From assembly GCA_019915135.1 (NCBI GenBank), contig JAHLMK010000014.1:1240001-1304000 (forward strand): a stretch of DNA of 64,000 nt, written 5' to 3'. Each line of letters begins with the position of its first letter. Positions within the stretch are counted from its first letter, which is position 1. The position numbers and the translations under genes are program-made. This stretch comes from Strobilurus pachycystidiatus (Eukaryota; Basidiomycota; Agaricomycetes; Agaricales; Physalacriaceae). This document shows, one piece after another, positions 1 through 64,000 of this stretch. The notes beneath the pieces are model-generated. The model did not search any database, was not told where the DNA came from, and saw only the letters and a program-made list of their open reading frames with translations.

Positions 1-1286
1 TGAGAAGAGTCAGTGGGCTTACTAGCCTCAAATGGACCTTTACCCGCGATATTTCCGCCGCGCGTCACATAACTTGTAGGATGAAATCTTGCTGTAATAG
101 AGTCTTCCTCCGTACTGCTAGGCTGAACACGCGATGGATCGTTTCTAAAAGGTGGTACATTTGGGACTTCAGTTTCCTTCCTCTGAGTTAGATATTCTGA
201 GATTGATGTGACTCCTTGTCCCTGTGTAGGACGAGTTATCGGCATCACCGTAGATATCGAGCCACGGTTAGAATTCAGTCCGGAAGTTGCCGATGCTTGA
301 TACTGAAGAGCGCGTTCTAGAAGGACGCGTGTAGTATGATCCGACTGTCCTCTGCGAGGTGCGCCGGTTTGCCAGTCGTGATATTCTCCCAGAGTTACTA
401 GCAAGTCTTCTGTCTGAGCAATCAAACCTATCACATAGACCTCGTAGTCGTGCGCTGTCAACCACGCGTCAGCATCGTTTCTCGGACCCCATTCCGGCAG
501 TGTGATAGTGAGTTTACCATACGTTCTAAGTGATCCCGATGCAATGTCGACTCTTTGTGATAATTGTTGAAAGAATCGGAGATACAATCTGGACTTAGGT
601 CGGTACCCATGGATCACACTGAACGGACCCACAAGAGCGGTAGGATGATATATCAAATCTGTCAGCATACTCAGCTCGTTGTGGTAAGTCATATTTATGT
701 CCGGGAGTTCTAATGTCTTCAGAGAAGGGAAATGTATGTCGCTGTTCTCGTTCAAGAGAAGTTCCAATGCGGCTATCCTACGCTCTGTCCATTTAGAGAG
801 TTCGCTCTCAAAATGATCAGGCTTACCACTGTACTGCTCCCCCAACAAGCGTCGGATTGCCGCTTTGGGCTGAAAGTGAACAAGTGGCGGAATCTGCATC
901 TCCGAGATCCGAAGGTCCTGCCAATCAGCTCGTTCCCTCAAGTCAAATGCCCCTTCCAGATATTCGGAAAGGTCCGGCGCATCGTCTAAATTGCTCGTTC
1001 TGAGTTCATCAAAGTCGCCGGACATGTCAATCCTCACAAAACGGTCACCGCGCGCTTTACCTCGCACGTCCTTATTGACGAAGTCGTCGTCTTTCACAGG
1101 CGGCAAATCCGATTGATTGGCTGCAGTATTTGAAGCTACATTTTCGGGTTGCTTACCGCTAACAGACGGACTTGCTAATCCGCCCGGAAGCGCTGGTGAA
1201 GGCTGTCTGGGACGCGCGTCGGAGCCTTGCCCTTCCGATGCCTTCGGAGGCACGATGCCTGAGTCTTGCGAAGGCTGATCTGCCAT
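1..1286 (-). CDS. Gag-like polyprotein of an LTR retrotransposon (partial)
   Basis: An open frame runs on the minus strand from the ATG at 1286 to the window edge, at least 428 codons without a stop. The N-terminal 70 residues are rich in Pro, Ser and Gly and look disordered. The middle is more ordered, with residues such as WLTAHDYEVYVIGLI. The visible C-terminal part is again low in hydrophobics. No zinc knuckle, protease or reverse transcriptase is visible, as expected if only the start of a polyprotein lies in the window. The assignment rests on context: the ATG lies 73 nt downstream of a TG...CA-bounded LTR-like block followed directly by a primer-binding-like TGG. It could instead be an ordinary hypothetical gene. 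Confidence 0.45.
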   Translation of the reverse strand, partial: MADQPSQDSGIVPPKASEGQGSDARPRQPSPALPGGLASPSVSGKQPENVASNTAANQSDLPPVKDDDFVNKDVRGKARGDRFVRIDMSGDFDELRTSNLDDAPDLSEYLEGAFDLRERADWQDLRISEMQIPPLVHFQPKAAIRRLLGEQYSGKPDHFESELSKWTERRIAALELLLNENSDIHFPSLKTLELPDINMTYHNELSMLTDLIYHPTALVGPFSVIHGYRPKSRLYLRFFQQLSQRVDIASGSLRTYGKLTITLPEWGPRNDADAWLTAHDYEVYVIGLIAQTEDLLVTLGEYHDWQTGAPRRGQSDHTTRVLLERALQYQASATSGLNSNRGSISTVMPITRPTQGQGVTSISEYLTQRKETEVPNVPPFRNDPSRVQPSSTEEDSITARFHPTSYVTRGGNIAGKGPFEASKPTDSS

Positions 1287-1359
1287 GGTCGTATGCAAAT
1301 AGGGTGTAGAGAATAGTGTAATTGGCTTCGAACACGATGAAGTCTTATGTGTCCACCAG

Positions 1360-1612
1360 TGTTAAAGATATCGAGTAAATCGGAAGATTTGTTAGTTCGG
1401 CAAGTCGATGCCGAAGTCGAGGGTTCGATCGTGTATCGAAGTAATGTTGAGATTTAAATGAAGAGCACGTTTCGTTACGTGCACGAGAATCAGACGGGAG
1501 AGATGAGACGAGAAATGAGAATGAATTGAGAAGGTAATCGAGATGAAACAGTATACGGAATATGTGTGTCTAGTTGTGGGCATGAAAATAGGTAAGTCAT
1601 GGGGATGTTACA
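1360..1612 (-). repeat. putative 5' LTR of the edge retrotransposon
   Basis: Read on the minus strand, this 253-bp block begins TGTAACATCC and ends CTTTAACA, the TG...CA ends of an LTR. One base after it comes TGGTGGACAC, a plausible primer binding site because PBSs start with TGG. The second LTR and the target duplication would lie outside the window, so this is inferred from the ends and context only. Confidence 0.45.
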
Positions 1613-3570
1613 CCCAAGCATTTATAGTACATAAGGCAGTGCAACCGAAGGCTGTACTGACGCGTAAGTGCTAAATATCGTAAGAGTCATGAAGCAAAGA
1701 ATAAGAAAGAATTTGGAGGAATATTACGCGTTGAGCAGAAGGCCGGGATGCCGGCGGCAGTGCGTGTCTGAAGTACGCCTCATCCATAACATTATTGCTC
1801 ACTGCTAGTGCTAAGTGCTAAGTGCCAAGCACTGCACGCCGCACGGTGCAGTCCCTGCTTACCAGTTTCTACCGACCCCGCCGGTCCCCGAAGTTGGCAC
1901 TGCTTGGACCAGGTAGACCTAGGTAAAGCTCAAACGCTCTCCTACGGCGTCCGCCGCTCATACGTTGTTTGTCGTCCTCACTCACGTCTCGAAAAAACTG
2001 GCGCAGTGACTAGCGCGCTGGCGCTGGCGCGTCGCAATGATCGCGCTTTCGATCCTTCGGAACCTATGTCGTTGAGCGGAGTATTTGACCCTGCTTTTGA
2101 TCAGATCATGGATCGATCCAGACCTGCTTGGCAAATTGCCACACTTCTTTCCACCGAATGAATTGGCCTTTGCAGGCCTGTTGCAGGCTGCACTCCTCAG
2201 CGCGTTGACTCCAAGCTCGTGCAACGACCCTACATACCCTCATTGGTAGTCAATGGGATTGGCTGATGGCGCACAACAAGAGGATCCACCCAAGTAAGTC
2301 CACTCCCCACACACTTGCGCCGAATGCCTCTCAAGTCGAGTAATGTAGCTATGATGTGGCCGGCAATCTAGCGAGCCGCGTATTCTCGCCTTCTTCCCAC
2401 ATGCATGCTCCTCCTACTTCCGAAATCGACTCCGGACACCAACCCCCGCTATTACACCTCAGTAGACGCGGTGCATCCGAAAGTGGGTATCGCGTTTTAA
2501 ACAATCTATGTACGTTGATGGTACAGGATCATATATCATACTATCAAGGACGTACTCAGGTATACTGAATACTTCCAAACGAATGAAGCCCGCTCATTCG
2601 GATCGCAGGTCATGATCATCGTATGGGAACTTGAAGGGATCTTTTCTGGATTAGCAGCGATCCTCTCGCACGACTCAGTGTCCTCCCTGGTCTTACTATC
2701 TTATCTATACTTCTTCTCACGCTGTCCACAGTGCTATCGAGCTCGAAAGCTGTCGTGACTCGTCTACACGAAATGCTCGCTGAGTTCGACGTGCCGGCAC
2801 TGGCCCTTCGCAGCACGACTCGCGACGATTGAAGTTTATCCTCAGGGCATGAACACCCTGACCTGGTAAGGGAACGACAACGCACGAGCGAAACTACATC
2901 TGAAGAATCCACCTACTCGTGTTCCCGTCTTGTCGCTCAAAAAGTTCCATCCGCGTGTATAACATCGCACCCTCGCATATGAGGAGACAGACCCGGCTCC
3001 AGGTCGTAGGGCTACTACAACGGGACGGATGCAGTGCGCAGGAAATGAACTTCACCATCTGTTGTAACGTCTCCGTATATTCATGCTCGCAGTCATCTCC
3101 GCAGGATTCTCGCTATTACTATGACTTATGATTCAGCTCGGGATCCGAATTCCCCGCTGCAGTCCTCTTTTTGTTTGGTAACCCGCCCGCTGAACATCTG
3201 TCCCAACGACCTTTATATTGAGCTGTGCTGATGGAACATCTACGCGTAGCAGCCAAGTCTCTTTCTCGTTGCCACAGGACCTCAGGGACCTTTCGCACGT
3301 TTTTGAAGCCCATCAATATTCGGTACAGTGGCCGCTCTAGCTTGAACGTCAAATGCGCCACACCTACTATGATTGTCATGTATGTATCTACTACTCTCTT
3401 GCACTCATGGGTACAGTTGTCTCATTGATGGCCTTTTGGTGAGTCTTCTATGGTGCTCAGACGTTTGTTGATGTCTGATACGTCCGCTTACTTGCCAAGC
3501 GTGCGCCAAGGATATCCACCAAGAGATCACTCACAGCCAATTTTCGTAGGTTCCAGACCGTGTATATTAC
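1613..3570. other. no recognisable gene
   Basis: This 2-kb stretch between the LTR and the carbonic anhydrase promoter has only short overlapping frames, none with a recognisable domain, splice-consistent extension or clear start. It includes small direct repeats near 1805-1835 (CTAAGTGC). It probably holds decayed or intergenic DNA. Confidence 0.4.
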
Positions 3571-3577
3571 TATAAAG
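3571..3577 (+). promoter_or_regulatory. TATA box of the carbonic anhydrase gene
   Basis: TATAAAG lies about 150 bp upstream of the ATG at 3725 and is followed by a pyrimidine-rich tract (roughly 3600-3710), a common fungal core promoter layout. Inferred from sequence only. Confidence 0.45.
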
Positions 3578-3724
3578 ACACGATACCCTTTCCCCAATGG
3601 CATCCTCTTCTTACTTCTCACCCCGCGGCTGGTCCATTTCTCTTTTCTTCCTTCGTTTTCCAGCCCCTCTTTAGCCCTTCTTTCATTCTTTTACCTCTCA
3701 GACCTGGTTGTCTCTGCCTCAACG

Positions 3725-4997
3725 ATGCTTTCAACTACCCTTCTTCTGCTTGGTCTCGCCGGAATCGGTCTCGTAAACGGACATGGGCACCATGCCCATG
3801 CTCACAAGCGCGCCGCACACCATCATGTTCATAACAAACGACAAGAAGGTTCTGAACTGGCGAAGCTTTTTGATGGGAATGCGCGGTTCTTGGAGAAGAT
3901 CCAGAGCCAGAGCCCGACACTGCTCTCTGACCTCACTGCTAATGGACAAGGTACGGCTTCATCTTTCGAGTATCAACGGCACCACTGACAATCATCCTGT
4001 CGTAGAACCGCCATTCATGTTTCTCGGCTGTGCAGATAGCCGCGTCAGCGAGGGTACCATTTTCGACGCCGAACCAGGGACCCTGTTCACCGAGCGCAAC
4101 ATCGCGAATCAGTTTTCCCAGAATGACGCCAACGCGTAAGTTTTGTCAGTTCTCTGTCTACTGCATATCAGGCTTACGCATGATTAGTCACTCTATAATG
4201 TCTTACGCAGTCGCAGAACTGGGCGTCAAGCATGTCATCGTCATGGGCCATTACGGCTGTGGCGGTGTCGCTGCAGCTATCGCCACCCCACCAGAGGCCC
4301 CGATAGATGCAGCGAATGGCGCCATACAGAACTGGATCGCGCCTATCCGAGCCATATTCCAGTCTTCAACGAGGTACGGCCGGTGTCTTCGATCAAGTAC
4401 TCGACGATACTGATAGAACCATGGCAGGGAGGAAATCGTGAAACTGCGCGAAAGCATTGCGGGCCAGGCCGTTGTTGAAGAGCCCGAGCCGGAAGATCGT
4501 AAGTGGAGATTTGGTTCACGACAATCTTGCTCGTTCTTTTAACCGAGTTTCAAAGCTGGATTCCGCGCGCTCGTTGAAGAGAACGTCAAGGCCAGCGTGA
4601 AGGCCATAGCTACCTCCTCAGTGATCCAGAATGTAAGTGAACCAGCGTTTGAGTGGACCTGATTTAGTCTTGAACTTTTACGTTGCAGCACTTCGCCTCC
4701 TTGTCAGGCGCAGGCTCTGAGCGCAAGCGTGAAGAAGGAGGTGCCGTCGAGAATGTCTTCATACACGGCTTCGTCTACGACATCGCGAACGGCCAGATCC
4801 AGAACCTGGGCATCTCCGTTGGACCCCCTGGCGTGGAGATTCCTGCGATCCCGTTCGGCGCAGTCGGCGAGGCTACGACAGAGTCAGCTAAACCTCTCGA
4901 GAACGCCCAGTCAACGGTCGCACAACCTGATGAGGGTCTCAAGCTGCATTGCGTGAAAGAGTGTCAGATAAAGAAGAGACTGGCGTCAGGCTATTAA
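3725..4997 (+). CDS. secreted beta-class carbonic anhydrase
   Basis: Six exons (3725-3950, 4006-4135, 4188-4373, 4428-4498, 4556-4632, 4689-4997) give a 332-residue protein; all introns are GT-AG and 52-57 nt. The enzyme interconverts CO2 and bicarbonate at a zinc site. The zinc ligands are visible: GCADSR in exon 2 (Cys, with the Asp-Arg pair) and HYGCGG in exon 3 (His and Cys). The first 20 or so residues form a signal peptide (MLSTTLLLLGLAGIGLVNG), followed by a His-rich segment and a KR site that could be processed. This matches the secreted beta-carbonic anhydrases of filamentous fungi, which are about 100 residues longer than the cytosolic forms. The C-terminal tail after the core is low in conserved residues. 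Confidence 0.93.
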
Positions 4998-5135
4998 ATT
5001 GGACGGTACTACCTTTTTTTCAGTCGATACGAGTTTTTTTTTCTTTATCTGGGACATGAGCTTCTGTAGAGTTCAAGAGAGCGGACACTTAATATTTGGG
5101 ATATCTAGTTGGGAGTATTGGGCATAACAAGATAG

Positions 5136-6453
5136 TTAGGTTCGAGTTTGTTTGGCAGAATGAGGACGAGTTCGGGTCCCGCGAGGGTTGTACGTTCGTT
5201 GGCTAACTCTCCTTTCGTTCTCTTCCGTCTTGACGATCACGGTACGCAACCTTTTCGGTGCTACTGGCGCAGGACTATCTTCGTCTACATGCGGCGACTG
5301 TGATCTCTTCCTTGGCCCGTTGTGCAGCGGAGCTGCCTTCTCAACCATCTCTGCCAGGAATCCGGCGTCGAAATCAACGCATTGCATGGTCCACACCAAG
5401 ATGCACTACCATCAAGTTCATAAAGTTTCCACGGAATCAGTGTAAGGACTCACTAGCCAACCATCGTTCAACGCATTCGTAATATCCTGGGTTGCAACAT
5501 CGGGAAAGTCATCCGCAGGGTCATTTAGCGCGTCTTCGACCTCCGCGTCTGTCGCCTGTCGGTTCAAACGTTTTCGAAGAGAAACGTGAGCCCGACATCT
5601 CCTGCCCCATTTCTGTTCAAAGATCTTCTTCGCCCATGATTTCTGTACCTATGACATACTGTTATGCACGAAACGGTGATCCTTGTAGAAATCCCTTACC
5701 ACCGAGTCTTGGTCGCGCCACTCCTGGACGGTCAGTGACTGGGCCGGCACGAGTTTATACTGACCCATGTATTGCCACTGACTCGTGTCAAGTTTTGAAA
5801 AAGTTCTTTGCGCTTTCTCCCATGGCTTTGCCGTGCCCACGCCTGCGATAAATTTTAAACCCGGGGCGCCAATGATCTGTGGCGCATGCGGGTTCATTTT
5901 CAGGTTCACGAACATCCAGTCATCCATGCCGTGTTCGACTAACTTCTCCGGTCGTATCTTTGGGAAAGTGTCTCGGGAGTTGCCACCGTAATGTTCAGTG
6001 ATGAATCTACGCGAAAAGACAGAGTCTTTGATGAGAGGATCGAGTGGAGGATTGGGTTCATAAACGGCGGTGCCTATAGGCCTAAGGCGCGCCATAATCG
6101 TGTTGACAGCGAGCTGTTCATCCTTGCTTTTTTTGACCTTGGGCTGGAGGCATCGGTGTATATGTCAACTACAAGATACCACGATTCTTATAAGAGATAA
6201 ACGCACATTTTCGAGTTTCCGAAGAGCTTTCTGGTCATCCTCTGAGTCGTAAGAGTGATTGCCTTTGCTTGACTCAAACCCTATAGCAGTCTGACATCTA
6301 ATGGGAATTTCAGCCTCAAAGAAGATCACCGTATTGTCAGTTGGCGAACTTGTTGTCAGAGTCATCCGACGTTTGGCGGTCGGTAGGCAAGATATCAGAG
6401 CTCAAGTCGGAACAATCTTCAGAGACGCCAGCTAGAGTAAGTTCCTCCTTCAT
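5136..6453 (-). CDS. DUF6697 domain protein
   Basis: Five exons on the minus strand (6453-6350, 6297-6207, 6143-5700, 5642-5454, 5405-5136) join in frame to 365 residues. The central exon carries a block with a W-x-Y-x-G-x-Y pattern (QWQYMGQYKL) followed by LTVQEWRDQD. The next exon carries LRKRLNRQATDAEVEDAL, typical of the DUF6697 domain found in many mushroom proteins; its function is unknown. The tail is basic with a likely nuclear signal (PKRLR). The first donor (GTTCGC) is weak, so exon 1 is less certain. A frameshifted copy of the first exon occurs at 19701, because the outer edge of the large inverted duplication lies in this exon. Confidence 0.72.
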
Positions 6454-6990
6454 CCGATATCACAATGGTGTTCGCAGTGTGAAAAGAGAAGAAAATGAAC
6501 CAGTACGTCAGTAGCGGCGGGGCGGCGAGCCGTGAACGTGGGACTGAGCCTCGTTACAGAGTGACATTGTCATCAATGTCACAAGCATTTCGGTGTTTGC
6601 GGTCGACCTTATTATCATCTTAGTACTTATGGCCAGTCCGATCACAAGCGCGCTTTGGGCTTGAGAGTAAGAGCTTTCTCAATTGGCGATGCTGCGCAGG
6701 CGCGTGATGATAAGCTGTAAAGTACTGGTACGTAACTAGGTTAACTTATCGAGACTTTGAGTCGAAGCCGACCTCAAATTGTCGATTGTACGACAAGGAT
6801 TCACTCTCAAATGTGAAAAATAGTGAATTTTTGTCTCCTCAATGCGACAAACGCCAAGGGTAGGCTTCCGGGTAGCGTCCGATGGGCTATCGTGGCGGAA
6901 AACACGTCACCGACTCTGTTGTCTACATAATGACTGCGGGTCTGATCGATGACGCTGTTCACCCAAGTCAACTTCCCAGCTAACATCCAA
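6454..6990. other. duplicated intergenic DNA between DUF6697 and AAA pseudogene
   Basis: Shared upstream DNA of the two arms. Stretches such as the TACTGACGTAC block near 6515 recur in inverted orientation at 19625. No gene is seen. Confidence 0.5.
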
Positions 6991-7935
6991 ATGTCCAGTG
7001 CTCAAAGTCTGGTTCTGGGAGCAGGATTCTGATGAACTGAAGGAAGTGATTCCTTCTACAAGGAATGGCAGGAGAATAATATGTATCACTCCATACCAGG
7101 TGGGTATCCTCTGACGCTCACAGCTTAGCCTCTGCAAGACACAAAGAACCTATCCATTTTGCGTAAGGCAACTCCTGTCTCGCTGTGTTGTCAAACTTAA
7201 CCTCATTGTGCAGCATTCATGCATTGTACAAGCTGTATCCCAAGCACTCCAAGGTCATGACCTCAGACTGGCAGCTCAATTTGCTTGTGTATCCTGGCAT
7301 AGTCAAGATGCCTATGGACGCCTCTCAACTAGTCACGGACCTCATTTTTGTGCCTCTGGCGCAAAACCTCCACCCTCGTCCCGGAGTTATGGTGGATTTT
7401 GTGGAACTGGGAGCCTTCCGTGTTACTTGGCAGGTACCTTGATACAAAACTCACGCACACGGGAACTGACATGCCCACCCATTCTAAACATACAATTTTA
7501 TTCTATACCTTGTCAAGGTAAATACTGAGCTTCTGATCTTCTTTGACGGCTCTAAAACGCCGCATGCAGTGTCCCATTGGAGATCTCAGCCTGTCTGTGA
7601 TTGAGAATTACCTCATTCACAATGGTACATATCCTGACGATCAACGTTGTTTTCAAATTTCCACCATGTTAACAAGGGTGAACAGGTTCCTAGGCTCCTG
7701 CATGAACTCTTATGACAGAGGCAGGCATCTGGACTCATGAGCTCCATCAGGAAATCTGGGTAAGTATTCGATCTGGCTCACTGTACAAGAAGGACTACAC
7801 ACTTTTGTGACAGCATCACCGGAGAGGCTTATGGTCATCGCTCTCTTCAAGATCAGTCGTCCATGAGGAAGCCAAGTGAGAGGAACATCCGAGACCTCCT
7901 TACTTTGAAGTCACTGAACGGCAAACGTTAACACG
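6991..7935 (+). pseudogene. internally deleted BCS1-like AAA ATPase copy
   Basis: This is the left-arm copy of the AAA ATPase at 16993-19114. The start ATGTCCAGTGCT is present, but a short deletion follows and shifts the frame. The stretch PKHSKVMTSDWQLNLLVYPGIVKMP (7240-7320) closely matches the intact copy. The region then aligns up to the equivalent of GIWTHELHQEIW near 7725-7760 and jumps to the C-terminal RKPSERNIRDLLTL near 7865-7910. Walker A, Walker B and the arginine finger region are all missing, a loss of about 1.1 kb. It cannot encode an ATPase. Confidence 0.8.
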
Positions 7936-8460
7936 GTCTTTTCTAAACTGGTCAAGTAAACAGTATTTATATCTTGTATCTTGCTTTGAAAATGTATTGG
8001 TCTCATGCTATCACTACACAGGGCATTTGCCATTTAACAAATTGTAGGCCCTGGGACACGCCATTCCTTGATGGCTCTCAAATTGGTGGACTGGATATGG
8101 TTTGAGTGTGTAGAGACATGCAGCCAAACTCTGAGTCAAACTCACAAGATTATGCCCCAACAGCAGGAGGACACAGCCTGCATATGCTACGCAGCCCCCG
8201 CATACGGCTTCCCATCATTCCAATGTCCGCTGCTACAAACCACGGTCATGAACCCATATAATCCATCCTGCAGCTTTCCGAGTGTGCTTTGCCAAATAGA
8301 GCACTGTACCCTTAGTGCAGCAAGAGGTTCACAAGATCGATAACCTAATAGTGTCTCAACAACCACAATTGCAGGGTTGACCGAGTCATTGAGGACAGAG
8401 GCCCTCACATTGAGCTCTACTTCCGAGAGGTTTGGCCAGGATGGAAGAAGATCAAGAAAT
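7936..8460. other. no gene; partly duplicated arm DNA
   Basis: Contains the block at 8155-8200 (CCCAACAGCAGGAGGACACA) that recurs inverted at 16745-16790. Otherwise no supported gene. Confidence 0.45.
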
Positions 8461-9719
8461 TTAATCTATGAGAAAATCAGTACAGAGCATATATCTAGAG
8501 AGGAGCATACAAACCAAGACAGGTACATCTCCAAGGAAAGATACGCGAAGTTCGGACAATCGAGGGAAGTGAGCAAGTGCTAGTATATCCTCAACTTGGA
8601 CGAGCCCGAGACTCTTGACATCAATGATGGAGATGGTATCCATGTGGGTTGCGAGACCATGGAAAACCGTTCCCCAATTGGTGTGCAAGTTGGGAAGAAT
8701 GGCATCTCCGGACCTCCTCACAAAGCCTATTTTTGCGTAATCCAAGGACAGTGTTCTGAGGCCGGAGTACGACTCGAGGTAGTGAATGAATGCGGCATCA
8801 TCAGTGTTGGTATAACTCATTGTGATACACTCCAGATGAACTCGCGCTGATGCGAACGCCTTCCATAGATATGGCGGTAAGACGAAGTTAACACTGATTG
8901 TGCGAAGCGGCATCTCTCGCCATTGAGGAGCATCGGCTGTCGCCCAGAACATAGTTGGATGGAATTTTGTTGAATTGAGCACGATATGTGCAACCGAGTC
9001 CCGACTGCGCACGACCAAGGCAAACAGCAATGTGGCATCGACTTGTCCTAGCCTCAAAACCAAGCGTTCCAAGCCCTTGAAACAGAAAAATGAGAGGTCA
9101 CACCCTCCAAAGTCAGCCTGATCAATAGTGACTGCTCGGATGGAAGGTGTGGACGTCAAACATTGCAGTATTCGCCTATTTATCTTGTTTTGGGGTTGAT
9201 AGAATTGCCTCAGCCTACATGCATAGTCATTTTAGAACCCGACTAAAGCAGACCCGGGGGACTTACTTGACGCTATCCAAGGCACTGAGATGGGGTATGA
9301 CTCCAGGTAAGGCATCTCGGATGCGTCCAATCAATGACCACGAATCTAAAAGGTCGCGCCACAAGACGCGTCTCCGCGACGCACAACGATCGTCACGGTG
9401 GGCCCCGATGATAGCGATACACTTGATGTATTCTCCGATATCGGTCTTCGCCGCACGTATTTTGGAGAAGAGAGAAAGAATCGACGAGTGGCGAGCGGGT
9501 CTACGCAGATCTATCGTGACCTCGCAGAAAACCCCTGCCTTGATAGAATGGGTGCTAGAAAGGGATTTGCAGACCAAGCGGAGAGGCAGGAGATGATTCT
9601 TGTCAAGCTGAATGAATCTCGTAAGCATTCGGCCAAGTCTGGCCTCGCGTGAAACTGGCCTGGCTAAAGATCTTCTCCTTCAGTTCCTCAGGAAGAGAGA
9701 GGAGCGAGGCAGAGTGCAT
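8461..9719 (-). CDS. F-box protein
   Basis: Three exons (9719-9660, 9607-9267, 9175-8461) give 371 residues. The N-terminus reads LPEELKEKIFSQ then LDKNHLLPLRLVCKSLSS across the first junction, a clear F-box. F-box proteins bind Skp1 and select targets for SCF ubiquitin ligases. The rest has scattered leucine-rich segments, as in the large Agaricomycete F-box/LRR-like family. To restore the F-box exactly, the first intron must use a GC-AG pair (CAG|GCCAGT, 52 nt); a frameshift there is the alternative. The gene lies inside the left arm of the inverted duplication but has no partner in the right arm. About 460 bp with no gene separate it from the next gene. Confidence 0.7.
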
Positions 9720-10178
9720 CGCTAGTGACTACTCTATGATGAATATCACGTCGTGGTCAGAGGACAAGATTTCAATGGCATGACTCAACATTGGCACTGG
9801 CAACGTGATGTATTATGGAAGCGCCTCACTGCTGTGTCCACGGCGCTGAGCGCTCATGATGGATTCGGACGACCCGTGGATGCATTAATATACCGCAGCC
9901 GTTAAGAGTGCCTTCCGCCTAAAACGCGTTCTTCAGTCTACGCGACACTCTCAATTTGACCTCATTGTCAATTTCTCAAGGCACCTTACACGCAAATGAA
10001 TTGTGTCATTTCAATGGAATGGCGGCGGATTCACGGGACAGGTAGAATAAATATAAATACACAGATAGGTAAGTAGCAATGCTAGTAATGAAGGTCCGAG
10101 ACAGTGATGGGCAATTATGATGCAGGGTATTGAGATACAATCATCGCAATTCGTAACGCAGTCGTTCGCATCCACTTT

Positions 10179-11233
10179 CTAGCAGGGATAGTCAAAATCC
10201 TCGATGCGCAAATCTCTGCATTGGGCGTCGAGCTGGCGGGCATTGTCAGTGAGAACCCATCTCACGAGAAAAGGCGACAAACCTGTTCTGCAAAGTCCGA
10301 GCCAAGGTCGAAGAAGAGTCCGTCGAAGAAAGCGGGCGTGAGGACAGACTCCATTGTTTGGAAGTCGTATTCTACAGGTGGCGCATCGACTCGAGGAATG
10401 TGGGAGTAGAATGTTGGGTCATAGATTCCACCGTTGTGGTAGCTCGTCAGGTAATCGTTGGACTGGAGAGACAATGTGGTCAGCATTGATTGCGACGATT
10501 ACAATTCGATAACTACCTGGGGCGCCGTGAAGGTGAACGGTCGCTGGTCCCCTTGACCGAATTGAAACGCGAGCGCATCATGCGTTGGCGTCGTCGCGGA
10601 GGAGGAAGGTGTGGGGCGCCGCGGCTCGGGTGAAAGGGAGCTGGTGGCATGTCGAGGCGGATAGATGGGGTGCGCAGCGGGGACGCTGGAGCTGTTAACG
10701 ACGTTGGAAAGATCCGCGCCGTCGTTCTCCAGTAGCGGTGGCAAGTCTGCGTTCTCGACCTCTTCGACGCTCGGCAGCCCTTTGGCCAGGTACTTGAATT
10801 TGGGGAATCGAACCTTATGCGCCAACTCGACGTCAGTCGCCAGGCCCGTCCAGAACGCGTAGACATCGTTGTTTCCCTTGATCATGTCCCAATGGACCTT
10901 GAGGATATGAGAGACCGCTGCAACCCTCCTCGTGTTTGCCGTGCTGCCTGAGAAGACATACTCCTGCGAGGTTCCAACTCGCGCGTCCTTCATCGCCTCG
11001 GCCTGTGCCTTCACGCTGGCATTCTTTTCGAACTCTGCTCGAGCAATGACCCAAAGGTTGGATGGGCGCTTCGGCTCACCGTCTCGCCTCAACCCAAAGC
11101 CCGCCTTCACATTCTCTAAGATGCGATTCTTTGCCGCGTCGTCGGGCTTCTGTAGTAGCTCGTCGACTCGCATCACAGTCGGCAACTGGACGGTGGCATG
11201 GGTATGTTGGGGTGTGCGGTTTGCCCTTGGCAT
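10179..11233 (-). CDS. HMG-box-like protein, left-arm copy
   Basis: Three exons (11233-10517, 10462-10283, 10232-10179) give 316 residues, almost identical in layout to the right-arm copy at 15453-16516. Residues about 55-150 have an HMG-box pattern: KRPSNLW near the start, then SHILKVHWDMI, FWTGLATDVELAHK and FPKFKYLAK. HMG boxes bend DNA, and in mushrooms many act in mating and development. The region between the first and second helix is longer than usual. The C-terminal part is Pro/Ser/Thr-rich and ends in an acidic aromatic segment that could activate transcription. The frame is intact, so this copy may be functional. Transcription runs away from eL8. Confidence 0.62.
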
Positions 11234-12603
11234 GGTTGAATAAAGAGGTGAGTGGCGCGGAGGTGGTGGGAGTGAAGAATGAAAGCTCAGAAAGCCCCGG
11301 AGAGCCTGTTATCACGTGGGGGTATGTTTACCCAGTGCGAACATGGCCAAATAATGGCGCTACCGGATTGGGCAATGAAAGAGAGCCAAATAATGCACGA
11401 TTCGGTGGACAGAGTGTGGGGAATGGCCTACGCAAGCATGTGGTGATTCCGGTGGCCTGCGACTTGCGAGGTAGAAGTTCACGCAAGGTCCTGATTCAAA
11501 CGACAGTATCAGCCATCTAGAGGAGACAGCAGTGAGTAACCGATGATACTCAATGATAGAGTAGCTCGACAAACATATGTAACGACTTCCTTTTAGTCCG
11601 AAGATACATTTGATCAAAGTGTGGCGCAATGCACATTGTTCAACGCAGTCAACTTTTTGATCGCAGAGCAAAGAACCATAGGCCGGAGCCAATAGCACGG
11701 GAGATTTCGGGGGGAGGAAATTGAGCTTTTCCCTCCCAAGAGGACTTGGCTCGACACAAACCGAGCGTGTTCCCTGTTACAATTCACTTTTCGCGACAAC
11801 AACCCAAAGATGGGACACACGTACCCGATGTTACGTCACATTAACCTATATCCCAAGCGTTGACAAAGATGAGGCACCCTCCGAACAAGAGGCGGGTAGA
11901 GGCGCAAGGTTGTCAAACTACTCAATAAGCGCCATCGTAAACGATAAAGGTTCCGCTTCACTGGGTATTTGCCCTCGTCAGTAGGTTGCTAGTGATGCGC
12001 TGGCCGCAAACAATGATTTTTGTCTGGTGACAACAAAACCTAGAGAATGAGAATGCGCCGACTCGGAAGTCCAGATAAATCGAAAGTTTCCAGCCCGAGA
12101 AAATTCAGCCTGGAAGAAGGACTTGCATCCCGGACCCAGACACACAGATGGCCTGCTCGTTGATTTCCTTGGATTCGCAAAGGGAAAACGATTTCACAGC
12201 TTAGCGATACGCGGATGCTAGCATGCGTAGGTTCGAAGGACGCGCAATAGTCAAGTCGACTACCGTAGACTCCCGGGGCCCACGATATGCCCACTGCCCG
12301 CTTTGATGGTTCCGATTCCACGACAAGTAAAGTATACGCTACGCAGTCTTAGAGTGCGTGTCCAGACCCCACGACGAAAAATTTTCGGAAGGCAGAGGGA
12401 GCGAAAGGAACTTTGGATGCCAGCCAAAATTGCGTGGATGCCAGTATGGTCCGCGACGAGTGACAAGTAGCCCGAGAGAGTGCATGGTAGTCTCGAAAGC
12501 ATTCTCCAGCCTGCTCGGCGTAGAAGAGAATTCGTAAGACCGAGATGGGGAAGGAGCGGAGCGGATGGAGGATGAATTCTGATGCCCCTCAAAAGTCGCA
12601 CTT
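11234..12603. other. duplicated promoter and intergenic DNA of the left arm
   Basis: No gene seen. Blocks here recur inverted in 14296-15452, for example CCTCCCAAGAGGACTTG near 11735 (right arm near 14940) and the GATTCCGGTGGCCTGCGACT region near 11443. Confidence 0.6.
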
Positions 12604-12853
12604 TCCGATGCTTCTTCAGGCATACGATGCACATCCCTGTGGGCTTGTTTGTTTCCTAGTGCAAGCATGGATTCAAAGCATCGAATTCCGCAACGTTACA
12701 ATCTCTCACTACTACAACTACACTTCCTCCATGGCGTGCCCGTAGACCGAAGCATCTATATTGACTGGCATATACAGTAACATAGTAAGCATAGCATAAT
12801 GTAGACCGTCGTCTATAATTTTGTTCGAACCCTCAAGACAACCAACCGCTTGC

Positions 12854-14026
12854 CTAGAGCTTGCCGATGGAAGCATTGTTGACGCTCTGGCCAGCAGCCT
12901 TGGCGCGCTTGCGCAACATCTGTGTGGACTTGTTGCCACGGAGACCTCCACCCCAGTGGCGGCGCTGCTCCTCGTACTTGTCGGAAAAGTTGGCCTTGGC
13001 GGCGCTGACGAGGGTGGCGAGCTCGCGCTGGTCCTCGCTCTTGACGTCCTGTAGGGCGACGACGGCGGCGGTCTTCTTGTGAACGACCGTGCCGAGACGG
13101 GCCTTGCCCTTGACGATAACGTAGGGGACACCCATCTTGCGGCAGAGGGCGGGGAGGTAGACGACGAGCTCGATGGGGTCGACGTCGTGGGCGATGACGA
13201 CGAGCGAGGCTTTCTTGGCCTCGATGAGGGCGACGATGTGGTTGAGGCCGTACTTGACGAAGAGAGGCTTCTTGGTCTCCTGCGCGATTCGTTAGATGAG
13301 CTAGGATGCAGTGTCTTCGCACTAACCTCCTTCTTGTCGTCGGCGACGGCAGCAGCAGTAGCGGTGAGACGCTCCTTCTTCTCAGCGGTGGTCTCGGGGC
13401 GGTACTTGTTCAACAGCTTGAAGAGCTGGATCGCAGTGTTCTTGTCGAGAGTGTGGGAGAACTGGGCGAGAGCAGGGGGAACCTTCAGGCGCTGGTTGAG
13501 GATGACCTTCTGGCGCTGGAGGCGGACATATTCGGGCCACTTGACGAAGCGGGTCAAGTCGGTGGTGTGCTGGATGTCCTGGCCTGCAGGGGAGTAAGTA
13601 TTGCGCGACAATGAATTAGAGCAATCTACGCACCGATACCAAAGTTCTTGGGCTTGGCCTCGAAGAGAGGGTTCTTCTTGGCCTTGGTCGCCTTGCTGGC
13701 TCCAAAGGGAGCGGCAGCGGGCTTCTTGGCGGATCCAGACTTGGCGGCTTTGGGCTGGTCATTGAGACGAAGCAATCAGCATGATATTCTGATTTTCTTG
13801 TGCTCCGGAGCTCTAGCGCCTGCATCTCTCGATGCAGGCCCAGCAGACAGTGCTTCATCGCCGCAGCTCAGCGACTAATTCGATTGGCTGGTGTGGTCTA
13901 GACGAAAAGTTATTCACCGACGAAAGTCATCCTCGCAAAGACGTACCATCCAGCGCATTACGCGCCCGTTCTCGATGGAATGACCACTGGGCTAGAGCGC
14001 CAGCAGCACCGCAAGCGACTCACCAT
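12854..14026 (-). CDS. RPL8: 60S ribosomal protein eL8 (L7a/Rpl8)
   Basis: Four exons (14026-14024, 13754-13634, 13583-13327, 13279-12854) give 268 residues, the usual eL8 length. Exon 1 is the ATG alone, followed by a 269-nt intron, a common fungal ribosomal-protein arrangement. Diagnostic segments are [35 protein letters not shown], the L7Ae-fold core [20 protein letters not shown] with [17 protein letters not shown], and RRHWGGG near the end. eL8 binds 25S rRNA in the large subunit. It is the only gene in the loop of the inverted duplication, and its flanks diverge into HMG-box-like genes on both sides. Codon use is strongly GC3-biased, as for a highly expressed gene. Confidence 0.96.
13818..13839. 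other. perfect hairpin in eL8 intron 1
   Basis: On the minus (transcribed) strand the intron reads GCCTGCATC, GAGA, GATGCAGGC: a 9-bp perfect stem closed by a GNRA-type tetraloop. It could be structural in the pre-mRNA. No convincing box C/D or H/ACA snoRNA was found around it. Confidence 0.5.
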
Positions 14027-14295
14027 TTTTGAGCGGTCTTGAGGGCGTCTTGAGGGAGGAGGAAGAGGGCGGGATGCGGCGTCGGGCAAGCTGAGAAATC
14101 CTGGGAAAGCTGCGAAAGATTTATTGATGCCGCTTCGGCATAAGCTGACTCAGCGGAAAGATGCGTCGTCGGACCGACTCGGACGAGCCTGGCCTCTTAC
14201 TTCGAGTCTTGTTTGCGGAAAAGTCGCAGCTTGATGCACTCCGCTTCGTTGCTCTCAATCACTGATGCATGGTTGGACGAGAAAAACTTGACAGA

Positions 14296-15452
14296 GCGAC
14301 TCTCGAGCGGCATCAAAATTTTCCTTCCTTTCCTTCCCTATTCTCGATCTCTTCGACGCTGTGCAGGCTGGATGCTTTCGAGACTGCGCAAACTCTCTTG
14401 GGCTACCTGTCTCGCGTCGCGGACCATACGAGAATTGGAACCGGTACGGAATCTGGCTCGGAAGCTAAGGTTTACGATGTTATGACGGTCGGGCAACCGA
14501 CTTATCATGTGCCATGCATCCGCGTATGACTGAAGAGCTGTCTTATCTTTGCGGCTACTTGGTTTTTGAGGAGTGCAACTTATGTACTCTATGTTCATTT
14601 TGCAAAATTCCGTCTAGAGTGTCCAGTTGGAGACCTACCAGCCCCCGTCCTACCTGGAGCTTTGTCGTTCTACTATCCTGCTCTCGGTATTGTGTCTCTG
14701 GTCAAATATCAAAGAGCTATGTACGCCACACTTTGATCAGAAACGTTGGAAACTCTGGCGGTACCATATCCGGCGCTCGGAGCGGATTTTGTGACAATCC
14801 GTGTCTTGCTAAGAGGCTGCCTCGTCTTCGTGAATGCTTGGAGTACACAGTCATGTAATCTAATCTCCGGGGTGTGTGCTATCTTGTGCTCTTCTCGTGA
14901 ACAGAGAATCGCAACAGGCCCGGTTTGTGTCGAAACAAGTCCTCTTGGGAGGGTAAAGCTCACTTCTCTCTCCCGAAATCTCCCGTCCTAAAGGTCTCGG
15001 CCTTGGCCTTTGCTCTGCAATCAAAGAGCTTACTGCGTCGATCAATTCGCATGTGCGCCACACTTCGAACAAAGTTATCTTCGAATAAAGGCAAGTCGGT
15101 ATATATGTTGTCTCAGCTGCTATATCATATACTATGATCAATCACTCATAGTTGTCCCCTCCAGGTGGCTGATACTGTCGTTGAATCAAGACCTTGCGTG
15201 AATTTGTATCTCGCAAGTCTCAGGCCACCGGGATCTCCGAGCACCTGCGTAGGCCATTCCTTGCATTCTGTCCACCATATGGTGCACTATTTAGCTCTTT
15301 TTTATTGCCCAATCTGGTATGTAGTTAGCGCCAATATTTGGTCATGTTCGCACTGGGTAAACATACCCCCACGTGATAAAAGGCTCTCTGGGGCTTCTGA
15401 GCTTTCATTCTTCACTCCCACCACCTCCGCGCCACTCACCTTCTTACTCACC
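14296..15452. other. duplicated promoter and intergenic DNA of the right arm
   Basis: No gene seen. It mirrors 11234-12603 and holds the upstream region of the right-arm HMG-box-like gene. Confidence 0.6.
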
Positions 15453-16516
15453 ATGCCGAGGGCCAGCCGCACACCCCAACATACCCATGCCACCGTCCAG
15501 TTGCCGACTGTAACGCAGGTCGACGAGCTACTACAGAAGCCCGACGACGCGGCAAAGAATCGCATCTTAGAGAAAGTGAAGGCGGGCTTTGGGTTGAGGC
15601 GAGACGGTGAGCCGAAGCGCCCATCCAACCTTTGGGTCATTGCTCGAGGAGAGTTCGCGAAGAATGCCAGCGTGCAGGCCCAGGCCGAGGCGATGAAGGA
15701 CGCGCGCGTGGGAGCCTCGCAGGCGTACGTCTTCTCAGGGAGCACACCAACTATAAGGAAGCTTGCGGCGGTATCTCATATCGCTGGGTTCCATTGGGAC
15801 TTGATCAAGGGAGCGGACAACGAGGTCTACGCGTTCTGGACGCGCCTGGCGACTGACGTCGAGTCGGCGCATAAGGATCAATTCCCGAAATTCAAGTATC
15901 TGGCCAAAGGGCCGCCGAGCGTCGAAGAGGTCGAGAACACAGACTTGCCACCGCTACTGGACAACGACGGCGCGGATCTTTCCAACGTCGTTAACAGCTC
16001 CAGCGTCCCCGCTGCGCACCCCGTCTATCCGCCTCGACATGCCACCAGCTCCCTTTCACCCGAGCCGCGGCGCCCCACACCTTCCTCCTCCGCGACGACG
16101 CCAACGCATGATGCGCTCGCGTTTCAATTCGGTCAAGGGGACCAGCGACCGTTCACCTTCACGGCGCCCCAGGTAGTTATCAAATTGTAATCGTCGCGAT
16201 CAATGCTGACCACATTGTCTCTCCAGTCCAACGATTACCTGACGAGCTACCACAACGGTGGGACCTACGACACAGCCTTTGACCCCTACTCCCACATCCC
16301 TCAAGTCAATGCGCCACCTGTAGAATACGACTTCCAAACAATGGAGTCCGTCCTCACGCCCGCTTTCTTCGACGGACTCTTCTTCGACTTTGGCTCGGAC
16401 TTCGCAGAACAGGTATGTCGCCTTTCCTCGTGAGATGGTTTTTAACTGACAATGCCCACCAGCTCGACGCCCAATGCAGAGATTTGCGCATCGAGGACTT
16501 TGACTATCCCTGCTAG
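15453..16516 (+). CDS. HMG-box-like protein, right-arm copy
   Basis: Three exons (15453-16172, 16227-16412, 16463-16516; introns 54 and 50 nt) give 319 residues. The HMG-type signature covers residues about 55-150: KRPSNLWVIARGEF, then SHIAGFHWDLI, FWTRLATDVESAHK and FPKFKYLAK. The C-terminal half is Pro/Ser/Thr-rich (SSLSPEPRRPTPSSS) and ends with an acidic, aromatic stretch. Likely a sequence-specific DNA-binding regulator; targets are unknown. The ATG at 15453 is fixed by alignment with the left-arm copy, where the same Met follows a similar leader. Differences between the copies are scattered substitutions without frameshifts, suggesting both are under selection. About 480 bp without a gene follow. 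Confidence 0.65.
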
Positions 16517-16992
16517 AAAGTGGATGCGAACGACTACATTACGAACTGCGATGATTGTATCCCAATACCCTACATCATAGTTACCCATCACTGTCCCGGA
16601 CCTTCGGTATTTGTATTGCTACCTACTTATAATTATTTGTGTATTCATATCTGCTCTACCTGTCTCGTGTATTGACCCCCATTTCATCAAATGATACAAG
16701 CTATTTGTTCATTTTGCGCGTCAGGTACTTTTACTCCGCAGCATGTGCAGGCTGTGTCCTCCTGCTGTTGAGGCATATCTTGTGAGTGTCGAGTCCGAGG
16801 GAGTTCGGCCGCTTGTCTCCACACACTAAAGCCGTATCCAGTCCACCAATGTGGGAGCCATCGAGCAACAGCATCTCCCAGTGTCTTCCATTTTCTCAAA
16901 GGCAAAGGGCCCGTGTAGTAATAGAGCCAAGCGAATCCATTCTCAAACGAAAAATACAACGGGATAGATATAACTGTTTACTCGACAAAAGT

Positions 16993-19114
16993 TCAGAAGA
17001 AAACACGTTCGTCGTTCGATGACAAAGTATGGATGTCCCGGATGTTCCTCTCACTTGGCTTCCTGATGGACATATGCTCTCGAAGCGGCCCATGACCATA
17101 AATCCTCTTCGGAGATGTCGTCACAAAAGTAGTGCGTAGTCCTTCCGGTACAGGCATCGGACTGCTGGTGGCGGTGCCGTGGATGCCGTGCTCCGTGACG
17201 AAAGTGTCTTTGACATTCAGAGGCCCTCTCAGAGTCTGGGGAGAGCTCGCATTCGCGCTATGCCCCACGGACTCGTCTATCTGTTCACGAAGAGTCTGTA
17301 TCTGGTCTTTGAGAACCGACTTAAAGGAGGGTTTATCGCCTTCTATACCCGCTAGAGTTACCAGAGTTGCCACACTGTGAGACGTTGAATCATCAAGTGC
17401 AGTAGACGTGATGACCACATACAAGGCTTCCTTCAGGTACGCATAGCTGAATTTGTCGGTAATGGCAGCGACCTCGTCCACCAGCTCATCGGGGAACGAG
17501 ATCTCTTTGTTGTGTTGCAGCTTGTTCTGCCAATACTTGGCGTAGAGTGCGCGTTCTTCTTTGTCTGGGTCATCGAACAAGCTGTGCCATGTTTATAGGT
17601 CACAACTATAGCCACTAATTCGGTAGGATGGACGTACAACTTCCTGTCGAATCTACTTGGCCGTTCGCCCAACCCCGGATCCAAACGTTCGAAGTGATTC
17701 GTAGTGCCAATCAGCAAGAGACCATCATTTCCCTCCAAACCGTCCAACTGATTCAAGAAGTAGGATCTGTTGGAATCGTCGATGAGACTGTCCAAGTCTT
17801 CGAGAATGATGACGCATGGGGCGAGTTGGCGTGCTTTACCGAAGACCAGGGACATGCCCTCTTCGTCGCCCAGGTATGCTTGGAACGAAGTCTTAAGAAA
17901 GTGAAGGCTCAGGCGCCGAGACTACATACTGTGAAAAGACTTGACGTAGAGAGGATTGAGGCCCTTCTCGTCACATTCCTTGATGATGGCCTTGATGCTG
18001 ATAGTCTTCCCGTTACCTAAACCTCGATGAGACGAGGGACTGACAAGTGGGAGTATGGTTACTACCCGGGGGACCGAACATAATCATACCGCGCTACGAC
18101 TGATTTAAGTAGCAATCAAATGAGTGTGTCGAAAAGCGAAACAGACCTTCCACGGGATGGCAAGTTTCTTGTATATCCTCTCAGAGTCAAAGAACCCGTA
18201 GATGTCCTTACGAAAGGAACTCTTGAAGTCGTCTTTCAGGATGACATCGTCCCAGTTGGCTTTCTGGACCTCTTCCCACATCGCGGTACTCTTCTGCCAC
18301 GAGCTTTGATCGAATACCCATACTTCCTGATGGAGCTCTTGACTCCATATGCCTGCCTCTGTCATAAGAGCCCGCGCAGGAGCCTCGGGACCTGGAAAAA
18401 TTCGTGAAGATGGTGAAAAAGGTTCATGGCCACGAGATGTACCATCGTGAATGAGGTAAACCTGGATATGAGAGAAGCCGTCATCACCAACGGGACACTG
18501 TATGCGGCGTCTCAGAGCCGTCGAAGGAAAACGGAAGCTTGGTATTCACCTTGACTAGGTACAGCATGAAGTCGTATGCCTAGAATGGGCGGGCGCCCCG
18601 GGCATGAATTAGTTTCAGTGCGCGTGACGTTTTGTATCATCATGGTACCTGCCAAGCAACGCGGAAGGCTCCCAGTTCCACGACCTCTTCCAGGATTCCG
18701 GGACGCGGGTTGGAGTTTCGCGCCAGAGGCACGAACCCAAGTCTAGTAACTAGTTGAGAGGCATCCATAGGCACCTTCACCATGCCAGGGTACTCGAAAA
18801 AGTGGAGACTGTAGTCTGAGGACATGACGACGGAGTGTTTAGGATACAGCTTGCGCAAGGCATGAAGACTACAGGACGAGGTTAAGTTTTTGATCATACA
18901 GCCAGACATGAGTTGCCTTACGCAAAATGAGAAGGTTCTTTGTGTTTTGCAGAGGCTACGTTGCGAGCTTCAAAGAGTTCCCGCCTGGTCTGGAGTGCTA
19001 CGTACCATGCTCCTGCCATTCCTTGAAAAAGGCATTGCCTTCCTTCAAGTCACCAGAATCTTGCTCGCTGAACCAGACTTTGACGAAGGGATCCTCAGAG
19101 ATAGCACTGGACAT
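16993..19114 (-). CDS. BCS1-like AAA ATPase
   Basis: A multi-exon gene on the minus strand, starting at ATG 19114 (MSSAISEDPFVKVWF). The N-terminal part precedes a BCS1-like linker (ANWDDVILKDDFKSSFRKDI) and the AAA core. Walker A is GPPGNGKT, assembled across an intron near 18008-18055. Walker B is CVIILEDLDSLID, sensor 1 is GTTNH and the arginine finger is in PSRFDRK. The C-terminal 120 residues are Ser/Thr/Pro-rich. These ATPases form ring hexamers that unfold or translocate proteins. No clear transmembrane segment or mitochondrial presequence was found, so it is probably one of the expanded cytosolic BCS1-like proteins of mushrooms rather than BCS1 itself. The left-arm paralogue is a pseudogene. 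Confidence 0.85.
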
Positions 19115-19700
19115 GACTGTTAGCTGGGAAGTTGGGTGAACATCAGACGCGCAGTTATTAAATACACAATAGAGTCGGTGACGTGTTTCTCGCCACGATA
19201 GGCCCTCGGACTCTACCCGGACGCTACCCGTGAGGTTTATCGCATTGAGAAGGCGAGAATTCAATCGTTCTCACATTGAGAGGGTTTGAGAGAATCCTTG
19301 TCGTACATTCAAGCCTTTGGGGTTGGCTTAGACTTGAAGTCTGGGCATGTCATGTTTTGTCAACCTGGATGCGATGAAGGACCGCGAAACCGTAGATACA
19401 TACCAGTGCGTTGCGGCTTATCATCACGCACATCGTCGACGTCGCCAATTGACGTAGCCCTTACTTCCGAGCCTAAAGCGCGCCTGGAGTCTGGAGTCTG
19501 ATCATGACTGACCATGATGGTGAGGTTGACTGCGATTCTGCGAACACCGAAATGAGCATGGCATTGATGGCAATGTCAGGGACGACTCAATCCCACGTTG
19601 CGACCGTTGCGACGGCCCGTGTACTGACGTACCGCTTCAATTTCTTCTCTCTCCACGGGCTCTCCACTGGACTACACTGCAAAAACTCTTGCGTAAATGG
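19115..19700. other. duplicated intergenic DNA of the right arm
   Basis: Mirrors 6454-6990. No gene supported. Confidence 0.5.
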
Positions 19701-19785
19701 ATGAAGGGAGAACTTACTCTCGCTGGTGTCTCTGAAGATTGTCCCGAAATTAGCTCTGTTACCCTGCCTAATGGCAGAGTTCATC
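19701..19785 (+). pseudogene. truncated copy of DUF6697 exon 1
   Basis: ATGAAGGGAGAACTTACTCT and the following 65 bp match exon 1 of the DUF6697 gene (6453-6370): ELTLAGVSEDC is shared. Similarity stops near 19785, so only the start codon and about 28 codons were duplicated. This marks the outer breakpoint. Confidence 0.75.
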
Positions 19786-19789
19786 ATGG

Positions 19790-19926
19790 AGATGTTGGAT
19801 CCCGTCGTCCCGAGGCCGAGTGACACGGCATTGCGTTCCAGCGTGATCAAGGAGTACCTGGAGGAGGTCTACGAAGAGCTCGGGCAATACGCTCAGTCCC
19901 AGCCGAGCCCGTCCGCCGAGAATTGA
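19790..19926 (+). pseudogene. possible C-terminal remnant of an older gene
   Basis: Immediately after the breakpoint an open frame reads DPVVPRPSDTALRSSVIKEY and LEEVYEELGQYAQSQPSPSAEN to a TGA at 19926, with codon use like real genes. It has no start of its own. It may be the 3' end of a gene truncated when the duplication formed. Not recognised. Confidence 0.3.
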
Positions 19927-20405
19927 CGCCTTTCATCATCGCAAACCCCCTGCCCACCATCGCACCCTGTCGTCACTATACTCTCCCTATACATCTCCCT
20001 ACATTGGTCTCTCGTCTTTCATCTTGCTATCTCTCTTATCTCTCTTTTTTTTTTTTTTTTTTTTCTTCTCTTTTCTGTAGCTTCCTGGGGTCGTTTCACG
20101 AACCCACTGCCTACCTAGAGGGCATGCCGCCCACCTCCTTCCCCACTATGCTCTATTTCTTTATATACACCTAGTATTAGTTCCGTCACAGCCATACCTA
20201 CATACACGTACATATCGTGGACACATAGGCCGTCAAACGGCCTGCACGCCACGTAAAATAGGAACAAATCAATCAATCAATCAATGGCAGCCAAACCTAG
20301 GGCGACTCTCAAAACAAGTTCGCCAACTGCCTTATGTGGTTACTTTTGTACAGTAATACTTGCCACCATTCGTAATATCAATGCGGCTTTGATACGTTCC
20401 CACAC
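19927..20405. other. non-coding; poly-T tract
   Basis: Holds a run of about 19 T near 20046-20064 and an (AATC) microsatellite near 20268-20283. No gene. Confidence 0.6.
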
Positions 20406-20848
20406 TACCGTAAGCGGATGGGCCAAGGATGGTTTTCGAATTTTTCGACCTTGGTCCAAGTGTCATCTGGGTGGTCAGCCGTTCGAGTACCGGTGTCAAC
20501 CACAAATACATGTTCTTTTTATATATGTTGTAGACTACTGTGGCGCACAAATAGACGAGGCAGGGAGCTTTGAATGATGTCCAGTAATGTGTTAGAGGTC
20601 CGTTAGAGTGGCGCACGAGCTCGAGGTCAGGTTGACCCGCGGGAGTAACATGGTCACACCTGTCACGGATGCGTGAGCCCGCGCACTCTTGGGCCCATAT
20701 CTCCTCGGGCTTGTTCACTGTAGTGAGAGGAGGCATGGAACCATTAGATATAATGTATATACACATTCTAGAGCTTATATCATATGGATTTGTTGCCCCT
20801 ACAAAGAATAAATCCATTACTTTCCGGTACTCCCGGGTGACCTTCCTG
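20406..20848 (+). repeat. 443-bp dispersed repeat, copy 1 (SINE-like candidate)
   Basis: Identical over its full length, by eye, to the reverse complement of 41894-42336. Near its left end it carries CGTTCGAGTAC, 9 of 11 matches to the RNA polymerase III B box, and a weaker A-box-like TGGTCCAAGTG upstream. This would fit a tRNA-derived SINE, but no target duplication or 3' tail repeat is obvious. The open frames in it are by-products. Confidence 0.75.
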
Positions 20849-20974
20849 TTTTGGCCATGGGGCACATGACCAGATCAAATCAACGAGCGCGCGACGTTGA
20901 TGCCAATGACTTGCTTCTGCCCATCATCACCAACCGCTGCTCTGCTTCCATCCACCACTTTCTTCTACCGGGTC

Positions 20975-21901
20975 ATGCCAGAGAATAAAGAGCTTAGGGC
21001 TGCCTACATCATGATTCTCCATTGGTTCAACTCCCTCAAAGAGGCTGGCATGCTCCACCTTCTGCTCTCTGACATCTGGATCGACTCGACGGGCAAGGAG
21101 GCGGAACGTGCTAGGAGCTCTGACTCAAGTAGCAAGTCTGCCCACGAACTTCCCTTCCCTATCACGTCTTCCTGCACTGCGCAACGCGGACCTCCCAGCG
21201 GCCAAAAACCCTTATATCCACCTTCTCTCAAACGCGCCAAAATTGAGATCCGAGACGCGTCGTTGGACCTCATTGACTTTGAGTTCAACCCTCGGAACAT
21301 CATCCTGCACTTTCAGTCCGAATCTTGTGGCGATCTTTGGTTACAAGTGCATATTTCTTTATATCGGGTGATTTCTGGCCACTCAAATGCTATTCTTTGT
21401 AGATACAGTTTCTCACTCATACTGTAGTACAGATCTACCGCCGTGAAGACTGGTGTGAGAGTGTCTGTAAGACAAAATCTACGGTGAGCAACGACAACAT
21501 CTCCATCATGCATCCGACCGACGCTGATGTTCGAATCCATCTCAGCATCGCGGATTTCGTGTAGGTATGGCTCTTGATTTTGACAAATGGATAGTCGCAT
21601 TCTTGACACTAGATAATGTCTTCACAGTGCGTGTGCGCGCTTCTCTTCTTCCAGCAGTTGACTCAGACTCACGCTTAGCCATATTACGCGAGCACCAGAG
21701 ACGAACTTCCCGCTCAGCATGTTGATGTCTACACTGACTTTGAGCAATGGCTAGAGGGTGCTGTGGACTGGGCCCGGCGGCGTGCTAAAGATGGCACAAA
21801 GCCGCGCTCAGGGTATGCAATCACTGCTGTTAGAGAGGCCCGGGATATCTGGGGTGGTGTAGGAGTCTATACTGCGAACGAACTCTTCTTTCTAGCTGGT
21901 G
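20975..21901 (+). pseudogene. 5' part of a gene split by the Plavaka element
   Basis: Exons start at ATG 20975 (MPENKELRAAYIMILHWFNS); exon 1 ends at 21346 and exon 2 starts at 21433. A last exon from about 21680 encodes PYYASTRDELPAQHVDVYTD and AVDWARRRAKDGTKP, ending VYTANELFFLA just before 21901. Coding stops where the 11.75-kb transposon begins, and a compatible frame resumes at about 33730. Removing the element and one TG copy recreates a normal intron donor, GTGAGT, at this point. The protein is not recognised. The gene may be inactive, or may still splice over an 11.8-kb intron because the donor now reads GTGCAT. Confidence 0.6.
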
Positions 21902-21934
21902 CATCTGGAAACACCCTATAGCATTAAAGTAATT
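21902..21934 (+). repeat. left terminal inverted repeat of the Plavaka element
   Basis: Starts CATCTGGAAACACCC. It pairs with 33624-33656 on the other strand, with three mismatches in the first 28 positions. The following 900 bp (to about 22800) hold no gene, only AT-rich subterminal repeats. Confidence 0.75.
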
Positions 21935-22858
21935 GAAAGAAAAATAAAGTATTTTAAAGTTTGGTAAGCTGCAAAGACAAAAAAGTACTTTAACCGAAGG
22001 TTACCTGAGTAATGGAGTTCAAAGCACTATCAAATACTTTTGACAGCTTTTTAAAGGGTGCTTAAGTCTAATAAAGTAGATGTCTCTGTTAACCTTCTAG
22101 TGAAGCACTTCTATAGCACTTCTATAGCACTTCTGTGATACTTTCGAAATATCTAGAAAGTATATGGGACCTCTCTATAAGCGCCGACGTGGTGCTTAGC
22201 AAGTGTTTTGAAGTCAAGGTTCCTGTTAACCTTCCTGTCAAGTACTTACGGAGCGCTCATTGAGCTTATAGCAAGCAATGTGTCAGCGCTCATCAAGCTT
22301 ATAGTAAGTCACACTCAAGCCTTCAATAAGCACTTCCGAAGACTCCCAAACTCCATGCATGTGAGAACCTTCCTGTAAAGTACATCATGAGCACTCTCAA
22401 AGCCTTCACACAGTACACATCAAGCGCTTGTAAAGTCCCGGAGAGATGATTCAAAACTCACTACTGAAGACGCTTTTCTTTTAAGTCATTGCACAGTTCT
22501 CCCAAAGCCGCTGGTTAGTGATCAAGAATCAGTTGTAAGCACTGTACAAGAGCTATACAAATACATTGAAAGTGCATTGAATACGCTTTGATAGACAGTC
22601 AAAGCTATGGCATATCAACACACATTTCGAGGCTCAAGCAAATTTGTCACACAATTGAAAAAGGATAAATCTGATAATATTGCAGGGGGCTACTTAAAGC
22701 TAACTACTACTATACTACTAGGGCACGAGACTGGTGAGATGGTATGCAGGCAATGCATTAAGGATGCAGATGTAAAAGTAGGAGTGATATAATAAGAACA
22801 ACGAATGTGGGTAGCACAGGGCAGGATGATTAGTGTGAGTATGAGTTGAACAGCCGAT

Positions 22859-24480
22859 CTAGGCAACTGACTCCTCGAGAGCTGCAAAGTCGAGATTGGC
22901 CATAGTATCTGAGACGGAAGTTTCGAGAAGGAAGGTCTTGTTTGTATGCACCCTATAATATAATTGAACACTAGGAGACGGTCATGGAACAACGAGACAT
23001 ACAGCATGGACTTGAAGAGATCAACCTGCAGCTTGAGAATGAATGCAGGGGCTTTCTTCTGGACGTGGTTCAAGCCAGCAAGGTGGTGGAAGTATCGAAC
23101 AGAGTTGTCTTCCTTGAAATCTAAACGACGAATGGTCCCGTCACGCCATTCAGTGAGAGCATGCTCCATCTGTTCGGTAGTCAGATTGGGACAGTGGGCA
23201 AACAGGCAGCAACTTACTGCAGTCATTGAAAGGGCCATGAAGACCGTGGGGAGCGTCTGAAGCTCAATGAGAAGGCGGAACATCTCACTGTTTGCCTTTC
23301 CACGTCCTTCCATGAAGAGGACACGGGGAACAGCTTCGAAAAAGGCTGCTCCAAAAGGCTTCTTCAAATCAAAGGTGCGGTTCTGAGGAACATGTCAGTG
23401 TTGGCAAGAGAGACAGGCGAGAGGACTGACCGCAATGTCCAGGCCGGCGAACTTCCATCCCTCGGATTTGAGGAGCCAGGTGATGACCTCGACAATCTCG
23501 GCTGGTTGCATAGAACCGGGAACTCCGAGAGTGGCGACAAGACGACGGGCCACGGTGATGAGCGCATTGAAAAACGAGAAGCGAGAGTAGAGGACCTGCA
23601 ACACAGGCGATTAGCAGACTCTCGGAGATGAACACACTCGACGTACATATTGGACAACCAGCTCCATCTTGTCCTTGTTCTGGACAAGACGCAACCACGT
23701 TGCCTTATCCTCGGGATCGGCGTCCTTGTGCGTCGCCATCTTCTCGAGGGTTTGGCTGACCTGGCCTGCACGCTCCAACACGCCTGGGTATGGGTTCTCA
23801 GTCGCGATCTCGACAATGAGGGCCTTCTTGCCCTTGGTGCTGAAACGCAACGAGGCGGGAGAAATCATGGTAGACTTGATCTTGCCTCTCTTGACTGGGC
23901 CGTGGCTGTCGTCGTCGGCGTGACGGACGCGCTTGCGTGGCCTCTGAGGCGTGGTGAAGAGGTCGTCCGACGAGCTGATGAGCTATACATAGAAGAGTGT
24001 CAGCAACGGTAGTAAGTATGAACTTGAGCGAACTTACGAGACTGTCCGAGGAGTCGTCGTAGTCGATAGGGTCGCTGGACGCGACCGGGATGTCATCGGC
24101 AACGTCGTGCTCGTCATCCGACGGAGGGAGGGGATCCTCGTCATTCCCGTTGTCGAGGTCGACGGGCTGGTGGTCCGAATGAACGGCCGGAGCAACGTAG
24201 CCAGCCTGGAAGACTGCCTCGTCTGCGTCGTCCTCTTGAAGGGCGGCGTTGCGCTGTCGAACAGCTGCACGGGTATTAGTGCACGTCTCACAGATATAGG
24301 GGAGTGCATACCTTCTTGGCGAGCCGCCTTCACTGCAGCCTGCTGCGTCGCAGAACGGCGGATAGCAGCAGCACTGGGGCCCTTGTCGGCGGCGGACGTA
24401 CGCTGGGTACCATCCTTAGCCGACAACACCTGACGCTGGGTCTCGGTGCTTTTCTTGCCCTGGCGCTTGACTTGGGACAT
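22859..24480 (-). CDS. transposon cargo: DUF6532-like protein
   Basis: A minus-strand gene from ATG 24480 to TAG 22859 in about seven exons. The N-terminal part (MSQVKRQGKKSTETQRQ) is basic. An acidic segment follows (DPLPPSDDEHDVADD), then a nuclear-signal-like stretch (PRKRVRH). The C-terminal 270 residues are a helical domain with YSRFSFFNALITVARRLV and FLKVxL-like repeats, resembling the DUF6532 family of mushroom proteins. The function is unknown. Its position inside the transposon, next to another large minus-strand gene, makes it cargo. The coding sequence looks intact, with consistent short introns. Confidence 0.6.
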
Positions 24481-24819
24481 GATGATAGTTGGGGCGGACG
24501 ACGACGCGGAGGGGCGGGGAGGAGAGAGGAAAGGAAAGGAGGGATGATGGGGAAAGAGGTGAAGACGGCAATCTGAAGACGACCCGGTCTTATATACAGG
24601 CTGGCAGGGTCCCGCCAACCCTGCTGGACTCTCTCACGCACAGACCAAGAAGGCCCGCCTGCCACAATGTTGCCACACCCATGCAACGTCTGTGCCAGTC
24701 CGAGACAGCAGGAGACAGTGATACGATAATTACATTTGAGAAAACATAGGATGAGTACAGGAATTGTATGTTATCAATTGGTAACACAAGATATGATCTT
24801 CGAACAAGAAATTTGTACT

Positions 24820-27187
24820 CTAATAACGGTAGTGTGGAAGAATTGGAGGTCGGTTGAAAACATCGGTGAAACAGTCCATGTACCAGTAAATGACATGGTA
24901 CTCGGAGCGCCCAAGGTCTATCTCATCGATCGTCTCGTGGTTCAACATCTGCGGCAACTTGAACGCCTCCGCCCAACCCTCCTTCGACATCTCCCGATGT
25001 GTTGTATTCCACCCGAGCATAACGCGAAAGAGAGCGTGCATGGTACGTGCCCGCTCGCGAAGGTCCCTGGACGCAAAACCAACATCGTATCCAAGAGTGT
25101 GATCTGGAATGATGCTGCCTCCAAAGTGCGGGATCACTGACAGAATCGCTGCCTCGCGGTCAGCCCGAGTGGAGGCGTCGAGATCATCCCAGTCATTGGC
25201 AGGTAGACTGCCCTCCTCATTGTCGGTGTCGTCTACAGGAGGAGGCTTCAATTTGTACATCCAGGCATCCAGTGTGAGTAGCTCCACGCGGAAAGTGATC
25301 TCGATGAGTTCCCACAGAATCGGGCGGACAACGGTGGGCTGAAGAGGGACGGAAAGGTTCACATTTTGCCCATGCCATTTCGTAGGGCCCGAGACAATGC
25401 TATTCCAGTTGAAGCGGCCCTAGAAAATGCAACAGATAAGTTAGATGGTGTTCAGAATGCTCAACGGGACGACTAACCTCCTTGCGTCCTTTTTCGAGAC
25501 ATTTGGTCAGATTCGCACGCATCTTTTCGCGTCTCTCGGCAGCCTTCGAGTCCGTTCTGGTAGATCCCGAGCCATGTGTATCCATGGTGAGAATTGAATG
25601 CCAGTCTTTCTGGGGGAAAACGTCGAGGTCTGAGCTTGTCAGCCGGTACAGTAGCAGGTCCCACATCTTGACGAGGGCACACAATTGAGCAGCCCGGACA
25701 TCTTCGCGGCCAGCGCTCACAATACCATTCGCCTCCGGAAGGACATAACCGGGGTGGGCGCCAGGACGCGGCTGGAAGGTTGAATGGACGAAGTTTGCTG
25801 CGTGCGCCGTTACAGATGCGGCGGTCCATGTAGAAATGGCGGTGGGCATGAGAGGAGTATCAACGTCGAAGAACTTATTGCGGGCTACCGGTGAAGAGGC
25901 GTGTGTGGACGCCGAGGAGATTGGATCTGAAAAAGGCCATTAGACATGAAAGAGAGCACATGCACATATCGATGGTACCACTTACATGGTTGATGCCGGC
26001 CGCGACTCCTTCTGGTGGTGTTCAACGAACCGCGACTTGAGTGACTAGGCGCAGGCAAAGGAACGAGCGCTGGTGCAGGAACGAGCGCGGGAGCAAGAGT
26101 CTGAGTGGGCTGGGGAGCTGACGAGGGAGGAGCCGGTGCGGGGCGACGTTTGACATATTCGGAGAGAGGAATTCTTCGCACAGATGCAGGTGGGGCGGAA
26201 GAAGGGTTGGTTGAAGTAGACGTCGACACAGAGGAGTATGCGCTGATGGAGGCGAGCATATGCTCGTACATGGCCATGTAGCGGGGAACGATATTGGTGG
26301 TCTGGCCAACCCAAACCTGAGGATGACGAGGATCTGCATCGTCCCACTCTCCTTCAAGTTGCCACTCGGGGTTTGGAGGTGGGTGGGCGGATGGAAGCCA
26401 CTGCGCGCACTTGACGTTGGGTTGACGCTCAACTTTGCGAACAAGCCAGACGGGAACACCGGTCTTGGAAAATTAATTAGTCGTGTACAAATAGTAGTCA
26501 ATAACAACAACGCACCCGAAACAGTTTCTCTGCTACTTCGAAATCCCAGGTAAGAGCACCGAGGCAGCGAATCAGTGTCGGCGGTGCATCCGAATTGAGT
26601 TTGCCCAAGTGCTCGGTGTAGCGCTTGCGCACAAGAGTCAGCCAGATGATTCGAGCGTGGATCTCGAGAGCGAGGCGACAAATGTGGCGGTACATGGAGA
26701 GGGCTTCGGTGAAGGTCGAGATGAGCTCTAAGCGAGGGAGGAAGTATTTGAGTTTATGTCGAAGGGTACACAGGACACGGTCTTTTCGCGAATCTGCATT
26801 GCCTGGTAATGCGAGACTTTGATCGGCGAGCTGCAAGACGGTCTGGACACTAGCGTGGAGTTCCAAGCGTGCACCGTCGCGGAAGCGTCCAATATTGCCA
26901 CCGCTCCCGGCCTCGAAATCAAGCGACTCGGTTGGCGTGGTCCAAAACGCAAGATTCCCGACCATGCGGACGTCCCTTCGGGCGATACAGCAGAGATGGG
27001 CGACGCGGGAATCGAAGTATTGCGGGTGTACAGCGGGATCGTCCTGCCCAAAGTACAGGTTCTTGCGATGGCGTATTTCGCGTGGGCCTAGCAGTATGTC
27101 GGCGGGGATGTAAGACGCATTGGGCGTGGTGACAAAGACGCCGGCGGCCTCGAAGACGCGTCCGAGCAGGCCATCGTAAGACTGCAT
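24820..27187 (-). CDS. transposon cargo: large uncharacterised protein
   Basis: A minus-strand gene of about 700 residues in at least four exons. The ATG at 27187 (MQSYDGLLGRVFEAAGVFV) is the first in the frame; the frame is open further upstream without a Met. Segments include a central YFGQDDPAVHPQYFDSRVAH and CIARRDVRMVGNLAFWTTP, a His/Trp-rich middle (WVGQTTNIVPRYMAMYEHML), and a Pro-rich linker near 25990-26230. The C-terminal half contains RPILWELIEITFRVELLTLD and FRVMLGWNTTHREMSKEGW. The composition suggests a globular protein. It is not recognised. It lies head-to-tail with the DUF6532-like gene and probably travels with the transposon. Confidence 0.55.
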
Positions 27188-27240
27188 GTTGTGCGGGTGT
27201 GTTGGGATATCCGCAATGTATCCGGGGGGAAGTACGCGGG

Positions 27241-27542
27241 CGGTCAAGCACTAGGCTGAGACCAAAAGCAACTGACGCTAGGTCTCGTTGCAGGCACAGG
27301 ACGCTGAGTCTTTGTGCTGAGATGAACGGCGGCGGTGCAAGTCGAGGTAGGTGGGAGGACAAGAGCGCCGGAGTTTGAAATCGCGCAAGGACTTCTCACG
27401 AGATCTAATTTAGATCTCATCGCTCTTGCCCTTGCACCGTCATCGACTCTTCACAAAGACCCAGCGTCCTGTGCCGCGTCCTGTGCCTGCAACGAGACCT
27501 AGCGTCAGTTGCTCCACTCGGTCTCAGCCTAGTGCTTGACCG
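27241..27542. repeat. imperfect inverted repeat upstream of the cargo genes
   Basis: The arms 27241-27330 and 27430-27542 are near reverse complements (GGTCAAGCACTAGGCTGAGA on the left). The right arm has an extra GTCCTGTGC copy. The loop holds a perfect 9+1+9 palindrome, GAGATCTAATTTAGATCTC, at 27400-27418. It may be a duplicated and inverted promoter segment. Confidence 0.7.
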
Positions 27543-29250
27543 TACGCGTTCCGTTGGAGTGGACCGCGATCTTGGTAGGGGCGGGTCTTGGTAGGGGCGG
27601 GGGTATGGGCGGGGCGGCGGAATCTTAGGCGTTCAGAACCAAATGGCTGATGATATCGATTTGCTTATATACTGAGATGACATCCCCCAAGTTCTGGGAT
27701 GGCTGGTCCAGCCTAGCGCTCTCGGTGAGTTGGACTCTTTGCTTCATTCTGTTATCAGGACTCATGCCTCCCAGGATCCGACTGAGATGGTTATAACGCC
27801 AACGCTTGTGCTCTTGGATACGCCTCGACTCACTGGAAACTCCGTGCGCATACCTTGGCGACCGACATTGCGACCGCCGCCGCTGTCGAGATCAAGCAGA
27901 CTTTGCATCCCACTTTGAATCACCCCGGACACCTTGATATCTAATTTGCAGCATCTACTTATCCGTTTACTTTGCCGCGGTGCACAGCAGTGCCTATCAT
28001 GCTCTATCAAACTTTGATGACGACTCTCGTGCTACCGTCGCCCCTCGCGCCCCCCTGCAGCCCACCGACGTCGGGATTGTATCTGGGTCGGGACGGCGGC
28101 ACTTGGCATGTGTAAGCTGGAAACCGGTGGGTGCTACGGGGAGCGTATGTATTCAAGACGGTATCGTCCACGTTCTACGCAAAACGGGGTAGGAAGAACG
28201 CACTTGGTACGCTGTCCGCATTTTAGTCATATTTTGGTATCCTAAAACTCTCTATCCAGACGTCGCCAGCGCCTCAACCACAGTGGCAGCACCTTGATGG
28301 ACACCAATCAGGCAGATTCCCACAGCGCGCGCAAATCGTTCCCACATTGGGCGACCTCTGGTGGTCGATCTCGGTCGGGGCGGGGATATGGGCGGGGCGG
28401 CGGAATGAACTATTCGCACTCGCTTCATTACACACCTTGACTATCCCTTCCAATTACTCTCTATCACCACAATGTTCCTTTGGACTTGACATTCGGCACA
28501 TTGGGTACTGCAGGCTAAACCAACTTGCTCTCTTAACTTACTCGTACAATCACAGTCGAGGTGTCCGCCGTTTGACAACGGCTCTGGTGGCCCCAGTGGT
28601 CACACCTTTCAATGCGCAATCATCTTCTCATCGATAGCTACACGTCTCCTCGGGCGGACTCAGTGACCGCTGCCGTCGTTGAGACCAACACCAGTGACTT
28701 TGGACTCCATCTGGAGGGTCCAAAGGACTCAATATGACAATGACAATATTTCCTGTGCCGTCTGCCTTCCAGACCTCATATATGATGCACTTGTTAGTTC
28801 TATCTACGACTCGCTTGGCGCGGCCTCAATCTTCCACGCATCGCGCCCGCTGGAGGCCGCCAACATCGGGATCAGTGATGGGTCGGGGGGGCGGGATTTC
28901 GGGCGGGGGTTACAAGATGGCGGTAAATATGGGATGCCCAATGGTATAGTAATATACGCTCAAGGTCCTGCGCGAAGCGACGCTGTACATCGGTCTCGGT
29001 ACGTTGTCCAGATTTCGATCTAATTCTGCTGTTCTAAATCCACATACCCAGACGTCGCCAGCACCCAACCGCCAATGGAAATACCTTCGTTGATATCCAC
29101 TACACCCACTGTCATAGCGCGCGCATCCCTTTTTGACGTCGGGCGATGTCTGGAAATCCATCTTGGTCCCGGTATCATAAAAGTTTGTACCTAGACGTCG
29201 CTAGCACCCAACCGACGTAGACACCACCTCAAGGCGTTTACTTAGGCGTA
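27543..29250 (+). repeat. degenerate tandem repeat units
   Basis: Related blocks recur: GGGGCGGGGATATGGGCGGG-like G-rich boxes near 27590, 28370 and 28880, and CAGACGTCGCCAGC-like segments near 28257, 29051 and 29192. There are at least two degenerate units of several hundred bp and a partial third. No intact gene is seen from 27188 to 29907. This may be decayed cargo or structural transposon DNA. Confidence 0.5.
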
Positions 29251-29907
29251 TATACTGGCATACTCATCATTGTAGACCACGTACATGTAATTCTAAGACC
29301 TGTATGACTTAGAAATGTAGCCAAATGTATATGTTCGTGGGCTTGCAGTGCGGAGTTCTAAAAATATGTGTGCACGGACCGGGCTTGATTTGGACAATTC
29401 ACTCTCTCTACCTGCCCGCCCACAGCCCAGCCTGACTCCGTCTTGCGTAGCGTACATGCCCGCCACCCAGCAACACACCCGTCACCGCCAACGCCTCGTT
29501 CAGACCAGTTCTTGCGAGCGCGCCGCCCCATTCAGACTAGTTCTTGTGGTGGCATCTTTTTTGCTCGCATTTTCGGTACTCTGCCTAGTGCCGGTACCTC
29601 TTCCACGTCTTCTTACCCGCGCCTTGAGCGTATACGATCCCCACGACTTCCCTGTGGAGTGAGTGATTTTTACTTGCGATAAAAAAGACAGCGCCGCGCC
29701 GTCTTTTTTCGCTCCTTCCGTGTTTTACTCCTGTGCTGACGTCGTACTCACAGCGTCCCCTCCGTTCCTCTCAACGTTCGCTTGCCTTTCATCGCAGTCT
29801 GGTCCCCAACCGACGTCTCCAGCAATAGGTTAGCCTTTTTTTTTCTTCCCAATAATGTATACTAATCGATGAAACACAGCACTCCGCGCCCGCCTCTTGT
29901 CTCTGTA

Positions 29908-32900
29908 ATGCCGCTTGTCAAATGCGAGCAACCGACCTGCCTGCGCGAGTTTGGCACTTTGCAGGCCATGCGCAGCCATCTCCGCCAGGCCAAGTCGTGC
30001 AAATGGTGGATTTCTTACAGCAAACGACCCGCTAGTACTCTTGCGGCGCAGACGCTGCAGCCAACACTCGCACACGAGGCAAGCTCTTCTCACCTAGATT
30101 CAGCAGATGCCGATGCACCAGGACCATCTCTTTGGGTGGGCGACGATGACATCGATTCTCTCGACGACCCCGCAGATGACGAGCCAACGGAAGAGCGCGA
30201 GCAAGGCGACGGAGACGGAGACGGAGACGGGGATGGAGATGGAGATGACGATGGAGACGTTGACAAGGATGTGGATGTTGGGGAAGATGCCGACGCTGGC
30301 GACGTTGACGAGGATGCCGATGTTGAGGAGGATGATGACGCTGGCGACGTCTTTCGCGAATGGCTCGACAACGCTCAAGCGAACGAGGTCTTCGAAGTCC
30401 TCGACGACTCTTCCCTGGGACAAGCTGGTCCTGGTCCTTCTACTCAGCGCATTCGTCTGAATACTATGCTTGGCGGGCGCGCGCGATATCTGGACGACGA
30501 CGATTCCATTGCAGAGCGAGTATCCGTCCCGGACGCAACAGCTGGAGCTGTCATTCGCATTTCCCAGACTGTCCACCAGCAGTGGGCAGCTCTTTTTGGC
30601 ACGCGCGTCAGTGGCGATGTTCTCATGGATGGCAGCAACACTCCAGATCTAACGGACGGCCAGTGGTACAAGCCCTTCGCTTCCCAATTGGACTGGCAGG
30701 TGGCGCAGTGGATGGTGGAAGAGGGAATTGGGCATAACGCCTTCAATGCACTCTTGAACATTCCAGGGGTATGTATTCTTTTTACCTTGACTATGCCACT
30801 AAGATACTAATGTTATCTACCTCCAGGTCAAGGAAAAGCTCGGACTCTCCTACAAGAACACGCGCGGCCTCCACAAGATTGTTGATTCCATCCCACGTCG
30901 TGCGGGGGACTGGAAAGTGAAGACTCTCACCTTCCCCGACCGCCCCGACGAGAAATTCACCCTGCGTCACCGCGACATCCTGGAGTCCATTCGTTCTCTC
31001 TGGGGCGATCCTGACTTAGCTGAGCACCTCGTATACAAGCCCACCACGCTCTTCAGCGACGACAACCTTGATCGCCGGCTCTTCAATGAAATGTGGACCG
31101 CGAAATGGTGGAAATTCATCCAAGTAACTCCCATTTCTTCATTTCAAGTCCGTTCACTAATGCAGTGTCTAGAAAGAACTCCCCGTTGGCCACACTCTCG
31201 CTCCACTCATCATCTCCACCGACAAAACACAACTCACTCAGTTCTCGGGCTCTCGCCAGGCCTATCCCGTCTATCTCACCTTGGGGAATATACCCAGTCA
31301 CCTTCGTCGCAAACCCTCCCAGCTAGCGTGTATTCTTGTGGCCTATCTCCCCGTCGATAAGATGAGCAGAGGAAGGCTGTCGAAAGCTGCCATGGGATCC
31401 CGGTACCAGCGCCTCTTCCACGCCGCGATGTCGGAGATTTTTGCTCCCCTGAAGGAGGCCGGAGAGAAGGGAGTCGAAATGACCAGCGGTGATGGAGCTG
31501 TTCGTTGCGTTCATCCCGTTCTTGCCAGCTATGTGGCGGATTATCCCGAGCAATGTCTCGTTACCTGTGCAAAGAATGGGACGTGTCCGAAATGCAGGTG
31601 TCGGCAGGAAGCAATGGGCGACAAAGGTCCTGATGCGATGCGAACACCTGGTTGGACTCTTGGTGTCATGTCCGACGCAAAGGCTACCACGGATAGTCCC
31701 ACCGCCTACTTCGAGAAATGCATGGCCGAGAATGTCTCTGGTCACGCCCCAAAGCCGTTCTGGGCTGATCTTCCCCACACAAACATCCATCTTAGCACGA
31801 CTCCAGACGTCCTACATCAGCTGTACCAGGGCGTTCTCCGTCATCTGATTGATTGGTGTCAGACTCTCATGACCGAAGAAGAGTTTGATCGTCGCCTTCG
31901 TTGTCTCCCTCCCGGTCTTGGCCTGCGCCACTTCAAAAATGGTATCAGTGCACTCTCCCAAATCAGCGGCACGGAACGAAAGAATATGGGGAAAATTCTG
32001 CTTGCCTGCTTAGTAGGCTCGAGCATTCCTGAACGTGGTGTCACAGCATGTCGCGCCATCTTGGATTTCATTTACCTGGCCCAATACTCTACCCACGATG
32101 AAGATACGCTCGGCTATATGGAAACTGCTCTTCAGACGTGGCACACAAACAAATCCTACTTCATCATCGTTGGTCTTCGCGAACATTTTAACTTTCCCAA
32201 AATGCACTCCCTTCGACATTACGTCGAGTCCATACGGTTCTTTGGTGCCACCAACAACTTCAACACGGAGATGTTCGAACGCCTTCATATCGACTTTGCC
32301 AAACATGGGTGGCGCGCATCCAACAAGCGCGACGAGTATCCACAGATGACAACATGGGTGATCCGCAAGGAAAATGTTCATGCGTTCAATAAATATACAA
32401 AATGGGTTCAACAGCAGCTCGGTACGTTTGTCCCTCCTAATTGGTTTTGATCATGCACTAATGGGCCGATTTATTGCAGTATCAAACACTTTGGCTGTTC
32501 CCGCTCCGACTACTACGCCCTCAGTGTCCCCTTCAGGACCAACTCCTACATCGTCAACAACATCCTCATTACCCAAAAATTGTGTCCAATTACCATTGCA
32601 TCCAACAATTTCAAACAAGCCTATTGCACGCATTGCGAAGCAGCACAATGTCCACATGTTCCCTTCTCATCTTCTCCTCTACCTCAACACCGTGGGCAAA
32701 GATAAACTTGGGCAACAGGCTCAAGTGTATCCTGCACTTCCATTCCTGGGATTGGATGTCTATTATTCTTTCAAGTTTTCGCGAGAAGGCTTAACAGATG
32801 ATTTCGAGATACGCGATGTTGTGAAGGCATCACCTCTTGATGGCGGACGCTTCGATACAGTCGTCGTTCTTACTGGAGATGAAGCTGAAAGTACTGGACT

Positions 32901-33345
32901 GCCAGGTATGTTCTATCAGTTGTTCTAGGTTCTTTTGCTGATTATCTTGTCAGGAACTCGCATTGGCCGCATTCGAGTAATCTTCAAATTTCCAGCCGAG
33001 CTCGAAATGCATGGTGTGAAAGTTCGGACGCCTGCACATTGGCCACGTCAACCTTTGGCATATGTACAGTGGTATACGAAGCCGCTTCTTACTCCCAAGG
33101 CGTACCGTTCTCACAAAATTCCTTCGTTGTCTAAAGCATATCTACCCGATGGAAAATCCCCAGCATGGTCAATTATATCTCTTAGTAATATTCGTCAGAG
33201 CGCCCACTTAACCCCAGACTTTTCACGGTGTACACCAGATGAGTGGGACATTCCTATCAGTAAATCATCCGTTCTAGATACTTGTTCTCATTTTCTACTT
33301 AATAATTGGCTTAGTGTTTATACTTATCAAAGTATTTATCTCTAG
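29908..33345 (+). CDS. Plavaka transposase
   Basis: Five exons (29908-30768, 30827-31123, 31173-32421, 32480-32905, 32954-33345) sum to 1074 residues with consistent phases. The N-terminus has a C2H2-like finger (MPLVKCEQPTCLREFGTLQ with following His and Cys). A long Asp/Gly/Glu acidic tract follows, then the hallmark WYKPFASQLDWQVAQWMV and SLWGDPDLAEHLVYKP. Catalytic candidates are the Asp in STDKTQLTQFSG, the Asp in TPDVLHQLYQGVL and the Glu in TEMFERLHIDFAKHG. VADYPEQCLVTCAKNGTCPK carries the conserved Cys cluster. This is the CMC/Plavaka family of basidiomycete cut-and-paste transposases. No frameshift or premature stop was found, so the element could be autonomous. Confidence 0.92.
30205..30350 (+). 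repeat. GAYGGA-type minisatellite in transposase exon 1
   Basis: Short G-A-rich repeats (GGAGAC and GATGGA variants) encode the acidic Asp/Gly tract of the transposase. This is in-frame length-variable DNA. Confidence 0.8.
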
Positions 33346-33656
33346 ATTATGAATTGAATTAAAGCTTTTGTCCTAAGTATTGTTGTTCATATGTGCACTT
33401 AAGTAATTCAAAGGTATTCTAAGTAATTACCGCTGGACGAGTACTTTGATACATTTTATAATATGTGACGAACAAACATGAGTTTGAGAGTATTTCATAA
33501 TGTTTTTAAGTTCTTGTTGTTCATTGTACAGGTGTTTGCTCCTATAACACACTTTATAGTGCTTTGACAGATTATAAGTACTTTGACAGCTTTATAACTA
33601 CTGCTTTTAAGTGATGCGCTTATAAATCCTTTGATGCCATAGGGTGTTTCCTGATG
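33346..33656 (+). repeat. right subterminal region and terminal inverted repeat
   Basis: About 310 bp of AT-rich DNA with repeated AAGTAATTC, AGTACTTTGA and CTTTGACAG motifs, ending in the terminal repeat 33624-33656 (…TAGGGTGTTTCCTGATG). It matches the style of the left end. Confidence 0.7.
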
Positions 33657-35140
33657 TGAGTATCTCAGTCCCTCTATGGCTTGACACTGACATGAGAGTC
33701 GAGGTTTATCGCCATTTCTTTCGGAGGCAGAAGTATTTGACTGTCCATCCCGCTTCGCCCGTCTTTGTGAAGCATATTACGCCGACTCGTTCCGAGCTGA
33801 GCATTATATCTGGTCAGCTCTGTTTCTTTTCTCTACTCATAATTGTCTGTGTCTGACGCATGCATGCATCGCACATGATAGGTCACTCCTCAAGCCATGT
33901 CTTCGTGACCGATTCTTTCTGGCTGTTCGAAATCAAGACCGTCTGAAGTTCAAGGATTGGCTTCATGTTCACGCACAAGAGCGTGTCTGGATTTTGAAGC
34001 GTATGCAAGATCTTTTAATGCGGTTCCAGGTAAGCATCTTCTCGCGCAATTGACCAGTGATTGACCAGTGTTGCAGAAGGTTGTTGACGAAAATGAGGAA
34101 ACTCCCCATTGGATCAGGGCGCCAGGCGCCTTCCTCGATGTATTTGAGCCAAGTTTCCTCGAGGATACGCTACTGCGGCGGTCGGACAGTCTTGGACATC
34201 TTATATGTGGGTCTGCAGATCGGTGGCGTGCATCCGGTGGTATTGTCTGGAAGGATAACCCTCTTGAATTATATTTCCAAGAGCGTGGACCAGGCAAGTT
34301 CATTGTTCATCGACCGATTCATTCATGATGATATCTAACATGTATGGTCTGGCGCAGATTTTCTCGCCGAAACCAACACATTTCTGGACTGGAGCACGTA
34401 TACTCCGCTATTTCTGCCCACCGTCAAGCAGGCCTGGACTTCGACGCGACTGTACCGCATCAAGAAATCCGATGTTTGGTCTATCATACCTCCATTTCCA
34501 GATGATTCAGTCCCCTTCAATATTGATCAGTGCAAGGGCTACGCATTTGACTACCTCCCAGCCGATGACGATGAGCGCCATCGCAAGAGCTTCACTTATA
34601 TTGTGAAACATACCAATAACTATGCAGTGGGACCTCTCGACTTCTGCGGCGTCGGTCGGATCATAAACGACAAGTACGCTCGCGCGCACTTCTCTATATT
34701 TCTCTTTCCTGACAAGACTATCTAGAGTCATGATTTGCCGGGGTGATCCACGCTACGATGCGCGCACCCAGCAGCTTCTGGACCAAAATTTCGAGCGACG
34801 AACATATGCAAAACCCGGTGTACGCAAAGGCGCCAACCCGCACTTAAAGAAGAGGAAGCGCCTCATTTCGGAAATGCTTCGTGATGAGAACGACTCGCTC
34901 TCATCTGATTTGCCGTCGTCTTCGTTGGATCCTTCCTCATCAGATCCTTCCTCCCTGTCTTCAGAGCTTTCGAACGCTCCTCCGCTCACCTCTTCCGCCA
35001 GCGCACCCTCTTCCGGTAATGACGTTTCCGAAAAGTCACGACCAAGAAAGCGTCGCAGACGAGTTTCTGCAGACCAAGCCTTAGCTTTGGTTAACACCGA
35101 CGACATGCTCCCTTCGCGACGTCACTCAAGTTCCCATTAA
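33657..35140 (+). pseudogene. 3' part of the gene split by the Plavaka element
   Basis: Coding resumes near 33730 with EVFDCPSRFARLCEAYYADS and continues through short introns with LKPCLRDRFFLAVRNQDRLK and HWIRAPGAFLDVFEP. It then reads SDSLGHLICGSADRW, the segment near 34630 GPLDFCGVGRIINDK, and a basic tail to a TAA at 35140 (SSLSSELSNAPPLTSSASAP and KSRPRKRRRRV). The last exon has a clear nuclear localisation signal. The family is not recognised. Phase and frame fit the 5' part ending at 21901. The first 70 bp after the element are what remains of the interrupted intron. Confidence 0.6.
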
Positions 35141-35196
35141 TTTTATATATTAGTGTAGACTACGTGGTTCCTTTATTTTCTGTTGTGATATGATAT

Positions 35197-36123
35197 TTAT
35201 GGTATATTTAACTGCGTTTCTTGATAGATTTTCCAGTTGTTTTGCTGTCTATTCCATATGTTCAGCCTTTCAACTAGCTGTACGCTGTACAACTCACTTT
35301 TCTTTACAAGGGGTTGCGACTCATTGTACGCCTTCCTGAATTTACCCCATGTTGCGGCCTCTGTACGTCCCATTGCTCTGAATTTGGCCAAAAGAGGACT
35401 GTTCGAGGCGCAGACTGATTCATACCACCGGTGTGTACTGCTCCACGATGAAGGCACATACTCGACAGTTGCAAACTGTGCCAGGAAGGATGGTGCTCGG
35501 TTTACCATTCTCCGCGAAGGTCCGCCCTTCTCAATGTCCATGTTAATGATACCGGCAACAATATCACAAGTGTAAAACTTTGATGGCCAAGGGCTACGCC
35601 CTTCAGAGCCGCTTGTACTCAAAGTATGAGCAGTAGTCGAATGGGAATGAGGATAGAACGGGGCAGGAAGGATGTGGAGATTAAGACCTGGCGAAGATGT
35701 TGCGACGGCTACAGTTACGTGGGTGACTGCTGGTGTTGGCGGCAATAATGAAAGCGGAAGCGGCTGAGAGATGTGTTCGAGCTCGCTGCTGTGGCCTACT
35801 GTGAAGGAAGAGGTGGAGTGTGGCGGTGATATAATGGTACCAGTGTTTGTAATATCGCAGAGAGACTGCACACTGGGATTGAGCTCAAAGAAGGGTGGGA
35901 AGATGGGATAATCATTCCACAGCTGGGACAGCTCTGTCTCATTCATGAGTGTATGATTACAATGTAACTTCTGAGTCGACATACCAATCCCTAGACCATG
36001 TTGCTCGTCACTGCCCGTAGTTCCTGTGTCGCAGGTAGAGCCAAAGAGAGGTGATTGGAAAGTCTCTGCGGGAAGAAGATCTTGCAATGTAAGCGCAAAC
36101 TGTGGGTCCGTATATGCCTCCAT
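35197..36123 (-). CDS. uncharacterised protein divergent from the DDE gene
   Basis: A single uninterrupted frame from ATG 36123 (MEAYTDPQFALTLQDLLP) gives 308 residues. The N-terminal 170 residues are Ser/Thr/Pro-rich. The C-terminal part is denser: WSSTHRWYESVCASNS, EAATWGKFRKAYNESQ and LVERLNIWNRQQNNWKIY. No known domain was recognised. It starts about 150 bp from the divergent DDE integrase-like gene at 36274, so the two may share a promoter and belong to one mobile unit. It might be a DNA-binding accessory protein, but this is speculation. Confidence 0.5.
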   Translation of the reverse strand: MEAYTDPQFALTLQDLLPAETFQSPLFGSTCDTGTTGSDEQHGLGIGMSTQKLHCNHTLMNETELSQLWNDYPIFPPFFELNPSVQSLCDITNTGTIISPPHSTSSFTVGHSSELEHISQPLPLSLLPPTPAVTHVTVAVATSSPGLNLHILPAPFYPHSHSTTAHTLSTSGSEGRSPWPSKFYTCDIVAGIINMDIEKGGPSRRMVNRAPSFLAQFATVEYVPSSWSSTHRWYESVCASNSPLLAKFRAMGRTEAATWGKFRKAYNESQPLVKKSELYSVQLVERLNIWNRQQNNWKIYQETQLNIP

Positions 36124-36273
36124 GAAGGTGTAGTATGGCGTAGAGCACCGCACCGGTTCTAAAATCAGGACGGATCATTGCTTCCGCGGATGACGGTTCC
36201 GAGATCACGTTGACAACCGGTTGACGGAGTTGTGCCGAATGTCCGTGACGCCTTTGGTTTCCATTTCTCCATC

Positions 36274-37861
36274 ATGGTCAATCCTAACGGATACAATGGT
36301 CATGATAACGGCACTCGTATGTATACTATAGCCATCTCCAAGCCTGAATTATTCATGTTGCGTTATAGGACCACCGGACAACATACTGGGACCGGCTCTA
36401 CGAGAATATGCCCGACTTGGTTTGAAGCCAGAAGCCCGCCTTCAGAGACTCCAGAAGACCTTCAACTACCGCATCAAGTACTCTTTCTATCATATCATTG
36501 TCTGTATCTCAATCTGGCACAGGAAATCTTCCTTGAAAACGCTGAACAAGCACTTTGATGTTGCGTCTGTCCGAAAAGCCCCACCTATGGCTACAGCGCA
36601 AGCCTTGGTGGTCGACGCACTTAGTCAAAACCTGTCACGGCGGAATGGACCCGATGGTATCCGGGATAAGATTCGGCGTCAAACTGGTGTACCACTTGCT
36701 AGGCATGTATGTTGATTCTGATTGTGGGTGGTGACTAAACTCGTCACTCTGTAGAGATCTTGTCCGGAAGATTATGCATGAAGAAGACCCTTCCGGATTT
36801 GACTTTCGGTTTCCAGGCCGGAAGGCTCAGCCTAAGCAGCGAGGCCATCTGACCGGAGTTGGGGTCTTTCAGGAATTGCACTGTGACGGTCACGAGAAGC
36901 TGAATTCGAAGGCGCTACAGATGGGTCAGGTGGGAATGGACATCTACGGAATGAGGTGTCATTCCAGTGGCAAGATTATCTTCATGCGCGTTGTACCTAA
37001 TGCGCGGTGCGAGTCTACTATCGGACACTGTTATCTTGATATGGTTGAGATACAGGGAGGTCAGTCAGCCATTGCGCGTCTTATGTCTCTCTCAAAGCAG
37101 TTGTCTGAGCTATGACGCAGAGATTCCTCTTCAAATTACTGTCGATGGCGGCGGTGAGACTGGGATGATGCGTGCGAACCACATCTCATTGCGGTTAGTG
37201 ACTTCACTCTAGAATCATTCACGCAATACTCATTCAGTAGGTTGACCCTTATGCCTGAGCTTACGCTCGATACTCAAGCTGCTTTCGTCGCTCTGAAAAG
37301 CTCTGACAATGTCCCTATTGAGTCAGCGTGGCTATATCTCCGGAACTACAATGGGCACGATCTGAGACTGGCAATCTTACACGGCAAGGAACAGCGCATC
37401 TTCAATTCCATGTGCCCAATACATGTGTACGTTTCAACTTGAGAATTGCTTGCATCGCTGATATTCATGTCTCCGACAGGAATCTCTTCAACTGGTTGTG
37501 GCCTCAGATTGCGCAGATTGCAGTTGACGACTTTGTGGAGTACTGGAATCATCACAAAGTACGCCCACAGAACGACAAAGAGCTACCATCTGGTGTTTCT
37601 CCCAGCACAGTCTTTGATTTTCCTGAGAACTATAGTCTTCAGCACTGCGGCATACCAGTTGAGCGTGATCTGATTGCCACTCTTTGCAACACCATGGGCG
37701 GGAAATCACACAATGAATGTTTTACTTGGGTGTCCGACGAATTTGCACTTGAAGCTAAGCTTGCATATGAAGCTCTTGGGTCTCCTCGTTTTCATTATAT
37801 GGATGGCTGGAAAATCTTCACCGATATATATGATTATTTGATGCGCTCGGCTAGTCAGTAG
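36274..37861 (+). CDS. DDE integrase-core protein
   Basis: At least seven short exons from ATG 36274 to TAG 37861 join in frame to roughly 430 residues. The catalytic core follows the retroviral-integrase order. Asp 1 is in ELHCDGHEKLNSKALQMG, Asp 2 in LQITVDGGGETGMMRANH and Glu in VPIESAWLYLRNYNGHDLR. The spacing and flanking residues match integrase-core proteins that are common but undescribed in mushroom genomes. The N-terminal part is helical and basic (LREYARLGLKPEARLQRLQK), consistent with DNA binding. No reverse transcriptase is nearby, so it is probably a DNA-transposon or domesticated integrase. The coding sequence appears intact. Confidence 0.75.
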
Positions 37862-38226
37862 TAGTAAATACAGCTGCACTTGAGAATCCTCACTCGCTCG
37901 CTCGCTGTGTTGTAAGTTTACCAGACCACGTATGTATATCTGCCTGCCTCTCATCCTTACTGGACCGCAGATGCCACAGCACAGCTAGATGCTTACGCAT
38001 CAGCAGATGCCACAGCTAGATGCTAGATGCTTACGCATCAGCGTCAGACGGCTAAGATGGTGGCAGTGGCAATAAGACAAATCTGTGCTTGATGCTAGAT
38101 GCTCAATAAATATCATCTGGTAGATACTAGATGCTCAATAGTTGTTGTGTGCAGTGCCGCACATATATAGGGACTGCAATTGAGCTGATTTCATGTGTCC
38201 TGCCGCTAGCTTCCTTCTTTCGAGTC
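37862..38226. repeat. short tandem repeats, no gene
   Basis: 37960-38110 holds repeated CAGATGCCACAG and CTAGATGCTTACGCATCAG units. TGCTTACGCA is near-palindromic. The rest is the short upstream region of the alpha-kinase gene. Confidence 0.7.
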
Positions 38227-41200
38227 ATGTCTGATCCTAGCATAACTAGAGACCTTCACGAGTCTTGACTCGAGTCGACTCGGACTCGCAGTCACGAGTA
38301 CTCATGGGCCAAATCAGTGCCCGCGACTCGTGTCAAGACTCGCACTGGTAAAGACTCGAGTCCCGCGAGTCGAGTACTCACGGGTCCGGCGAGTACTCAT
38401 GTTGATTCGAGTTGTTATGAGTACTCACGGGTACTCAGGCGAGTACTCGTGCAGTACTCGCAGTGTTCATCTGTCATGCACGACGAATCCCCCCGAGCAA
38501 TTGCGCGGGGGGCCTCAGCCGGGCATGAGTACATGATTAGCGAGGGCGGCGGCGGGGCGGCGAGGGAGTTGACATTATAGGAAGAACCACAACGAGGTGA
38601 CGAGGAGGTGTGTGCCGTGCGGTAGTGACGTTGAGTGTGGTTGGGTGGCGGAGATGCGAGTGTGTGCGGCATGCGGCATGCTGCATGAATAAATAGATCA
38701 ATGGCCAGAGACATCAAATGAATGAGATTTGAGACACGCACCTGGGTGTGCGCGTCATTCGCAAACGCACCGCGCACCGGTCATCCCGCCCAATCCAGTC
38801 CCCAGGCCTGCCGAGCAGCACTTCAGAGGTCCTTCCAAAGTGCCGAGGCCTCTGGATGGCCGCTATTGTCGCCGTTCAGCGTCTGCTGCCCATGTATGGG
38901 GGCTTACGCGTCCTGGTTGGCCCGTTGCCAAGGCCGCGGCGCCCTAGCAACGGACCTCAGAAGTCGTCCGCGCCCTATTGTGGGGCATGAGGGTGTCGTC
39001 CAAAGCCAGATGACAATTGTCAGACTGGCAGGGTTGACGAATTGTCAACCCCATGGTGGTGGAGGCAGGAGAAGAGCAAGAGATTGATCGCGATCAATCT
39101 CGCTCGCTCGCTTGGGATCCGGGATATTGATCCCGAGTGATCAGATCAAATTTCATTAAGAACGAGCGTACAACACGCTTGCTGCACGCTCGGCTCACAG
39201 TTTGTCTGAGGTCTTTAACCGTCAGAGAACTGCGCGAGTCCGTGTGAGTACTCGCCATGAGTACTCACACGACCGAAGCCCTGCTCGCGACTCGTGTTCG
39301 GACTCGCCCCGGCAAGATCCGCGAGTCTCGGGGATCGAGTCCTGCGAGTGCCCGAGGCGAGTCGAGTCTCGAGTACTCACTGGATCCTCGAGACTCGTGA
39401 AGGACTCTAAGCATAACCCGCTGCCATTCTCCGAGTCAGCCTCAAGATGCCTGCGGACGTGTCTTTCCCAAGAAGACTGATGAAGGTCTCTGCCGGGCAT
39501 GCCGCTATATTGCTGGAATTGATGATTCAGAGGAGCGTGAAGCTGCAATGGTACGTCCTTCTCCTCTTTTGCCTGTCTGCCATCATACTGTTGGACTGAT
39601 ATACATTGGAACTATAGAAGTTACCCATCTGTAACGATTGTGGCATTCTGAGTCGCCGTATTCCTGTCAGTATGGACGTGCCGTTGTGTGGCGGTTGCAT
39701 ACAGCAGCGTGATACACGTGATACAGAAGCGGACAAAGACGGTGAGCTAATTTTCACACTCACACATATAGCTACTGTAGTCTGACCTCCTGCTACTTTT
39801 CCAGCACCGCTTTCGGCTGCTGCTTTGGCACTGGAGGTTCAGAAGCGGCGCGATGAAGAACGCCGGACAGGTACTATAGCTCGACTGCAAATTGGTAGGA
39901 AGACTCCCGCTGGCAGTGGCATTGAGAAGGCGATGACTTCGAAGATGTGTGAGATCTTTCTTGCTCCGGCGGACGCCGGTACAAAGCAAGGATTAGGGAT
40001 GGCTAACGGTCATTTTCCGATGGATATGCCATGGAGAGGTATCCCGTATTATGATGTGTGGGTGGTCCGATGTTTATTGACTACTACACAGATGCTATGA
40101 ACTCACTTTTCAAGAAATGGAGCGTCGGATGGGAAGAGCGCTGCTCAGAGAGTCTTAAGGCGTGAGTAATCCGTTATTTTATGAATTAACATAATTTTTG
40201 AATGAGTTCAACCATTGCATAGCGAGTTTATTGTTTACCGCTTCTTGCACAACATCATTCCGGAGCCTGGCAGCGACTCGGGAACAGTGGCCGACTTCGT
40301 CAACATCAACGAGAAACTCCTGAATACCGAGCACAAGAAGCGTGTTCCGGGAACAATGAATCCAAAGTTCCCCTTCGTATATCTTGTTGGTCAAGTTATG
40401 CTGGATGATGTGCGTATTCCACTCTTCATGAATGGTAGATACATCATACTCATCAGTATGAAGTTCAAGCGTACCCATCCTGACGTTCCAATACCTGACT
40501 TTATGTTGAAGGAAAAGGACAAGAGGAAGCGAGGTGGAGGTGGAAACAGCGATGGCATGTCCTCTACTACTGGAAACTCATCTCTTTCCTCAGCGGCAAA
40601 GAAGTTGAAGAGTATGTACTTCGATTATTCAAAACACATACACTAATTGTCCGTTGTAGCTTCATATGGTCCACTTGTCTCCCAGTTCCGCCCTGTTGGG
40701 TTCACCGACGTAAAGCTCGCTGTTGGCTCTGTTACTGTGAACTCTCAAGGCGAAACCACTATTTCTTGGCCTAATCTGATGGCTGGCAACCCTACTACAC
40801 TCGAAACGGCGTCTATTTGTGATAAAGTTCTTGCAAAAGGAATGACTCAAGAAGTTCATCTAGTACGCCTTTTCATGTTCAATTTTATCTACATCTGATG
40901 TCACTACAGGCAACATTTCGTGGCAAACCTTGGGTCGCAAAGCGCTTCTTCAATATGGGTTATGGAAGTGCTGTTAGCCTGGAAGATAACCAGATTGAAA
41001 TCGCCAAAGAGGGAGAGCGGTTGTCCAAAACTAAGTATTTCCTTGACGAGTTCCGGGCCCTAGCTTTGCAAAGAGGTGTGGACATCGGCGAGGACCAATG
41101 TGAGTCTGTACTGGGGGCTGGTTTGCAGTTTGCTGATTTGATTCACGATCCAGTTCTCGATGTGACGGACTATAATATCGTACTTGAAGTTGTGGAGCCT

Positions 41201-41804
41201 GGACCGGACGTTGGAGGTTCACCCGCATCTGGAGCTATCTCTGCAGAGTTCCTCGAGAGAGAGCTGCTGTCGTCATTTCCAACAGTGACCAGGGAGCGCG
41301 CACTCGACAGAAACAAGTGGGTTGTTGCATGGTTACTCGAGCCCAAGCGGACTACTATGTCCACTAAATGGAGCGGTACCAACAAGCATCCTACTCACTC
41401 GTTCAACAAACTGGGGAATGTTTTGAATGCATTTGCCCACTTTGTCTACGAGTACTCCCATCGTACTGTGGTGCTGGCCAATATCCAGAGTGAGTGTATC
41501 AATTCTAGCTCTCTAGCTCGGACGGTCGCCACCTTACCCTTTTCTAGCATCACCCTTTCAAGGAAAGAACATCTTGTTTGACTGCATGTTACATACAATC
41601 ACTCAGTAAGCTACTTCCGTTCTGAATCACTTGTATTCTTGTCTGATGTTTGCTCGTAGAGACAGTGGCGTCGGTGATGGAGGTGAAACAAGCATTGACA
41701 CCTTTGCAAGCACGCATGTGTGTGTTACCCGCTGCCGTGATCTTGAATTATCTCCGCTGCAGGATGAGCCAGATGCTCTTTCAGAGGAGGGGACAGCTAA
41801 GTAA
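38227..41804 (+). pseudogene. alpha-kinase gene interrupted in exon 1 by a hAT element
   Basis: The ATG at 38227 begins MSDPSI; after 20 nt the frame meets the element at 38247. Removing 38247-39409 and one TSD copy lets exon 1 continue to 39550 with SQPQDACGRVF and GLCRACRYIAG. Later exons run from 39618 to TAA 41804. The N-terminal Cys pairs (CRAC, CNDC, CGGC) suggest a zinc module. The C-terminal half is an alpha-kinase: KPWVAKRFFNMG, KYFLDEFRAL, NKWVVAWLLEPKR, FAHFVYEYSHRTVVLANIQ, and at the end DSGVGDGGETSIDTF followed by H and C residues. Alpha-kinases phosphorylate Ser/Thr and are expanded in mushrooms. The gene is disrupted unless transcription starts downstream of the element. Confidence 0.82.
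38247..39409. mobile_element. 1163-bp non-autonomous hAT-type element
   Basis: The 8-bp AGCATAAC occurs on both sides (38239-38246 and 39410-39417). The ends are inverted repeats, TAGAGACCTTCACGAGTC and (reversed) TAGAGTCCTTCACGAGTC, one mismatch in 18. An 8-bp duplication with TAGAG-type ends is diagnostic of the hAT superfamily. The subterminal 200 bp at each end are dense in GAGTACTC and CGAGTC motifs, probably transposase binding sites. No transposase frame is present inside, so it needs a hAT transposase supplied from elsewhere. Confidence 0.9.
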
Positions 41805-41893
41805 GAAGTAGTCCAAGTTATCTACAACCTACAACGTGCAATGGGAACGTCTTATAACATGCCTTTTATTGGTGTACGCATCTTCTGCCCAAT

Positions 41894-42336
41894 CAGGAAG
41901 GTCACCCGGGAGTACCGGAAAGTAATGGATTTATTCTTTGTAGGGGCAACAAATCCATATGATATAAGCTCTAGAATGTGTATATACATTATATCTAATG
42001 GTTCCATGCCTCCTCTCACTACAGTGAACAAGCCCGAGGAGATATGGGCCCAAGAGTGCGCGGGCTCACGCATCCGTGACAGGTGTGACCATGTTACTCC
42101 CGCGGGTCAACCTGACCTCGAGCTCGTGCGCCACTCTAACGGACCTCTAACACATTACTGGACATCATTCAAAGCTCCCTGCCTCGTCTATTTGTGCGCC
42201 ACAGTAGTCTACAACATATATAAAAAGAACATGTATTTGTGGTTGACACCGGTACTCGAACGGCTGACCACCCAGATGACACTTGGACCAAGGTCGAAAA
42301 ATTCGAAAACCATCCTTGGCCCATCCGCTTACGGTA
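41894..42336 (-). repeat. 443-bp dispersed repeat, copy 2 (inverted)
   Basis: Exact reverse complement, by eye, of 20406-20848. It ends 83 bp upstream of the gamma-glutamylcyclotransferase-like start codon, so it sits in that gene's promoter. An open frame spans it and the gene, but the repeat portion is unlikely to be coding. Confidence 0.8.
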
Positions 42337-42419
42337 CCCACACCCAATGCCCTTCTAAACCCCAGGCCATCTCACGTTACGAGAGACACGTTACGACAGC
42401 CATTCACCATCTTGGCGTC

Positions 42420-43001
42420 ATGTCACCACTATCGCGGGCGCGCCCCCTCTACTTTGCCTATGGTTCCAACCTATCACCCACCCAGATGAAAATGCGCTGT
42501 ACACATGATCCAATCAGATCCGGGCGCCCTCTCGCGATCGCCTATCTCCCATCCTGGCGTTGGATAATCTGCGAGCGCGGATACGCGAACATCATCCCAC
42601 CCGAGCCCACCAGCCATGATGCGCCTGGTGTCTACGGAATACTCTATGATATGGACCCAATAGATGAGCAGACGCTGGATGGTTATGAAGGCGTAGACGT
42701 GATGCGACTGCCAACGAGAGACAGTCGTTGGCCCGTTTACATGAGGCCGAGCGAGCAGGGAACGGGGGACTACAATAAGTGGTATGTTGACGTGAAGGTG
42801 GCGGAGACATTGGTGAAGGACTTCCACATCGCAGAGGAGGAAAGGGTGCTGGTATATGTCGACGAGATGAGGACGACCGAGGGTGAGCCGAGGACGGAAT
42901 ATATCGGTCGCATGAACCGCGGGATAAGGGAGTCGATGGATTTAGGGCTGCCCGAGAAGTGGGTCAAAAAAGTTATGCGAAAGTATATCCCGGTGGTGTG
43001 A
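42420..43001 (+). CDS. gamma-glutamylcyclotransferase-like protein
   Basis: A single exon of 193 residues from ATG 42420 (MSPLSRARPLYFAYGSNLSP). LYFAYGSNLSPTQMKMRC is the hallmark substrate-binding loop of the GGCT/AIG2 fold. The motif ILYDMDPIDEQTLDGYEGV contains the conserved catalytic Glu region. These enzymes cyclise gamma-glutamyl amino acids to 5-oxoproline in glutathione turnover. The protein is close to the family's usual length. The frame is open upstream into the 443-bp repeat; I chose the ATG at 42420 because the conserved region begins nine residues later and the upstream DNA is a repeat. Confidence 0.85.
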   Translation: MSPLSRARPLYFAYGSNLSPTQMKMRCTHDPIRSGRPLAIAYLPSWRWIICERGYANIIPPEPTSHDAPGVYGILYDMDPIDEQTLDGYEGVDVMRLPTRDSRWPVYMRPSEQGTGDYNKWYVDVKVAETLVKDFHIAEEERVLVYVDEMRTTEGEPRTEYIGRMNRGIRESMDLGLPEKWVKKVMRKYIPVV

Positions 43002-43184
43002 GCAAAGAGGTTCATTACAGGTCGTGTACTCGTGAGCGTGAAGTAAATAGTGGCTACATGTCAAAATCGTATCGTAGGTGTGCATAACTATCATTAGACG
43101 TACCAGGCATCGAGAATCGTAAACTGTGTCAGTCCAAAAATGAAGAAACGTTAAATGAGCCTGAGGATAGTAGCAGCGATCAAT

Positions 43185-44433
43185 CTAAGCACTTCCGCCA
43201 AAGAACTCAGCCTTCAACTGGAAGTCATATCCACCAAGGAATTCCAAGCCAGCAAAGGAGAACCTCCCCTCCAAGAAGTCCATCCTCTTTGCGTGTTTGA
43301 GTGTGCCAGCGCCAGTTCTGACAGCCGTCTGCACCAGGATGCGCGTTTTATGATCCTGAGAAATCGTTTTGTTGTCCAAATCTTGCTGGATCAAGTGCAC
43401 TTTTAACACGCTGTGTATCGCGCGTAGGATGTCAATGATGCGTATGCCAGTGACATTGGGACGATGAACGATAATCTCCCATGGGAGCAAGGGGTGTATG
43501 ATGCGGATGAAGTGCAAGTGTGCGGGGACGGCTTGCTCGCGGAAGGTGTGGAACGAGAGCGGACTGCGCTGAGAGTATGGGTAGCAGGAGCGGTGATAGG
43601 CGTATTCGCCGGATTTGCTCATGTTCCATTCGAGATGGGTGGTTGGGGAGATCAGAGGATGGAGCCAGCTCCTCGGGGCTAGGAAGGATAGGCTATCAAA
43701 GGGAATACGGTACTCGAGATGTATGGAGAAGAGACCTACCGGTGAAGGCGTGATACATCCTCGCAAGGCGAGAAACAAATGTGCAAGGGCCCGAGCGTCC
43801 CGTCGGCGGCTCATAATCTATGCGCCAGGTCGACGGCGCCGGCACCTCTTGGTTTCGATTCGAATGAGGTCTACTTAGACGCAATTTCGGTGTCGCTGCA
43901 GCATGAGCCAGTGGCTGGTAGATGTCGGTTTGTTCTGCAGACGGTCGTTGCCATTGAGTAGACGGCTGTTGGTAGCGCTGTGGCTTGGCGGCGTGAGACT
44001 GCAGCTGAGGTTCGCACCGTACACATGCGTTAGACGACCGGCGCTGGCGATGAGAACGGTCGCGGTGACGCATTGGACTGACTGGGGCATTACGGTGTGG
44101 CCGAGTAGGCTGCTGGGGCACCACTAGCGGTGGCGGTCGAGGTCCCAGGGTATGTGATTGACGTCTCGTAGACGTCGCTGGCGAAGGAAGCAAATGAGGT
44201 GGGATAAACGGGTCCATTGGGCGGACCGGCATCGGGTGCGGTGTATGCTTGGTATGAGGGCGCGCTGCGCCATTTGTTCTAGGTGTGGGTATCGGTGGCA
44301 CTCGGGGTCGTCTCTCGTACGGTGGCGTGATTGTATGCGTGCTCAGATGAGGATTGAAGCGGACTTGTTGTGGCACTCGCTGAGCGGGCATGTTTGTGAT
44401 GTAAGTATCGTAGTAGCTCTGAGGAGTCTGCAT
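43185..44433 (-). CDS. DUF6699 domain protein
   Basis: Two exons (44433-43740 and 43678-43185, intron 61 nt) give about 395 residues. The N-terminal 230 residues are Pro/Arg/Ser/His-rich and disordered (RPRVPPIPTPRTNGAARPHT). The C-terminal 130 match the mushroom DUF6699 pattern: FIRIIHPLLPWEIIVHRPN, VTGIRIIDILRAIHS, then RMDFLEGRFSFAGLEF. The function of the family is unknown. The start at 44433 is the first Met, and a Kozak-like context precedes it. Confidence 0.75.
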
Positions 44434-45450
44434 GGCGGCGTGAGAGGGACTGGGAAAACCTCAAAAAAACGTAGAAGAGAAGTTAGAAGGTGACGCACGA
44501 CATCGGAGGAAAGAAGGCTGCTGGATAATGCATTTGCTCCACGGGGACGCACCGACTTCTTATAGTCTTCGAGAACAACAGTAGGAACAACAACATCGAG
44601 AAACGCGACTGTTGTTCTCTTGGGGGATCAGCGGCGTCTTATTGTCGTTGTCATCTTGTCCTTGTTCAGCGCCTTGTTCTGCAGTGAGCAAGATGATGCT
44701 GTGCATAATAGCATGTTGTTCTCCGTTCTTCTGTTTATTCCTGCTCTCAATTGGTAGCCAGGAGACCGCGATACCAGCAGATGCGCAGACAGGACGAGGG
44801 AAACAAATCGAGGCGTCGGAAGATGCAGTGGGAACACGGACGTAGACTCGACAATCCAACTCGGAAAGGTTTGATAATGGTCATATTCCTCAGGCGTGCC
44901 AGGATCTGCGTGTTGATCTCCGAGACAAGAAGAGGCTGATCGTCGTTTGAGCAGAAAGTGGCGCGAACGTCTCCATTGAAGTGTCCCAGGAGCATCTTAG
45001 AAAAACGGTGGATTTGGACCAGTACATTGAGACCCGCATGAGTTGCTTGGGAGTAAGCGCGCTCCAAAGGTCCAACGGAGACCACGAAAGTCGATGATGT
45101 TGGTTAACCGAAGAGCCGGCGCGGCTTTTGCCGAATCCCCTTGTCTTGATGCAATCACCTTTCTCAGTACCCAGTTCAACGCCTGAGCGGTGTCAGTGCC
45201 CCAGGTCGGCAGAGTGCATAGAGCTTGACATTCTCGTTCACCCACCGCTTCTCTTGCAACCGGTCAACGTCTCCGAAATGTCCTGCAAATTTTGAGCCAT
45301 CAGATGTGAGAAATCTTTTCGCCATTTTTTTCGTCTTTGGCCCATCGAAAGACGATCGCAAGCACAATTCCAGGCTGGACGACGGGCTAGCAAATCAATA
45401 TTCGCAATTTTCAACCCGCGCACTCCTTCCCCCATGCCACCCACGATTGC
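44434..45450. other. no convincing gene
   Basis: Minus-strand frames near 44997-45367 (for example NENVKLYALCR) look partly coding but cannot be assembled into a supported gene. Possibly a decayed gene. Confidence 0.35.
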
Positions 45451-45530
45451 GTCTTTTTTACTTTGTCTACGGATCCAACTTCTCGTGGACGCAGATGAAT
45501 ACAGATTTTTTGCGGCTCATTCCGCTCATT
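45451..45530 (+). pseudogene. fragment of a gamma-glutamylcyclotransferase-like gene
   Basis: The frame reads LFYFVYGSNFSWTQMN, matching LYFAYGSNLSPTQMK of the gene at 42420. Similarity ends after about 25 codons. This is a truncated second copy, about 3 kb from the intact gene and in the same orientation. Confidence 0.6.
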
Positions 45531-46453
45531 GCCTCAGGTAATGTTGTCGATTTAGTGGGCGGTTTGGCCATGCATCGCGTTCCCGTGCATCTGCCACCGT
45601 GTTGGTCGATAACCTCGTGCGTTCTCGTTCTGTCTATGTGCTGTTCCCATACTGAATTAGATGCGAACATCTAGTGATCCTTGCCCTCATCAGCTTGCAC
45701 ACTACGTACTGGTTCATGATCTTCGTCATGATCTACCTCAACACAGTGCCGACATTGCCAACACCATCGCCACGCTTCACCTCTGCGAATTCAGGTAGCA
45801 CTCTCAGTCCCTTGCTGGATGGGTCCTCAACGTCGCGCCGCGTCTTGGGACCGCTTCTGGGACGGCGGTCACGGCGAGTCATTGCGACATTGATCGATGA
45901 AATACGCGACAGTGCGTCCGCTCGTGGCAGAGACGCGCCGCAGGTGCTGATGGCTCGTTATAGAGTGGCGGGGTGGATGTGTGTTGGCGCTGCGGTCAGT
46001 AGTGTTGGCACAGTTGTTCTTGGGCCGAAGGATATCGGGATTGTTGGCCCGTCGCATGTATGGTGGCCGCAAATGATGGAGAACAGGCAGTTGAGATCGA
46101 CGAAGAACGGCGAGCTTGACTCGCGTGCTTATGTGTCAGATGAATGGCATGGTTCATCAAATGCTGTTGTCACTGTATATTCGAACAGAGCAAGCATCTA
46201 CAACTTGAATGATAATTTACATTGATCTGAAAAGTTATCCCAGACAATGACCGGATAAAGTCAATTTTCACTTCAACCATTGCGCATCTGATCTGGCATA
46301 GCATACATACGGGCCGTCCATGGAAGTTGGTCAATATTGGTGGCTTGATCAGAAGGTGAGCTGATCGGACCGTCCAGATTTACTGAGATGATCACAAGAC
46401 TTGGAATTGCTAATTTACATACACCATGTTCGCATACTTCTGGCTTTGTTCGT
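45531..46453. other. no recognisable gene
   Basis: A long plus-strand frame (about 45674-46225) has no recognised domain and poor coding appearance. Confidence 0.35.
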
Positions 46454-47092
46454 TCACTTGGCCCCAAAGATGGTACCAAAAGTGGTACCCTGGAATCTAG
46501 TTTCACGTCAATCAACAAGTCTACAAATCGATAGCGCAGTCAACGTACCCGAGATAGGCTCTGCCGGGGTCGAGGAACGTGCTGCAAAGTCGTGTGAGGA
46601 TCCACTGTGGTGCGAACATCTCGACGTACATGTATCCTCGATCGGCCTTGAGACCCAATTTCTCGCCCAAGAACTCGGACAGTTCTTTGCTGTAGACCTC
46701 ATTCTTCTCTGGGCTCAGGTTGTCCAGGCTCGTCTAGAGTATCTCGATGAATCAGCAACCAGAAAGCAGAGGGGACTGGTGCTGTGGAATGGACGCACGA
46801 CCAACAGAGTGAAGCAGGGATCCGGCGTTCCCGCGAACGTCATGATGGGAACGGGCACGACGGTGACGGTGATGTACGCGAGAGGCTTGCCCAGGATCTT
46901 TGCGCTGATCTATTGGATTCGTCTTGGTCAGCGGTGCGCGGACAATGTACAAATGGGAAAGGCGCGCGCCTCGGAGAACTCTGCCGCAAAGTCGACAGGG
47001 AGCTACACGGCCAAGGATCAGCACTACGATCGGGAATAAGCCTGATGCGGGCGACGCACAGCTGCGTTGGTCTTCAATTCAAGGGAGGGCAT
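46454..47092 (-). CDS. MIF-type tautomerase
   Basis: A gene of about six very short exons on the minus strand, from ATG 47092 to TGA 46454. The first codons are ATG-CCC, so Pro would follow Met and become the catalytic N-terminal proline after Met removal. Further matches are KILGKPLAYITVTVVPVPIM with the conserved Lys, FAGTPDPCFTLL, SLDNLSPEKNEVYSKELSEF, LGLKADRGYITFLDPGR and the end GGTTFGTIFGAK. These are diagnostic of the macrophage migration inhibitory factor superfamily of keto-enol tautomerases, about 115 residues. One intron may use a GC donor (after FAAEFSE) or be retained. The physiological substrate in fungi is unknown. Confidence 0.78.
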
Positions 47093-49792
47093 GGTGATGG
47101 TTCGAGGGCAAGACCTGAATATACCCGGTCCAGGCTTTATGAATCAGCGATGACATCCTCCTAAATGTACTACCCAATTTGGACATGAACTTCACAGCGA
47201 AAGTTCTCATCGCGGATGTGAGGGAATGCGATGGAATTTGAGTATGTAGGTGAAGTGAACATGATCGCGCCGTAAATACTAACGGTGTGACAAACTCGCC
47301 GTCGGCATGCCAATGAACGGATCTACATATTCGCTCAGCGTGCAAAGACAACTGTGATCAACAGTGATACTTGCCTCGTAGTACTGTTACATCCAAGATC
47401 ATGTCAGAAAGGGTCGACGAACCCATTACCAGGAGCGTGTTATCCCATCCACGCCATTTTCGTCAGACTTGAGACCCAAGATATGGCGTTCTTCTTCAGC
47501 CAGCGGCTTATTGAGACACCTACTCAACGGAGCACAAACGCACCTGGATTGAAGCATTCAGACTCAATTTTGACGTATTGAAAGTAGAGATACGTGGCTC
47601 AGAGGCGGCTAATCTCTTGATCCAAGAAAGCGACTAATTTGCTGAGGTGATCCGAGGTCATCAACGGCAGGACAACATCATTCGCGCGTTGTGTATCGCC
47701 AAATTCAGCCACCATGGGACGAAGGGAGAATAACGTTGAAGATGAGTACCATTGGCATCGGAAAACTGCTCTTTGCGGATGGACTTGTGTATTTCATTAT
47801 CGAAGACGATCACGAGATAGGCGCCAGTTGTCGAGTAAACTGTCCACGAGTACCTCTTCGTACTTCGCAGTGCCCGTTCCTCGGCGCTTAGTACAGCACA
47901 TCCCGAGTCCAGACCGTGTCGCGTTGCTGTTCTCACCTTCGACCATCTGGCACTTTATCTTCGCTGCATTGAACCCCTACTCTGTGCCCATCTTTCCTTG
48001 GCAATATCGTTCTTACTCTTTCCTGTCTGAAGACCGGGACCGGGATTAGAGTCACGGTGCGAGCATCCGGAGTGAATGAGAGCAGCGACTGTTCCGGCAG
48101 AAGGGGTGATTGATTAAATCTGCCAACAATGACTCGGACTCTAGTATGCATTGAAGGAGCTTCGGACGTGCCGTCGAAGGAGTGCAAAGTAGATTCTTAC
48201 ACGCGTTGGTATTGAAGGACGGGAGACCGCAATAGGAACCTTGGTGGGACGGGTTTGAACATGTACAGCAAAGTACGTGTTGATTCGTCCACTGACAATT
48301 CTGCAGTCCTAGGTCCACTGTCCTTGATTCCGGTCTTCAATATGTACGGCGATGCAGTCCCCCAATCTGCAAGGGCTGCACATCCCGCGTAGATGTTCTC
48401 CTACCCGGGCTACGCGTTGACTACTTACTCCTCGCGGTCTCACTTACGACAAGATGGACATTACTCGGTAGGCTTGGGATTCTGACTGAAAGGCAATCAG
48501 CGTTAGTGAGCATGCGGGAATAAAAATTCCATAGATCTTGACTTGGAGTTCAATTGTGCTACTCTTGACCTTGTCCCCGCTCAATCTGCGTCGGGTTCAG
48601 CGACTAGCGTGCCATAATGGCTCGTTTTGTGTACTGGATACGACTAGAGGAATTTCGTACATCAACTTCCATCATACCGCGATGCACGAAGATAGCGATC
48701 AGCATTGAAAGACGGGATGCGGTCTCGGTGACTCAGTGCTCAGGCATCGGACCGAACTGCCCTCGGATCGGTCTCCAAAATTTTACGTCTGAACGCCGCT
48801 CAATCTGCGCTCGGTCGACGGGCTTTGTGTTCCGTATTCGCCTGGACCTGTAGGAATCTAGATCGTGATCAAGTATGGTAAGTTCATAGATTTGTGGCGT
48901 AAGTAGAGATGTATATCCCAGAAGTCTTCCTTCCACAATTCGTGCGGCTTCGAGCCAGTCTTCCAAAGGTGGATGTTTCCTTGACGCCGGCCTAACTCAA
49001 CTCGACATGAGGTTGTTGGTGGTGTTTGTTGGTCTCCGGTGTAAGAAAGAGCTAGTAAGTCCGCAGCGTGAATTGTCAAGGAAGATGGATTAGGAGTCCG
49101 CGGAACAAACATCGGGGCCTGAGAGTGTGGCAGGTCCGTTGTACATCGAAGCATGCGTCATCGTTGTTAGGCTATATAACCAATTTGGTCTGCGGATGTG
49201 TCAAGAGTTTGTATTGGAGATCTGCCTGCTTGTCGGACTCGCCTTCGACATCCAAGAAGGATTTCCATCTCGTCTGCATGCAGTACAAAGTCCGCACTGC
49301 AAGGACCCGCGAGTCACGGCCGCGGTGACGGAGATGCCGGAGAATGAAGCACGTACGCTATAAGAAGGAGGCGAAGCTCTTTCCTGGATCACAAGGTGTT
49401 TGTCAAGGTGTCCAGGTTACTCGCCACGCACGTCTGCCATTTGCACGACAAGTCTGCTCGTATGAAGAAAGGCCTTGCATTAACAAGATAGCTGACTTCA
49501 AAGACTGGTCTGGTACCTTACCTCGTGCTGAGAGCAAAAAGAAGAGATGACGGAACAGTTTATCATTAATTTTAAGGGAGTAGCGACTGAAAGAGGAACC
49601 GGCGGCTTTGCGTGGAAACATTACCCTTTTCCGGCGAATCCCGAACATCGTATAAAAGGGGGCCGTCGAGATGCACGTCGCTTTTTCCCGAACCCCCCAC
49701 TTTTTGGCGCCGTCGTCTGCACTGTCCGCCCTGTCCCCCGCCGCCAGCCCCGACGCGCCCGTCAGCGACAACACCGCTGACCGGCCTTCCGT
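47093..49792. other. 2.7 kb with no supported gene
   Basis: A minus-strand frame at 47661-47936 includes ATGAYLVIVFDNEIHKSIRK-like sequence and might be an exon of an unrecognised gene. Other frames (48733-49154) lack domain or splice support. Confidence 0.4.
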
Positions 49793-52164
49793 ATGTCGTC
49801 GACCATATACAACGTGAGTAGTCATGTCTCTGCGCGTACGCTGGGCCGAGGCAGTTGCCGGGCACTGTTTATTAGCTTCCATTCTGCACGAACGGCAATC
49901 AATGACCCTTCCTCTCTTCCAGCATCGTAGCCTGCAGCCGTCTGGCCCGCCCGTGCCCGGCCCCAGCCAGCCCATAACCCCTGCGCGGCTCAACGAGGCG
50001 TTCGACAACATCCGGCAGGAGTTTGACGTCCTCGGCAACGAGCTCGGACTTGCGCGCAGCCAGCGAGATGAATTTGAGAACAAAGGTGCGTCGCCACAGG
50101 CGCCGTCACTCAATCTGTTGACTCATTTGTTAGCAGTCTCGGGCCAGGTCAACGAGCTCAACATCATACGGCAGTCGCTGTACGAGCTCGAGGCTCAGCA
50201 CACCAAAATCCGCAAACAGTACGAGGAGGAACTCGCACGAACCCGCGCAGAGCTACACGCCCTACGCCAGAATATGCCTGCTGCCCATTCTTCCGCTGGT
50301 GGGGCACCGCCGCCATTGCCCGGCCTGTCGGGCCCCGGCCCACTCGGTGTCAACCCGCCGCCGTCCGCCGTCCGCCCGCCGTTCAACGGCGACCCATTCT
50401 TCTCCCGGCGAGAGCCCGCGACGCGCGATGCACAAGAGCGGGACATGATCGAGCGGGAGCGCGCCGAACGCGAGCGCGACCGGCTGATGGATCAGCGGGA
50501 TCCCAAGCGTCTCAAGGCCGACCGGATGGGCAAGCCTGAGCGCGGTCCGGGTACGTTTGCTCCCGCCCATCGCGACCAAAGGCTAATCCGCGGTTGCCAT
50601 CTGATAGATATATATAGTCCATCACTTGGGAACATGCCAAAGCTGCCGCCACCTGGGGCTCCTTCGGGGACCATGTCTGGCCCGGGTATGCCCTCCACCC
50701 CAATAGGCCACCTGCCCCACCCAAGCGCCAGACCGCCCTCGACAACGCCAGCCATGGCTGTCGAACCCGCACCCATCGGCGGCCTCATGCCCACGAACAG
50801 TGGCGGCACCGGCAGCTTCCTCGACGACATTGACCTGCACAACGTACCTCCGGAACTCAAAAAGGAAGGCAGTGACTGGTTCGCGATCTTCAACCCGAAA
50901 GTCAAGCGCGTTCTTGATGTCAATCTCGTACACACCCTGATGCACGAAAGGTTTGTTTAGTTGCCGGTCCATGTGGCATGATCCACTCATCACCATTCCG
51001 ACAGTGTGGTCTGCTGTGTGAGATTCTCCGCAGATGGCAAGTATCTCGCCACGGGGTGTAATCGCACGGCTCAAATATATGACACCAAGACCGGTATAAA
51101 GACTTGGTACGTGTTCTTACTCTTCTCCTCTCGGTAGCACTAACGGCTACGCCCAGCGTTCTAGCCGACGATTCTGCTGGTAAATCCGGTGACCTCTACA
51201 TAAGAAGCGTCTGCTTCAGCCCTGACGGGAAATATCTCGCCACCGGCGCAGAAGACAAGCAGATCAGAGTACGCGCGGACCCATCTCATCTACCCTGATT
51301 GCTCATCTCCGCCCCTCAGATCTGGGACATTGCCAAGAAACGCATTCGCAACGTGTTCGACGGCCACCAGCAGGAGATCTACTCGCTTGACTTTTCCTCC
51401 GATGGCAATCTCATCGTGTCGGGCTCTGGGGACAAGACGGCGCGCATCTGGGACATGACCTCGGGCATGAGCAAGGTGCTAACCATCAACGATCCTGATT
51501 CGCTCAACAACGACGCAGGGGTGACGAGTGTGGCGATCAGCCCTAGTGGGAGGTTTGTTGCCGCAGGGAGTCTAGACACTGTAGTCCGCATATGGGACGT
51601 GCAATCAGGACAGCTTCTGGAACGGCTAAGGGGACACCGCGACAGCGTCTACTCGGTCGCGTTCACGCCTGATGGTAAAGGGCTCGTCAGCGGGAGCTTG
51701 GACAAGACGCTCAAGTACTGGGACGTTAGTGGGCTCAACAGCGGGAGGAGTAAGAAGGACGGGAGCGACGCGCCTGGGGTCTTAGTGAGGAAGGAAAGCG
51801 ACAAGTCGGGGAGTCAGTGTACAATGAACTTCACGGGGCACAAGGTGTGTTGCATTGCAGCTTCTTGGACTCGAACTGATCGTTTCTAGGATTATGTCCT
51901 GTCCGTTGCGGTATCGCATGATGGGCAGTGGGTCGTGTCGGGCTCGAAGGACCGCGGGGTTCAGTTTTGGAACGCGCAGACAGCGCTGGTGCAGTGCATG
52001 CTGCAGGGGCACAAGAACTCGGTTATATCTATAGACTTGAGCCCGACGGGGAGCGTGCTTGCGACGGGTAGCGGTGACTGGCAGGCTCGGATATGTGCGT
52101 GGTTTCCTTCACTTCTTTTTATTCGGTGCTGACGTTTTGTGTAGGGAGCTACACCGCTAACTAG
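49793..52164 (+). CDS. TUP1: Tup1 transcriptional corepressor
   Basis: Nine exons (49793-49813, 49923-50085, 50137-50550, 50608-50950, 51005-51106, 51157-51268, 51320-51844, 51890-52094, 52145-52164) give 634 residues. The N-terminal tetramerisation/Ssn6-binding coiled coil is in exons 2-3 ([34 protein letters not shown]). A Pro/Gly-rich linker follows. The core [19 protein letters not shown] leads into a WD40 propeller with repeats such as [33 protein letters not shown] and [20 protein letters not shown], ending SYTAN. Tup1 with Ssn6 represses many genes through chromatin. The first exon encodes only seven residues, and the last joins mid-codon to restore the final tryptophan. Confidence 0.95.
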
Positions 52165-53134
52165 CGCTCGGACTTTACTTTTGTCTTCTCCATTTTGGCT
52201 TTGTGTGCTTGCTTTCTTTTTCCCGCTCTGTATCTTGCACGCCTTTCTTTTTGTATGATGTATTACTTTCTTGGTTTTCAATGCGCCAAGTTAATTATGG
52301 AACGGTAGGTGGCAGTGTATTGATAGAAAGAATGAGAATTTGGTCTGCCGGTGTGTAAGGTTTGGTTTGCCTATGTATGGGTTGTGGGTGGCGTGGTGTA
52401 TTGATAGAGGTTGATGTGTGGCGTGATTTGCTTTAGCAGGAAGTTTTACCCCGGCTCTGCTTCTGGCGCCCACCGCCACCGTACAAGTCGGTCGGTTGCT
52501 GTGGTTTTGTGATGTCAGCTTTCCATTCCGCCTGCCATTGTCGGTTGGTTGCTGTGGCTTTCCGATCTGACTGTCTGACTGTCATGGCCTTTGATTTGTG
52601 TAGATGTTTCGTCATGTACTCTGGCGTTTGAGGGAGGTACATTGATGTCTTGATCATGATTGTCGAGGGCCCGTTCTTTCGCCGAAGCTCATATGTAGGA
52701 TCCGAATCATCGTTGAAAGAAAACGTCGCCACGCGACACCGACCGCGTATATCTTCCTTAGGTGGGGAAGTATGTACTGTTCGTCGATGATGGATCAGGT
52801 AAGTTGTTTAGACTCGCATTTTTGAAATTCTACAGAGCTGAGGCAGGCATTGGGAATGGAACGGCACAAATAGATCTAAGATGAAGAGACGGTTACATGC
52901 GTACTACGGATAAAAGAACACTGCTATCGGAAGAAGCGGAACATACGTCCCACTTCCGTTCTACCTTTCCTCGAGCCAAAAAAAATGGGAACGGTTGTAT
53001 CTACCTGCGTAACGTAGTACCTCCTCCGAGTCATATATCAGAGCCACTTTGTTTCGCTTCGGCTCCGAATGCACGCCCAGCCTGAGATAGACAGATATGA
53101 CAACATATGTAACCCGTCTTTGACCTGAGTATCC
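52165..53134. other. intergenic; no supported gene
   Basis: A minus-strand frame (52433-52732) lacks a clear ATG and domain. The rest is the Tup1 3' region and non-coding DNA. Confidence 0.5.
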
Positions 53135-54111
53135 TCAAACCAAGAACTCCTCCGCGAATTCCCAGCTGTCGTCGGTCGTCCAGTCGTACTCTCCATCGGC
53201 GTCAAGGGAGTAGGTCCTGGTACGGACTCGTACGCCCGTTGTTTCTTTGCAATACACACCCACCGGCACAACCACCGTGATACGAGGATCCGTGAGGCCC
53301 TTAAGGATGTCCGGAGAAGGCGTGACCTTTGGATACGGGAGAACGCTTAGCATGCAAAGAGTGACAGTGTGAGGAAGCTGTATGCCAGTGATGGAGGCCC
53401 AGGGAGCATTGACATAGTATCGGCCGCCGATACACATGTTGATCTCCTCTCCGGACAGGTGAAGGTGAGAGAGACGAGGGAAGTGGTCTGTCCATGATGT
53501 AAGATCCCAACTGTCGAGACCTGTCTGGAGCTCCAAGTGAAAATGCGTGACGGAGTGTGAGTGGAAGGTGCTGAAGAGAAGGTCCTGATCCAAGGTGACG
53601 AGGGACAAACGAGTGGGAGAAAATTCGTCCTTGTGTTCTCCCAGCATGTCGAGGGTCTCGACGACATCAAGAAGACATATTATGACATGTTTGAGACCTC
53701 GACACGTCGACAAAATCGGAACCAGCGCTTGTCTCTCTTCTTCGCTCCAGAAAAAGCTCTCATGAGAAGTTCTCCTGGTTGGTATATCGCCTATGCATAT
53801 TGTCTTCACGCAGCGCATAAAGAAGGCAGAGTCATTGCGAGAGTCAAGAGACTCGAGGAAGGCGCGAGCGTGGTCGGCAGTAGGCAATGAGACGATGCGG
53901 TACAGATATGGATCCACCCTGCGTACGTCGCTCAATATGAGTTCGACAGCTTGTTGAAATCTACTCACCATTGACGAACCAGCTTTGATACGAGCGTTAG
54001 CGTGAAAGCAGTGCCCTTGTCCAACGAAGCAGCAGTTTCGAAAAGAAGCTGTGCGATGTCAAGAGGGAGATCAGGGAAAGGGCTCAGCACAATTGATTCT
54101 GTCTCGCTCAT
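53135..54111 (-). CDS. F-box-like protein, copy A
   Basis: Two exons (54111-53969, 53918-53135) give 308 residues. The N-terminus reads FPDLPLDIAQLLFETAASLD and then TLTLVSKLVRQW, an F-box-like motif with a conserved Trp at the splice site. The rest has loosely repeated hydrophobic segments (LTLDQDLLFSTFHSHSVTHF, RLSHLHLSGEE) typical of mushroom F-box/LRR-like proteins, ending in an acidic Trp-rich tail. It is a paralogue of the gene at 60228: both have the same intron position and the same SPTRLSLV/SPTHLSML and SGEEI/SGDIT segments. Predicted role: substrate adaptor; targets unknown. Confidence 0.72.
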
Positions 54112-54767
54112 TTCGAGATCTTAGGCTGCTCAATCGGTGCGCCGGGTGCGAGGATCTAACCAAGAACGATGTGTTGGCGGAGAACTTGACGATGGTTCAA
54201 GTCAAAAGAGTGTAAGCGAACAAAGAGCTACAAAGACTCAGAGTAACAAATATAGTAGGAGCGCGTGTTCGTGACGTCAACAGATGAGTGACTCTGTCAT
54301 TGAGTGTTGTCCTTCTGACTCCTTGGGTTCCGTTTCCGCGGCGCATTTATTCTTAAGGGCGGGCCAAATAGCTGCGAACAGCTTCGCCACGAAGGAATGA
54401 CATCTCTGTGGTCACACGTCCTTACAGGTCATTGTTTTCCTTTCCCTCCGGCCACCATCAACACAATCGCACTCGTCTCTCCCATGACCGCCCGTACGGG
54501 ACCTTTGTGGCCGGGCGTTCAAAGTACAGCAGAAAGACCTTTTGTAGTCAATACGTACTCGCTCGCAAAGATTGGCCACGGAAGATGCCAGAAGCGTTGC
54601 GGTAGTATGCCTGACTTAGAAGGAATGCCGCCATTGATACCTCTATGTTCGCGTTCTTCTATTATCTACTGTCTGTTGACCGCAACATATGCAGTAAAAC
54701 GAGAAACATCGGTCCTCTCGCCTACTGCCTCACGCAAACGCCGTTGCGATCGCCGTCCCGCCACCCG
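54112..54767. other. intergenic, no gene supported
   Basis: Promoter region of the F-box-like gene (minus strand) and non-coding DNA. The plus-strand frame 54397-54834 has no support. Confidence 0.5.
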
Positions 54768-54983
54768 TCAAATAAGAGGGTCGGCAGGCTGGACGGGGAG
54801 CCAGACACCATTGATGTCACGGACAAAGAGATAGTCGCTCTGATTAGACGGATCGGCAATGTCGTGAGCGATTGACAAAAGCCAACCGCTGTGTTCGTCG
54901 CCAGCATAGAGTTGAAAATCTTCAAGTGAGCCCGCGAGAAGAGGTAGGAGATCCGATGACGGAATAGGAGGACCAGCATTCAT
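54768..54983 (-). CDS. small hypothetical protein
   Basis: A 71-residue frame starting MNAGPPIPSSDLLPLLAG in an excellent start context (ACCACCATG). It includes FQLYAGDEHSGWLLSIAHDI and VRDINGVWLPVQP. No family is recognised. Codon use looks coding, but the size makes this uncertain. It could be a short exon of a larger gene. The following 630 bp (to 55615) hold no supported gene. Confidence 0.35.
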   Translation of the reverse strand: MNAGPPIPSSDLLPLLAGSLEDFQLYAGDEHSGWLLSIAHDIADPSNQSDYLFVRDINGVWLPVQPADPLI

Positions 54984-55615
54984 GGTGGTGGCGACGTCAG
55001 CGTTGGTGGTGATGGTAGTCGGAGGTACCGGATATCGGAGCGCTAGGTTGCTGCGAATGGCAAGGACCAAGTTGTGGTGAGTTTCGAAAATACCGTGACC
55101 GCAGTAGGATGAGGCGCAGGAGCATGGCCTAACGATGTTGGTGTTGTTGATGTGGTTGCCATATTTTGGGCTGGCGTTCTCGCGACGCGATAGTGAGGTA
55201 CAGGGATGGAGCGAGGTGGGGGAGGAAAAGAACGTCAAGAACAAGTTAAGGAGTGATCTTGCCGGTCTGCGGCCCCGAAGCAAGGGCCTGCTCCGATCTA
55301 TAAAAATTATTAAATACACTCCGACCTCGTCCCCTTCAATCATTGCTCGAGTTGACCGATCACTGTACGCCCGACGTTCGCTAAGTTAATCTCTGTAGCA
55401 TCCTTTGTACGAACTGTCAATCGGATAGTCGTGCGTGCCACGCACGTTTCGTGCGGTCCTGCCCGGTTTCAGTTTCTTGGAATTTTCTCAGGAACCCTTC
55501 AATACAGGCGGTACAAGATATACACTGACTCTGTCTACACTCAAGACAAGCGTTGGAGAGAGATAAGTAAACTATTGCATTGAGACTGTGTCATGAATGT
55601 TCCTTCTGACGCCAC

Positions 55616-56998
55616 TCAAAGGCCCTGAAGAGTAGTCGCGTACGCGTCCTTGGCATACTGCATGCAGTCGTGCCCGTATATCATCTTTTGCACATCCGCA
55701 TCCGCCCATTTATCCGGCACTTGTCCACCTTTCTTCTCCTTCAACGCCGCGAACTGGCGGTCACGCTCTTCCTTGGCAGCCCCTTCACCCAGATGAAGGG
55801 CTTTCCCAGACGCAGCCGCTAAATCAACAAGAGCCTCTGCTCGTTCTTTACGCACCATCTCGTAGACGCGCAGAGTCTTGTTGATCATCTCGGGCGACCG
55901 ATCCGGCATGAGCGACAGAACAACGCCGAGCACTGCCGCGTCTTCGATTGCCTGTGCTGCTCCTTGAGCAAGATGTGGAAGCGTGGGATGACAGGCATCT
56001 CCCACAAGAGCGACCTGGTGATGCACCCAAGAAGGCAACGGAGCGTGTACGCGGAGTTTCCACTCGCACACTTCTCCTTCGGGAACTAGTTCCAGCATAC
56101 GCTGTATCATGGGACAGAAGTCTGAGAAGACCTTGAGCATCTCCGTCTTCGAGCCCTTCGTCGTGTACGTCGCGGTCGGCGCCTCCGCAAAGTGGTTGTC
56201 GGGCTGGATAGTCGACAGATTGTAGATGTGCTTCGAGGACACGGGATACGCGATGATGTGCCGCTTCTCACCAATCCACCGCGTCACGGATTCTGTCTCG
56301 ATGAGCTGGAGTAGTTGCGGGTCATGCTGCATCTGGTCGCGTGTGATCATGATACGGTATGCGGCCTGGCCAGTGTCCTCGACGGTAGCAGAGATGCCCA
56401 GCTCCTTCAGTATACGCTCGCGCGTCGCGCTCTTCACCCCATCGCTCGCCAAGACGACATCGACCTCTATTTCGCTAGACGCACCATTGCGAGCTAGCAA
56501 CTGGATCCTCGGCCTTGGACCGAAAGATAACAGCACGACGGTGGTGGAGAAGTGAAATTGAATGGCGTTCTCTCGTTTACAGCCTTCAAAAAGCGATCCC
56601 GCCAGCGAGGCTCGATGGCCGACCATGTGAGGGTACTCATAGGTTTCGCGGATATAATTGAGGTCGACGTGAGCCAGTTCTTGGTCAGTTGAGCCCTGCC
56701 TGATGCTCGTCTCCTTCAGATCTACTGCCTCCGCCTCGATATCCTTCCACACCCCAAGTCGATCCAATATACGCGCCATGTTCGGTGCGAGCTGGATCCC
56801 CGCACCGACGAATCCGAGATTCGATGCCATCTCGTAAACATGGATATCTGTGAAGCCGTTCTTCGCCAAGGACAGGGCCGCGGTCAAACCGCCCATGCCT
56901 GTCAATGTGTAAGTGACTGTTGAGGCAGGTAAGTAGAGAATAAATCTGCACGAACCTGCACCTATGATAGCCACGCGTAAATCTTTGTTGGCGCTCAT
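55616..56998 (-). CDS. FAD-dependent monooxygenase (salicylate hydroxylase-like)
   Basis: Two exons (56998-56956 and 56898-55616; intron 57 nt) give 441 residues. The intron splits the dinucleotide-binding motif so that it reads VAIIGAG then MGGLTAALSLAKNG, giving GxGxxG. The second FAD motif is ASDGVKSATRERI and the third is GDACHPTLPHLAQGAAQAIEDA. This is the group A flavoprotein hydroxylase family (salicylate/6-hydroxynicotinate-type), which uses NADH or NADPH and O2 to hydroxylate aromatic substrates. The substrate cannot be read from sequence. The length is typical. The gene is tandem with the disrupted App1-type gene but on its own promoter. About 690 bp upstream (to 57687) hold no clear gene. 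Confidence 0.9.
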   Translation of the reverse strand: MSANKDLRVAIIGAGSCRFILYLPASTVTYTLTGMGGLTAALSLAKNGFTDIHVYEMASNLGFVGAGIQLAPNMARILDRLGVWKDIEAEAVDLKETSIRQGSTDQELAHVDLNYIRETYEYPHMVGHRASLAGSLFEGCKRENAIQFHFSTTVVLLSFGPRPRIQLLARNGASSEIEVDVVLASDGVKSATRERILKELGISATVEDTGQAAYRIMITRDQMQHDPQLLQLIETESVTRWIGEKRHIIAYPVSSKHIYNLSTIQPDNHFAEAPTATYTTKGSKTEMLKVFSDFCPMIQRMLELVPEGEVCEWKLRVHAPLPSWVHHQVALVGDACHPTLPHLAQGAAQAIEDAAVLGVVLSLMPDRSPEMINKTLRVYEMVRKERAEALVDLAAASGKALHLGEGAAKEERDRQFAALKEKKGGQVPDKWADADVQKMIYGHDCMQYAKDAYATTLQGL

Positions 56999-57687
56999 CG
57001 CTAGGTTACCGAGTAAAAGGGGAGCATTGACGAAAGTCGATGAACGACATTTCGCGCTGCATGAACATTCCCATGATGTAGCATGTCTTGTGACAAGCCA
57101 TTGTACCACTTAAATTTAGGAAAGCTATCCATTGTTACGAGTGTCATAGATATGGCGGTACGTTCATTCAATGATAGCCGAAATTGGCACTTTCCCTTCA
57201 ATAGAGTCAGATAAGAAATCACAGAGGACAGATCTAAACAGACCTTACCGTTACAGATGAAGTCGCGCGCGATCAGATGACGGACATCAGCGATCCCCAC
57301 ACTCGACGCGCCTTTCTTTCGCGCTGTTGCGTCGCTCGGGTCCCGCCGCGGTGACTCCTTCGATCCGACCAATCCACTTCGGATGCTTGACTGCGCTGCA
57401 GGTGCCATCACGAACGAGGCTCTTCCGAACACGCTTCCGAAGGCGAAGAGGAAGACACGATAGGAGGCGATGGATGTTCCAAAGGCAGCAACCGTAGCTG
57501 CCACTCCGTTTCGGTACTTCTATGTGAATGCCAGTGATCATCGCGAGGACCGAGGGGTTATGCTTACAGCCTCGTCTCGCCGTTATGCAGCAGACTGAGG
57601 CCAGAACCAATGTCAATACAGTCTTTCCGAGTGGGTTGGAGGGAGTATGCTTAAATACAAATAGACAAAGGGAACATCCACACGAGA

Positions 57688-59230
57688 CTAGCACGATCCA
57701 CCTGCAACATCAATAGTAGGAAGGACATTGACGATATCATCATCTGTATAAACCCTATACTTCGTCGATGGGATACCATCAAAGGCAGTAGCGAATCGTT
57801 CATCGGAATTATCGGCATCATCAACCTTGCGTATCCATATGCACTGGACGAAGTCACCATACAAGCGATATCTGCGCGCACAATCAACCGTCTGCTTCAT
57901 AGACAAACGACACGAAAACACTCACGCTTCCGCATACGTCTCCGGGTCCTTCTGTGTCGAGTCGCCGACCGTCAAGAACTTCTTGTTTGGGTACATCCCC
58001 TGAACGCGCGCTATCTGCGACAGCTTGTAGTCAAGGACGCTGTCCGAATCCAGAAGGATTTTCAGCAAGTCGAGGGGATCCGCCAGTGTGAGGTTCCTGG
58101 TGAAAATGGGCCCACGCGTAGTGGGAAACGAATCCTCCAGGAAGTCGTGAAGGAATGGGAACAGCTGGAAGGGCGAACCGGAAATAAAAATGAAATTGGG
58201 ATCATCGAGCGATCCCGCAAGTGACGAATACAGAGCAGGCATGCCCGTCACTGGTGTCGGGTCGTCGAAGAGCGCGGCTTGGAGAGCGGCGGTCTTGTCC
58301 AATACATGACTGATCTTCACTGCATCAGCAAGTCTCACCGATCGCCGGTGGACTTTTCGGACTTTTCCGCTGGTCAACGAAAACCTGTGGTGTCCTGCCG
58401 CCTCCCTCACTTAATGTAGCCCCCTCAATGTTTGCTAAAATATTATTCTATTTGTTCTATGGTACTGAACGGAAGGAGGAAGCCAGCGCACCCGAGGAAC
58501 ACTTCGAGTGACACCGCCGGGAATTGAACTTGTGAGCGTTTTTGACATAGCTGGTGGCTGGTGACTTGTCAACTTGTCAGCCATTTTTTTGGCAGAGACA
58601 AGTTGTGACAAGTCGCGACAAGTGATCGGGAGGACTTGCTGATGTGTATCATCGATGTCTGGCAAGAAGGAACAATATTCATGGATCAGCATTTCCCAAA
58701 ACGCCATGTCGAATCGACATACCGGATATCACACCGAACCCACTATCGGCGGATGCAAAAACCGTGGTCGTAATGCTCTCGTCGTTTGCCAGCGTCCCAT
58801 CGAGTTGCGCCCCAGCCCCACATGCGCCTACTGACACGTTCTGGGTTGCCAAGCCCGATGCGGCCGTGTCTCCGATGGTAGCAGCCGAGCTGCATCCCGA
58901 TACAGCCACGGAGACCGACTGCCCGCTTTGTCCGACCGCGAGGAAGAGCTTGGTCCTGTTGACGGCTGTGTTGATGTTGGTCGTATCGACTCCGAGGAGT
59001 TTAAGTGCGAAGGAAATGGCGGTGGTAAAACCCTCGACCACATCGTCAAGTGCATCCTCGAAGACGAACACCTGTTGGCTGATCAAGGTGTTGCCACTGT
59101 TGGCAGGATCGGGGAATGCAGACGCGTCAAACAGGAGGACGCTATTCAAAGCGCGAGAGGGGAGATGGTCTGCTATTGGTCGAGCATAGGCTACGACTCC
59201 GAGGGAGAGAAAGAAAGCGGCTAAGCGCAT
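57688..59230 (-). pseudogene. App1-like phosphatidate phosphatase, MITE-disrupted
   Basis: The start at 59230 encodes a signal peptide (MRLAAFFLSLGVVAYARP) and an N-terminal domain ending SADSGFGVIS. A 64-nt intron (58722-58659) leads to DIDDT, the DxDxT catalytic motif of the HAD-type App1/DUF2183 phosphatases. The 322-bp MITE begins directly after Thr. After it the frame resumes VKISHVLDK, then FDDPTPVTGMPALYSSLAGS, YPNKKFLTVGDSTQKDPE and, after one more intron, YRLYGDFVQCIWIRKVDDAD, ending VAGGSC at 57688. Apart from the insertion every part is intact. App1 dephosphorylates phosphatidate or related lipid phosphates. The stop codons in the MITE should inactivate the gene unless it is spliced out. 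Confidence 0.85.
58323..58644. mobile_element. 322-bp MITE in the App1-like catalytic motif
   Basis: The ends are inverted: CATCAGCAAGTC at 58323 and its reverse complement GACTTGCTGATG at 58633-58644, with similarity extending to about 21 bp (three mismatches). TG flanks both sides (58321-58322 and 58645-58646), so the target duplication is 2 bp. The deletion of one copy plus the element exactly restores DIDDT-VKIS. The ends start CATCAG, like the 11.75-kb Plavaka element (CATCWG), which also has a TG duplication. It may be a non-autonomous relative. Confidence 0.87.
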
Positions 59231-60227
59231 CTCGGCTGGTGAGGCCTTGAAGAACAGGAGTGGTGGCCTTTTTATAAGCGATGAAGGAGTGGAAAGTCAA
59301 AATCCGCCAAGGGACTGACTGGCGCCTAGGAGGGGGAAAAGAAGGAGGAGAAGAGACCCATGCGTGCCGATGCCTTGTGCTATAAGTCAGATCGTCGTAG
59401 TATGATTTATCGCCGGATGTGACCGAGGAAGATAGGCAGACGACGTTGGCGGTGCAGGTCGAATCCCACTCATCAGGAAGACCCAAACAAGCTAAGGCTC
59501 CGTGATTGTGAGGCACATGGTTGGACGACGCTCGTACATCATGTTCGCAATGTTCGCGCCTTCAGTGTGAATTCGAAGTCGATGGGATGGCCTAACGACG
59601 ACCGATAGACCGGATCATGATGTGTATCCAAGAATTCCAAGACGGTAACTGTCTGCTCCACGTCGAAGAAGAAGAATAGTCCGTGCCGCATATGACTGAA
59701 TGAGCCAAGAAGAGTCACCCTTGATGAAGTAGCACGTTCTGACCGCTGGGCCGAACTGTTGGAGCCCAAACCTAGCTCTCAGCTCTGTTCTTCTCTCCGT
59801 CGGGCCACCGTTTCGTGAGTTCACCTGGCGAGTTTAACAGGCCTCTTCAGACCTGGCGAGATTTGGTCAGGTCGGCGGAACCACTGCGACTCAAAGTCAG
59901 CCTTAGAAGATGAGAGGCGCTTCAAATGGTTACTTCGTAGACAAAGCAGCCATAATGCCGACTTGCTACTTGTGCTGGGGCGAGATGATGGCCATGGTCG
60001 AGCTCACGCTTGGTCGGCCCACGATGAAGCCAAGAAAGATGATTCGCATTTGGCCGGGGGAAGCAAATCTCCTACATTGTTTATACTTGTTGACTAGGAC
60101 TCTTTATTGAATAACGCTCTCTGATCGATCAATGTCAATCAGTTGTCAACTTGCGTCCATATATAATGGTCCATAAGCCACGTCCACCCAGAATGACGCC
60201 CACATATCTGTGAATTTTGCCAGAATA
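59231..60227. other. no supported gene
   Basis: A minus-strand frame (59539-59824) includes a HGLFFFFDVEQTVTVLEFLDTH-like segment. This may be an exon of an unrecognised gene. Nothing else is supported. Confidence 0.35.
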
Positions 60228-61231
60228 ATGTCTTCCGATCTTCCCCTTGATGTGGCCCGCCTTTTGTTTGAACATGCTGCTCGTAACGATCAACAGACAG
60301 CTGTTGCTCTAGCACTGGTCTCGAAAGCGGTGTGCAAATGGTAAGTCGAAAATAAAACTTCGTTGTGTACTGTTGCACATTTTCCCACAGGATCACTCCA
60401 GAGCTATATCGCGCCGTGATCGTTCCCACACCCGCTCGTTTCCACAAATTCATCGACTCTATCAGGTCGCAGGATCCATCATCTCCTCTCGCGCCCTGCG
60501 TGAAGAAGCTAATTATCGGAGATCTCAGGAATCGTGGGAGCGGTCATGGCAATTGGGCGATAAAAGAGGACGACACCGTGCTTTTGGCGTCTCGGTGCAG
60601 CAACCTCGAAAGCGTTGCACTCTGGACTGTGGATTCAGGAATTGTGCTCCTCATTGGAGGCGTCATCAATCGAGATGCTGCTTCCTTTAGCCCCACTCAC
60701 CTCTCGATGCTCAACTATCTATATAACCCTCAGGATCCCCAACACCTTGACCGTGTTGCAGTCCTCTCCTCTCGCATAACGCATCTCCACTTGGATGAAG
60801 GCCAGCAGATGATTGACCCTGACATCCCTTCATGGGGGGTTATTCTCTTCACGCACTGTCCCAATCTCTCGTATCTCCATATTTCTGGAGATATAACTGA
60901 TATAAAGACCGCCGTAGTTCGGCTAGACAAACTCCTCGCGCCGCTGAAAAAGATTCTTCCACCGAACCTCTTGCTACTCATGGTCAGCATACGGGGCACG
61001 TCTCCTTGGGTCTTTGACGCCACCACGGCACAGATGTTCGAAACCATGACGAGTCCGCGCGTTATCATAACGGTGCCCCGTGGTTTTCTTACTCCCCAGT
61101 TAACGGACTCTCATGGAGGCTACGCATACGAATGGGACCTGGACCAATCCGATGACCATGAATGGGTGATTAACAACGCTTGGGCATTCGCAGCGGCGTA
61201 TGTTGCTCAGCGCGACAGCATCCGGGACTAA
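60228..61231 (+). CDS. F-box-like protein, copy B
   Basis: Two exons (60228-60340 and 60391-61231; intron 50 nt) give 317 residues. The N-terminus reads SSDLPLDVARLLFEHAARND and ALALVSKAVCKW, the same F-box-like motif and intron position as copy A at 53135-54111, followed by ITPELYRAVIVPTPARFHKF (copy A: VDPYLYRIVSLPTADHARAF). Later shared segments are SPTHLSMLN, LSYLHISGDIT and a Trp-rich acidic tail (YEWDLDQSDDHEWVI). Two family members about 6 kb apart suggest local duplication. Predicted role: an SCF-type adaptor or F-box-like regulator; target unknown. Confidence 0.72.
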
Positions 61232-62077
61232 GACATCCACTCATCATACATTAATTAGAGTCATAAGAACGAGGATTGACTTCTTGTATTACAACTTTTG
61301 TACGACTCGCCAATCTGGTCCATTCACATTCATTGAAGTCTGTGACAAGCTTATAACTGAAAGGTCAGGCTTCAGGAACGACAGAAGCAAGTGGCGGTGC
61401 CTCTATTTGTTCCGGTTGCATCAGGATAAATTTAAAACAGTGCGCCCATCGCTGTTCTCGCCCTCCTTTCCTGGTTAGTGTGGACGGAACATGTTTCTAG
61501 CACCCTTGGGTTCAGTGGCGTTTGCTTCCCCTCAAAATCAGCCCCACTTCCGATGCACTAGTACTGTTACAGTTTGAGAACTTCCGCAGTCCCGCCTAGC
61601 GTGTCGCTGCCGACTTCATTATCTTTGCTACCCGACCGGCTAACAATCTTTGTGATGCCCGTGATCCTTTCACCGAGCCATTGGCGCTCATTTCGTGTAA
61701 GTATGGGGTGTTGTTTTTCCCGCGACCACCTTTGCTGGATGCTCAAGGGGATTCTGACTCTCCGACGGCTTCTCTCTTGACGATCTTCTGATAATCAGCA
61801 TCCGACTCGTATCGCACGTGGTCATCTCTCCGTCGACAGGTATCATCAACTTTCCGCTCTCGGCTTTGTGGCGCAATCAGTAAGTTGCTAGCATTTTCCT
61901 TTTCCACCTTAATATGATGCCAAGAACGGGCAGTCCTTCTCCACAGTCATCATCTCTCGCGTATCATTTACGTTTGTCATATGGCCCACACCTCCACAAT
62001 CTAGAGGCGTTCCGGACCTTTCTTCGCGGATACTTAATGCATAGTATCCGACTTGATAACACACTGTGTGGTCTGCC
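61232..62077. other. no supported gene
   Basis: The frame at 61574-61780 and nearby short exon-like pieces could be part of an unrecognised gene. The P450 promoter lies in the right half. Confidence 0.35.
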
Positions 62078-64000
62078 ATGCTTTATCTGCTTGCTCTTAT
62101 CGTCGCTCTTACTCTTCACTTGATCTACAGACGCTGGACTCGCGTCTCTATTGCACACCTCAGAGGTCCCAAATCGACTTCGTTCGCGTATGGTATGTGA
62201 TGCGTCTAATGATCGGCACAGAGATGGAACTTACTGAACGATGATCAGGAACTTTCAAGGAGCTTCTTCAAAGCGAAGCAGCCGAGGTGGGGGCTTCTTC
62301 CTCCCTCCGTCGATCTCAACACTGATCGAGTATCTCCAACACCAACAGCGCGACAGAGAGTGGCAGGCCCTTTACGGAGATGTCATTCGCGTTCGCGCGC
62401 CGTTTGGTGTAAGAGGTTCATGCATACTCATGCACTATAAGATTTGATTTGCCCGTTTCCCCATCAAAAGGAAGACCGTCTGCTTGTGGCGGACCCCAAG
62501 GCCATGCAGCACGTCTTCCAGTCCCCGGGCTACACTTTCGCAAAGCCGCCTGCGCGCGCAGCCATATCGCGGCTTCTCTTTGGTCCAGGATTGTCCAATG
62601 CCGAAGGTATGTTCTGTCTCGCATAGCCGCGTTTCTCCATTGACTGTTCGCACAGGTGCTGAACACGCTCGCCACCGCAAGATCCTCCAGCCAGCGTTCG
62701 GAAGCACAGCCGCGAAGGAGCTCGTACCTGTGTTTTTCTCGCACGTAGGAAAGGTGCGTGACGGGACTATCGTTTACGCGCTGTGGACCCACAAAGGGTT
62801 TTATGTGTACAGATGACTTCAAGATGGCGAGATTTGATCGGTAGTGTTGAGGGGTCGGCCGTAATCAACATTCAGGCCTGGTTCACCAGAGCGACGCTGG
62901 ATGTTATCGGCGATGGTGTGTCTTTTCCGAATCACTTGGATTGTTAGCGGTCTGATGATGGGCACACAGTCGCTTTCGATTATCGATTCGGGGCGTTGGA
63001 CGAGGCGGAGAACGAACTCACGCTGGCATATAGCAACATGATGTGAGCTAGATCACACAATCCGGCGTGACAGACAAATCCAACTCATGCGCGTAGATTT
63101 GACACATTCGGTACACCAAAGGACGGCGATATCCTTTCCCTCAGTATCATGGACTCTCTGCCTCGTCCCATTTCCCGATTTCTGATGCGTAATATCCCTT
63201 CTCCGCGGTTTCATCATGGCCATCGCGTCAAGACGTTATCGAGCGCTGCCATGAAGAAACTCGCAGATGAAAAGAACAACTCGATCCTGCAGTCTGCAAA
63301 GTCAAAGAAGGACATCATGTCCCTTCTCGGTAAGCTATCATGAGCCCACCTCGAGCATCGTGCATGAGCAACTCACGAAAATACAGTCAGAGCTGTCGCG
63401 TCATCTGATCCCAAGATGAGCCTCTCTGAAGAGGAAATGCACGCACAGATGAAGTACGTATGCGTCCTCGCTGCATACTTGAAGGCGCCACCATCTCATC
63501 TCTACGTTGATACAGCACCCTCGTTCTAGCAGCACATGAGACGACATCAAATAGCCTCTCCTGGATGTTCTATGAACTTTCCCGACGCCCTGAAATCCAA
63601 AGCAGACTTCGGGATGAGATCATCAAGACTTCTTTGGCCGTCCGTACCCGCGGTGACGCTGAGTTCAACACGACGGACTTCGATGGTATGCCCTACTTGA
63701 CTGCTGTGCTCAAGGTGACATGTCAACTTCTTAATCAATGACGAGTGACGGAACTCAACAATGTCATAGGAGTCTTTACGATGTTACCCTCCGGTATACA
63801 ACCAGTTCAGGGTTGCCCAGCAGGACGATGTGATTCCGCTTCAATATCCTATCACCACGTCGAAAGGCAATGTCATTGACCAGGTTCCCATTCCCAAGGG
63901 TCTGTACGTTATTGGGTCAAGTGCGCTCTATAACAGGTTCGTTCAAGTTTCTTCGGGCTATTTGCTTGTGTATTGATATGTCTACCGGATCTTCAGAAAC
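62078..64000 (+). CDS. cytochrome P450 (partial, truncated by the window edge)
   Basis: A multi-exon P450 starting at ATG 62078 with an N-terminal membrane anchor (MLYLLALIVALTLHLIYRRW). First exons: 62078-62192, 62249-62286, 62349-62408, 62471-62606. Then come YGDVIRVRAPFG, LLVADPKAMQHVFQ, and HRKILQPAFGS (C-helix region). The I-helix is AAHETTSNSLSWMFYEL and the K-helix is KESLRCYPP (ExxR). The sequence stops near IPKGLYVIGSSALYN, before the heme-binding Cys loop, so heme ligation cannot be checked. Fungal P450s oxidise secondary metabolites and xenobiotics; the substrate is not inferable. Introns are 50-70 nt. Confidence 0.92.

Follow-up and report, generated by a model that had tools for sequence, protein, structure and literature searches.

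The closest described relatives of the unit reported here are the PlavakaB transposons of the CMCT group, for which the available part of Kojima (2025; PMC12730594) gives CATCA..TGATG termini and 2- or 3-bp target duplications. According to the same part of that paper, TET/JBP genes are common to several transposon superfamilies, Plavaka included, and those of the PE type occur in Plavaka and four other lineages. The accessible sections of PMC8955403 list DUF6532 and Plavaka among enriched domains, and those of papers on Marasmius oreades (PMC8290104, PMC9674265) and Agaricus bisporus (PMC7473861) hold nothing on accessory genes of Plavaka.

Ends and genes of the Plavaka unit

The unit occupies 11,755 bp of the window, the whole 64,000-bp stretch of DNA that was analysed (Table 1). 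Its terminal sequences are CATCTGGAAACACCCTATAG, read from 21902, and CATCAGGAAACACCCTATGG, read inverted from 33656. The right end, CATCAGG, fits the PlavakaB terminus, and the left end, CATCTGG, differs by one letter. A preliminary description had proposed a Plavaka-type unit with inverted ends, a TG duplication on both sides and AT-rich subterminal repeats. The ends and the PF18759 match, which covers the full profile with transposase residues 309-628, bear out the first of these; both TG copies are present; and AAGTACTT-like motifs concentrate at the two ends, with seven in the left 799 bp and three in the right 377 bp, compared with one in the 10,579-bp interior of the unit and four in the remaining 52,245 bp of the window.

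Table 1. Features of the transposon unit, in window positions
Feature	Position	Strand	Details
Transposon unit	21902..33656		inverted ends, TG at either side
Left TG target duplication copy	21900..21901		
Left inverted end, 38-bp arm	21902..21939	+	82% complementary to right arm
DUF6532 protein gene (P1)	22859..24480	-	7 exons, 440 aa; PF20149 E 1.2e-19
P2 gene	24820..27187	-	4 exons, 732 aa; homologues in Plavaka and hAT elements
Plavaka transposase gene	29869..33345	+	5 exons, 1,087 aa; PF18759 E 1.8e-105
Right inverted end, 38-bp arm	33619..33656	-	
Right TG target duplication copy	33657..33658		

The gene models, built from splice signals and homology, contain 13 introns over the three genes, all GT-AG and of 47-59 nt, and no internal stops. 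The intact five-exon transposase announced earlier is thus recovered as an open model, and the two large minus-strand genes, described as a DUF6532-like protein and one of about 700 residues, correspond to the remaining two models. For P2, no Pfam match was found at E<=1, and a Pfam search gave no Tet_JBP match in any of the three proteins. CPKC and HSLRH were spotted by eye in the spliced model and set against the available passage of PMC12730594. The unit reads as a PlavakaB-type Plavaka transposon, probably an autonomous one.

Joined at a single TG, the flanks match C4:2114277-2114642 (71%) and C5:851217-851434 (69%), in both cases as one continuous stretch across the junction. The two sites are uninterrupted paralogues of the interrupted gene and have diverged at the junction itself. 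The TG reconstruction of the insertion holds insofar as the joined flanks span the junction in two paralogues, which are not the orthologous empty site. In the alignment, the junction with one TG reads GTGAGT in the window and GTGTGT and GTATGT in the paralogues; taking these as donor sites, the unit looks as if it sits at an apparent exon-intron boundary. The interrupted gene itself (window 21679-21901 and 33657-34053) is a member of a small gene family, whose copies on C4 and C5 are uninterrupted.

Related units in the genome

All genome counts come from one genome, of 51.8 Mb in 61 contigs. The end motif, allowing up to three mismatches, matches it 49 times (29 + 20), and the reversed pattern, used as a control over the whole genome, seven times (5 + 2). 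Many matches form pairs, and a matching 2-bp flanking repeat accompanies 15 of the 18 readable pairs, where chance would give 1 in 16. These 18 comprise 15 pairs (12 matching) and three added ones (three matching), leaving out single-ended matches and a pair cut by the end of contig C31; the pairs at C7:2184849, C16:383944 and C5:2697690 have no matching repeat.

Units with window-type ends fall into two sorts. One holds the three genes and measures 9.9 to 14.2 kb, its longest member containing a nested element; the other is ~4 kb long. Genome searches returned 72 matches for P2, 57 for DUF6532 by protein and 13 by Pfam model, and 102 for Plavaka domains. If a three-gene locus is one where Plavaka has a divergent DUF6532 gene at up to 14 kb and a divergent P2 gene at up to 20 kb, the same divergent order is found at 13 Plavaka loci and at a 14th, which is interrupted. 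Eight elements, the window's and seven relatives, were compared directly; the order and orientation of all three genes are kept in every one, and the 2-bp duplication is present in six and missing in two. Modelling the three genes in each relative gave 21 spliced models, nine of them with one frameshift step and one of these nine also with a stop. Since each step falls at or near a window intron site, they are probably introns missed by the aligner.

The C5 and C19 units share 98.7% identity across 10,821 bp, end to end, and the C9 and C7 units share 99.8%, in three pieces around a nested element; the members of each pair lie at different sites. Near-identical whole units at different sites indicate that the three genes move together. 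This agrees with the earlier proposal that two non-transposase genes move with the unit, and the search it recommended, for other copies with the same ends and the same two genes, found them within the same genome.

Coding sequences of the C5 and C6 elements give dN/dS of 0.075 for the transposase (dS 0.71, dN 0.053) and 0.070 for DUF6532 (dS 0.74, dN 0.052). Ratios between the window and C9, 0.05 for the transposase and 0.12 for DUF6532, are rough because dS is near 2. DUF6532 of C9 and C7 yields 0.82 from few changes, with a frameshift step in the C9 model. P2 is saturated in many pairs; between C5 and C19 its dN is 0 and its dS 0.023 over 716 codons.

One three-gene sublineage looks recently amplified, with two copies on C37 and others at C5:526302, C16:211223, C20:765532, C26:403610 and C9:338224. 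Scores in the Plavaka and DUF6532 searches are similar among its copies, and in one copy, on C9, the transposase lies ~19 kb from P2.

The ~4-kb relatives, screened in case they held the genes, consist of eight end pairs and one unit nested in the C7 three-gene unit. BLASTN with the window element matches their terminal regions only. Seven of the nine were examined through their three longest ATG frames each, which reach at most 259 aa and include no common frame that was seen. These units, taken as non-autonomous, are probably mobilised in trans. Two of them (L015 and L018) are 99.98% identical at different loci, and a 12.8-kb unit at C26:316964-329724 aligns with the ~4-kb kind. The nested unit, 4.3 kb long at C7:2193886-2198183, has ends of this kind, is flanked by a CC duplication and lies downstream of the DUF6532 gene of the unit that contains it.

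DUF6532 and P2 across transposon lineages

DUF6532 keeps to Plavaka. A Plavaka transposase lies within 12 kb of 21 of the 24 DUF6532 loci, and a hAT match within that distance of none; 20 of the 21 were scored as divergent, the nearest match of the other being a fragment. The transposase-domain tree omits C6:1973535, which was too short, and gives C13:518570 a long branch. In it, a branch with support 1.0 separates the eight three-gene elements and C7:2003883 from two further Plavaka clades, ~40% identical to the window transposase. DUF6532 adjoins four of the six members of one, clade A (not C10:1565040 or C20:575986), and all three of the other, and accordingly accompanies three Plavaka clades in total; no P2 match was found beside the nine members of these two. 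Counting against the association, 37 of 62 Plavaka matches, many of them weak or partial, have no DUF6532 match within 14 kb, the two clade A members included. A clade A unit of 7,616 bp at C9:470871-478486 has CATCAGGAAAA ends; its C20 copy is flanked by AA on both sides, and its C9 copy has no matching pair. The preliminary description had counted against itself other genomes with the transposase and its ends but without the extra genes. This similar-ended Plavaka unit, from the same genome and with no P2 match, is partly such a case. The DUF6532 tree agrees with that of the transposase, and both split C37 and C2 from the other elements (0.996 each). The closest named relatives of the DUF6532 protein are four proteins from Hymenopellis radicata, 45-51% identical, so the gene is not confined to this genome.

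P2 is distributed otherwise. Among Plavaka elements it was seen only with the window's clade, and 14 of the 16 Plavaka-type P2 loci have Plavaka less than 5 kb off, in every case divergent and 2.0-4.2 kb away. A second group of 32 loci (from 36 matches, four merged as fragments) is of hAT type: a hAT transposase match lies within 5 kb of 28, again always divergent, at 1.9-3.3 kb. Crossed pairings occur at one of the 32 hAT-type and none of the 16 Plavaka-type loci, the random expectation being ~1%. A hAT element of 7,776 bp with TIRs TAGAGATC..., 99.9% identical between C10 (L036) and C12 (L037), holds both P2 and the hAT transposase inside (PF05699 match at C10:163644-163865); the 8-bp duplication GGAATGAG is present at the C10 copy, and the C12 copy has no match. 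Full-length P2 of the window and of hAT have 206 of 692 aligned residues in common, and seven P2 sequences have 108 invariant columns of 812. The first P2 intron follows the same AE(K/N/S)LxR-like motif in the Plavaka and hAT groups, with the hAT splice sites placed by eye.

The spacer between P2 and the transposase measures 2,681 bp in the window and 1,086-1,725 bp in the seven relatives. In the window it holds an imperfect palindrome of 316 bp (27234-27549) and diverged direct repeats ~790-800 bp apart (27570-29230; families D2, D4 and D5). Palindromes of ~510 bp are present in all three hAT spacers (the C10 copy L036, at about 4573-5084; L034; L035) and of ~90 bp in C37 and C2; none was found in the spacers of C9, C7, C5, C19 and C6. 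The palindrome may be a common regulatory site; a control stretch from the window's left end also yields weak palindromes.

The history of P2 departs from that of its neighbours. In its tree C37 joins C5 and C6 (0.999), in conflict with the other two trees, and its protein identity has fallen to 41-62% between sublineages of the eight elements. When C5 is aligned with C6, the left end and DUF6532 show 72-94% identity, P2 with its spacers 42-71%, and the greater part of the transposase 75-97%; synonymous differences amount to 0.78 for P2 vs 0.46-0.47 for its neighbours. This pattern is typical of a module that has been exchanged, or of conversion that has homogenised its neighbours. P2 evolves fast, follows its own phylogeny and also belongs to the standing gene content of hAT elements.

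A protein-database search that requires shared 5-residue words returned nothing for P2 at E<=0.001 among 7,991 and 1,286 scored candidates. AlphaFold2 models have a mean pLDDT of 58.9 for the N-terminal exon of P2, which is helical where confident, and of 51.2 for a Hymenopellis DUF6532 protein, too low in both cases to be of help. The best E values of profiles against solved structures were 0.039 and 0.44, so that neither protein yielded a structural clue.

Proposed roles of the accessory genes and comparison with known systems

The explanation considered likely, on the evidence of gene distribution and trees, is that DUF6532 is a Plavaka-specific transposition partner, and that P2 is an exchangeable accessory gene common to superfamilies and probably directed at the host. 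DUF6532 was found with Plavaka alone, and since its tree also matches that of the transposase, a part in transposition is its most likely role. P2 is common to two unrelated transposases with different ends and with 8-bp vs 2-bp duplications, and an action on the host or on a common step, and not on a single type of end, is therefore most likely. The Plavaka transposase would recognise the CATCWGGAAAC ends, and would move the whole unit in a cut-and-paste manner that duplicates 2 bp of the target, the chemistry and present activity being presumed. The DUF6532 protein may serve as an end-binding protein, a complex-assembly protein or a regulator, and P2 may act on the host, for instance by countering silencing, or on a step that the two transposases share.

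That both genes are host genes passively caught between the ends is improbable. Neither DUF6532 nor P2 has a known transposition role, P2 lacks a Pfam match, and it is absent from the other Plavaka clades, all of which would suit such cargo. However, the gene set does not vary, the same three being present in eight of eight elements despite the divergence of P2, and purifying selection on DUF6532 equals that on the transposase in C5 vs C6. Most DUF6532 loci (21/24) adjoin Plavaka, and a clear host locus of either gene was not seen, leaving aside the loci without a transposase match (3/24 for DUF6532, 4/32 and 2/16 for P2). Passive cargo was dropped as the main reading on the fixed gene set and purifying selection. 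Of the "cargo" in the preliminary description, what survives is that two extra genes travel with the unit; they were not picked up by one element, as their order is fixed in all eight and DUF6532 accompanies two other clades.

It is likewise unlikely that Plavaka and hAT took up P2 separately from one host gene family, without its ever passing between transposons. The wide distance between the P2 groups and the fidelity of each to its own superfamily within this genome are consistent with separate uptake; the same divergent placement in Plavaka and hAT elements argues against it, as does the failure to recognise a host copy among 48 P2 loci, six of which lie more than 5 kb from any transposase match. 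The idea that P2 is a highly diverged PE-type TET/JBP dioxygenase, a gene that according to the available part of PMC12730594 has a comparable position in comparable elements and likewise crosses superfamilies, is very improbable. The missing Pfam match at E<=1 and the helical N-terminal model, where confident, speak against it, and each of the 13 Tet_JBP matches in the genome falls short of the cut-off and lies elsewhere. An HxD motif is expected of TET/JBP dioxygenases, and no invariant HxD was seen among the 108 invariant columns of the seven P2 sequences. The dioxygenase identity finds no support in the Pfam result, the invariant columns or the Tet_JBP matches.

A transposition partner in DUF6532 and a shared accessory gene in P2 would have wider consequences. 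DUF6532, a domain of unknown function, is offered a role as a transposon component, and where fungal annotations list DUF6532 genes, these may point to transposons and not to the biology of the host. The P2 family would be standing equipment of two unrelated transposon superfamilies. What fungal transposons need besides a transposase becomes directly testable, with one gene added or left out.

Starship giant transposons also carry genes beyond the one for movement, as far as the accounts available for them go. They move by a tyrosine recombinase and carry many varying host genes, whereas the window unit and its relatives hold a fixed set of three in about 10-12 kb. CACTA/EnSpm elements resemble the unit in having a transposase of a related group and a second element-borne protein beside it. 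Their TnpA comes from the same transcription unit as the transposase; DUF6532, in contrast, is a separate gene, divergently placed. TET/JBP-carrying fungal transposons, reportedly treated by Iyer in 2014, are alike in an accessory gene common to unrelated superfamilies and presumed to counter silencing; they differ in that P2 bears no sign of a TET/JBP dioxygenase. PlavakaB is alike in its termini, 2-bp duplication and Plavaka transposase domain, but the extra gene named for it in the available part of PMC12730594 is TET/JBP, where the present unit has DUF6532 and P2. These two genes may be present, unremarked, among the TET-negative Plavaka sequences of that paper. Given the TET/JBP precedent in the available text of PMC12730594, the unit with its accessory genes is a further form of a kind already known. 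There is about an even chance that P2 founds a transposon-borne family of Plavaka and hAT, a cassette swapped among Plavaka elements and the second shared counter-defence gene after TET/JBP, with DUF6532 as the Plavaka-specific partner.
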